From an uncultured Oscillospiraceae bacterium (GTDB lineage: Bacteria; Bacillota; Clostridia; Oscillospirales; Oscillospiraceae): a DNA stretch of 40,150 nucleotides. The translations under genes and the position numbers were made by a program. Below are positions 1 to 40,150 of the stretch, one piece after another. The stretch lies in assembly GCA_947626085.1 (NCBI GenBank), contig CANQQU010000012.1:1-40150 (forward strand), written 5' to 3'. The number at the start of each line of letters is the position of its first letter. Position 1 is the stretch's first letter. Below the pieces are notes generated by a model, which worked only from the letters and a program-made list of their open reading frames with translations, had not been told where the DNA came from and did no database searches.

Positions 1-1671
1 CGTCCCGTCCTGGACGAAGAACAGGGGAGTCTTGCCCTCGCCGGCCAGCTGGTCGGCGGTGGCGGCGTGTCCGCCCAGGTCCACCCCGGCGTCGGACAGC
101 ATGGCGGCGTTGCCCGCCAGATAGCCGGCACCCTGGATGGCGCCCCGGACACCCTTGCCGTGGACGGCGGCGAAGCCCTCCACCGGGCACAGGGGGATGT
201 TCCGGCGCCGGGCCTCCTCCACCACCGCGGCGCCCAGGGGGTGCTCGGAGGGCGCCTCCAGGGAGGCGGCCACGCAGAGGAGCTCGTTCACCGTCACGCC
301 GTTCAGACCGTAGATATCCGTCACCATGGGCTTGCCCTGGGTGACGGTGCCGGTCTTGTCCAGCACCACCGTGTCGATGCTGTGGAGGGTCTCCAGGGCC
401 TCGGCGGACTTCACCAGGATGCCGTTCTCCGCGCCCTTGCCGGTGCCCACCATGATGGCCACCGGCGTGGCCAGCCCCAGGGCGCAGGGGCAGGAGATGA
501 CCAGCACGGAGATGGCGCTGGTGAGGGCAAATTCCAAGGTCTGCCCCGCCAGCATCCAGACCAGGAAGGTCCCGGCGGCGATGGTCATGACCACCGGCAC
601 AAAGACCCCGGCGATTTTGTCCGCCAGCCGGGCGATGGGCGCCTTGGAGCCACCCGCCTCCTCCACCATGCGGATGACCTGGGCCAGGGTGGTGTCCTGT
701 CCCACCTTTTCCGCCCGAAATTCCAGATACCCCTCGGTGTTGATGGTGGCGGCGGACACCGGGTCCCCCGGCTCCTTCTCCACCGGTACGCTCTCGCCGG
801 TGAGGGCGCTCTGATCCACAGAGGCCCGGCCGGACAGCACCGTGCCGTCCACGGGAATGCTGCCTCCGGAGCGGACCACCACGGTGTCCCCCACCCGGAC
901 CTCCTCCACCGGGACCTCCACCACGGCGTCCCCCCGGCGGACCGAGGCGGTCATGGGCCGCAGGTCCATCAGCTGCCGGATGGCGTCGCCGGTCTTGCCC
1001 TTGGCCCGGGTCTCCAGGAACTTGCCCAGGGTGATCAGGGTCAAAATGGTGGCGGCGGACTCAAAGTAGAGATTTTCCGAATACCGGGTCACGGTGTCCC
1101 AGTCCCTGTGGCCCATGGCCCAGGCCATGACGAACAGGGCGGCGATACCGTAGATCAGGGCCGCCAGGGAGCCCACGGCGATCAGAGAGTCCATGTTGGG
1201 GGCCCGCTTCCACAGGGCCTTCAGCCCCCGGGTATAGTAGACCCGGTTGAGGTAGACGATGGGAAGCGTCAGGAAGAACTGTAGCAGCGCCGCCACCAGG
1301 GCATTTTCCGTCCCATGGTACCAGTGTGGCGCCGGCAGGCCAATCATATGGCCCATGGTGAAATACATCAGGATCACCAGCAGGATCGCCGAGCCGATGA
1401 TCCGAATCTTCATCTCCTTCAGCGCCTGATCCGCCGGGGCCTGGGCCGGGGCGGCCTGCTTCTCCCCCTCCGGGATGGCGCCGTAGCCGGCGTCCTGAAT
1501 GGCCTTCACAATGGCGGGGATCACGGAGCGGTCCTTTGCCTCCACCGCCATGGTCCCGGCCAGGAGGTTGACCTCCGCCTTCTCCACCCCCGGCACCTGG
1601 CCGGAGACCTTTTCCACCCGGGCGGAGCAGGCGGCGCAGCTCATGCCGGTGACTTGGAATCGCAGCTTCAT
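1..1671 (-). CDS. copA: Copper-exporting P1B-type ATPase (N-terminal 557 residues, cut by window edge)
   Basis: Exports Cu(I) across the cytoplasmic membrane using ATP. The reading frame stays open from the ATG at 1671 to base 1, so the C-terminal end lies outside the window. In order it shows an N-terminal HMA metal-binding domain with CAAC at residues 12-15, a membrane region, an actuator domain with TGES, the CPC ion-binding motif at residues 394-396, the phosphorylation motif DKTGT with Asp438, and the SEHP motif of the nucleotide-binding domain. CPC together with SEHP is the signature of copper/silver pumps. A GGGAG ribosome site precedes the start. It is divergent from an HxlR regulator with a 128-bp intergenic region. 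Function is secure; only the far C-terminus is unseen. Confidence 0.5.
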
Positions 1672-1710
1672 GGGTTTTCTCCCTTCTGCGGCATTGACGC
1701 CACGGCTGTT

Positions 1711-1774
1711 TTGTGATACTATTGTAGCATACGATTCTAAATTTGCAAGTACGCACTATTTTGTGCAATACTAT
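1711..1774. promoter_or_regulatory. Divergent copA/hxlR control region with repeats
   Basis: Two similar blocks, TTGTGATACTAT (1711-1722) and TTGTGCAATACTAT (1761-1774), flank the centre. A perfect inverted repeat GCAC-tatttt-GTGC lies at 1753-1766 and an imperfect dyad ATACTA-ttg-TAGCAT at about 1716-1730. TTGCAA at 1743-1748 is its own reverse complement and could act as -35 for both directions: for the plus strand it sits 18 bp from AATACT (1767-1772), preceded by TG. Operator function for the adjacent HxlR protein is inferred. Confidence 0.5.
1721..1748 (-). promoter_or_regulatory. Predicted copA promoter
   Basis: On the minus strand, TTGCAA (1743-1748) and TACAAT (1721-1726) are separated by 16 bp, a good sigma-A-type match about 50 bp upstream of the copA start. 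Confidence 0.5.
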
Positions 1775-1799
1775 CCTTTTTGATACCGAGGTGTTTGTA

Positions 1800-2168
1800 A
1801 TGGAACTGACGGACAACTGCCCCGTGGAGGCCACGTTGGACCTGATCGGTGGGAAGTACAAGGCCCTGATCCTCTGGCACCTGTCGGACGGAACCCTGCG
1901 GTTCTCCCAGCTTCGCCGGCTGATCCACGGCGCCACGGCCAAGATGCTCACCCAGCAGCTCCGGGAGCTGGAGGCCAGCAGCCTGGTGCGCCGGGAGGTG
2001 TACCCGGTGATCCCGCCCAAGGTGGAATACTCCCTGACGGAGCTGGGCAGAAGCTTGATGCCCATTCTTGTGGCCATGCGGGACTGGGGCGCGGAGTACC
2101 TAAAGGGCCAAAACCTGCAAACCTGCTGCTTTATGATGGAGGAAAACCCCCTTTCCAAGGCGCTATGA
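1800..2168 (+). CDS. HxlR-family winged-helix transcriptional regulator
   Basis: A 122-residue DNA-binding regulator of the HxlR/MarR-like group, which usually act as dimers and often sense electrophiles or oxidants through an N-terminal Cys. The conserved NCPVE motif is present with Cys7, followed by the typical [13 protein letters not shown] helix and the winged-helix core (about 15-100). The ATG at 1800 is preceded by GAGGTG with 6-nt spacing; a start about 19 codons upstream is possible but has no ribosome site. The C-terminus carries a Cys pair (109-110), which is not a general feature of the family. It is divergent from copA, so control of copper export is inferred. Copper pumps in Firmicutes are more often controlled by CsoR or CopY. 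Confidence 0.5.
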
Positions 2169-2198
2169 TGCAATTATGATGCAATCGGGTGCTATTCT
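2164..2198 (+). promoter_or_regulatory. Tandem 11-bp repeats and extended -10 before the two-component operon
   Basis: TATGATGCAAT occurs twice back to back (2164-2174 and 2175-2185); the first copy overlaps the hxlR stop codon. Seven bases later TG-c-TATTCT (-10 at 2193-2198) forms an extended -10 with no good -35. One-helical-turn direct repeats over a missing -35 are typical of OmpR/PhoB-type activator sites, so autoregulation by the next gene is likely. Confidence 0.5.
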
Positions 2199-2225
2199 TT
2201 GGAAAAAGAAAGGGGGGACGGCGCC

Positions 2226-2879
2226 ATGGTCAAAATTCTGATCGTGGAGGATGAATTGCCGATCTCGGAACTGCTCCGAATCAGTCTACGGAAGGCGGGG
2301 TATGTGTGTACCTGCGTCTTTGACGGCATGGCGGCGGCGGACGCCGTGGAGCGGGACAGCTACGATCTGATCCTGTTGGATGTGATGCTGCCGGGGATCA
2401 GCGGCTTTGAGCTGATGGACTACATCAAGGAGCATGGCACGCCCGTGATCTTCATCACTGCCCGGAACAACGTCAACGACCGGGTGAAGGGGCTGAAAAT
2501 GGGGGCGGAGGACTACATCATCAAGCCCTTTGAAATATTGGAGCTGCTGGCCCGGGTGGAGGGGGTCCTCCGCCGCCACGGGAAGCTGGCGACGGTACTC
2601 CATGTGGGCGGGCTGGATATCAACACCGAGGCCATGCAGGTGACCCGGGGCGGCGTGCCCATCACCCTGACCCGGAAGGAGTACGAGATTTTGCTGCTCT
2701 TCGCCCAAAATCCCGGGATCGTGCTGAATAAAAGTACCATCTACGAGCGGGTCTGGGGCGGCGAGTACCCGGACAGCACCCGCACCGTGGAGCTGCACAT
2801 CCAGCGCCTGAAAAAGAAGGTGGGCTGGAACGACTGCCTCCGGGCGGTCATCAACATGGGTTACCGTTTGGAGGTGTAG
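2226..2879 (+). CDS. OmpR/PhoB-family response regulator
   Basis: A 217-residue response regulator: receiver domain (about 3-115) with acidic pair Glu8/Asp9, phospho-acceptor Asp52 in the LLDVMLPG context and Lys100 before PF, then a C-terminal winged-helix DNA-binding domain ending in the usual GYRLEV. The ATG at 2226 is chosen because AGGGGG lies 9 nt upstream; a TTG nine codons earlier has no such site. The histidine kinase gene follows after 3 nt, its ribosome site lying inside the last codons of this gene. The signal sensed cannot be told from sequence. Confidence 0.5.
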   Translation: MVKILIVEDELPISELLRISLRKAGYVCTCVFDGMAAADAVERDSYDLILLDVMLPGISGFELMDYIKEHGTPVIFITARNNVNDRVKGLKMGAEDYIIKPFEILELLARVEGVLRRHGKLATVLHVGGLDINTEAMQVTRGGVPITLTRKEYEILLLFAQNPGIVLNKSTIYERVWGGEYPDSTRTVELHIQRLKKKVGWNDCLRAVINMGYRLEV

Positions 2880-2882
2880 AGC

Positions 2883-4301
2883 TTGAGCGTTCGCCTGAAG
2901 CTGATCGTCACCGTCTCCCTGCTTCTTGCCCTGAGCTTTGGCGTCGGCGGCACGGCGCTGATCTCCAGCTCTTTTCAGCAGGCGCTGGCGGCGGAAAAAT
3001 CCGCAGCCATGGAGTCCTATCGCAGCCTGCGGGACACCGTTTCCCTGCTGAACAACACCGGGTCCCATTCATATTATGTAAACTTAACCGATGTTTTGGA
3101 GGAGCTGGATCCCGGGCAGGAGTCCGGCTGGATGGGTCTGCTCCTCCGCCAGGACCAGACCGTCCTCTATTCCAACGGGGACGTGGCCCTTCTGGGGACC
3201 GGCACGGCCCCGGCGACAGGGCAGTGCGTCTGCGTCACAGTGCACGGCGGCAGCGGCTGGGCCTACCTGGCCTCCAGCAGCCTCCAGTCCGGGGGGCAGG
3301 TTCTGATCCTGGAGGCGGCCTTCGACCTCACCCCCGCCTTTTCCGCCCGGGATAACCAGCTCCGGCTGTTTTGGATCCTCTACGCCGCCGCGGCGGCGCT
3401 GGGGCTTTTGGCGGCACTGCTGATCGGGGCCCTGCTGACAAGGGATCTGCGCAAGCTCACCACCGCCGTGCGGCGGATCTCCAGCGGAAACCTGGCCTGG
3501 CGCTCCGATATCCACAGCCAGGACGAATTTGGCCAGCTGTCCCGGGATTTTGACGCCATGGCAGGAAAGCTCCAGGAAAATTTTGCTCGGATGGAGTCGG
3601 AAATGCAGCGGCAAGACGCCTTTATGGGGGCCTTTGCCCATGAGCTGAAAACCCCCATGACCTCCATCATCGGCTACGCCGATCTGCTCCGCCAGGACTC
3701 TCTGGAGGAGGAGGACCGGATGGGCGCCGCCAACTATATCTTTTCCGAGGGCCAGCGGCTGGAAAAGCTGTCCTTTAAGCTGCTGGAGCTGCTGCTATTG
3801 GAGCAGGACACCCCCGTGATGCGAGACGTGAGCCTGAACGCCTTTTTAGCCGACGTGGAGCAGACCCTGGCCCCCATGACCAAGGAGCGGGGCGTGCGGC
3901 TGATGTGCCGGGGGGAGCCCGGCCGGGCGGTATTTGACCCGGATCTGGTCAAATCCCTGCTCTACAACCTGATCGACAACGCCACCAAGGCCCTGGGCGA
4001 GGGGGGCACGGTGGCGGTGGAGGGCAAGCGGATCTCCGGCGGCTGCCAGTTCCAGGTGGTGGACAACGGCCGGGGCATGGAGGAAAAGGAGCTGAGCAAG
4101 ATCACCGAGGCCTTTTACCGGGTGGACAAGGCCCGGTCCCGGAGCCAGGGCGGCGCGGGCCTGGGCCTGGCCCTGTGCAAGCGGATCGTGGAGCTCCACA
4201 GCGGCAATCTGAGCTTCCAGAGCCAGGTGGGCAAGGGCACCTGCGTGACGGTGACCCTCTACGGCAAGCGGAAAAGGAGGAAGCGCGGTGAAAAGCGTTA
4301 A
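2883..4301 (+). CDS. Sensor histidine kinase
   Basis: A 472-residue membrane kinase partnering the regulator just upstream. It has a membrane segment at about 7-28, an extracytoplasmic sensor region of about 130 residues, a second membrane segment at about 162-185, a HAMP linker (185-237), a dimerisation/phosphoacceptor domain with His253 in AFAHELKTP, and an HATPase domain with N box (NLIDNATKAL), DNGRGM and GAGLGLAL. The start is TTG at 2883, supported by GGAGGTG six bases upstream; the next in-frame Met would remove the first membrane segment. It overlaps the next gene by 14 nt. Confidence 0.5.
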   Translation: MSVRLKLIVTVSLLLALSFGVGGTALISSSFQQALAAEKSAAMESYRSLRDTVSLLNNTGSHSYYVNLTDVLEELDPGQESGWMGLLLRQDQTVLYSNGDVALLGTGTAPATGQCVCVTVHGGSGWAYLASSSLQSGGQVLILEAAFDLTPAFSARDNQLRLFWILYAAAAALGLLAALLIGALLTRDLRKLTTAVRRISSGNLAWRSDIHSQDEFGQLSRDFDAMAGKLQENFARMESEMQRQDAFMGAFAHELKTPMTSIIGYADLLRQDSLEEEDRMGAANYIFSEGQRLEKLSFKLLELLLLEQDTPVMRDVSLNAFLADVEQTLAPMTKERGVRLMCRGEPGRAVFDPDLVKSLLYNLIDNATKALGEGGTVAVEGKRISGGCQFQVVDNGRGMEEKELSKITEAFYRVDKARSRSQGGAGLGLALCKRIVELHSGNLSFQSQVGKGTCVTVTLYGKRKRRKRGEKR

Positions 4302-5097
4302 AGCGGTCCTGGCGGTGCTGCTGGCCCTGGTACTCCTGGGGCTGGGGGCGGCGCTTCCCTATCTGGTGGGGCTTTTGCAGGAAACCTCCCTGGAAAATGC
4401 CGTGGAGACTGAAAGCGTGCCCCAGATCCAGCTGACTTCCCCGGCCTCCACCCTCATGGAGCGCATTTATATCGGCATGCTGGGCTCCGCCCAGTCCGAC
4501 GTGGATCCAAGTCTTGCTCGAATGACGGAAGATGAAGTCCGGGAAGCGGCGGAGGAGGTCCTCAAAGCCTTTGCGGGTCTCGAGGAGCTGGATTTTTTGC
4601 TTCAGGACCACGTGATCATGGACCTGTCGCCCAGTATCAGCTTTAATCTAAATGGCTCCGCCTTCTTTTGGTATGTGAATATTCAGGCCCAGGACTCCGA
4701 CCTCTGGGATTTTACCATGGTGATCGACGACGCCGCCGGAAAAGCGGTGGGCTTGACCATAAGCATTTATGATACACTGCTTCTCTTCCAGAGCCATGGC
4801 TATGATTACAACGACGAGACGATCCTGGACCTTCTGTACCGGCTCAGCGCCGAGTTCTTTGGGCAGCTGGGTATTGGCCCCACCTACACCCTGCGTACCA
4901 GCGGCACGCCGGAGGACGGGATCGAGGTGATCACGACGCCGATGGAGGATCTCGGCGAGGGCGGATTGGTCTACCGGTTCTACGTTTACAGGACCGCCAT
5001 TATCATTTCCCCGGACACCTATTTTGTCCCCGCGCCCAAGGAAACCGATCCGGTGGCCGGCGAGGCGGGCGTCCCCGGCCAGACGGAGAGCGGCTAA
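4288..5097 (+). CDS. Membrane-anchored protein of unknown function coupled to the two-component system
   Basis: A 269-residue protein with one N-terminal hydrophobic segment (about 5-28) and no lipobox Cys, so probably anchored in the membrane with an extracytoplasmic domain. The GTG start at 4288 has AAGGAGG seven bases upstream and lies inside the end of the kinase gene, so translation is probably coupled. I recognise no domain. The outer part is acidic and rich in aromatic residues, and the tail is Pro/Glu-rich. By position it could be an accessory that tunes the kinase or an output of the pathway. Function unknown. Confidence 0.5.
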   Translation: MKSVKAVLAVLLALVLLGLGAALPYLVGLLQETSLENAVETESVPQIQLTSPASTLMERIYIGMLGSAQSDVDPSLARMTEDEVREAAEEVLKAFAGLEELDFLLQDHVIMDLSPSISFNLNGSAFFWYVNIQAQDSDLWDFTMVIDDAAGKAVGLTISIYDTLLLFQSHGYDYNDETILDLLYRLSAEFFGQLGIGPTYTLRTSGTPEDGIEVITTPMEDLGEGGLVYRFYVYRTAIIISPDTYFVPAPKETDPVAGEAGVPGQTESG

Positions 5098-5146
5098 GAT
5101 CTTCTGAAATTCATGAAAAAGATGCGCCCCGGATGCCGGTCTGATG

Positions 5147-5187
5147 CACACCCCTGTTACAATGGCTTTGCCATGAAAAGGGGTGTG
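5147..5187 (+). promoter_or_regulatory. Nested inverted repeats covering the ribosome site of the next gene
   Basis: CACACCCCT (5147-5155) pairs with AGGGGTGTG (5179-5187), and inside the loop ATGGC-ttt-GCCAT (5162-5174) forms a second stem. The 3' outer arm contains the AGGGG that serves as ribosome site for the ATG at 5195. An extended -10, TG-t-TACAAT (5158-5163), also lies within it, so transcripts started there would lack the outer stem while read-through transcripts would carry it. Confidence 0.5.
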
Positions 5188-5194
5188 TTTCTTT

Positions 5195-6280
5195 ATGGAT
5201 CGTAAGGAGCTGTGCTATCTGGAGGTGTCCCGGCAGGCCCTCCGGCACAACGCCGCCCAGGTGGCGGATTTTGTCAAGGCGCCGGTGATTGCCGTGGTCA
5301 AATGCGACGGCTACGGCGTGGGCCTGGAGGAGGCCGCCCGGGCCTGGGAATACGGCGGAGCGACAATGTTCGCTGTGGCGGAGCCGGAGGAAGCCCTGCG
5401 CCTCCGGGAGCTGGGCTTCGGGGAGGACATTTTGCTGCTGAGCCCGGTGGCGGACGGGGCGGTTTTGGAATTGCTCGTAAAGCAGGGTGTCATTCTGACG
5501 GTAACGGGCCTGTCCTGCGCCCAGTTTTATCTGCGCTGCGCCCGGGGGCGGCCGGTCAGGGTCCATGTGGCGGTGGACACGGGGATGGGCCGCTTCGGCT
5601 TCCGCTGGACGGACCGGGAGGGGCTGCTGGCCCTCTACCAGCGGTTCCCCTTCCAATTCGAGGGCATCTTCTCCCACTTCGCCGCCGCCTTTGAAAAGCG
5701 GTATCGCCGCACCCGGCGGCAGCTGGAGCGGTTTTTAGAGATCACCGATTTTCTCGGAGCCCAGGGCTGCCCCATTGGGACGCGGCACATTGCCAACAGC
5801 TGTGCCGCCCTCCGCTTCCCGGACACCTGGCTGGACGCAGTGCGGATCGGCTCCGCCCTGGTGGGGCCGCTGTGCCGGGCCACCCCGGTTCCCCTCCTGC
5901 CGGCAGCGGCGGTTCAGGCCCAGGTGGTAGACCGGAAGCTGCTGCGCCGGGGAGACTGCACCGGCTACGCCTCCGTCTGCCGGGTCCGCCGGGACACCTG
6001 CGCCGCCGTGGTCGCCCTGGGCCATGTGGACGGCTTTGGAATGCTTTCCGGGCCGGACCGGTTCGGTCCCTTCCAATTCGGCGCGTACCTATTTCGCCTG
6101 CTCCGCCGCCGGTTTCGGGGCGAATATGTGGAATTTCAGGGCCGGCGGCTGCCCCTGGTGGGCCGGGTGGGCAGTCAGTACACCCTTTTTGCCGCCGGGG
6201 AGGTCTGCCCGCTGCCTGGGGAATATGTCACGGCCCAGGTCAATTTGCTCCAATGCCGCCTTCCGCGGCGCTATGTGTGA
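5195..6280 (+). CDS. Alanine racemase-family PLP enzyme, divergent paralogue
   Basis: A 361-residue fold-type III PLP enzyme of the alanine racemase family: TIM barrel (about 5-235) plus C-terminal beta domain. PLP-binding Lys36 lies in AVVKCDGYGVG, His161 in FSHFA, the Arg in VDTGMGR and Arg217 in VRIGS; the second catalytic Tyr is probably Tyr258 (CTGYAS). Against the family pattern, the Lys before DTGM is Ala, the YADG motif reads HVDG, and the CMD loop that shapes the substrate pocket from the partner subunit reads GSQ (near 326-328). So catalysis on PLP looks possible but substrate choice may differ from L-alanine. ATG 5195 is chosen over a weak upstream GTG. The neighbouring ThrE-type exporter suggests amino-acid work. 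Confidence 0.5.
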   Translation: MDRKELCYLEVSRQALRHNAAQVADFVKAPVIAVVKCDGYGVGLEEAARAWEYGGATMFAVAEPEEALRLRELGFGEDILLLSPVADGAVLELLVKQGVILTVTGLSCAQFYLRCARGRPVRVHVAVDTGMGRFGFRWTDREGLLALYQRFPFQFEGIFSHFAAAFEKRYRRTRRQLERFLEITDFLGAQGCPIGTRHIANSCAALRFPDTWLDAVRIGSALVGPLCRATPVPLLPAAAVQAQVVDRKLLRRGDCTGYASVCRVRRDTCAAVVALGHVDGFGMLSGPDRFGPFQFGAYLFRLLRRRFRGEYVEFQGRRLPLVGRVGSQYTLFAAGEVCPLPGEYVTAQVNLLQCRLPRRYV

Positions 6281-6301
6281 CAGCTTTCGACGGGAAAACA
6301 C

Positions 6302-6329
6302 TTGCCATTTCCCAAAAGTGTGCTATACT
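6302..6329 (+). promoter_or_regulatory. Predicted promoter of the ThrE-type exporter
   Basis: TTGCCA (6302-6307), 16 bp, TATACT (6324-6329), with TGC directly before the -10. It begins 22 bp after the racemase stop, so the exporter can be transcribed independently. Confidence 0.5.
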
Positions 6330-6361
6330 CAATGGGGAAATTCAAAAAAGGCGGCGTTGGT

Positions 6362-7603
6362 ATGGACTATGATGCGTTGATCGAGCTGGCGGTGGAGCTG
6401 GGCTACCGGCTTGCCATCAGCGGAGCGGAGACCTTCCGGGTGGAGGAGAGCGTCAACCGGCTCCTGGGGGCCTACGGCATCCAGGCGGAGGCGTTTTCCA
6501 TCCCCAACTGCCTCATCGTCAGCATTGAAACGGAAAACAGCCGCCCCATTACCCGGATGCGCCGGATCGGCCACCACGGCAACGATTTGGACGCGGTAGA
6601 GCGGTATAGCAACCTCTCCCGCAAGCTCTGCGCGGAGCATCCCGAGCCCCAGGTCGCCTGGAAATGGCTGGAGGAGACGGAGCAGGCCCGAGTCCACTAC
6701 AGGCTCCCCTTCATTGTGCTGGGCAGCTTCCTGGGGGCGGCGGGCTTTGCCGTTTTGTTCCGGGGAGACTGGACGGACTGCCTCTGCGCCGGGGTCTGCG
6801 GCGTGATCGCGGGCATTCTGGGCGCGGGCATGGACCGGATGAAAACCAACCCCTTTTTCAAGACCATTCTCTCCGCCTTTGTGCTGGCGCTGGCGGTCTA
6901 CGGTCTGAATAAGCTGGGCCTCTGCCACGATCCCGACGCGGCGGTTATCGGCGGGCTGATGCTGCTGGTGCCGGGGCTGCTGTTCACCAACGCCATGCGG
7001 GACATCATCTACGGAGACATCAACTCCGGCGTCAACCGGATCGTCCAGGTGCTGCTGGTGGCGGTGGCCATTGCCCTGGGCACCGCCGTGGCCTGGAACA
7101 CGGCGGTATGGCTGTGGGGCATTCCCGCGGGCCGCTCCTTCCAGGGCTATGGGCTCGGGCTGCAGCTGCTGGGATCCTTTGCCGGGTGCGCCGGGTTCTC
7201 CCTGCTGTTCAACATCCACGGCCACGGCGGGCTGCTGTGCGTCCTGGGCGGGGTGCTGGGATGGCTGGTATTCTCCCTGGTCCTGCCAATGGGAGATCTG
7301 GCCGCCACCTTTTATGCCACCCTGGTCTGCGCCGCCTACTCGGAGATCATGGCCCGGGTGCGGAAATACCCCGCCATTTCCTATCTGGTGGTGTCTCTGT
7401 TTCCCATGCTCCCCGGGACGGGGGTGTACTACACCATGACCCACATGATGCAGGGGGATGTGGAGGCCTTTGCCCAGGAGGGAGCTCACACCGCCGCCGT
7501 GGCGGGGCTGATGGCGGTGGCCATCCTGCTGGTGTCCACCCTGGTGCGTCTCTGGGGCGTCTGGCAGATGGAGCACAACAAGAAAAAGGCAGCGAAGCAT
7601 TAA
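6362..7603 (+). CDS. Threonine/serine exporter family membrane protein (ThrE-type, fused)
   Basis: A 413-residue integral membrane protein matching the ThrP plus ThrE architecture in a single chain. A cytoplasmic N-terminal region contains the family motif GAETFRVEESVNRL (about 20-33), followed by about ten hydrophobic segments from residue 118 to 405. Characterised members export threonine and serine; the substrate here is not proven. ATG 6362 is chosen for AAGGCGG seven bases upstream and because the family motif starts about 20 residues in. It has its own promoter after the racemase-like gene and ends at a strong terminator. Export of the product of that enzyme is a possible but unproven link. 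Confidence 0.5.
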   Translation: MDYDALIELAVELGYRLAISGAETFRVEESVNRLLGAYGIQAEAFSIPNCLIVSIETENSRPITRMRRIGHHGNDLDAVERYSNLSRKLCAEHPEPQVAWKWLEETEQARVHYRLPFIVLGSFLGAAGFAVLFRGDWTDCLCAGVCGVIAGILGAGMDRMKTNPFFKTILSAFVLALAVYGLNKLGLCHDPDAAVIGGLMLLVPGLLFTNAMRDIIYGDINSGVNRIVQVLLVAVAIALGTAVAWNTAVWLWGIPAGRSFQGYGLGLQLLGSFAGCAGFSLLFNIHGHGGLLCVLGGVLGWLVFSLVLPMGDLAATFYATLVCAAYSEIMARVRKYPAISYLVVSLFPMLPGTGVYYTMTHMMQGDVEAFAQEGAHTAAVAGLMAVAILLVSTLVRLWGVWQMEHNKKKAAKH

Positions 7604-7606
7604 ACG

Positions 7607-7649
7607 ACCGCCCCGCGCCGGGATCTCGGCGCGGGGCGGTGAATTTTTT
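7607..7649 (+). terminator. Strong intrinsic terminator
   Basis: Perfect 13-bp GC-rich stem ACCGCCCCGCGCC (7607-7619) with GGCGCGGGGCGGT (7628-7640), then a T6 run at 7644-7649. It separates the exporter gene from the convergent GNAT gene. Confidence 0.5.
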
Positions 7650-7652
7650 GCC

Positions 7653-8090
7653 TTACAATTCTTTTTTCATATATCTTGGTTCGTATTCAGTGTACCCATG
7701 CTTGGGATAAAAGGCGTAGGATTCAAACCACTGCTCCTTTGGGCTGCCGAGATGGATCTTGGCGACGGTGATGCCCTGATCGCGCATGTGTTCCTCCGCC
7801 GTTTGCAGGAGCGCGGTTCCGATCCCCTTCCGCTTTTCGGTGGGCTTTACATAAAGCCTGTGGAGAAACGCTTCGGTGGTTCCGGCGATCCTGGAATACC
7901 CCACGCACCCGATCACCCGGCCGTTTTCATCCACCGCGACCCAAAATTGGTCGCCCCGGTCCATGTAATGCCCCCGGATGTCCAGCAGGTCCTCGTTGAT
8001 CTTCGGTTTTCTTCCCAGTGCGTCCTTGGCCTGCAGGACCATAAAGATCAAATCGTCCCGATCGTCTTCTTCAAAGGCCCGGATCTTCAT
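7653..8090 (-). CDS. GNAT-family N-acetyltransferase
   Basis: A 145-residue single-domain acetyltransferase using acetyl-CoA. Motif A reads [16 protein letters not shown] (about 90-105), with the preceding beta strand LHRLYVKP, and the C-terminal part has the usual FYPKHGY strand. The acceptor cannot be deduced. ATG 8090 is supported by AGGAGG upstream. The first codons overlap the last 20 nt of queA, so it is cotranscribed with, and perhaps coupled to, the tRNA gene. Confidence 0.5.
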
Positions 8091-9156
8091 GGATTTCCTC
8101 CTGATTTTTTGACGGGATGGAGACCTGGGACAGGTCCCCGATAAACATGGCGTCCCCAAAGGAGAAGAACCGGTAGCGCTGCCGCACCGCCTCCCGGTAG
8201 GCCGCCAGGATCCTCTCCCGGCCGGCAAAGGCCGACACCAGCATCACCAGGGTACTCTCCGGCAGGTGGAAATTGGTGATCAGGGCGTCCATGGCCTTGA
8301 ACCGGTAGCCCGGATAGATGAAAATATCTGTCCAGCGGCTGCCCGGGGAAAACCGCCCGTCCTCCCCTACCATGCTTTCCAGGGTGCGGCAGGAGGTGGT
8401 GCCCACGCAGACGATCCGCCCGCCCTGCTCCCGGGTCCGGTTGAGGAGGCTCGCGGTCTCCTCGTTGATCCGGCACAGCTCAGAGTGCATATGGTGCTGG
8501 GAAATATCCTCCGCCTTCACCGGGCGGAAGGTTCCCAGGCCCACATGGAGGGTGATGAACGCCTCGGAAACCCCCATTTCCCGAATTTTTTCCAGCAGCT
8601 CCTTGGTAAAGTGAAGCCCGGCGGTGGGGGCAGCGGCGGAACCGGTCTCCCGGCTGTACACAGTCTGATACCGCTCCCGGTCTCCCAGCTCCTCCTTGAT
8701 GTAGGGCGGCAGGGGCATCTTTCCCAGCCGGTCCAGCACCTCCAGGAAAATGCCCTGGTAGGAAAATTCCACGATCCTGCCGCCCTCCGGCAGCTCCTGG
8801 ACCACTTTGCCCACCAATTCACCCTGGCCGAAGAGCACCTCCTGGCCCAGAGTCAGCTTCCGGGCGGGCTTGGCGAGGCACTCCCAGCGATTGCACCCCA
8901 GGTCCCGGAGCAGCAGCAGCTCCGCCGCCCCGCCGGTGGGCCGATTGCCTAGGAGCCTGGCGGGCAGCACCCGGGAGTCGTTCATCACCAGGCAGTCCCC
9001 GGGTCGCAGACAATGCACGATATCCGTAAAATGGCCGTGGATCATTTCCCCCGTTTCCCGGTCCAGCATCAGAAGCCTAGAGGCGTCCCGCCGGGGCAGC
9101 GGCGTCTGGGCGATCAGCTCCGGGGGCAGGTCATACCAAAAATCCTGTGTCTTCAA
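8071..9156 (-). CDS. queA: tRNA preQ1(34) S-adenosylmethionine ribosyltransferase-isomerase
   Basis: QueA transfers and isomerises the ribosyl part of SAM onto preQ1 in the wobble position of GUN-anticodon tRNAs, forming epoxyqueuosine. The 361-residue protein is full length and shows the family's conserved blocks: the N-terminal [37 protein letters not shown] (about 57-69), GLHFT, and [11 protein letters not shown]. The start is TTG at 9156; GGAGGG lies eight bases upstream and there is no ATG nearby. A strong promoter lies in the 103-bp gap to divergent dapA. Other queuosine genes are not in the window. Confidence 0.5.
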
Positions 9157-9181
9157 GGGAAAATCCCTCCTTTTCCGGAAA

Positions 9182-9210
9182 ATTATACCCCATTATTTCT
9201 CATTTTGCAA
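9182..9210 (-). promoter_or_regulatory. Predicted queA promoter
   Basis: On the minus strand, TTGCAA (9205-9210), 17 bp, TATAAT (9182-9187). A 12-bp palindrome TTTTCCGGAAAA (9171-9182) lies immediately downstream of the -10, around the expected transcription start. Confidence 0.5.
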
Positions 9211-9259
9211 CAGGCAAAAAACCTTTCCGGGGCATAGATTGGTGCGGAGGTATCATTCT

Positions 9260-10147
9260 ATGAAAAAGCCCTTATTCACCGGGGTCTGCACGGCCCTCTG
9301 TACGCCCTTCCTGGACGGGAAGATCAACTATCCCATGGTGGAACAGCTGCTCCGCCGTCAGCTGGAAGCCGGCATCCGGGCGGTGGTGCTGGCGGGCACC
9401 ACCGGGGAAGGCGCCACCCTCTCCAACGAGGAAAAGCTCACCCTCATTCGAGTGGGGAAGTCCTGCCTGCGGGACCGGGCGCTGCTCATCGCCGGCACCG
9501 GCTCCAACGACACCGCCCACGCCGTGGCCCTGGCCCAATCGGCGGAGGCGGCGGGGGCGGACGCCCTGCTGGTGGTCAGTCCCTATTACAACAAGGCAAC
9601 GGAGGAGGGCCTCTGCGCCCACTATAGAGCCATTGCCGGCAGCGTGTCTATCCCGGTGATCCTGTACAACGTCCCCAGCCGCACCGGCGTGGATATCCCC
9701 GTCTCCGTCTACCGGAAGCTGAGCCGGGTGCCCAACATCGCCGGCGTCAAGGAGGCAAGTCCGGACCTTCAGAAGGTGGGCAGGATTCTGGCCACCTGCG
9801 GCCCGGATCTGCCAGTATGGGCCGGGGAGGATTCCCTGGCGGTGCCGGTGATGTCCCTAGGGGGACAGGGCGTGGTGTCCGTGGTATCCAACGTCTGCCC
9901 CGCTGAGACCAGCGCCATGGCCCAGGCGGCGCTGGCGGGGGATTTCGACACCGCCGCCGCCATCCAGCTTCGGCTGCTGGGGCTCATTGACCTGCTCTTT
10001 GCCCAGGTCAATCCGGTGCCTGTCAAGGCCGCCATGGCCCTGATCGGCTATGACTGCGGCGGCTGCCGCCTGCCGCTGACCCAGCTGGACCCGGAGAACC
10101 GGGAAAAGCTGGCGGCCATGCTCCGGGACATGAACGCTGTGAGCTAG
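9260..10147 (+). CDS. dapA: 4-hydroxy-tetrahydrodipicolinate synthase
   Basis: Condenses pyruvate with aspartate semialdehyde at the entry to the lysine/diaminopimelate pathway, in the cytoplasm. The 295-residue protein has the expected length and motifs: GTTGEG (46-51) for pyruvate binding, Tyr110 in SPYYNK, Tyr137 and Arg141 in YNVPSRT, and the Schiff-base Lys164 in AGVKEAS. ATG 9260 is preceded by GCGGAGG at nine bases. It stands alone between divergent queA and a convergent surface gene. A related lyase of the same superfamily (such as N-acetylneuraminate lyase) is possible in principle, but the YNVPSRT context favours DapA. Confidence 0.5.
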   Translation: MKKPLFTGVCTALCTPFLDGKINYPMVEQLLRRQLEAGIRAVVLAGTTGEGATLSNEEKLTLIRVGKSCLRDRALLIAGTGSNDTAHAVALAQSAEAAGADALLVVSPYYNKATEEGLCAHYRAIAGSVSIPVILYNVPSRTGVDIPVSVYRKLSRVPNIAGVKEASPDLQKVGRILATCGPDLPVWAGEDSLAVPVMSLGGQGVVSVVSNVCPAETSAMAQAALAGDFDTAAAIQLRLLGLIDLLFAQVNPVPVKAAMALIGYDCGGCRLPLTQLDPENREKLAAMLRDMNAVS

Positions 10148-10161
10148 CTTTCGCGCAATTT

Positions 10162-10193
10162 GCGCCCCGGCAAAAGCCGGGGCGCGAATTTTA
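10162..10193 (+). terminator. Terminator between convergent genes
   Basis: Perfect 10-bp stem GCGCCCCGGC (10162-10171) with GCCGGGGCGC (10176-10185), AAAA loop, followed by a short GAATTTTA tract. The tract overlaps the stop of the minus-strand gene; the hairpin may serve both strands. Confidence 0.5.
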
Positions 10194-11963
10194 TCTTCTG
10201 CGGAAGCACAAGGCTGCCACCAGGCCCATTCCCAGGACCAGCGCCGACACGCCCACCAGCAGGGCTGCGGTCCAGTTTATTTCCATGGAAACAGGGGCCT
10301 TCCCCTCGGTCTGGAGCTGTCTGCCCGGAAGCTGTCCGTCCCCCTCCGGCAGCTGTCCTTGAATATCCCCCCGACCGCCGCCGAAGGCGGGCCACCGGCC
10401 TTCCATGCCGCCGTTCGGGTTCTGAATACCCGAATCCTCCCCCTCTACGCCGGGGCCGCGCTGGGGCCTCTGGCCACCGCCATCCTGGGGAACCGTCCCT
10501 TCCGGCAGGCCGGGGGCCTCACCCAGGCCGCCGGAAGGGGGCTCCACGCCGGAGGGGGCCTCACCCTCCGGCAGCTGCATGCCTCCGCCGAATCCGCCAA
10601 ATCTGCCGCCCATTTGTCCAAAGGCGGAGACCGCGTCGCTGCTATTTTCCACGGTGTAGGTTTGCTGGCTCTCTCCCACGGTCAGGGTGCAGCTGTCCCC
10701 CACCCGCAGTCCCGGGGCGCTGACGATCAGGCAGGTAAATTCATAGGGCACCTCCTCGGCCAGCAGCGTTTGACCCCCGGCCTCCAGTGTCACCTGGCAG
10801 CCCGCCTGACCGGTCACGCCCTCCATCAAAAAGCCCTGGGAGGAGTCGGCGGAAATCGCCTCCGCCATGGTATTGCTCCCGCAGGCCAGGATGGTCCCGC
10901 CGTCGATCCGGCAGGCCCCGCCGTACTCGCTGCCGTAGTCAATGGCCAGGTTGCCCCCTTGGCCGTTGAGGCTGATGAAGACGCTGCCGCCCTCCAGATA
11001 GATGCTGCCGTTGGAATCCAAGCCGTCGGCGTCCCGGCCCGCGGCGTTGCGAATACGGATATCCCCGCCGCTGATCCGGATGTACCCTGCCTCCCCTGTG
11101 CCGGTGGCGTTGATGCCGTCGTCAGTGGGCGCAAGGTCCAAGGTCCCTCCGGCGATGGTGACGCAGACGGCCTCGATCCCCTCGTAACACTCGGAAACGG
11201 TCAGGCTGCCGGATTCCATATAGAAAAAGCTGGTCCCCTCGTCATTTTGGGCGGTCACGCCGTCGTCTCCGTCACGGATGGTGATGTCCGCCTCCCGGAC
11301 CCGGACGCTGTCGTTGGCGTGGAGGCCGTCCTGGGCCGCCTGGATATCCAGACTTCCCCCGGTGATCACCAGATCGTCGTTGCACACGATACCGTGGCAG
11401 TAGGTTCCCTCCACGGTGAGCTGCCCGGCGCCCTGAATGGTTAAATCGTCCCGGGAGTAGACCGTTCCGTCAATTCCGGCGGAAACCGCCTCCTGAGAAT
11501 AGCTCTCCCCGGAGGACAGCTGGTTCACCGTTCCGTCGCCCAGGGTAATGAACACCTTCCCCGCCTGTTCAATGTCCAAGGCCGCCCCGTCCTGACAGAA
11601 AAGATCCACCCCATCCAGGTATAGCCAGATCTTGTCGTCCCCTTCCGCCTGGACGATCACACTGCCGTCGTCCAAGGCGCCGGAGAGGACATATTTTCCG
11701 GGGCTGACGATATACACGTCTCCCTGGTAAAAATAGGCGCCGTTGCCCTGGACCCTGGCGCTCTCTCCGCTGAGAATGATCCGGGTAGCGGCGGATCGGT
11801 CGTAGTCCGCCGTCAGGTCGTTGGCGGTGAAGATCTCGTCCTCCCCCTCCGGAGCAACGGCGGTCAGCCCCAGGGCCTTCCCATTCATGAACAGCAGCGT
11901 CGCCGCCAGGGTCAGCGCCACGATCCCCCAGCAGATCCCGTCAATATATTTGTGCCTGGCCAC
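10191..11963 (-). CDS. Carbohydrate-binding domain protein, Cthe_2159-like (secreted, membrane-anchored)
   Basis: A 590-residue exported protein. It has an N-terminal hydrophobic segment (about 9-30), then a long region of short beta strands with repeated GG-x-L/I-x-I and DGI/DGL turns (about 45-440), typical of a right-handed beta-helix and of the Cthe_2159 family, one member of which binds cellulose and acidic sugars. A Gly/Pro/Glu-rich low-complexity region (about 450-545) and a C-terminal membrane segment (about 563-585) ending in FRRR follow. The GTG start at 11963 has AAGGAGG upstream. It is last in a three-gene cassette after the VTC and DUF4956 genes, a combination recurring in Firmicutes. 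Ligand unknown. Confidence 0.5.
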   Translation of the reverse strand: MARHKYIDGICWGIVALTLAATLLFMNGKALGLTAVAPEGEDEIFTANDLTADYDRSAATRIILSGESARVQGNGAYFYQGDVYIVSPGKYVLSGALDDGSVIVQAEGDDKIWLYLDGVDLFCQDGAALDIEQAGKVFITLGDGTVNQLSSGESYSQEAVSAGIDGTVYSRDDLTIQGAGQLTVEGTYCHGIVCNDDLVITGGSLDIQAAQDGLHANDSVRVREADITIRDGDDGVTAQNDEGTSFFYMESGSLTVSECYEGIEAVCVTIAGGTLDLAPTDDGINATGTGEAGYIRISGGDIRIRNAAGRDADGLDSNGSIYLEGGSVFISLNGQGGNLAIDYGSEYGGACRIDGGTILACGSNTMAEAISADSSQGFLMEGVTGQAGCQVTLEAGGQTLLAEEVPYEFTCLIVSAPGLRVGDSCTLTVGESQQTYTVENSSDAVSAFGQMGGRFGGFGGGMQLPEGEAPSGVEPPSGGLGEAPGLPEGTVPQDGGGQRPQRGPGVEGEDSGIQNPNGGMEGRWPAFGGGRGDIQGQLPEGDGQLPGRQLQTEGKAPVSMEINWTAALLVGVSALVLGMGLVAALCFRRR

Positions 11964-11974
11964 CGCTTGCCTCC

Positions 11975-12646
11975 TTATCCCATGTAGTCCCCATGGTAGC
12001 TCACAAGCACGGCGCTGTAAACCCCCTCCATCTGGGACAGGATGTTGACAAAGTCGGTATTGCCGTCCTTCAAACTGACCTCCAGGTTCAGCTCCACAGA
12101 ACCGGCCTGGGCGGTCTTGCTCTTAACGGCGCAGCGGCGGGTCATTTTGTCCAGATAGGCCCGGGCGGCGGTCTCGCTGTCGTAGCCATCGCAGCGGAGT
12201 ACCAGGATATAGGGCTGGCTCTGGGGCTTCCGGTTGACGAATACCAGCAGGATGATCCCAATGACCACACTGCCGATCACCGCCAGAGGGATCAGCCCCG
12301 CCGCCAGCACGATGCCCACGGCGATGGACCAGAACAGAAACGCGATGTCCAAGGGCTCCTTGATGGCGGTGCGGAACCGGACGATGGACAGCGCGCCCAC
12401 CATGCCCAGGGACAGCACCACGTTGCTGGTGACAGCCAGAATGACCAGGGTGGTGATCATGGTCAGTGCGATCAGGGTCACGCCGAAGCTGGAGGAATAC
12501 TGCACGCCGGTGTAGGTCTTCTTGTACACCAGGAAAATGAAGACGCCCATTCCAAAAGCCAGCGCCAGGGCCAAAACCATGTCCAGCAGGCTCACCGAGG
12601 TGACGTTTTCCAGAAAACTGGATTTAAAAATGTCGCTGAATGTCAT
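11975..12646 (-). CDS. DUF4956 domain membrane protein
   Basis: A 223-residue protein with four predicted membrane segments in its N-terminal part (about 20-130) and the conserved family block GMVGALSIVRFRTAIKEP (about 82-99). The C-terminal soluble part (135-223) resembles a small ferredoxin-like regulatory domain. Its biochemical role is unknown; the family regularly neighbours VTC-domain polyphosphate polymerases and CotH or beta-helix surface proteins, as here. It lies 18 bp after the VTC gene and 11 bp before the surface-protein gene. Confidence 0.5.
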   Translation of the reverse strand: MTFSDIFKSSFLENVTSVSLLDMVLALALAFGMGVFIFLVYKKTYTGVQYSSSFGVTLIALTMITTLVILAVTSNVVLSLGMVGALSIVRFRTAIKEPLDIAFLFWSIAVGIVLAAGLIPLAVIGSVVIGIILLVFVNRKPQSQPYILVLRCDGYDSETAARAYLDKMTRRCAVKSKTAQAGSVELNLEVSLKDGNTDFVNILSQMEGVYSAVLVSYHGDYMG

Positions 12647-12664
12647 AAAATTACCTCCTGTATA

Positions 12665-13330
12665 TTAGCCGTAGATCCGGCATTGGGCACATTTGGAAAA
12701 GGCCGACGCCCTTCGGCCCGTCAGCGCCGCCGCGTCCCGAATGATATCCGGCAGAAAGGCGTCAAATTTGATCTCCATCAGTGCCGGAGCATCTCCGGCG
12801 GGCAGCGTGACCGCCGCCGGGTCCAGAAACCGGTCCGTCTCATAGCACGCCCGGATCCCGGTGTCCAAAGTGACCCGGACATTCCCAGCAGGATACAGGA
12901 AGGCTTCCCGGGTATAGTCCACCCGCACCTTGGGTCGGAGCAGAGACGCCGCCATTTTGCTGTACAGCTCCGCCGAAAGTTCCCCCGCGGACAGCATCCA
13001 GTCCCACTTCCCCGAGAGCAGGCACTGTACCTGCCGCGCCGTCACCGGCTCCTGGGTCTTGCGGCAAAGGCCCCCGATCTTCTCCTTCTTTTCCAGATGG
13101 AGAAAGGACAAGTCCTGGCCATAGTACCGCAGGCGGAATTTTTCCCGGCGGTTGACCCCGTCCAGCTTTTCCCACAGGGCGGCGTCCTCCGGCGTGTCAA
13201 AATAAAGACTGCGGACCTGGTAGGCGCCGTTTTTCCCGTGGGGATCGGGCCGGCAGATTTGGCTCAGCCGCTGCCGCAGCTCCCACAGGTCCCCCGGATC
13301 GATCTCGATCTTCCATTCCTGACGATACAT
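12665..13330 (-). CDS. VTC-domain polyphosphate polymerase-like protein
   Basis: A 221-residue protein of the VTC superfamily, whose yeast relative Vtc4 makes polyphosphate from ATP inside a tunnel of basic residues. Visible family elements are an N-terminal YRQEWKIEI strand, VRSLYFDTPED (about 42-52), REKFRLRYYG, a LEKKEK strand, and EIKFDAFLP near the C-terminus. ATG 13330 is preceded by GGAGGG; the in-frame upstream extension lacks a ribosome site. It is first in the cassette with DUF4956 and the carbohydrate-binding gene. Bacterial members of this small type have little direct evidence, so polymer synthesis is inferred. A TATACT at 13357-13362 could be its -10, without a clear -35. Confidence 0.5.
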   Translation of the reverse strand: MYRQEWKIEIDPGDLWELRQRLSQICRPDPHGKNGAYQVRSLYFDTPEDAALWEKLDGVNRREKFRLRYYGQDLSFLHLEKKEKIGGLCRKTQEPVTARQVQCLLSGKWDWMLSAGELSAELYSKMAASLLRPKVRVDYTREAFLYPAGNVRVTLDTGIRACYETDRFLDPAAVTLPAGDAPALMEIKFDAFLPDIIRDAAALTGRRASAFSKCAQCRIYG

Positions 13331-13411
13331 CCGCTTCCCTCCGTTTCTGGAATACAAGTATAGCGCCGCTGCCTTAATTTTGGCTTAGAAAAGAATGACC
13401 CGTTTGTAAAC

Positions 13412-13441
13412 AAAATGGGAGGCGCCGTTTGGGCGCCTCCC
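13412..13441 (-). terminator. Terminator after the second two-component system
   Basis: Perfect 10-bp stem GGGAGGCGCC (13417-13426) with GGCGCCTCCC (13432-13441), followed on the minus strand by ATTTTG. It closes the kinase/regulator operon just before the VTC cassette. Confidence 0.5.
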
Positions 13442-13450
13442 GGGCTTCGT

Positions 13451-14677
13451 TTATTCCAATGGAAGCGTGACGGTGAAGGAAATTCCGTCTTCCCCCCAAT
13501 AAGCCGCCTCTATTTTTCCCCGGAACCCGGTCACAATGGCCTGGGCGGCGGCCAGGCCGATGCCGTGGCCCCCGGCGGACTGGGTCCGGGCGCTGTCCGG
13601 CCGGTAAAACCGCCGGAACAGGGCTTCCGGCGGGCATTCTGGCCGCTTTTCGCAACGGTTTTTTACCGTCAGCACCGCCGCCCGGCCGGTTTTCTCCAGG
13701 GTCAGGGTCCCCTCCGTGCCGGGAAGGGCGTATTTCGCGCCGTTGTCCAGCAGGATCTCCGCCAGGCTGCGGATCTGCTCCCGGTTGGCCCGGACGGCGA
13801 CGCCTGGGGGGATCTGGGCCCTCAGCGTCAGCGCCCGCCGCTCATAGACCTGGGAAAATTGCTCTACCTCCGATCGGAGGACCTCCGACAACTCCACCGC
13901 CTCCAGTGGCGGGCCCTCCGGGGCCTCCGCCCGGGCCAGGGTCAGCAGATGATTGGTCAGCATCGTCATCCGCCCAACCTGCTCCAGCACCGTGCGGCTC
14001 CACGGACTCTGGCCCTGGTGGAGCTCCAGCACCTCGGTGTTGGCCTGAATAATGGCCAGGGGCGTTTTCAGCTCATGTCCGGCGTCGGTGACAAACTGCC
14101 GCTGCCGCTCCAGGTTTTCCGCGATGGGTCGGATCGCCCGCTTGGACAGCAGCACCACCAGCAGCAGCATGGCGGCCCAGCAGACCGCCCCCGCGAGGAA
14201 GGACAATAGCCCCACCCGCAGCAGCGCGGCACGCTGGGACGTCACATCCAGAAATAAAAAGCAGTATTCCCCCGGCCCGGCGGAAACCGCCAAAAACCGG
14301 TAATTTTCCACATAGCCCTCGGCTTTCCCGGCGTCCGCCGCCTTCTGGGCCAGGGCGATGGCCTCCCGCTCCGTCAGGTCCCCGATCCGGCTGAGGTCCA
14401 GCCGCAGAATAACGCCGTCCCCACTGACTCGGAGGGAAAAATAGGCCGCGCCCCGCCGCTCATTGTCCGTGGGTGGCGCGGCGAAAAAGGGCGGAAGCCG
14501 GCCCTGCCCGGACATGGGCAGCGCCTCCTCCCGGGCCAGGGATTCCAGGAGCTGCCCGGACTGGCTGACGGTGGCGGCAATGTTCAGAGAGTTGAGTACC
14601 CCCAGCAGCACGATCAGCAGCACCGACACCGCCAGCATGGCCGTGGCGATAAATTTCCGTTTCAGCTGTCGGATCAT
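13451..14677 (-). CDS. Sensor histidine kinase (second two-component system)
   Basis: A 408-residue kinase with a membrane segment at about 11-32, a short extracytoplasmic sensor of about 115 residues, a second membrane segment at about 153-178, and then directly a phosphoacceptor helix with His201 in DAGHELKTPL. The ATPase domain has an N box reading EILLDNGAKYA (the usual second Asn is Gly) and a lid GGHGIGLAAA; the G1 box is weak (VKNRCEKRP in place of DNG-x-G). ATG 14677 overlaps the regulator's stop as ATGA, so the pair is translationally coupled. Compact sensors of this kind often respond to antimicrobial or envelope stress, but the signal here is unknown. Confidence 0.5.
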   Translation of the reverse strand: MIRQLKRKFIATAMLAVSVLLIVLLGVLNSLNIAATVSQSGQLLESLAREEALPMSGQGRLPPFFAAPPTDNERRGAAYFSLRVSGDGVILRLDLSRIGDLTEREAIALAQKAADAGKAEGYVENYRFLAVSAGPGEYCFLFLDVTSQRAALLRVGLLSFLAGAVCWAAMLLLVVLLSKRAIRPIAENLERQRQFVTDAGHELKTPLAIIQANTEVLELHQGQSPWSRTVLEQVGRMTMLTNHLLTLARAEAPEGPPLEAVELSEVLRSEVEQFSQVYERRALTLRAQIPPGVAVRANREQIRSLAEILLDNGAKYALPGTEGTLTLEKTGRAAVLTVKNRCEKRPECPPEALFRRFYRPDSARTQSAGGHGIGLAAAQAIVTGFRGKIEAAYWGEDGISFTVTLPLE

Positions 14678-15348
14678 TTCTTCGCCTCCAGGGTATAGCC
14701 CACATTCCGCCGGGCCCGAATCTCCGCCCCGCCGCCCAGGGCCGCCAGGCGTTTGCGCAGATAGGAGATGTACACCCACACCACGCCCACCTCCGCGTCG
14801 GAGTCATAGCCCCAGACCTTGGTTCGGATCTCCTCCGTGGAAAGATACCGGCCCTGATTCAGCATCAAAAGCTCCATCAACTGAAATTCCAGCTTGGAGA
14901 GCTGAAACTTCTGCCCGCCCCCGGAGAGGGTACAGCTGTTCCGGTCCAGAGCGATCCCTCCGCAGCGCAGACAGCTGGGAGAAAAGCTCTCCTTCCGGCG
15001 GAGCATGGCCCGCACCCGGGCCAGCAGCTCCGCCATGGCGAAGGGTTTGGGCAGATAGTCGTCGGCTCCCAGATCCAGGCCCTGGATCCGGTCCTCCACC
15101 TGAGAGCGGGCGGTGAGCAGCAGCACCGGCACGGCGGAGCCGGCGGCCCGCAGCGCCCGCAGCACCTCCAAACCGTCCTTTCCCGGCATCATGATATCCA
15201 GAATGATTCCGTCATAGCCCCCAAGGAGGGCATAATCCAGGGCGTCATTGCCGTTGTAGACCGGGTCCACCGTAAAATTGTAGTAGCGCAGGGCCTCCGT
15301 CACAGCCTGGGAGAGGGCAGGTTCATCCTCGGCATAGAGCAGTTTCAT
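14674..15348 (-). CDS. OmpR/PhoB-family response regulator (second system)
   Basis: A 224-residue regulator with acidic pair Glu7/Asp8, phospho-acceptor Asp51 in IILDIMMPG, Lys101 before PF, and a C-terminal winged helix (about 125-222) with the usual VWGYDSDAEVGVVWVYISYLRKRL block. ATG 15348 is the natural start and lies about 16 bp from a strong promoter's -10. The kinase gene follows with a 4-nt overlap. Whether it controls the downstream VTC cassette or the upstream surface protein cannot be decided from sequence. Confidence 0.5.
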   Translation of the reverse strand: MKLLYAEDEPALSQAVTEALRYYNFTVDPVYNGNDALDYALLGGYDGIILDIMMPGKDGLEVLRALRAAGSAVPVLLLTARSQVEDRIQGLDLGADDYLPKPFAMAELLARVRAMLRRKESFSPSCLRCGGIALDRNSCTLSGGGQKFQLSKLEFQLMELLMLNQGRYLSTEEIRTKVWGYDSDAEVGVVWVYISYLRKRLAALGGGAEIRARRNVGYTLEAKK

Positions 15349-15363
15349 CGAATCACCGCAGTC

Positions 15364-15392
15364 ATCATATCACAGTGTCCCAAAAATGTAAA
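15364..15392 (-). promoter_or_regulatory. Predicted promoter of the second two-component operon
   Basis: On the minus strand, TTTACA (15387-15392), 17 bp, TATGAT (15364-15369), with TGA just before the -10. Confidence 0.5.
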
Positions 15393-15421
15393 GAAAAACC
15401 CGTTTTGTCCCCGCCGGGATT

Positions 15422-15449
15422 AAAATGCCGCCCCCAAAATGGGGGCGGC
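15422..15449 (-). terminator. Terminator after the Cys-rich surface protein gene
   Basis: Perfect 9-bp stem GCCGCCCCC (15427-15435) with GGGGGCGGC (15441-15449), followed on the minus strand by ATTTTA. Confidence 0.5.
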
Positions 15450-15463
15450 AAAGGAGAATCGCC

Positions 15464-18400
15464 TCAGTTCTTCTTCCGGCGTCTGGCGGCGCCAGGCAGG
15501 AGGCACACAGCCGCGCCGCCGGAGAGGACGCACAGCGCCAGCAGGGCCGGCAGTGGCGCGCTGTCACCGGTCTTGGGCACGTCGGAAGCCTCGCTTCCGG
15601 GCTTCGTGGTGGTGGGGGCAGTGGTCGCCTGCTGTCCCTGTCCCGAGCCGGGCAGATCCGGCAGGACTTGGGAGCGGCTCGCCACCTGGAAGGAGACGGT
15701 GGCCGCACCGTCCACATATTCGATCTCCAGCTCATAGCTGCCGGGCTCCAAGGTGTTCAGATAGTCGTCCGTCAGCACCAGCGCGCCGGTGGCCCGGTCA
15801 AAGGTGTAGTCCGTTCCTTCCTGGAGCGGGAACCCGTTGACCCGGACCATATTGTACCCGGCAAAATTGCCGGAGTCGGTGGCCATACGGAAGCCCATTC
15901 CGCCGGAGGAGGCATGCAGGTTCCAGGTCCCGCCACCGCTGAGGGTGTACTCAACTTCGCCGCACACGCATTTTCCATTTTCATAGGTGTGGGCGGTCTT
16001 GGGGATCTCCTCGGTCGTCTTGCGGCCGCACACGATGCAGGTCCGCTCCCGCTGGCCCACGGCGGTGCATCTCGGCTCCACCGTCACGGTCCCCTCGTTA
16101 AATTTGTGGGGCTCCTCCTGGAACCAGGCGCCGCAGTCCCCGCAGACCTTCCAGTGCTTTTCCGCGTCTTCGTACACCGTATGGGCGTTTTCATGGGCGC
16201 AGGCGGCTTTGCTTTCGTCCAGCCTCGCCAGGATCATGCCCTTCACGATCACCGCGCCGCAGTCCTGGCAGACCTGGTCGCCGGAGTAGCCCTCCGCTTC
16301 GGCGGTGGGATTCACATGGCCCACCAGCTTGGTGGCACCGTGACTTTTAGGATCCAGTTCGCCGTAGGGCGTTCCGCAAATTTCACATTCCGCCGGATGG
16401 GAGCAGGTGGCTTTCCCGCCCGTATGGGGCACCTCCGGCTCCGCGGCGGTGCAGCCGGAATTGGAGCAGACGTGCCAGTGACCGGCCTCGTTGCAAAAGA
16501 CCTTGTTGCTCCAATGATGTTCTTTTTCTCCCTCTTTCAGCACCTTCTGACACACGGCACAGACCTCAGGCGTGGTGCAAAGATAGTCGTTTTCCGCCGG
16601 GGTATGGGCTTCCGCCAGCAAATGGGCCTTGCAGCCCTCGTTCAGGCAGGACTGATAGTGCTGTTCCCCGTCCCACTCCCAGACGGAGGAGGGAACATGT
16701 TCCAATGCCGGCGCCGCGGTATAGCCGCAGACCTGGCAAATTTCCGCCGTGGTGCAGTCCCCGTCGTCCACGCAGTCGTGGCGGACTTCATCTTCCTTAT
16801 GTTCGCAGTCGGGGTTGGTGCAGACGTGCCAGTGGCCGTCTTTGTCATAAGCGTATTGGTCCCCGTACTGATGGCTGCTCTGTGCCGCCTCCAGCTCATA
16901 GCCGCACACGCCGCATTTCAGCGCCGTGGTGCAGTCGTGGTCGTCCGCATTCGGCGTATGGGGCACCTTGGTCGTCTCATACTTGCAAACCGCGCATTGC
17001 TCCCAGTGGTGCTGATCGTCCGACCGCCGCTCCAAGGTGTGCGCGATCTTATCCTTCACAAATCCGCAGACCGTACACTGATCCCAGCAGGCGGCGTCGT
17101 CATATACCTTCTGGAATTTGTGGCTGCAGGTCTCCGTCAACGTGGGGATCTCCTTCCCCTTTTCAACGATCGTATGGCAATCGGCGCACTGGCGGTCGCC
17201 GGTGTAGCCTTTTTCCGTAAAGGTCGCCGCTTTTTCATTCACCACCACAATGCGGGTATGCTTCGTCATATCCATCGACCCATATTGCTGGTGGCACACG
17301 GTGCAGGTCGCCGGCGTCTGGCAGGTGGCCTCGCCGCCGGTGTGATGGGCGTCAGGCCCGGTGAGCCGCTGGATACCGGTGCATCTGCTGTTCAGACACT
17401 TTTGATAATGCCCTTCCGCGTCGCCCAGGATTGCCGCGCCGTAGACATTGTGGCTGCCCGCCGCCGCCGTGATCACATCGCTGCAAACCTGGCAGTGGAT
17501 GCCCTTGGTACAGTCGTAGCTCACACCATAGGCGCTGTCCGGCGTGTGGGCCTCTCTGTCGGAGATTTGGTTGCATCCGTCGTTCTGGCAGGCCCTATAA
17601 TGAACCCCGCCGCTGGAAATGTAGGGCCCCCACTGGTGTTCCTCGGCGGCCTTCAGCACATAGCCGCAGCTGGCGCACTTCCACTCCGTGGCGCAATTCC
17701 CGTCATCCTTGGAGTGGGCGCTCTCGATGCCGACGCTGCAGCCGGGATGGGCGCATTTTTTCACATGGTAGGTTTCGTCCACATATTCATATAAATTCTT
17801 GCTATAGTCATGGGTTTTATATTGTGAGTCCACATACAGCCCGCAGATCGTGCAGGTGAAGGCCTTGGTGCAGTCGTAGTCCGCCGGGGGTGTATGTTCT
17901 TCTTTTTCAACTGTATAGGTGCAGCCATTGCGGGTGCATTTGGCCTCGTGCGTTTTCGGGTCTTTGCCGTTATCGCCGTAGCTCCACTTTAGATCGTGGT
18001 TTTCAAAAGCCTCCACTTTTTCGCCGCAGCGCTTGCAGGTCACCTCCTGGGTGCAGTCATGACTCGCCTCATAATCATGGCCCAGGGCCTTGGTGCCGAA
18101 GGTGGAGTCGTTGTACCGGATATCCTTGGGATTGATCTCTCCGCATATTTTACAGACATAGCCGGAGGCGGAGGCAGTCGTGCAGGTGGCGTTGTATTGC
18201 TCGCCCTTCCCCTGAAGGGACTGGCGGTAGCCGTAAGAATGCTGCACCGGAAGCGCCTTGGTGATCTTCGCTTGGCACCCCGGGTTCATGCACTGAGCTT
18301 CCTGTTTACCGGGAGTCGTGCAGTCCGGCTGCACGGTCGTCTTCCAGAAGCCGTACCGGTGCCCGGTGGCTGCCTTTGTCACGTTATAGCTTCCGGGCTT

Positions 18401-19312
18401 GATCGTATTGCACTTCTGGCAATACTGCCAGGTAGCCTCGTCATTCTCACAGTTCTGAGTAGACGATCCTGGCACCCACACATGCTCGGTGTTTTCCATA
18501 TTGACCACATCGCCCTGCTCATTTTTTCCGCAGAGCTTGCAAACCTTTTCCGTCTCGCCATTGCATTTGACAGCGACGTCCACATATTGATGCTTGGTAT
18601 CATCAACGGGGATCTCGGTTCTCCGCTCCCCAAAGGGCTGGTCGCAGCTGGGGCACATGTAATACGAAACGGTGTAGCCCGCCGTTGAACAAGTCGCGGG
18701 AACGGTGTAGTCGGACCGGCCACCCAGAACATGTCCGTGGGTGTAGGACACCTCTGTCGTCTCGCCGTTTTTGCCGTGGAGCGTCAGGGAGATACTCCCC
18801 AGTTCTCCACCCAGCAGGGCCTCGACCCTGGCGGCAACTTGATCAGGCAAAACGCCACTTTCGCTTTTACTATCGGTGAAGGTAGGCTTCACGGTGATAT
18901 CCACATTTTCTGTATTGGAAAATTCCAGCCCGGGGAGAGTACAGTACTGCCCCCAGGTGTTGGTCGAGCCTTTAATTTCCACCGAGGGCCCACCTTCCGC
19001 CGCCGGCACCGGCTCGTCCATCATTGGTCCGTCCATCATCGGCGCGGCCTGGTTCGGTTCCGCCGGTTCCGTAGAAGGCTCTGTGGCCGGCGCCGTCGTC
19101 TGTTCGGCCGCCTGGGTGGACTGAGTGTCCGTTGTTTCCTCGGGAAGCCCCGCCTGGGGCTCTCCGGGTTCCGTCCCGGCAGGAGCCGTCGCCTCCGAGA
19201 CGGGAGGCTGTTCCTGTTCGTCGTCCGCGTGAACTGCCGGCACCGCCAGGGGCAGCGCCAGAATTAGCGCCAGAAAAAGCGCAAGGATTCGATCGCGCCG
19301 GGTATGTCTCAT
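15464..19312 (-). CDS. Giant Cys/His-rich sortase-anchored surface protein
   Basis: A 1282-residue secreted protein. Order: signal peptide (1-29, AVHA/D), Thr/Glu/Pro-rich stalk (30-107), a beta-rich domain (about 108-200), then about 900 residues rich in Cys and His. Its core is a repeat of roughly 50-60 residues with the pattern H-[YW]-x2-C-x4-C, then H, then C-x5-C-x2-C, then H; at least seven copies are readable, some with CG after the last Cys. Two blocks of the GYTGD-x2-C-x2-C type are interspersed. An Ig-like X2 domain (about 1110-1210), a second stalk and a VPKTG sorting signal (1245-1249) with membrane segment and RRRKKN tail end it. The CxxC/His pattern suggests many zinc-ribbon-like modules. 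No enzyme domain seen; function unknown. ATG 19312 has GGAGG upstream. Monocistronic. Confidence 0.5.
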   Translation of the reverse strand: MRHTRRDRILALFLALILALPLAVPAVHADDEQEQPPVSEATAPAGTEPGEPQAGLPEETTDTQSTQAAEQTTAPATEPSTEPAEPNQAAPMMDGPMMDEPVPAAEGGPSVEIKGSTNTWGQYCTLPGLEFSNTENVDITVKPTFTDSKSESGVLPDQVAARVEALLGGELGSISLTLHGKNGETTEVSYTHGHVLGGRSDYTVPATCSTAGYTVSYYMCPSCDQPFGERRTEIPVDDTKHQYVDVAVKCNGETEKVCKLCGKNEQGDVVNMENTEHVWVPGSSTQNCENDEATWQYCQKCNTIKPGSYNVTKAATGHRYGFWKTTVQPDCTTPGKQEAQCMNPGCQAKITKALPVQHSYGYRQSLQGKGEQYNATCTTASASGYVCKICGEINPKDIRYNDSTFGTKALGHDYEASHDCTQEVTCKRCGEKVEAFENHDLKWSYGDNGKDPKTHEAKCTRNGCTYTVEKEEHTPPADYDCTKAFTCTICGLYVDSQYKTHDYSKNLYEYVDETYHVKKCAHPGCSVGIESAHSKDDGNCATEWKCASCGYVLKAAEEHQWGPYISSGGVHYRACQNDGCNQISDREAHTPDSAYGVSYDCTKGIHCQVCSDVITAAAGSHNVYGAAILGDAEGHYQKCLNSRCTGIQRLTGPDAHHTGGEATCQTPATCTVCHQQYGSMDMTKHTRIVVVNEKAATFTEKGYTGDRQCADCHTIVEKGKEIPTLTETCSHKFQKVYDDAACWDQCTVCGFVKDKIAHTLERRSDDQHHWEQCAVCKYETTKVPHTPNADDHDCTTALKCGVCGYELEAAQSSHQYGDQYAYDKDGHWHVCTNPDCEHKEDEVRHDCVDDGDCTTAEICQVCGYTAAPALEHVPSSVWEWDGEQHYQSCLNEGCKAHLLAEAHTPAENDYLCTTPEVCAVCQKVLKEGEKEHHWSNKVFCNEAGHWHVCSNSGCTAAEPEVPHTGGKATCSHPAECEICGTPYGELDPKSHGATKLVGHVNPTAEAEGYSGDQVCQDCGAVIVKGMILARLDESKAACAHENAHTVYEDAEKHWKVCGDCGAWFQEEPHKFNEGTVTVEPRCTAVGQRERTCIVCGRKTTEEIPKTAHTYENGKCVCGEVEYTLSGGGTWNLHASSGGMGFRMATDSGNFAGYNMVRVNGFPLQEGTDYTFDRATGALVLTDDYLNTLEPGSYELEIEYVDGAATVSFQVASRSQVLPDLPGSGQGQQATTAPTTTKPGSEASDVPKTGDSAPLPALLALCVLSGGAAVCLLPGAARRRKKN

Positions 19313-19332
19313 AACTTCCTCCGTTCACTTGC

Positions 19333-19372
19333 CGCGGGGAGACCCCGCGATTGTCCTAAGGGCCAATGGCCC
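19333..19372 (-). promoter_or_regulatory. Two tandem hairpins in the surface-protein leader
   Basis: CGCGGGG-aga-CCCCGCG (19333-19349) and GGGCC-aat-GGCCC (19360-19372) lie between the predicted transcription start (about 19381) and the ribosome site. Neither is followed by a T run, so they are not terminators; they could affect mRNA stability or translation. Confidence 0.5.
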
Positions 19373-19387
19373 AACTTACTAAATACA

Positions 19388-19417
19388 ATTATATTACATT
19401 ACCCCCCCCGCTGTCAA
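19388..19417 (-). promoter_or_regulatory. Surface-protein promoter with a G8 tract in its spacer
   Basis: On the minus strand, consensus TTGACA (19412-19417), an 18-bp spacer and consensus TATAAT (19388-19393). The spacer contains an uninterrupted run of eight G (19402-19409). Loss of one G would give the optimal 17-bp spacing, so slipped-strand changes would be expected to alter promoter strength. The stretch 19418-19562 upstream holds no recognisable gene. Confidence 0.5.
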
Positions 19418-19562
19418 GAGGCACTTATTGTATAAAATTGCATCAAAGCCCAAATCTTTTGCCGCCGTATCTGATTTTCACAAAAAAAGCCGGAATTTTG
19501 CTTGTAGGGCCGTATCATTTGCCGAGGTTTTGTAAATAATTCCTTATCCCCCAAAATCAGGC

Positions 19563-19590
19563 TTGATTTTCCCGGGAAAATCTGTATAAT
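19563..19590 (+). promoter_or_regulatory. Promoter with an 18-bp palindromic operator
   Basis: TTGATT (19563-19568), 16 bp, TATAAT (19585-19590). GATTTTCCCGGGAAAATC (19565-19582), a perfect 18-bp palindrome, fills the spacer and overlaps the -35, as expected for a repressor site. Confidence 0.5.
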
Positions 19591-19621
19591 AGGCAAAGAC
19601 TCGGAAAAGGAGGTCAATCCT

Positions 19622-19852
19622 ATGAAAAAAACCATCTGCAAGCGGGAGTATGACACCGAATCCGCCACCCTGATCGAAAAACATACCCAGGGTTACTTCG
19701 GCGACCCTGCCGGTTATGAGGAGTCTCTCTACCAGACCCCTGGCGGTCTCTACTTCCTCTACCTCCGGGGCGGTCCCGCCTCCCCCTATCCTGTGGAGGA
19801 TATCCAGCGCCTGGCAAAAGCGAAGGTCGGCGCCTGGCTGGAGCAGCCCTGA
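19622..19852 (+). CDS. Small conserved-type protein of unknown function (76 residues)
   Basis: A 76-residue soluble protein with no signal peptide or membrane segment. It has the pattern KREYDTESATLI near the N-terminus, followed by EESLYQTPGGLYFLYLRGG. I recall this layout (KxYDTETA ... ExLYxTKxGxYFL) from many small proteins of Clostridia, often near mobile or accessory genes, but no function is established that I know of. The start is secure: AAGGAGGT lies seven to nine bases upstream. It has its own promoter with a palindromic operator and its own terminator, so it is a separate transcription unit between the surface protein and the metal importer. Confidence 0.5.
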   Translation: MKKTICKREYDTESATLIEKHTQGYFGDPAGYEESLYQTPGGLYFLYLRGGPASPYPVEDIQRLAKAKVGAWLEQP

Positions 19853-19856
19853 ATGG

Positions 19857-19882
19857 TCCCCCCATTTTTGGGGGGATTTTTT
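19857..19882 (+). terminator. Terminator after the 76-residue protein gene
   Basis: TCCCCCC (19857-19863) pairs with GGGGGGA (19870-19876), followed by T6 (19877-19882). Confidence 0.5.
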
Positions 19883-19889
19883 CTGCCAC

Positions 19890-19917
19890 TTGACACTTAT
19901 GGTATATTGAATATAGA
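19890..19917 (+). promoter_or_regulatory. Promoter of the metal ABC importer with an overlapping dyad
   Basis: TTGACA (19890-19895), 16 bp, TATAGA (19912-19917). A perfect dyad TATATT-g-AATATA (19903-19915) overlaps the spacer and -10, a typical position for a repressor. It does not look like the classical Firmicute Zur or MntR boxes I know. Confidence 0.5.
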
Positions 19918-19942
19918 AATCTCTAGTATTTGGGGGATTCTC

Positions 19943-20773
19943 ATGAAAAAAATCGCCCTAATATTGATTCTTGCCATGCTTTTGTCCGGCTGCCAGGCGG
20001 TTCCGGCGGCCCAGGTGGCCGCCACCACCCTGCCGGTATATGCGTTTACATCCCGGCTGTGCCAAGGTGCCGGTATCACCGTGACCCGGCTGGTCACGGA
20101 GCCGGTTTCCTGCCTGCACGACTATTCCCTGGGCGTTGCCCAACTGCGGACCCTGGAACAGGCGGAGCTGGTGGTGATCTCCGGGGTGGGACTGGAGGAT
20201 TTTCTGCCCCTGGAGGCGGCGGATAAAGTGCTGGACGCCTCTCAGGGTATCGAGCTTCTGCTAGGCCCGGATGGGGAACCGGACCCTCATATCTGGCTCT
20301 CCCCTGCCTGCGCCCGGCAGATGGCCCAAAATATCTGCGACGGCCTGTGCGCCCGGTATCCCGCCTGGGAGTCTGTCTTCCGGGACAATCTGGCCTCCCT
20401 GCTCTCCGATTTGACCGCTCTGGAGGACTATGGCCGGGAGGCCCTGGCGCCGCTGGCGCAAAAAGGACTCCTTCCCTTCCACGACGGCTTTTCCTATTTT
20501 GCCCGGGACTTTGGCCTGAACGTGCTGGCCTCCATCGAGGAGGAATCCGGCAGAGAGGCTCCTGCCGCCCTGCTGATCCAGCTGTCCGGCATTGTGGAGG
20601 CGGAAAACCTCCCCGCGATCTTCGTGGAAGTGAACGGCAGCACCGCGGCGGCGGGGATCATTTCCCGGGAAACGGGCGTACCTATTTTTTCCCTGGACAT
20701 GGCCATGGCCGGGGACAGCTACTTTGACGCCCTATACCGCAATATCGACACCATTCGGGAGGCATACACATGA
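19943..20773 (+). CDS. Metal ABC transporter substrate-binding lipoprotein (ZnuA/AdcA-like)
   Basis: A 276-residue cluster A-I (TroA-like) binding protein capturing Zn2+ or Mn2+ outside the cell. It has a lipoprotein signal with lipobox LLSGC (Cys17). The three metal-ligand His of the family are His59 (CLHDYS), His116 (DPHIWLSP) and His180 (PFHDGF); the fourth ligand should be an acidic residue near 255 (SLDMAM). No His-rich loop, which many zinc-specific members carry. ATG 19943 follows GGGGGATT. The gene ends in an ATGA overlap with the ATPase gene. Zinc is favoured by the three-His pattern, but manganese cannot be excluded. Confidence 0.5.
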   Translation: MKKIALILILAMLLSGCQAVPAAQVAATTLPVYAFTSRLCQGAGITVTRLVTEPVSCLHDYSLGVAQLRTLEQAELVVISGVGLEDFLPLEAADKVLDASQGIELLLGPDGEPDPHIWLSPACARQMAQNICDGLCARYPAWESVFRDNLASLLSDLTALEDYGREALAPLAQKGLLPFHDGFSYFARDFGLNVLASIEEESGREAPAALLIQLSGIVEAENLPAIFVEVNGSTAAAGIISRETGVPIFSLDMAMAGDSYFDALYRNIDTIREAYT

Positions 20774-21525
20774 TCACCGGACCCCACCACGGCAGCTGCG
20801 GCGATTCCTGCTGCCTGAAGCTGCAAAACGTCAGCGTGACCATCGGCACGGACCGTATCTTGGAAGACGTGAATCTCCATGTCCACTGCGGCCAGCTGCT
20901 GGCCCTGATCGGTCCCAACGGGGCGGGCAAAAGCACCGTCCTCAAAGCCATTCTGGGCCAGCGGGCATATTCCGGGGCCATTCAGTTCTCCGTCCCCGGC
21001 CAGCGGCACCGCCATCCGCCCCGGATCGGCTATGTGCCCCAGAGCCCGGCCTTTGATCCGGGGGACCCGGTCAGCGTGGAGGACCTGTTTGCCTGCTGCA
21101 TGAGCCGCCGGCCCGCCTTTCTGGGCCTTTCCCGGGAAATGCGGGAGACCGTGGAGCGGAGCCTGGCCCGGGTCCACGGGGAGGAGCTGGTGAAAAAACG
21201 GGTGGGGTCCCTCTCCGGCGGGGAGCTGCAGCGGGTGCTGCTGGCTCTGGCGCTGGAGCCGGTGCCCAACATCCTGATCCTGGACGAGCCGTTGTCCGGC
21301 GTGGACGTGGAGGGCATGGCCACCCTGATGGATATGCTGGACGAGCTGCGGCGGACCTATGACCTGTCTATTTTGATGACCACCCACGACTTTTCCCTCC
21401 TGCCCCGGTATGCCGACCAGGTGGTGCTGATCGACCGCCGGGTGCTGTGCCAAGGGACGGCGGAGGAGGTCTTGAGCAGCCCGGAATTTGCCCGGGTGTT
21501 CCACCGGAAGGAGGTGGCGGAATGA
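20770..21525 (+). CDS. Metal ABC transporter ATP-binding protein
   Basis: A 251-residue ATPase energising the importer: Walker A GPNGAGKST (48-56), Q loop near QSPAF, signature LSGGELQRV, Walker B ILILDEP and switch His in THD. The N-terminus before the usual LKLQNVSV strand is extended and carries His6, His7, Cys10, Cys14 and Cys15 within ten residues. ATG 20770 overlaps the stop of the binding-protein gene and the end overlaps the permease start, both as ATGA, giving translational coupling. Confidence 0.5.
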   Translation: MITGPHHGSCGDSCCLKLQNVSVTIGTDRILEDVNLHVHCGQLLALIGPNGAGKSTVLKAILGQRAYSGAIQFSVPGQRHRHPPRIGYVPQSPAFDPGDPVSVEDLFACCMSRRPAFLGLSREMRETVERSLARVHGEELVKKRVGSLSGGELQRVLLALALEPVPNILILDEPLSGVDVEGMATLMDMLDELRRTYDLSILMTTHDFSLLPRYADQVVLIDRRVLCQGTAEEVLSSPEFARVFHRKEVAE

Positions 21526-22238
21526 GTCTCTGGTATGCCCTGCTGGACGCCCAGCCCTGGGAGATGCTCCACTGGGACTTCATGAAAAACGCCTTTCTGG
21601 CGGTGCTGCTCATGGCGCCCCTGTTCGGCCTGACCTCCACCATGATCGTCACCGGTCGGATGAGCTTTTTCTCCGACGCCCTGGGCCACGCCGCCTTTAC
21701 CGGCATCGCCATCGGGGCCATCTGCGGCCTGGCAAGTCCCACCTGGGCGGCGGTACTCTTCGCCCTGGGGTTTGCGTTGCTGTTTTCCTTTGTGCGAAGC
21801 CGGAGCCATCAGACCGCCGACACCCTCATCGGCGTGTTTTCCAGCACCGCCGTGGCCTTGGGCATTTTCATCGCCACCGCCGGCGGCGGGAGCTTTACCA
21901 AGTACAATAAGTATCTAATCGGAGACATTCTCTCCGTCACCCCCGGCGAGATCGGGATGCTGGCGCTGGTGCTGCTGGCGGTGGTGGTGACCCTGGCCAT
22001 CTCCTGGGTGGGATTGCTGATCCTCAATTCTCTACTGGTGCTGCCTGCCGCCGCGGCTAGGAACGTATCCCGGAATCTCAAGCAGTACCACAGCTTTTCC
22101 GTTCTCTTTGCCCTTGCGGCGGGGATCGGAGGGCTGACGGCGTCCTATTACTTAGGCGCTTCGGCGGGGGCCTCCATATCGCTGACCCTGGCCGTCATTT
22201 TCGCCGTGAGCCTGTGTTTTCGGAAAGCGAGGGCATGA
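21522..22238 (+). CDS. Metal ABC transporter permease (ZnuB-like)
   Basis: A 238-residue integral membrane permease of the ABC-3 family with about seven hydrophobic segments. The family block FFSDALGHAAFTGIAIG (about 50-66) that contacts the ATPase is clear, and NSLLVLPAAAARNVSRN (about 170-186) corresponds to the conserved LL-x-PAA-x-A region. ATG 21522 is chosen because it overlaps the ATPase stop and has GGAGG upstream. It overlaps trmO by 4 nt at the end. Confidence 0.5.
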   Translation: MSLWYALLDAQPWEMLHWDFMKNAFLAVLLMAPLFGLTSTMIVTGRMSFFSDALGHAAFTGIAIGAICGLASPTWAAVLFALGFALLFSFVRSRSHQTADTLIGVFSSTAVALGIFIATAGGGSFTKYNKYLIGDILSVTPGEIGMLALVLLAVVVTLAISWVGLLILNSLLVLPAAAARNVSRNLKQYHSFSVLFALAAGIGGLTASYYLGASAGASISLTLAVIFAVSLCFRKARA

Positions 22239-22915
22239 TGGAACTGCAAGTGATCGCCCATATGCGCTGCGACTTTTCCGCGAAATTCGGCATTCCCCGG
22301 CAGAGCGGGCTGGTGGAGGAGGCGGAGGGACTGGTGGTCTTCACCCCCGAATACCGCAACCCCGACGCCCTGCGGGGCATCGAGGGGTACTCCCATCTGT
22401 GGCTCATCTGGCAGTTTTCCCAGGCGGTCCGGCCCGGCTGGTCTCCCACGGTGCGGCCGCCCCGGCTGGGTGGCAACACGAGAATGGGGGTCTTCGCCAC
22501 CAGGTCCCCCTTCCGGCCCAATTTTTTGGGCCTGTCCAGCGTCCGGCTGCTGGGGGTGGAGAAGCGCCCGGAATTTGGAACAGTCCTCCGGGTCGCGGGA
22601 GCCGATCTCATGGACGGAACCCCCATTTTTGATGTCAAGCCCTACCTTCCCTATACCGACAGCCACCCCGACGCCGTGGGGGGCTTCACCGATCAGGCGG
22701 CGGGGTATTTACTCCAGGTGGATTTTCCCCCCGCCCTCCTGGAAAAGGTCCCGGAAGAGAAACGCGCGGCGCTGCGCGCGCTTTTGTCCCACGACCCAAG
22801 ACCAGCCTATCAGGACGCGCCGGAGCGGGTCTACGGTCTGGAATATGCCGGGCAAAACGTGCGCTTCACCGTGCGGGACGGAACGCTCACGGTGCTGTCC
22901 GTGGAGGCGGTATAA
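22235..22915 (+). CDS. trmO: tRNA (t6A37) N6-methyltransferase, TrmO/TsaA family
   Basis: TrmO methylates N6-threonylcarbamoyladenosine at position 37 of threonine tRNA using SAM. The 226-residue protein shows the single-sheeted beta-barrel family signature: a start with VIAHMRCDFSAKFGIPRQSG, IEGYSHLWLIWQF (about 49-61), MGVFATRSPFRPNFLGLSSV (about 84-103) and the DGTPIFDVKPYLPY block. The reading frame starts as ATGATG overlapping the permease stop, so it is translated in coupling with the metal importer. A few TsaA-family proteins are annotated as metal-related, but the tRNA role fits this sequence best. Confidence 0.5.
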   Translation: MMELQVIAHMRCDFSAKFGIPRQSGLVEEAEGLVVFTPEYRNPDALRGIEGYSHLWLIWQFSQAVRPGWSPTVRPPRLGGNTRMGVFATRSPFRPNFLGLSSVRLLGVEKRPEFGTVLRVAGADLMDGTPIFDVKPYLPYTDSHPDAVGGFTDQAAGYLLQVDFPPALLEKVPEEKRAALRALLSHDPRPAYQDAPERVYGLEYAGQNVRFTVRDGTLTVLSVEAV

Positions 22916-22960
22916 ATGGAGCTGCGGCCTTATCGCTCCGCCGACCAGCTCCGGCCCTGA
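22916..22960 (+). pseudogene. 14-codon reading frame, possible remnant of a GNAT gene start
   Basis: Directly after the trmO stop, GGAGG with 8-nt spacing precedes ATG and a 14-residue frame, MELRPYRSADQLRP, ending in TGA. This resembles the first strand of many GNAT acetyltransferases (MxLRPYxxxD), after which the rest is missing. It may be a truncated gene start or a short translated peptide; its shortness makes either reading uncertain. Confidence 0.5.
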
Positions 22961-22982
22961 AATTCAATGGAAAAGTGTAAAA

Positions 22983-23013
22983 CCGGCGCGGGAGATCCCG
23001 CGCCGGAATTTTA
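22983..23013 (+). terminator. Terminator between trmO and the purine operon end
   Basis: Perfect 10-bp stem CCGGCGCGGG (22983-22992) with CCCGCGCCGG (22997-23006), loop agat, then AATTTTA. It overlaps the stop of the minus-strand kinase-like gene and may terminate both operons. Confidence 0.5.
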
Positions 23014-23961
23014 TATGCTTAGATCCTCTCGGAAGATCTCCCGTCCCGCCGCCAGGGGTCGGAAAATGCCGCGACAGGATTCCTCCAGCCCCTCCGCAAA
23101 GGCCGGCTCCCGCCACCGGCTTTCCAAATACAGCGCTAGGTTGATCAGCGCCCGGAGGCAACAGCACCGTTCCAGCATGGGCCGGTCGATTTGGCCCCCG
23201 CCGGCGGTAAAGCCCGCCGCCAGGGCCTGCCGCAGCTCTGTCTTCGTTGTCAGGCCCATCAGGCCCGCCAGATCCAGCATGGGGTGACCCCAGCCGGACA
23301 GGGAAAAATCGATGGCCACCGGGCCCCGCTCCGTCAAAAGCAGGTTCCCCGGGCTTAGGTCGGCGTGAATAGTGGTCCCTTCCCCACCGGTCAGGCCCTC
23401 GGCCACGGCCTCGCAGGCCGCTTCCAGCTGGGACAGGCGCGACCGGTCCAGACATCCCGCCCGGTACATCCGGGAAAAGTCCGCTCGGAGCCGGCGGCAG
23501 AGGGCCGGGTCATAGCGCAATACCGCTCCGCCCTGAAAATCCGCCGCCGCCCGGTGCAGCTCGGCTGTCAGCGCGCCCAGCCGGAGGCAGAGGGCCTCCG
23601 TCAGTTTTTCAGGTTCCAGGGGTTCCCCCGGCAGCCAGGTCAGGACCGTGGCAACGGTCCCGTCGGACAGCAGGGTCACGTCCCGGCCCTCAAGGTCTGG
23701 CAGAGGCCGCTGGACCGTCAGGCCCTTTCTGCCCAAATACCGCAGCAGCGCCACCTCTGTTTTTCGCAGGGCCAGGGGGTCGGTTCCAGAGAGCAGCGGC
23801 TCCATATGGATCTCGGCGGCGGGGCGGTGGATCCGCAGCAGGTAGTCCTCCCCCACCCGCACCGTCAGGTTTTCATTGTGGCGCAGGATCCGCCAGGGCT
23901 GCCGCTCCAGGCCGTAGCGCTCCAGGGCCCGGAGGATCAGCTCCTCCCGGTTCCAGATCAC
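23011..23961 (-). CDS. Aminoglycoside-phosphotransferase-fold kinase, substrate unknown
   Basis: A 316-residue protein of the APH/choline-kinase fold. The catalytic loop HADLSPGNLLL (about 199-209) carries the catalytic Asp and the Asn, followed by the metal-binding Asp in VAIDFSLSGWG. The N-lobe has YLLRIHRP with its strand Arg where many kinases have Lys. The GTG start at 23961 overlaps the purL stop as GTGA, so it is the last, translationally coupled gene of the purine operon. A drug-resistance role is not implied; a small-metabolite kinase acting on a homoserine-, choline- or nucleoside-like substrate is more likely. Substrate unknown. Confidence 0.5.
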   Translation of the reverse strand: MIWNREELILRALERYGLERQPWRILRHNENLTVRVGEDYLLRIHRPAAEIHMEPLLSGTDPLALRKTEVALLRYLGRKGLTVQRPLPDLEGRDVTLLSDGTVATVLTWLPGEPLEPEKLTEALCLRLGALTAELHRAAADFQGGAVLRYDPALCRRLRADFSRMYRAGCLDRSRLSQLEAACEAVAEGLTGGEGTTIHADLSPGNLLLTERGPVAIDFSLSGWGHPMLDLAGLMGLTTKTELRQALAAGFTAGGGQIDRPMLERCCCLRALINLALYLESRWREPAFAEGLEESCRGIFRPLAAGREIFREDLSI

Positions 23962-26900
23962 CGGAAGTATTCCACAGCGGCCCGGAACATCTGAATGTCA
24001 TAGTTTCCGGGGACGTTGCGGTAGAGATTGGAGCCCCACCGCTCGCTGTGGCCCATCTTGCCGAACACCCGGCCGTCGGGGGAGGTGATGCCTTCGATGG
24101 CGTAGGCGGAGCCGTTGGGATTGCAGCGGATGTCCATGGTGGCGTCCCCCGCCAGGTCCACATATTGGGTGGCGATCTGGCCGTTTTCCGCCAGCTGCCG
24201 GATCAGCTCTTCGCTGGCCAGGAACCGGCCCTCGCCGTGGGAGATGGGCACGTTGTAAACCTGGCCCACCTGGGTCCGGGCCAGCCAGGGGGACTTGTTG
24301 GAGGCGATCCGGGTGCGGACGATCCGGCTCTGGTGCCGGGCGATGGTGTTGAAGGTCAGGGTGGGGCAGTTTTCGTCGGTGTCGATGATTTTTCCATAGG
24401 GCACCAGGCCCAGCTTGATCAGGGCCTGGAAGCCGTTGCAGACGCCGCACATCAGCCCGTCCCTGTTTTCCAGCAGGTCTGTGACCCCCTCCTTCACAGC
24501 GGCGTTGCGGAAGAAGGCGGTGATGAATTTGCCGCTGCCGTCGGGCTCGTCGCCGCCGGAGAAGCCGCCGGGGACAAAGACCATCTGAGCCGATTTCAGC
24601 GCCTGAGCAAATTCCTCCACGCTGCGCTGGATCCCGGCGGCGGTGCGGTTGCGAACCACGAAAATCTCCGGCTCCGCCCCGGCGTCCGCCATGGCCTTGG
24701 CGGAATCGTACTCGCAGTTGGTGCCGGGGAAGGCGGGGATCAGCACCTTGGGCCGGGCGGATTTCACCGCCGGGGCCTTCCGTACCGATTGCGTATAGGC
24801 GAAATTCTCCACCGGGCCGGAGGATGGAATATTGCAGGCGTAGACGCTCTCCAGCTTGCCCTCGTAGTCCCGCTCCAGCGTTTCCAAAGAAAGCGCCTCT
24901 CCGCCCCGGGCGATGTGTCCTGTGGCGGTGGTGACGCCCAGCGGCGTCCCCACCGGCTCCTCCCCTGCCAGCTCCAGCACGAAGCCGCCGTAAGCGTAGC
25001 CAAAGAGGGTGTCCAGGGACACGCTTTCCTCCAGCTCCACGCCAATGCCGTTGCCCATGGCCATCTTGACCAGGGCCTCGGCACAGCCGCCCATGCCCGG
25101 GGTGTAGCAGGCCAGGGCCCGGCCGCTGTGGAGAAGCGCCGTCACCGTCTCAAAGTTTTTCAGCAGGGACGCCGTCACCGGAAGACCGTTTTCGTCATAT
25201 TCCGGCAGCAGCAGGCAGACCCGGTGTCCCGCCCCCTTGAACTCGGGAGACACCGCCTCCTGGGCTTTGCCGGTGGTCACGGCGAAGGAGACCAGGGTGG
25301 GCGGCACATCCAGATTTTCAAAGGTGCCGCTCATGGAGTCCTTGCCGCCGATAGCCGCCACGCCCAGCTCCATCTGGGCCCGGTAGGCCCCCAGAAGAGC
25401 CGCCAGCGGCTGGCCCCAGCGGGCGGGATCCTTCCCCAGCCGGGGAAAATACTCCTGGAAGGTCAGGTACACATCCTCAAAGGAGGCGCCGGAGGCGATC
25501 AGCTTGCTCACGGACTCGATCACGGCCAGGTACGCCCCGTGGTAGGGGCTTTTTTCGGTGATATAGGGGTTGTAGCCCCAGGACATGAAGGAACTGTCGT
25601 CAGTATGACCCTTTTCCACGGAAATTTTCTGGACCATGGCCTGGATGGGGGTCAGCTGCCGCTTGCCGCCGAAGGGCATCAGTACCGTCCCCGCGCCGAT
25701 GGTGGAGTCGAACCGCTCCGACAATCCCCGCTTGGAGCAGATGTTGAGATCGTTTACGAGGTTAACATAATTTTCCGCAAAGCCGCCGGTCACGGTCTTT
25801 TTCCAGGGCTCGGCAGCCTTGGTCGCGGCGGTGATGTGCTTTTCCGCGCCGTTGGAGCTTAGAAACTCCCGGCTCACGTCCACAATGGTCTCCCCGTTCC
25901 AGCGCATGACCAGCCGGGGTTCCCGGGTGACTACGGCCACCTGGGTGGCCTGGAGATTTTCCCGCTCCGCCAGGGCCAGGAACGCCGCCGCGTCCTCCGG
26001 GGCCACTACCACGGCCATCCGCTCCTGGGATTCGGAAATGGCCAGCTCCGTGCCGTCCAGGCCGTCATATTTCTTGGGCACCGCGTTCAGGTCGATGTCC
26101 AGCCCGTCGGCCAGCTCGCCGATGGCCACGGACACGCCGCCGGCACCAAAGTCGTTGCACCGCTTGATCATTCGGCTGGCCGCCGGGTTGCGGAACAGCC
26201 GCTGGAGCTTCCGCTCCTCCGGGGCGTTGCCCTTCTGGACCTCCGCGCCGCAGGTGGAGAGGGACTGGGCCGTGTGGGATTTAGAGGAACCGGTGGCGCC
26301 GCCACAGCCGTCCCGGCCGGTGCCGCCGCCCAGGAGCAGCACCACGTCCCCCGGCTCCGGCCGCTCCCGGCGGACGTTCTTTTCAGGCGCCGCCGCAATC
26401 ACCGCGCCGATCTCCAGCCGCTTGGCGGCGTAGCCCGGGTGGTACAGCTCGTCCACAATGCCGGTGGCCAGGCCGATCTGGTTGCCGTAGGAGGAATAGC
26501 CGGCGGCGGCGGTGGTGACGATCTTCCGCTGGGGCAGCTTCCCGGGAAGGGTCTGCTCCACGGGGGTCAGGGGGTCCGCCGCGCCGGTGAGGCGCATGGC
26601 GCCGTACACATAGGCCCGCCCGGACAGGGGGTCCCGGATGGCACCGCCAATACAGGTGGCCGCGCCGCCGAAGGGCTCGATCTCCGTGGGGTGGTTGTGG
26701 GTCTCGTTTTTAAACAGGAGCAGCCAGGGCTCCTTCTTCCCATCCACCTCCACCTCCATTTTCACGGTGCAGGCGTTGATCTCCTCGGACTCGTCCAGCT
26801 TTTGGAGCTTTCCCGCCTTGGCCAGGGCCTTTCCGGCGATGGTGCCCAGGTCCATGAGGCAGATGGGCTTTTCTTCCCGGCCCAGGGCCTTCCGGGTGGC

Positions 26901-27647
26901 CAGGTAGTCTTCATAGGCCTCCTGGAGCAGCCGGTCCTGGAAAGTCACGGAGTCGATCATGGTGTGGAAGGTGGTGTGCCGGCAGTGGTCGGACCAGTAG
27001 GTGTCGATCATCCGGATCTCGGTAATGGTGGGGTCCCGGCCCTCTTTTTGGAAATAGGCCTGGCAGAAGGCCACGTCGCCCAAGTCCATGGCCAGGCCGT
27101 ACTCCTTCAGGAACGCCTCCAGCCCCGCCCGGTCCAGCTTCGTAAAGCCCTCCAGAGTCTTGACCTTGGTGGGGATGGCGTAGTCCTGCCGGAGGGTCTC
27201 CGGCTTTTCCAGGCTGGCCTCCCGGGCCTCCACGGGGTTAATGACATATTTTTTGATGGCGGCCAGATTCTCCTTGGAAAGGGAGCCGTACAGAGCGTAG
27301 ACCTTGGCGGAGTGGACTGTGGGCCGCTCCCCCTGGGACAGGATCTGCACGCACTGGGCGGCGGAGTCTGCCCGCTGGTCAAACTGTCCCGGCAGGTACT
27401 CCACCGCGAACACCGTTGCGCCGGGGGCTTCCAACTCCTCTGTTACCAGATCCAGCTGGGGCTCGGAAAAGACGGTCCACACGGCGTAGTCGAACAGTTC
27501 CCGGGAGATGCCCTCCACGTCGTAGCGGTTAAAAAGCCGCACCCGTTCTAAGCCGGAAATGCCCAGCAGGCTCCGGGCGTCGGACAGCAGGGCGTTGGCC
27601 TCCAGGGCCAGCGCCGGCTTCTTTTCCACAAATACCCGATAGACCAT
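23958..27647 (-). CDS. purL: Phosphoribosylformylglycinamidine synthase, single-chain
   Basis: Converts FGAR to FGAM with glutamine and ATP, step 4 of purine synthesis. The 1229-residue chain joins the PurS-like N-terminal region, two PurM-like ATP domains (SDHCRHTTFHT near 220, QQMV-type glycine-rich loops in the middle) and a C-terminal class I glutamine amidotransferase. In the latter the nucleophile is about Cys1070 (CGVCNGFQ) and the His/Glu pair about 1137/1139 (SHGEGRF). So glutaminase and synthetase are in one protein, as in other long-type PurL of Clostridia and Proteobacteria. ATG 27647 lies 2 nt after the purD stop. Confidence 0.5.
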   Translation of the reverse strand: MVYRVFVEKKPALALEANALLSDARSLLGISGLERVRLFNRYDVEGISRELFDYAVWTVFSEPQLDLVTEELEAPGATVFAVEYLPGQFDQRADSAAQCVQILSQGERPTVHSAKVYALYGSLSKENLAAIKKYVINPVEAREASLEKPETLRQDYAIPTKVKTLEGFTKLDRAGLEAFLKEYGLAMDLGDVAFCQAYFQKEGRDPTITEIRMIDTYWSDHCRHTTFHTMIDSVTFQDRLLQEAYEDYLATRKALGREEKPICLMDLGTIAGKALAKAGKLQKLDESEEINACTVKMEVEVDGKKEPWLLLFKNETHNHPTEIEPFGGAATCIGGAIRDPLSGRAYVYGAMRLTGAADPLTPVEQTLPGKLPQRKIVTTAAAGYSSYGNQIGLATGIVDELYHPGYAAKRLEIGAVIAAAPEKNVRRERPEPGDVVLLLGGGTGRDGCGGATGSSKSHTAQSLSTCGAEVQKGNAPEERKLQRLFRNPAASRMIKRCNDFGAGGVSVAIGELADGLDIDLNAVPKKYDGLDGTELAISESQERMAVVVAPEDAAAFLALAERENLQATQVAVVTREPRLVMRWNGETIVDVSREFLSSNGAEKHITAATKAAEPWKKTVTGGFAENYVNLVNDLNICSKRGLSERFDSTIGAGTVLMPFGGKRQLTPIQAMVQKISVEKGHTDDSSFMSWGYNPYITEKSPYHGAYLAVIESVSKLIASGASFEDVYLTFQEYFPRLGKDPARWGQPLAALLGAYRAQMELGVAAIGGKDSMSGTFENLDVPPTLVSFAVTTGKAQEAVSPEFKGAGHRVCLLLPEYDENGLPVTASLLKNFETVTALLHSGRALACYTPGMGGCAEALVKMAMGNGIGVELEESVSLDTLFGYAYGGFVLELAGEEPVGTPLGVTTATGHIARGGEALSLETLERDYEGKLESVYACNIPSSGPVENFAYTQSVRKAPAVKSARPKVLIPAFPGTNCEYDSAKAMADAGAEPEIFVVRNRTAAGIQRSVEEFAQALKSAQMVFVPGGFSGGDEPDGSGKFITAFFRNAAVKEGVTDLLENRDGLMCGVCNGFQALIKLGLVPYGKIIDTDENCPTLTFNTIARHQSRIVRTRIASNKSPWLARTQVGQVYNVPISHGEGRFLASEELIRQLAENGQIATQYVDLAGDATMDIRCNPNGSAYAIEGITSPDGRVFGKMGHSERWGSNLYRNVPGNYDIQMFRAAVEYFR

Positions 27648-27649
27648 GG

Positions 27650-28915
27650 CTACCTCCCCGCCTTCAGCGCCCGGGCGCCGATGTCCCGGCGGCAGAAGGC
27701 GTTTTCAAAATGGATGGTGTCCGCCAGGGCGTAGGCGCTTTCGATAGCCCCCTCCAGGGTGTCCCCCAGGGCGGTGACGCCCAGGACCCTGCCACCGTTC
27801 GTCACCAGGCGGCCATCCTTTTTCCCGGCCCCCGCGATAAACACATGCTTTTCCGCTTCCGCCGGGATCTCCAGGGGGAAGCCCTTTTCATAGTGCTTGG
27901 GATAGCCCTTGGACGCCAGGATCACGCAGCAGGCGCACTTGTCGGAGAATTTGACCTCCGTCTCCGCCAGGCGGCCATAGGTGGTGGCAAGCATAACGGT
28001 GAGCAGGTCGCTTTCCAGCAGGGGCAGCACCACCTGGGTCTCCGGGTCGCCGAAGCGGCAGTTGTACTCAATGACCTTGGGCCCGTCGGGGGTGATCATC
28101 AGCCCAAAGTACAGGCAGCCCCGGAAGGTCCGGCCCTCGGCGTTCATGGCCTGGATAGTGGGCAGGAAGATCTCCTTCATGCACCGCTCCGCCACGGCCG
28201 GGGTATAGTAGGGATTGGGAGCCACGGTGCCCATGCCTCCGGTGTTGGGGCCCTGATCGCCGTCCAGGGCCCGCTTGTGGTCCATGGAGGAGATCATGGG
28301 CTTGACGGTCTTGCCGTCGGTAAAGGCCAGGACGGACACCTCCGGCCCGGTGAGAAATTCCTCGATGACGATGTGCTCCCCGCTCTTGCCGAAGACCTTG
28401 TCCGCCATCATGGAGCGGACGGCCTCCTCCGCCTCCTGCCGGGTCTGGGCGATGATCACGCCCTTGCCCAGGGCCAGGCCGTCGGCCTTCACCACCGTGG
28501 GCAGCGGCGCGGTGCGGACATAGGCCAGGGCGGACTCCAGATCGGAGAAGGTCTCATACCGGGCGGTGGGGATGCCGTATTTTTTCATCAGCTCTTTGGC
28601 AAAGACCTTGCTGCCCTCGATAATGGCGGCGTTGGCCCGGGGCCCGAAGCAGGGAATCCCCTGGGCCTCCAAAGCGTCCACCGCTCCCAGCACCAGCGGG
28701 TCGTCCGGGGCCACCACGGCGTAGTCGATCTTGGTTTTCACGGCAAACTCCACAATGGCGGGGATGTCCTTGGCGCCAATGTTCACGCAGACGGCGTCCT
28801 TCTCCATTCCGGCGTTGCCGGGCAGGACGTAAATTTCCTCCACCTGGGGATTTTTCTTCAGGCTCTTGACGATGGCGTGCTCCCGGCCGCCGCCGCCCAC
28901 AACCAGCAGCTTCAT
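27650..28915 (-). CDS. purD: Phosphoribosylamine-glycine ligase
   Basis: Joins glycine to phosphoribosylamine with ATP, step 2 of purine synthesis. The 421-residue ATP-grasp enzyme has the usual length. The N-terminal Rossmann start is LLVVGGGGREHAI, followed by the GPRANAAIIEGSK block, FAKELMKKYGIPTA, and the ATP-grasp core VKADGLALGKGVI (about 140-152); RFGDPETQ with the metal-binding region follows at about 285. ATG 28915 is preceded by AAGGAGGG; a longer in-frame extension upstream overlaps the previous gene and has no purD similarity, so it is rejected. Confidence 0.5.
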   Translation of the reverse strand: MKLLVVGGGGREHAIVKSLKKNPQVEEIYVLPGNAGMEKDAVCVNIGAKDIPAIVEFAVKTKIDYAVVAPDDPLVLGAVDALEAQGIPCFGPRANAAIIEGSKVFAKELMKKYGIPTARYETFSDLESALAYVRTAPLPTVVKADGLALGKGVIIAQTRQEAEEAVRSMMADKVFGKSGEHIVIEEFLTGPEVSVLAFTDGKTVKPMISSMDHKRALDGDQGPNTGGMGTVAPNPYYTPAVAERCMKEIFLPTIQAMNAEGRTFRGCLYFGLMITPDGPKVIEYNCRFGDPETQVVLPLLESDLLTVMLATTYGRLAETEVKFSDKCACCVILASKGYPKHYEKGFPLEIPAEAEKHVFIAGAGKKDGRLVTNGGRVLGVTALGDTLEGAIESAYALADTIHFENAFCRRDIGARALKAGR

Positions 28916-28925
28916 GGCGCCCTCC

Positions 28926-30125
28926 TTAGTGGTGGAACAGCCGCATGCCGGTAAAGGCCATGACGACCCCGTTCCGGTTGCAGCAGTCGATGACCAGATC
29001 ATCCCGGATGGAGCCGCCGGGCTGGGCGATGTAGCGCACACCGCTGCGGCAGGCCCGCTGGACGTTGTCCGCGAAGGGGAAGAAGGCGTCGGAGGCCAGG
29101 GAAACATCCCGGAAGCCCGCCAGCCACTCCCGTTTCTCCTCGGGCGTCAGGGGCTCGGGACGATGGGTAAAGTATTTGGGCCAGTTCTCCTCGGCGCAGA
29201 CATCCTCCTCGTTGCCGTTGATATAGCCGTCCACCAAATTGTCCCGCTCCGGGCGGCTGATGGTGGGCAGGTACGGCAGATCCAGGACCTTGGGATGCTG
29301 GCGCAGCAGGAAGGTGTCCGCCTTGTTCCCCGCCAGGCGGGTGCAGTGGATCCGGGACTGCTGCCCCGCCCCCACGCCGATGGCCTGTCCGTTGAAGGCG
29401 TAGGCCACGGAGTTGGACTGGGTGTATTTCAGAGTGATCAGGGCAATCAGCAGGTCCCGGACGGCGGTAACGGGCATCTCCTTGTTCTCGGTGACGATGT
29501 TTTCCAGCAGGCCCTTGTGAATTTTAAAGTTGTTCCGGCCCTGCTGGAAGGTAACGCCGTAGACCTGCTTGCGCTCGATGGGGTCGGGGACGTAGTTCGG
29601 GTCGATCTGAACGATGTTGTAATTGCCCTTCCGCTTGGTTTTCAAAATCTCCAGAGCCTCCGGGGTGTAGCCTGGGGCGATAACACCGTCGGAGACCTCC
29701 CGCTGGAGGACCTTGGCGGTGGCGGCGTCGCAGACGTCGGACAATGCCGCCCAGTCGCCGAAGGAGCTGAGCCGGTCGGTGCCCCGGGCCATGGCGTAGG
29801 CCCGGGCCAGAGGACTGCTGTCCAGCTCCGGCAGATCGTCCACAAAGCAGGCCCGCTTCAGAGGCAGGGGCATTTGCAGCCCCACGGCGGCGGAGGTGGG
29901 CGAGACGTGCTTAAAGGAAGCGGCGGCGGGCCGGTCCAGGCCAAGGTCCAGCATGGCCTCCCGCAGTTCCTTCACCAGCTGATAGCTGTTGAAGGCGTCC
30001 AGGAAGTTGATATAGCCCGGACGGCCGGAGAGGACCTGGATGGGCAACTCTTCTCCGTTTTCCATATAGATTTTCGCGGGTTTTTGGTTGGGGTTGCATC
30101 CATATTTTAGCTCTAATTCTGTCAT
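28926..30125 (-). CDS. purH: AICAR transformylase, stand-alone (PurH C-terminal domain only)
   Basis: Transfers a formyl group from 10-formyl-THF to AICAR. The 399-residue protein corresponds only to the transformylase half of PurH: it starts MTELELKYGCNPNQKPA, has the active-site KHVSP (Lys-His pair, about 92-96), and ends with NRNGVVMAFTGMRLFHH. The MGS-like IMP cyclohydrolase half found in ordinary bifunctional PurH (about 510 residues) is absent. The next upstream gene encodes a separate PurO-type cyclohydrolase, so the two activities are split over two neighbouring genes. ATG 30125 follows an AAGGAGG site. Confidence 0.5.
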   Translation of the reverse strand: MTELELKYGCNPNQKPAKIYMENGEELPIQVLSGRPGYINFLDAFNSYQLVKELREAMLDLGLDRPAAASFKHVSPTSAAVGLQMPLPLKRACFVDDLPELDSSPLARAYAMARGTDRLSSFGDWAALSDVCDAATAKVLQREVSDGVIAPGYTPEALEILKTKRKGNYNIVQIDPNYVPDPIERKQVYGVTFQQGRNNFKIHKGLLENIVTENKEMPVTAVRDLLIALITLKYTQSNSVAYAFNGQAIGVGAGQQSRIHCTRLAGNKADTFLLRQHPKVLDLPYLPTISRPERDNLVDGYINGNEEDVCAEENWPKYFTHRPEPLTPEEKREWLAGFRDVSLASDAFFPFADNVQRACRSGVRYIAQPGGSIRDDLVIDCCNRNGVVMAFTGMRLFHH

Positions 30126-30140
30126 AACTTTGCATCCTCC

Positions 30141-30857
30141 TTACCGGTTTTTGTTCACCATGCGGTTTTGGGCCGCCATGGTCTTGGGGTCGAGATACCG
30201 AACGTACAGGGAAATGCGGTTGTTTTCATCCAGGGCGTCCCAGATCTGGCGGGTAAATTCGTCGATGTCCTCCGGGACGGCCACCCGCTCCGGCTCTCCC
30301 TGGAAGGTGGGGATGGGGTTCCCATCCTGGACGTAGGTGTGGAGAAAATGGCCCAGGCCCGGCAGGGCGGCGTAGGAATAGGTGAACCGGTTGCAGGCGG
30401 TGCCCTCCGGGTCGGCGCTCTTGAGAATGCTCATTTCGTAGGTGAAGTCCCCGTTTTCAAAGGTCAGCATCCCGCTGATCCGGGGGGTAAAATTGGGGGG
30501 GTCCGGCTCAAACTGCCGGGTGGTCAGCGCCTTGCAAAAGCACTTCCCGGCCTGGAGGGCCTTGTAGATGGTGTCGGTCTGGTTGCCGTTGGTGACGATG
30601 AGCTTGTTTTCATACTGCCGGATGGCGGCGTAGATGATGAGACTGGGGTCCTCCACCTTGCTGGGGTCGAAGGGCTCGGTGAACACCGCCCCGTCCCGCT
30701 CGGCAAATACCCGGTTCCGGCTGTTGGCGCTGCGGCCCATGATGAAATAGGCGGCGCAGGCCCGCCCGCTGGGCGTCTTTCCAATGAGAATGCCCCGGCC
30801 GGGGTAGGTATTTCCCGCCAGCCGCTCTTGAATGGTCTCGATGCCGTAAATGTTCAT
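30141..30857 (-). CDS. purO: IMP cyclohydrolase, archaeal PurO-type
   Basis: Closes the ring of FAICAR to IMP, the last step of the pathway. The 238-residue protein matches the PurO/IMP_cyclohyd family first known from archaea: LAGNTYPGRGILIG (about 13-26), YFIMGRSANSRNRVF, TNGNQTDTIY and PRISGML blocks. It is unrelated to the cyclohydrolase domain of PurH. ATG 30857 overlaps the purN stop as ATGA; the longer in-frame extension is not needed. The adjacent transformylase-only gene makes the assignment mutually consistent. Confidence 0.5.
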   Translation of the reverse strand: MNIYGIETIQERLAGNTYPGRGILIGKTPSGRACAAYFIMGRSANSRNRVFAERDGAVFTEPFDPSKVEDPSLIIYAAIRQYENKLIVTNGNQTDTIYKALQAGKCFCKALTTRQFEPDPPNFTPRISGMLTFENGDFTYEMSILKSADPEGTACNRFTYSYAALPGLGHFLHTYVQDGNPIPTFQGEPERVAVPEDIDEFTRQIWDALDENNRISLYVRYLDPKTMAAQNRMVNKNR

Positions 30858-31474
30858 GCTTCGTTCCTTTCTGTCAGCTTTTGACACACCATTTCCACCG
30901 CGGCGGGGAGAATTTTCCACTCCGCCAGCCGCATCACCCGTTTTTGCAGCGTCTCCGGGGTGTCGTTCTCCCGGATGGATACCGCCTTCTGCATGAGAAT
31001 TTCGCCCCCGTCGGGGATCTCGTTGACATAGTGGACCGTGGCGCCAGTGACCTTGACGCCCCTTTTCAGCGCCTCCTCATGGACCCGCAGCCCGTAGTAC
31101 CCCGCCCCGCAGAAGGACGGAATCAAAGAGGGATGGATGTTCAGGATTCGCTTGGGATACCGGCTTGTAAAATCCCCGCTCAGGATCGCCAGGAACCCGG
31201 CCAGAACCACCAGATCGATCTCCTGCTCCTCCAGCGCCCCGCGGATTGCCGCCTCAAAGGCCGCCTGGCTCCCCAGCTCCTTTTTCACGATAGTCCGGGT
31301 AGGGATCCCCGCCTTTTTCGCCCGCTCCAGGGCGTAGGCCCCGGCCTTATTGGAAATGACCAACTGAATTTCGCCGCTGTGGAGCAGCCCCCGGTTCTGG
31401 GCGCCGATCAGCGCCTGTAAATTGGTGCCGCCGCCGGAGACCAGCACGGCGATCCGGGCTTTTTTCTCGCTCAT
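30854..31474 (-). CDS. purN: Phosphoribosylglycinamide formyltransferase
   Basis: Formylates GAR with 10-formyl-THF, step 3. A 206-residue formyltransferase of normal length with VLVSGGGTNLQALI (10-23) for phosphate binding, the catalytic Asn-His in ILNIHPSLIPSFCGAGYYG (about 110-128), TGATVHYVNEIPDGGEI with the catalytic Asp, and the QKAVSI strand. It sits between purM and purO with short gaps or overlaps. ATG 31474 is the natural start. Confidence 0.5.
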   Translation of the reverse strand: MSEKKARIAVLVSGGGTNLQALIGAQNRGLLHSGEIQLVISNKAGAYALERAKKAGIPTRTIVKKELGSQAAFEAAIRGALEEQEIDLVVLAGFLAILSGDFTSRYPKRILNIHPSLIPSFCGAGYYGLRVHEEALKRGVKVTGATVHYVNEIPDGGEILMQKAVSIRENDTPETLQKRVMRLAEWKILPAAVEMVCQKLTERNEA

Positions 31475-31484
31475 GGCCGCCCTC

Positions 31485-32525
31485 CTACACCAGGATCAGC
31501 TTGTCCTGGGAGGGCACGATGACGCCCATCGTATAGGCCTCCACGCCGGCCTGTCGGAGAATGGACAGAGCCCGCTCCTGGTCTTCCTTGGCCACCACGA
31601 CGCTCATACCCACGCCCATGTTGAAGGTGTTGAACATCTCCCGCTGGGGGATGTTCCCCCGCTTCGCGATCAGGTCAAAAATGGGCGGGGTGCGGACGGC
31701 GCTTTTTTCGATCTTGGCCCCCAAACCGTCGGGGATGCTTCTGGGGATGTTCTCATAGAAGCCACCGCCGGTGATGTGGGAAATCCCCTTCACCCGCACC
31801 TGCTCCAGCAGGGAAAGCACAGGCTTGACGTAAATTTTGGTGGGGAAAAGCAGCGTTTGTCCCAGGGACTTGCCGCCCAGTTCCGGGACCGGGGCGTTCA
31901 GGTCCGCCCGTTCCACGTCCAGGACCTTCCGCACCAGGGAAAAGCCGTTGGAGTGGACCCCGGAGGACGGCAGGGCCAGGACCACGTCCCCGGCCTCCAT
32001 TTTGGTATTGTCGATGATGTTCTCTTTGTCCACGACGCCCACGGCGAAGCCGGCCAGGTCGTACTCCTCCTCGGGCATCAGGCCCGGATGCTCCGCCGTC
32101 TCCCCGCCGATGAGTGCGCAGCCGGACTGGACGCAGCCCTCGGCCACGCCGCCGACGATGGCGGCGATTTTCTCCGGGAAGTTCCGCCCGCAGGCGATGT
32201 AGTCCAGGAAGAACAGGGGTTTTGCCCCGCAGCAGATGATGTCGTTGACGCACATGGCCACGCAGTCGATGCCCACGGTGTCGTGCTTGTCCAAAAGGAA
32301 GGCCAGCTTCAGCTTGGTACCCACCCCGTCGGTGCCGCTGACCAGCACCGGCTGCTTCATCCCGGCGGGCGGCTCAAACAGGCCCCCAAAGCCCCCCACG
32401 TCGGAGCAGACCCCCGGGGTCATGGTCCGGTCGATGTGGGATTTCATCAGCTCCACGGCCTTGTAGCCGGCGGTGATGTCCACCCCGGCGGCGGCGTAGC
32501 TCTCCGATCTCGATTGCAGGTTCAT
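31485..32525 (-). CDS. purM: Phosphoribosylformylglycinamidine cyclo-ligase
   Basis: Forms AIR from FGAM with ATP, step 5. The 346-residue protein has the family's usual length: [20 protein letters not shown] near the start, [15 protein letters not shown] (about 60-74), [23 protein letters not shown] (about 87-109), [11 protein letters not shown], and [13 protein letters not shown] in the C-terminal domain. ATG 32525 follows purF by 3 nt with AAGGAG inside the purF end. Confidence 0.5.
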
Positions 32526-32528
32526 AGA

Positions 32529-33953
32529 CTACTCCTTTCCGTCCCAGCAGTAGGTACACAGCTTGCATTTGTCCAGCCCGATGGCCTCCACGATGCCGTC
32601 CAGGGTCTGGAATTCCAGAGAAGCGAAGTGGAATTTGTCGCAAATGGCCTGGCGCAGCTTCTTGCCCCGCTCCGTCCGGCCGTCGGCGTACTCCTCGATA
32701 TGATTTAGGCCCTCCTCCCCTTCCAGCTCCACCATCACCCGGCGGGCGATGAGCTCCATGTCGCTGGTGGCCCGGGAGAAGTTCAGGTATTTGCACCCAT
32801 ACATGATGGGCGGGCAAGCCGAGCGCATATGCACCGCCTTGGCGCCGTTGGCGTAGAGGAAATCCACCGTCTCCTTGAGCTGGGTGCCCCGGACGATGGA
32901 ATCGTCCACGAACAGCAGCTCCTTGTCCTGGATCAGCTCCCGGACCGGGATCTGCTTCATCTTGGCGATCTCGTTCCGCTCGGACTGATGGGCGGGCATA
33001 AAGCTCCGGGACCAGGTGGGGGTGTATTTGATGAAGGCCCGGGCAAAGGGGATCCCGCTTTCCTGGGCGTAGCCGATGGCGTGGGGCGTGCCGGAATCCG
33101 GGACGCCGCCCACATAGTCCACCGGGGGCTCCGCTCCCGTCTCCCGGTCGTTTTGGGCCATGATCTCCCCGTTGCGGTAGCGCATGATCTCCACGTTGAC
33201 CCCTTCGTAGCAGGAGGTGGGATAGCCATAGTAGCTCCACAAAAAGGCACAGATGCGCATCTTGTCCCCCGGGGGCGACAGCTGGGTGATCCCCTCGGGC
33301 CGCAGCTCCACGATCTCCCCGGGACCCAGCTCCCGCTCCTTCTCATAGCCCAGCTTCAGGAAGGCGAAGTCCTCCATGCTCACGCTGTAGCCATTCTCGT
33401 TCCGGCCGATCTGGACCGGCAGGCGGCCCAGCTTGTCCCGGGCGGCGATCATGCTGCCGTCGTCCCGGAGGATCAAAATGGAGGCGGTGCCCTGAATCTG
33501 CTCCTGGGCGAAGAGAATGCCCTCCACAAAGCTGTCCTTCTGATTGATCAGGGCGGCGGCCAGTTCGGTGGTGTTCACCTGGCCGCCGGTCATGGCGTCG
33601 AAGTGGCCGCCGCTGGAAAGCAGGTACTTGTCGATCAGCGCATCCGCGTTGTGGATGATCCCCACGGTACAGATGGCGTAGGTCCCCAGCCGGGAGCGGA
33701 TCATCATGGGCTGGGGATGGGTGTCGCTGATGCAGCCGATGGCCGCCAGGCCCTTCATCCGCTGGCCAATGCGCTCGAATTTGGTGCGGAAGGGGGCGTT
33801 TTCAATGTTGTGGATCTCCCGCTGCAAGCCGATCTCCGGGTCCCAGGCGGCCATGCCGCCCCGCCGGGTGCCCAGGTGAGAGTGGTAGTCCACGCCGAAG
33901 AACACATCCATCAGGCAGCTATGCCGGGATGTGATGCCAAAAAATCCTCCCAT
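32529..33953 (-). CDS. purF: Amidophosphoribosyltransferase-like protein lacking the N-terminal catalytic Cys
   Basis: By position and C-terminal domain this is the first-step enzyme making phosphoribosylamine from PRPP. The PRPP-binding loop [15 protein letters not shown] (about 350-364) and the type I PRTase fold are intact, and the C-terminus has CKLCTYCW, reminiscent of Fe-S-type PurF. But the protein begins [10 protein letters not shown] where active PurF has Cys as mature residue 1 (CGVFGI). The QHRGQE motif reads GTRRGG, and the oxyanion HNGN reads HNAD. The glutaminase half is therefore probably inactive or reworked; ammonia may come from elsewhere. I recall similar MGGFFG-type proteins in Bacteroides and Clostridia. 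Length 474 residues; ATG 33953 is natural. Confidence 0.5.
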
Positions 33954-33963
33954 GGCGGCCTCC

Positions 33964-34452
33964 TTACAGCTTTTCTAAGACGGACGCGTCCTTGGCAAGG
34001 ACCTTTTCCCCGTCCAGGCGGCGCTTTTCGTTCAGCTTTTCCGCCAGGGCCCCGTCCTCCACCGCCAGGATCTGGGCGGCCAGCAGGGCGGCGTTGGCCC
34101 CGCCGTCGATGGCCACGGTGGCCACGGGGATGCCGGTGGGCATCTGGACGGTGGAAAGCAAAGCGTCCAGCCCGTCCAGGTTGGCGCCCCGGCAGGGAAT
34201 GCCGATAACAGGCAGGGTGGTGTTGGCGGCCAGGGCCCCCGCCAGGTGGGCCGCCATGCCGGCGGCGGCGATGATCGCCCCGAAGCCGTTGTCCCGGGCG
34301 CCCTTGGCAAAGGCCGCGGCGGCCTCCGGGGTCCGATGGGCGGAATAGATATGTACCTCAAAGGGAATGTCCAGGCCCTTCAAGGTGTCGGTTGCCTTGC
34401 GGATGATGGGCAGGTCGCTGTCGCTGCCCATGACGATGCCGATTTTCTTCAT
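33964..34452 (-). CDS. purE: N5-carboxyaminoimidazole ribonucleotide mutase
   Basis: Makes CAIR (step 6b, or direct carboxylation in class II enzymes). The 162-residue protein has [11 protein letters not shown] (5-15), the catalytic His in IYSAHRTPE, and the [10 protein letters not shown] and GIPCRG loops typical of class I PurE. No purK is present in the window. It is the first gene of the operon; ATG 34452 follows GGAGG and a leader with a terminator hairpin. Confidence 0.5.
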
Positions 34453-34482
34453 GCGGTTCCTCCAAAATAAGATATGACAAAG

Positions 34483-34522
34483 AAAAAAGGGCACACTTGA
34501 CCACGCAATGGTAAATGTGCCC
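34483..34522 (-). terminator. Intrinsic terminator in the purine operon leader (attenuator)
   Basis: On the minus strand GGGCACA (34516-34522) pairs with TGTGCCC (34489-34495), with ACCA/TGGT extending the stem inside, followed by T6 (34488-34483). It lies about 30 bp before purE, between promoter and first gene, so it must be conditional. Confidence 0.5.
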
Positions 34523-34592
34523 AGACGGTGGCTGCCTCCGCGCCACAGTGGTGCCCCACGATCCCGTCAAAATATGGGACGTTTGCAAATCC
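34483..34592 (-). promoter_or_regulatory. Candidate ZTP (pfl) riboswitch controlling the purine operon
   Basis: Between the promoter and purE the leader RNA contains GGGATCGTG (34557-34565), a hairpin GTGGC/GCCAC (34528-34546) and then CCGTCTGGGCA (34518-34528), close to the CCGCCUGGGCA hallmark of pfl/ZTP RNAs. CTGGGCA overlaps the 5' arm of the terminator hairpin, the arrangement of ZTP ON-switches. The position before de novo purine genes also fits. The helix pattern could not be checked against the covariance model; a protein-dependent attenuator is the alternative. Confidence 0.5.
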
Positions 34593-34598
34593 ACAAGA

Positions 34599-34627
34599 AT
34601 TTTAACAGACCAATCCCTCGGTGTCAA
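34599..34627 (-). promoter_or_regulatory. Purine operon promoter
   Basis: On the minus strand, consensus TTGACA (34622-34627), 17 bp, TAAAAT (34599-34604). Transcription should start near 34592 and read the leader and eight pur genes. Confidence 0.5.
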
Positions 34628-34706
34628 GCCAAAACGGGGCATTTTCGCCATTTTTCCCTTTTGACGCCAATTCTCTCCCGGGGCGTATTCAATTTTGTGG
34701 ATATTT

Positions 34707-35654
34707 TCACCGAGGAAACTCCTCCACGTCCAGATCCCGGAAGGGATAGACCCGCTGCCAGCCATCGGCAGTCCGCTGAATAGAGCTGCGGTGGCTTGAC
34801 AGCAGCCGGACCAGGTCATACACATCGATCCAGATCTCGGAGTTGCACTCCTTCTGCTTTTCGTCAAAAATCAGCTGCAAACCAAAATGGAGGTGGACCG
34901 TCTCGATATTGTTGGTGTTTTCCTTGTCGGAATAGCCGGTGCGGCCCATGAAGCCGATCAGGTCCCCCGCCTGGACCACGTCCCCCACCTGTAACCCCGG
35001 GGCGAAGGGGTGATCCTTCTGCAAATGGGCATAGTAATAGTACCGCTGGGAGTCGCCTGAGCGGATGCCCACCCGCCAGCCGCCGTACCGGTTCCAGCCC
35101 ATGGCCTCCACGATGCCTCCCTCCACCGCCACGATGGGGGTGCCTAGTGCGCCCATCAAATCGTTGCCCAGGTGCTTCCGGGCAAAGCCGAAGGACCGGC
35201 TGACGCCAAAATCGTCGCAATGGCTGTACCCGTACCCGGCGGCCACGGGAGAAAAGGCCTTGAGCCCGTAGGCAGGCTTCCACTCCTCCCCTACCTGGAT
35301 GGCGAAGCTGCCCAGCAGTCCCCCCAGGGCGGCGTCGTAGGCGGCGTGGTAATAGTCGTAGTATTTATAAAGCGCCCCCAGCAGCTCCTCCGGGGACCGA
35401 TCCCCTTCCATGTCCTTCGCCGCCTGCTTGACGGAGGCCAGGCCGCATTTTCCCCCGGTCCGGCAGGCCGCCAGGGCCAGAATGTCGATCCAGGACAGGT
35501 GCTTTTCCTGGTCAAAGGTCTCGATGTCCCGGTCCATGGCGTATTTCAGCGCCTCGTAGGGCGGCTGAAAGTCCACCCACCGGATGGTCTGGGCCTGGGC
35601 CGGCGCCGCCGTTAGCGTCAGCGCCAGCAGCAAAGAAAGAATCCGCCGCGGCAT
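34707..35654 (-). CDS. Secreted M23-family (LytM-like) peptidase
   Basis: A 315-residue exported protein: signal peptide (about 1-20, ending AQA), an N-terminal helical region (25-130) and a C-terminal M23 zinc peptidase domain. Zinc ligands are visible as His and Asp in KHLGNDLMG and the HLHFG motif. Such enzymes cut peptide cross-bridges of peptidoglycan, or act as non-catalytic regulators when ligands are lost; here they are kept. ATG 35654 is preferred over the GTG three codons earlier because GAGGTGAGGG precedes it. The start region lies in the loop of an 11-bp inverted repeat. Some members act in sporulation, which is not shown here. Confidence 0.5.
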   Translation of the reverse strand: MPRRILSLLLALTLTAAPAQAQTIRWVDFQPPYEALKYAMDRDIETFDQEKHLSWIDILALAACRTGGKCGLASVKQAAKDMEGDRSPEELLGALYKYYDYYHAAYDAALGGLLGSFAIQVGEEWKPAYGLKAFSPVAAGYGYSHCDDFGVSRSFGFARKHLGNDLMGALGTPIVAVEGGIVEAMGWNRYGGWRVGIRSGDSQRYYYYAHLQKDHPFAPGLQVGDVVQAGDLIGFMGRTGYSDKENTNNIETVHLHFGLQLIFDEKQKECNSEIWIDVYDLVRLLSSHRSSIQRTADGWQRVYPFRDLDVEEFPR

Positions 35655-35692
35655 ATCCCTCACCTCTCGGTTTAGAATATCCCGCGGCGGAT
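35641..35692 (-). promoter_or_regulatory. Inverted repeat enclosing the start of the M23 peptidase gene
   Basis: ATCCGCCGCGG (35641-35651, codons 2-5) is perfectly complementary to CCGCGGCGGAT (35682-35692). Ribosome site and start codon sit in the 30-nt loop. There is no T run, so a terminator for the upstream gene is unlikely. Confidence 0.5.
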
Positions 35693-35711
35693 GCCGTTAC
35701 TCCATGTAAAA

Positions 35712-36677
35712 TTAGGAAAGATCCTGCCAGATTCCCTTGGCGATGCGGTAAATATCCTCCATGGAGGAAATGTCGGAGATCTGGGCCTTGTAATATCCGC
35801 TGTGGGCCACGCCCCGGAGATACCAGGCAAAGTGCTTCCGGGCCTCCAGGCAGGCGATCCGCTCCCCCTTGTCCGTCCGGGCCAGTTCAAACTGCCGCAC
35901 CGCCGTGTCCACCCGCTGTGCCAGGGACGGCCGGGCGGGAACCGGCTCCCCGGCCAAAGCCGCCCGAATTTCCGTGAAGACCCAGGGGTCCCCAAAGGAG
36001 GCCCGGCCGATCATCAGCCCGTCGGCCCCGGTGCGGGCCAGGCACCGAAGGGCGCTGTCCCCGTCCACAATGTCGCCGTTGGCGATCACGGGAATGGAGA
36101 GCAGGGATTTGACCTTTCCGATCAGGTCATAGTCCGCTCGGCCGGAATAGAGCATGGCCCGGGTCCTACCGTGGACCGTCACCAGATCAGCGCCGCTGTC
36201 CTCCATCCGTTTAGCAAAGTCCACCACGTTCAGGCTCCCCCGGTCCCAGCCCAGACGGCATTTCACGGTCACAGGGACCTTTACCGCCCCTTTCACCGCC
36301 GCCACGATCCTTCCGGCCAAGACCGGGTCCTTCATCAGGGCGCAGCCGTCGCCATTGTTCGCCACCTTGGGCATGGGGCAGCCCATGTTGAGATCGATAA
36401 AGTCGCAGCCGGAAATCTCCAAGGCAAGCTGGGCCCCCCGGGCCATGATCTCCGGGTCGTTCCCGAAGATCTGAACCCCGCAGAGCCCTGCCGGCGTTTT
36501 TTTCAGCAGGGCCGCGCTCTTTTTGTCCTGATAGTTGAGGGCTCGGGAGGAGACCATCTCCGTCACCGTCCCGTCGGCCCCCAGCTCCTGGCAGATCTGC
36601 CGGAAGGCCCAGTCCGTCACCCCCGCCATGGGGGCCAAAAACAGCGGCTTTTCCAATTTCCATCCGCCCAGGCGCAC
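35712..36677 (-). CDS. dusB: tRNA-dihydrouridine synthase (DusB-like)
   Basis: An FMN enzyme reducing uridines in the D loop of tRNA. The 321-residue protein has the family motifs LAPMAGVTD (14-22), GCDFIDLNMGCPMPKV with the catalytic Cys (about 99), VTVKCRLGWD, VTVHGRTR, VIANGDI and GADGLMIGR. The GTG start at 36677 has GGGAGGG eight bases upstream. It has its own promoter. The substrate position in tRNA cannot be told exactly; the sequence looks closest to the DusB type common in Firmicutes. Confidence 0.5.
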   Translation of the reverse strand: MRLGGWKLEKPLFLAPMAGVTDWAFRQICQELGADGTVTEMVSSRALNYQDKKSAALLKKTPAGLCGVQIFGNDPEIMARGAQLALEISGCDFIDLNMGCPMPKVANNGDGCALMKDPVLAGRIVAAVKGAVKVPVTVKCRLGWDRGSLNVVDFAKRMEDSGADLVTVHGRTRAMLYSGRADYDLIGKVKSLLSIPVIANGDIVDGDSALRCLARTGADGLMIGRASFGDPWVFTEIRAALAGEPVPARPSLAQRVDTAVRQFELARTDKGERIACLEARKHFAWYLRGVAHSGYYKAQISDISSMEDIYRIAKGIWQDLS

Positions 36678-36686
36678 CGGTCATCC

Positions 36687-36735
36687 CTCCCAAAATATTT
36701 GGGAGTATTCTATCACATCTTGGTGCCTAAGTCAA
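36687..36735 (-). promoter_or_regulatory. dusB promoter and ribosome-site hairpin
   Basis: On the minus strand, TTGACT (36730-36735), 17 bp, TAGAAT (36707-36712). The transcript would start with a perfect 8-bp hairpin (36687-36694 with 36698-36705) whose 3' arm is GGGAG, part of the dusB ribosome site. The -35 overlaps the stop of the preceding gene. Confidence 0.5.
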
Positions 36736-36989
36736 ATCAGAACCGTCAGGAGCCAAATGGCGCCCATCACCAGGGCGCCTCCCACGGCCCACACCGGCCC
36801 GGACCAGAGGACCGGCCGCTTTTTCCGCGCCGGGTTGCTAATAAGGCGCTTCGCTTCCTTCAAAAGCGCCTCGTCGGTAACGCCCTCCCGGCCCACGGCC
36901 TCGTCCTTGAGAATAAAAATGGCCTGCTCAAACAGCTCCGGCTCCGGCGAATGTACCACGATCACCTGCCGGGACACCCCTTTGACCAT
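36732..36989 (-). CDS. Small membrane protein of unknown function
   Basis: An 85-residue protein with a soluble N-terminal part of about 60 residues (start MVKGVSRQVIVVHSPEPELFEQ) and one C-terminal membrane segment (about 64-84), a tail-anchored layout. No domain recognised. ATG 36989 has GGGAGG eight bases upstream; a longer in-frame extension would run into the terminator of the neighbouring operon and is rejected. It precedes dusB in the same direction, but dusB has its own promoter. Confidence 0.5.
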   Translation of the reverse strand: MVKGVSRQVIVVHSPEPELFEQAIFILKDEAVGREGVTDEALLKEAKRLISNPARKKRPVLWSGPVWAVGGALVMGAIWLLTVLI

Positions 36990-37044
36990 ACTGACCGCCT
37001 CCCTTTGCCCATAGGATTCCCTCTTGGAAATCTTTTCATACCGA

Positions 37045-37080
37045 AAATTTGCCGGGCTCCCAGGGGAGCCCGGCAAATTT
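37045..37080 (-). terminator. Terminator of the ECF sigma operon
   Basis: Perfect 17-bp inverted repeat: AAATTTGCCGGGCTCCC (37045-37061) and GGGAGCCCGGCAAATTT (37064-37080). On the minus strand the stem ends in AAATTTT. It stands 11 bp after the 401-residue gene. Confidence 0.5.
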
Positions 37081-37090
37081 AAGATTTAGT

Positions 37091-38296
37091 TTACATAACA
37101 TACCACGCCGCATTAACGCAGTCTGTCTCCGGACGCTCCGACTGGGACTGCTGGGACTGCTGGGACTGCTGGCCGATCTGGGGCACGTCCTCGCACACCG
37201 CCGCCACCGCGTCCTCCTGCTCCGGGGCGCACCGGACAACGGCGCAGTCCTCGATCCGCAGCCGCTCCAGGATCAGCTTCTTGTCCACATCCGGGTCGAT
37301 GACCACCTCCACACAGTCCATGACCCTCAGGCCGTCGGGACAGTTCTCCAGAAGCCACTGGGTGATCCACGCATTGGAAATGTCCTCAATGACCCGGCCC
37401 CGCCCCTTCTTGGGGCGAAGCAGCTTCACATTCCCGTCGATCTCCGCCTTTTCCAGCAGCAGCTCCCGCAGCTCCGGCGGCACCTGGACATCTCCCCGGA
37501 TGTGAAGATAGACCGCGTTTCGCAGGAACGCCTCCCCCTCCGGCTTCACCACCACGTCGCCCAGGATGTAGAGCTTGGTTCCGTACCGCTTTTCCGTCAC
37601 CTCGTCCAGGTTCAGGTCGTCCAGCGCCACCTTGGTCCCGTCGGGCACCGGTACCAGCTCCGTCCGCTCGTCGATCAGGGGCAGCAGCGCCTCCAGCAGT
37701 CCCTCCGCCACCAGCGCCTCCTCCGTCTGGAACCGGGCCCCCTTGGCCGCCAGGACCGCCGGGTCCAGCTTGGGGTCCACAAAGATCATCCGCTTGGCGG
37801 ACCAATAGAGGGCATTCTTGGCACGAAGGGCAAAGGTCCGGTCGATCACCGCCGACCGCTTCAGGACAATGGCCCCGTCGGGGTAGCAGGTGGTCGAACC
37901 GTTGATCTGAAACCGGTCCAGATAGCCCGCCATGCTCTCCGCGCAAAACACGGACCCGTTGATCACGCCCCCCGCATACTGCTCCAGGATTTCCTCCGTC
38001 CCCGCCTCGATCTCTAAAGAGCCGTTGACCAGCAGGAACCGCTTTGCCTTGGGAATGGGCCCGTCCCGGCGGATGGTCCCCTTCCCATTGACGATCTGGG
38101 TCTCCACATCTTCCGGCACCACAGCCACACTGGCGGTGTTGAGCGCCACCCGGTACTTTGCCAGCAGCGCCTGGCTCCGGGGCGTCACCAAGACGGCCGC
38201 GGAATTGACCGTGATTTTCTCATACGCCGCCAGGGTCTCCTCGGAGACGTTCCGGGCGTCACAGCAGGCGCAGTTGATTTTCAGTTGTTTTCCCAT
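37091..38296 (-). CDS. Unknown protein paired with an ECF sigma factor; CxCC motif and QSQ repeats
   Basis: A 401-residue soluble protein with no signal peptide or membrane segment. The N-terminus holds a CACC cluster (residues 9-12) in KINCACCDARNVSEETL. The middle contains short repeated strand-turn units (for example LLVNGSLEI, GVINGSVFC, FQINGSTTC, IEIDGNVKL-like), suggesting a beta-solenoid resembling bactofilins. It ends with a QQS repeat and a charged tail. ATG 38296 has AAAGGAGG upstream and lies 15 bp after the sigma gene. By position it could be a regulator of, or structural partner to, the sigma factor. It does not resemble known anti-sigma factors. Function unknown. Confidence 0.5.
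   Translation of the reverse strand: MGKQLKINCACCDARNVSEETLAAYEKITVNSAAVLVTPRSQALLAKYRVALNTASVAVVPEDVETQIVNGKGTIRRDGPIPKAKRFLLVNGSLEIEAGTEEILEQYAGGVINGSVFCAESMAGYLDRFQINGSTTCYPDGAIVLKRSAVIDRTFALRAKNALYWSAKRMIFVDPKLDPAVLAAKGARFQTEEALVAEGLLEALLPLIDERTELVPVPDGTKVALDDLNLDEVTEKRYGTKLYILGDVVVKPEGEAFLRNAVYLHIRGDVQVPPELRELLLEKAEIDGNVKLLRPKKGRGRVIEDISNAWITQWLLENCPDGLRVMDCVEVVIDPDVDKKLILERLRIEDCAVVRCAPEQEDAVAAVCEDVPQIGQQSQQSQQSQSERPETDCVNAAWYVM
37142..37172 (+). repeat. 9-bp tandem repeat within the 401-residue gene
   Basis: CTGGGACTG occurs about 3.4 times in tandem (37142-37172). Because the unit is three codons, copy changes stay in frame and add or remove QSQ-type triplets in the protein's C-terminal tail. 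Confidence 0.5.
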
Positions 38297-38311
38297 TTTT
38301 TGTATCCTCCT

Positions 38312-38773
38312 TTATGATCGGGGGGCAAGCCATTTGCTCAAGCGTTTGGCCGACCGGCTCAGCTTGGCCCGGACGGTCCCGGCGGGGAGGCTGTACAGCT
38401 CCGCCAGCTCCCGGGCGGTGTACCCCTCCAGATACCGCAGGCGGAACAGGGTTCGGTCCGGCTCCGGCAGCCGGGCCAGGAGCAGCTCGGTCTCCACCCG
38501 CCCGTAGCCCGGCTCCTCCACCGCGGCGTCCTCCTCCGGGGGCAGGCTGGCTTCCTCCAGAACCCGCCGCCGGTGCCGGTCGATGGCCAGATTCTTCACC
38601 GTCCGATACAACCAGGCCCGTTTCTGGGCGGGGCCCAGGTCTAAAAAACCTTCCCCGGCCTGCAGGGCCTTCAAAAAGGTCTCCTGGGCCAGGTCCTCTC
38701 CTTCCGGACCCCAGGCCCGGCGGCAGTAGGCCGCCAGCTCCGGGTAGAGCCTTTGGTACAGCTCCTCCCACAT
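38312..38773 (-). CDS. ECF-type RNA polymerase sigma factor
   Basis: A 153-residue sigma-70 family factor containing only regions 2 and 4. Region 2 (about 8-72) includes GEDLAQETFLKAL and RAWLYRTVKNLAIDRHRRR; region 4 (about 98-148) has LPEPDRTLFRLRYLEGYTARELAEL and an SLPAGTVRAKLSRSAKRL helix-turn-helix. ATG 38773 follows GGGAGGG. The gene directly downstream encodes a CxCC protein of unknown function instead of a recognisable membrane anti-sigma factor. The factor probably controls its own operon, but no target promoter pattern is identifiable here. Confidence 0.5.
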   Translation of the reverse strand: MWEELYQRLYPELAAYCRRAWGPEGEDLAQETFLKALQAGEGFLDLGPAQKRAWLYRTVKNLAIDRHRRRVLEEASLPPEEDAAVEEPGYGRVETELLLARLPEPDRTLFRLRYLEGYTARELAELYSLPAGTVRAKLSRSAKRLSKWLAPRS

Positions 38774-38824
38774 TGGCTTTCCCTCCCTTCTGCCTGGATA
38801 ACGAACGGGGCGGGAAAAGTGCTG

Positions 38825-38854
38825 CAAAAATTTTTACCGGCCGCCCATGTGGGC
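38825..38854 (-). terminator. Possible weak terminator after the ttcA-family gene
   Basis: Reading minus, a short GC-rich hairpin (GCCCA 38842-38846 with TGGGC 38849-38853, tight loop) is followed by AATTTTT. The stem is poor, so this is tentative. Confidence 0.5.
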
Positions 38855-38864
38855 CGCGCGCCTT

Positions 38865-39605
38865 CTAATTCCGCTCCTTGGGCCGCTTGTACCGCCCCTG
38901 GGGCTCCCAGGCCGGCAAGGGATAGCGCTGCATGGCCCCGAAGATCCGCTCCTTTAACTCCGGGTAGCGCTGGCTCAGCTGGAAGATCAGCTCTTTCGTC
39001 TCCTCCCGCTTGGTGTGCTTGTCCACGGGGCAGTGGTTTTTCGCCACCGGCAGCCCCCGCTCCTGGGCGAAGTGGGCGATGGTCTGCTCGTGAATATAAA
39101 GCATTGGGCGAATTTGGATGATCCCGGTCCGGTCCAGATGGGTCACAGGCTGGAAGCAGCTGATCCGCCCCTCATAAAGAAGGGACATCAAGAAGGTCTC
39201 CACGGCGTCGTCATAGTGGTGGCCCAGGGCCAGCTTGTTGCAGCCGTGGTCCAGCAGCGTCTGGTCCAGGGCCCCCCGGCGCATTTTGGCGCACATGGAG
39301 CAGGGGTTCTTTTCCTTTCTATACTGGAAGATTACCGGCCCGATCTGGGTCTCCACTCGGGTGTAGGGCACCTCCAGCTCCCGGCACAGTTCCCGCATGC
39401 CCTCGTCCTCCAGGCCCAGCCCCATGTCGATGGTGACGGCCTCCAGGGAAAAGGGCCGGTCATAGTATTTTTGCAGCTCCCGCAGCAGCACCAGCAGCGT
39501 CATGGAGTCCTTCCCGCCGGACAGGCCCACGGCGATCCGGTCCCCGGCGTCGATCATGTGATAGTCCTCCACGCAGCGGCGGAGCATCCCCACCAGCTTT
39601 TGCAC
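38865..39605 (-). CDS. TtcA-family tRNA thiolation ATPase
   Basis: A 246-residue N-type PP-loop ATPase. The SGGKDS motif is at 29-34, and the CxxC of the family lies in NPCSMCAKMRRGAL (about 110-123); TtcA members hold an Fe-S cluster there and thiolate C32 of tRNA. The later Cys of NHCPVDK is also present. GTG 39605 is chosen because GGGGGAA lies eight bases upstream and MQKLVGML fits the family's start; a TTG five codons earlier has no site. TtcA and the U54-thiolating TtuA are related; length and CxxC spacing favour the TtcA side, not certain. Confidence 0.5.
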   Translation of the reverse strand: MQKLVGMLRRCVEDYHMIDAGDRIAVGLSGGKDSMTLLVLLRELQKYYDRPFSLEAVTIDMGLGLEDEGMRELCRELEVPYTRVETQIGPVIFQYRKEKNPCSMCAKMRRGALDQTLLDHGCNKLALGHHYDDAVETFLMSLLYEGRISCFQPVTHLDRTGIIQIRPMLYIHEQTIAHFAQERGLPVAKNHCPVDKHTKREETKELIFQLSQRYPELKERIFGAMQRYPLPAWEPQGRYKRPKERN

Positions 39606-39637
39606 GGCACATTCCCCCAAAGTGAAAAATAGAAAGT

Positions 39638-39655
39638 GAGTATTCAGGAGTATTC
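39638..39655. repeat. 10-bp-period direct repeat upstream of the TtcA-family gene
   Basis: GAGTATTC occurs at 39638-39645 and 39648-39655, one helical turn apart. The same octamer lies at the dusB promoter (36703-36710), another tRNA-modification gene. No promoter elements for the TtcA-family gene are clear here. Confidence 0.5.
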
Positions 39656-39707
39656 CAGCGAAAAATAAAGTATTTTTGAGCGAATCCCGCTTTTTAGAAA
39701 AAAGTGG

Positions 39708-39736
39708 TTGACAAATTTCTTCCTTTGTGATATAAA
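39708..39736 (+). promoter_or_regulatory. Predicted rplM promoter
   Basis: Consensus TTGACA (39708-39713), 17 bp, TATAAA (39731-39736), with TGA before the -10. Confidence 0.5.
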
Positions 39737-39748
39737 AGGGAGGCGTCT

Positions 39749-39767
39749 GGGGCGATTATACCGCCCC
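39749..39767 (+). promoter_or_regulatory. Hairpin in the rplM leader
   Basis: GGGGCG-attatac-CGCCCC (39749-39767) lies just after the predicted transcription start. L13 operons of Firmicutes are known to carry leader RNAs bound by L13; whether this is one cannot be told by eye. Confidence 0.5.
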
Positions 39768-39810
39768 GGCCTGGATTTGTCAAATTTTTACCGATATCGG
39801 AGGAAAGCAT

Positions 39811-40150
39811 ATGTCCAGCACACTCGCAAAAAAGGAGACCGTAGAGCGCAAGTGGTACGTCCTCGACGCCGCCGGGAAGCCCCTGGGCCGCACCGCCGTC
39901 GTTGCCGCCAAGCTGCTGCGGGGCAAACACAAGGTGGATTTCACCCCCAACGTGGACTGCGGTGACTACGTCATCATCATCAACACCGACAAGGCCGTTC
40001 TCACCGGCCGCAAGAGCGAGCAGAAGCTCTACCGCCGGGTGTCCGGTTGGATCGGCGGCATGAAGGAGACCAAGGCCCGCACCATGATGGAGACCCGTTC
40101 CGACCACGCCATGGAGCTGGCTGTCAAGGGGATGCTCCCCAAGAACACCC
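39811..40150 (+). CDS. rplM: Large ribosomal subunit protein uL13 (cut by window edge)
   Basis: A structural protein of the 50S subunit. The 113 residues inside the window show the family core: [27 protein letters not shown] (about 15-41), [14 protein letters not shown] (about 44-57), LTGRK, and [10 protein letters not shown] at the window edge. Full-length L13 is about 143-150 residues, so about 30 are missing. ATG 39811 follows GGAGG with 7-nt spacing. rpsI usually follows. Confidence 0.5.

Follow-up and report, generated by a model that had tools for sequence, protein, structure and literature searches.

A promoter on the minus strand of the window (the whole stretch of 40,150 nucleotides analysed here, 40 kb for short) carries eight consecutive G between its two hexamers, ahead of a gene for a secreted surface-type protein. 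The question raised by this locus is whether the tract is an incidental part of an ordinary promoter or an element whose changing length sets expression of the gene. As far as can be judged from sequence, we consider it probable (about 0.75) that the eight G form a slipped-strand phase-variation element within the spacer of a promoter of sigma-A type. The host we infer to belong to the gut Clostridia.

Promoter anatomy and rarity of the tract

On the minus strand, from 19417 to 19388, the promoter reads TTGACA-GC-GGGGGGGG-TAATGTAA-TATAAT, where GGGGGGGG is the run of eight G. The features of the locus are the following:

19412..19417, minus strand: -35 hexamer TTGACA, perfect consensus, identical in the sister species G154
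19402..19409, minus strand: G8 tract within the 18-bp spacer, flanked by GC and TA; G9 in G154
19388..19393, minus strand: -10 hexamer TATAAT, perfect consensus, identical in G154
19313..19387, minus strand: conserved stretch between the -10 hexamer and the start codon; it contains a GGAGG ribosome-binding site, and two hairpins are predicted in it
15464..19312, minus strand: ORF for a 1282-aa secreted Cys/His-rich surface-type protein, with Pfam matches below cut-off only

The initial annotation had described a perfect TTGACA and a perfect TATAAT separated by an 18-bp spacer holding eight G, and this description is exact, the hexamers agreeing with the consensus at 12/12 positions. The homopolymer thus lies between the -35 and -10 elements of a good promoter, as in the porA and tp0126 type. 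The promoter ends 75 bp from the ATG at 19312, which is preceded by a GGAGG Shine-Dalgarno sequence, and the promoter scan listed no other promoter-like site on the minus strand between 18000 and 21000. Perfect 12/12 promoters with spacers of 15-19 bp occur twice in the window, so that such a promoter is not rare by itself; what is outstanding is its combination with the G8 tract, its position and its conservation in the sister species.

Long G runs are scarce in the window (120 of G5, 19 of G6, one of G7 and one of G8), and its only G8 is the promoter tract. Since a mean of 19.5 G8 runs is expected from dinucleotide shuffles, and 5.2 from an independent-base estimate, long G runs are avoided here, and the promoter G8 is an outlier in such a sequence. 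This depletion, together with the retention of promoter, leader and gene in the sister species (see below), argues that the G8 promoter did not arise by chance.

Other roles for this region were also considered. A structured leader RNA is unsupported, with no Rfam match at gathering score anywhere in the window, leader included, and fold z-scores of -0.87 and -0.51; the first of these is that of the leader, which therefore shows no excess structure. A G-quadruplex is ruled out because forming one within a strand takes more than a single G run, and RNA polymerase slippage at the start site is ruled out by the location of the tract upstream of the -10 hexamer.

The surface-protein gene and its neighbourhood

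The 1282-aa product contains 79 Cys, 58 His and 19 CxxC motifs, a composition that makes a metal-binding role possible. Read by eye, its N-terminus resembles a signal peptide, and its C-terminus has the order of a sortase substrate, with VPKTG at residue 1245 as the LPXTG-like motif, followed by a hydrophobic stretch and a basic tail (the tail also read by eye), so that surface exposure is indicated by sequence features. Three matches to the sortase family PF04203 above cut-off are present elsewhere in the same genome. No curated anchor model of Pfam or NCBIfam matched the protein: NCBIfam gave 0 families at E-values up to 10, and Pfam only sub-threshold matches to CBM_X2 (a weakly similar stretch) and DUF1180. 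Short anchor models of this kind can miss variants of the motif. The earlier description as a sortase-type surface protein is thus upheld by the VPKTG tail and the three sortase-family genes, and we keep it as a description of type rather than confirmed membership, given that no curated anchor model matched; the adjective "giant" was generous for 1282 aa.

Close relatives of the protein are few (P0002 at 89%, P0003 at 72%, the next at about 33%). Within the genus, at least 100 of the 136 genomes gave matches, of which, among the matches listed, only that in G154 is full length (74%) and most others are short pieces in the repeat region.

Downstream, the gene is flanked by a response regulator and a histidine kinase, and upstream by a small ORF, beyond which lie znuA and the genes for an ABC ATPase and an ABC-3 permease; across 15464-22238, the Cys/His-rich surface gene is divergent from this zinc-uptake-type operon. 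In G156, G157 and G023 neither the promoter nor the surface gene is found beside the small ORF, which by eye leads apparently straight into the response-regulator gene, and for this reason the surface gene looks accessory. G026 has a different surface protein at the same place, behind a promoter that lacks a G run and has a spacer of 17 bp.

Conservation in a sister species

A query of 341 bp around the promoter was searched in the 136 genomes of the genus; some of the collections searched in this study may lack the records closest to the window's genome. Twelve genomes matched, and besides the window's own genome (G000) only G154 matched over the full stretch, at 86% identity. The G154 promoter reads TTGACA-GC-G9-TAATGTAG-TATAAT, with both hexamers identical to those of the window and a 19-bp spacer, and promoter, leader and gene are all kept. 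Conservation in the alignment covers the hexamers, the run and the leader, and is lower upstream of the -35 hexamer. The change from G8 to G9 separates two species that are 86% identical over this query and whose alignment holds other indels, and it is therefore weak evidence of hypermutation. A G7 form of the pattern gave 5 matches in 4 of the 136 genomes, with the G8+ form confined to G000 and G154.

Recurrence of the design in other genomes

A scan of the collection of genome contigs for TTGACA, G7 and TATAAT with gaps returned at least 118 stretches, from which 80 loci with 83 promoters were analysed. Their run lengths were distributed as G7 in 21, G8 in 18, G9 in 22, G10 in 12, G11 in 5, G12 in 4 and G13 in 1, and across all recurrences of the design the runs range from 7 to 14. 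Runs of eight or more G occurred in 62/83 promoters versus 7/24 of the other G7+ runs of the same loci (Fisher p 7.5e-5); 17 of these 24 are G7, and three of the five that are G9 or longer themselves follow TTGAC. Spacers shorter than 15 bp were found in 4/83 promoters, where rough arithmetic gives about 39% under equal use of the allowed gaps. The analysed loci carry 75 genome labels, 54 of them with a G8+ example and 8 with two or more promoters.

A separate scan of the class for consensus promoters with a G8+ run in the spacer gave 12 matches in 4/391 genomes, with 0 for the reversed-pattern control among the matches listed. The design is therefore real, but rare per genome. The genome CANQZN has four similar promoters with G8, G9, G9 and G10, and G512 has seven, six with a 15-bp spacer, all of which carry G9, which means that tract length can also be uniform. 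One promoter is found at identical contig coordinates in L226, from the collection of genome contigs, and in L319 (G512), so that G512 was probably already in the collection set, and at least one of the 75 labels is counted twice.

A recognizable subgroup is formed by the Faecalibacterium promoters of the form TTGACACC-Gn-TATG(C/T)-TATAAT (L224, L249 from Candidatus Faecalibacterium gallistercoris, L242 and L261), in which G8 and G10 are found within one genome. A mirror design, with C8-C9 in the spacers of consensus promoters, occurs in L375-L379, from two genomes (G441, G458) of one genus. In the class as a whole, C8 spacer runs gave 5 matches in 2/391 genomes (control 0). Viral contigs yielded 12 promoter matches at first, nine of them carrying G7 and three G9, and in a wider scan 39 stretches with C7 versus 21 with G7. 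As C8 spacer runs occur and C7 outnumbers G7 in viral contigs, G itself is not special.

The genes behind these promoters were assigned as those within 300 bp, and were called secreted by a crude hydrophobicity rule. Secreted-looking genes make up 34/47 of those behind G8+ promoters and 50/276 of the other (control) genes, with paralogues counted apart and the window's own promoter included; 27/74 G8+ promoters had no gene within 300 bp in the locus. Behind G7 promoters the proportion is nearly equal (10/16, with no gene in the locus for 5/21), hence the excess of secreted genes is not specific to long runs.

Other G tracts of the genome and a possible leader-ORF switch

The window's genome contains nine G8+ runs, and in seven of them, in unrelated contexts, the flanks follow the pattern GC-Gn-TA (contigs C1, C6 and C12; L024, L025, L026 and window 19400-19411). 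As a genus-wide motif this pattern was rejected: 59 relatives besides G000 gave 15 matches versus 7 for the reversed control, indicating that the bias resides mainly in G000. Among 72 distinct G8+ promoters, the run is preceded by C and followed by T in 33, a count inflated by paralogues.

Three of the nine runs are found on contig C1, each within a short leader ORF that precedes a small gene, at what appears by eye to be the end of a prophage-like tail region. Two proteins of this module gave no match to Pfam, and a search with one protein and one DNA pattern found no viral relatives. A glycan cluster on contig C6, which includes a NeuB-family gene, holds three more. One of these, a G8, interrupts the frame of an acyltransferase (L025, 2485-3516), with PF01757 in the part after the tract; by eye, tracts near acyltransferase-like starts are also present in G006 and G156. 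The second ends a formyltransferase-like ORF that precedes a GNAT gene, and the third is inside an ORF of 36 aa, ahead of what by eye resembles a sugar-nucleotide epimerase gene. The two runs outside the window and these clusters are intergenic on C25 and, by eye, apparently coding on C38, before an ABC-type gene. The tracts in leader ORFs or ORF ends, with one from a relative, are:

L024 (G000, contig C1): 4232-4279, 6140-6226 and 6642-6686
L025 (G000, contig C6): 14380-14949
L026: 7325-7435
L160 (G155): 1729-1782

Of the five G000 ORFs, two overlap the next ATG with their stop codon (ATGA), and the other three end 39-40 nt ahead of it; in the relative from G155 the distance is 37 nt. When the six stretches were folded (z-scores of -1.2 to -2.6, none of them strong alone), a hairpin was predicted just before the next ATG in five. 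By eye, the hairpin plainly covers the ribosome-binding site in three of the five; in the sixth stretch (L025) the start codon falls in a predicted loop.

A phase-variable translational coupling through these tracts is possible. The poly-G length would determine where ribosomes stop, either about 40 nt ahead of the next gene or, after passing the hairpin beside its start, on the start codon itself (ATGA). Genes at the tail end of the prophage-like module and in the surface-glycan cluster could be switched in this way.

Proposed mechanism and alternative explanations

The architecture of the promoter, the rarity of its tract, the conservation of its elements, the length difference between species and the recurrence of the design before secreted-looking genes are all seen in the sequence itself. 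Replication slippage would add or remove G, changing the distance and the helical phase between the -35 and -10 hexamers. With G8 and an 18-bp spacer the promoter would be active, though not optimal; spacers nearer 17 bp would be stronger, and longer ones, e.g. the 19 bp of the sister species, weaker. Because the run length differs in the sister species, the tract would most likely serve as a random on/off switch, and the cells of one population would differ in how much of the surface protein they carry. Slippage within the population and its effect on transcription are expected on this reading, and variable display may be of benefit towards the host, phage or neighbouring cells.

The same sequence could simply be a constitutive promoter with an incidental, effectively fixed G run. 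Its perfect hexamers and 18-bp spacer should function as they stand, and the uniform G9 of the seven G512 promoters indicates that such runs can stay constant. However, the G8 stands out where long G runs are avoided, G154 keeps the run at another length, and the design recurs with runs of 7 to 14 against 0 for the reversed control among the matches listed, for which reasons we regard a constitutive promoter as unlikely. The genes on either side suggest another possibility, namely that the run is, or belongs to, the binding site of a regulator, perhaps of the neighbouring two-component system or one linked to zinc, with its length secondary. The response regulator and histidine kinase downstream, the zinc-type ABC operon upstream and the abundance of Cys and His in the protein would all suit such a site, but the G154 alignment conserves hexamers, run and leader and little just upstream of the -35 hexamer, and the same design precedes unrelated genes in other genomes, leaving this explanation with a small chance.

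An error of assembly, the true run being shorter or interrupted, is the least probable explanation and in our view a very improbable one. The genome is available as a draft in 91 contigs and some sequencing methods are error-prone at homopolymers, but the run recurs with the same surroundings in G154, an independent genome, and the design is present in many independent assemblies. Slipped-strand phase variation of the promoter, as proposed in the initial annotation, thus stands as the best-supported reading, resting on the G8/G9 pair in the sister species and on the recurrence before secreted-looking genes, with further support from the G tracts in the glycan cluster and prophage-like module of the same genome.

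A wider reading, which we put forward tentatively and at slightly below even odds, is that the promoter is among the outputs of a contingency programme based on G tracts throughout the genome, which includes a second, leader-ORF poly-G switch, and that phase variation in gut Bacillota has a broad layer, so far overlooked, of homopolymer-spacer promoters of secreted proteins. The present case and the class and collection scans suggest that homopolymer phase variation also serves uncultured gut Bacillota, for secreted proteins and lipoproteins. If this is true, surface switching inside hosts could be followed directly, and without culture, from tract lengths in metagenome reads that already exist. 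Judging by titles and the first lines of abstracts, we found in the literature on gut Bacillota no description of poly-G spacer promoters, which may still be published, nor of a leader-ORF poly-G switch. The recurrence in gut Bacillota and the possible second switch are, in our view, the more interesting parts of these findings.

Comparison with known systems

The best-known cases of homopolymer phase variation come from Gram-negative pathogens and Treponema. In the Bordetella fim promoters, the length of a homopolymer in the promoter region switches a surface structure; that homopolymer is poly-C, unlike the G tract found here.

The Neisseria precedent invoked at the outset for a homopolymer between -35 and -10 holds for porA of Neisseria meningitidis, where a poly-G is placed clearly between the -10 and -35 elements and its length sets transcription (PMC7864442). 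The porA promoter resembles that of the window in this position of its tract, and differs in that its product is an outer-membrane porin. In tp0126 of Treponema pallidum, a poly-G likewise lies between the -35 and -10 elements, with transcription reportedly best at a 17-nt spacer, and for tp0126 and porA alike a 17-bp spacing is given as optimal (PMC7864442). The likeness to tp0126 extends to the surface-protein gene that the promoter serves, whereas tp0126 encodes a spirochaete outer-membrane protein (an OmpW homologue) and was tested with reporters, and the protein described here is of a wall-anchored type, from a bacterium of Gram-positive type, and known from its sequence.

A third case, from a gut commensal, is the sortase-dependent pilus of Bifidobacterium breve, in which replication slippage at a G tract switches a surface structure (PMC9187656). 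It shares with the present locus the G-tract slippage and the sortase-dependent type of surface structure, but its tract lies inside the coding sequence and acts by frameshift, not by promoter spacing. Switching by a poly-G in the promoter spacer is thus already known from Neisseria and Treponema, and the promoter described here most likely adds an example from an uncultured bacterium.
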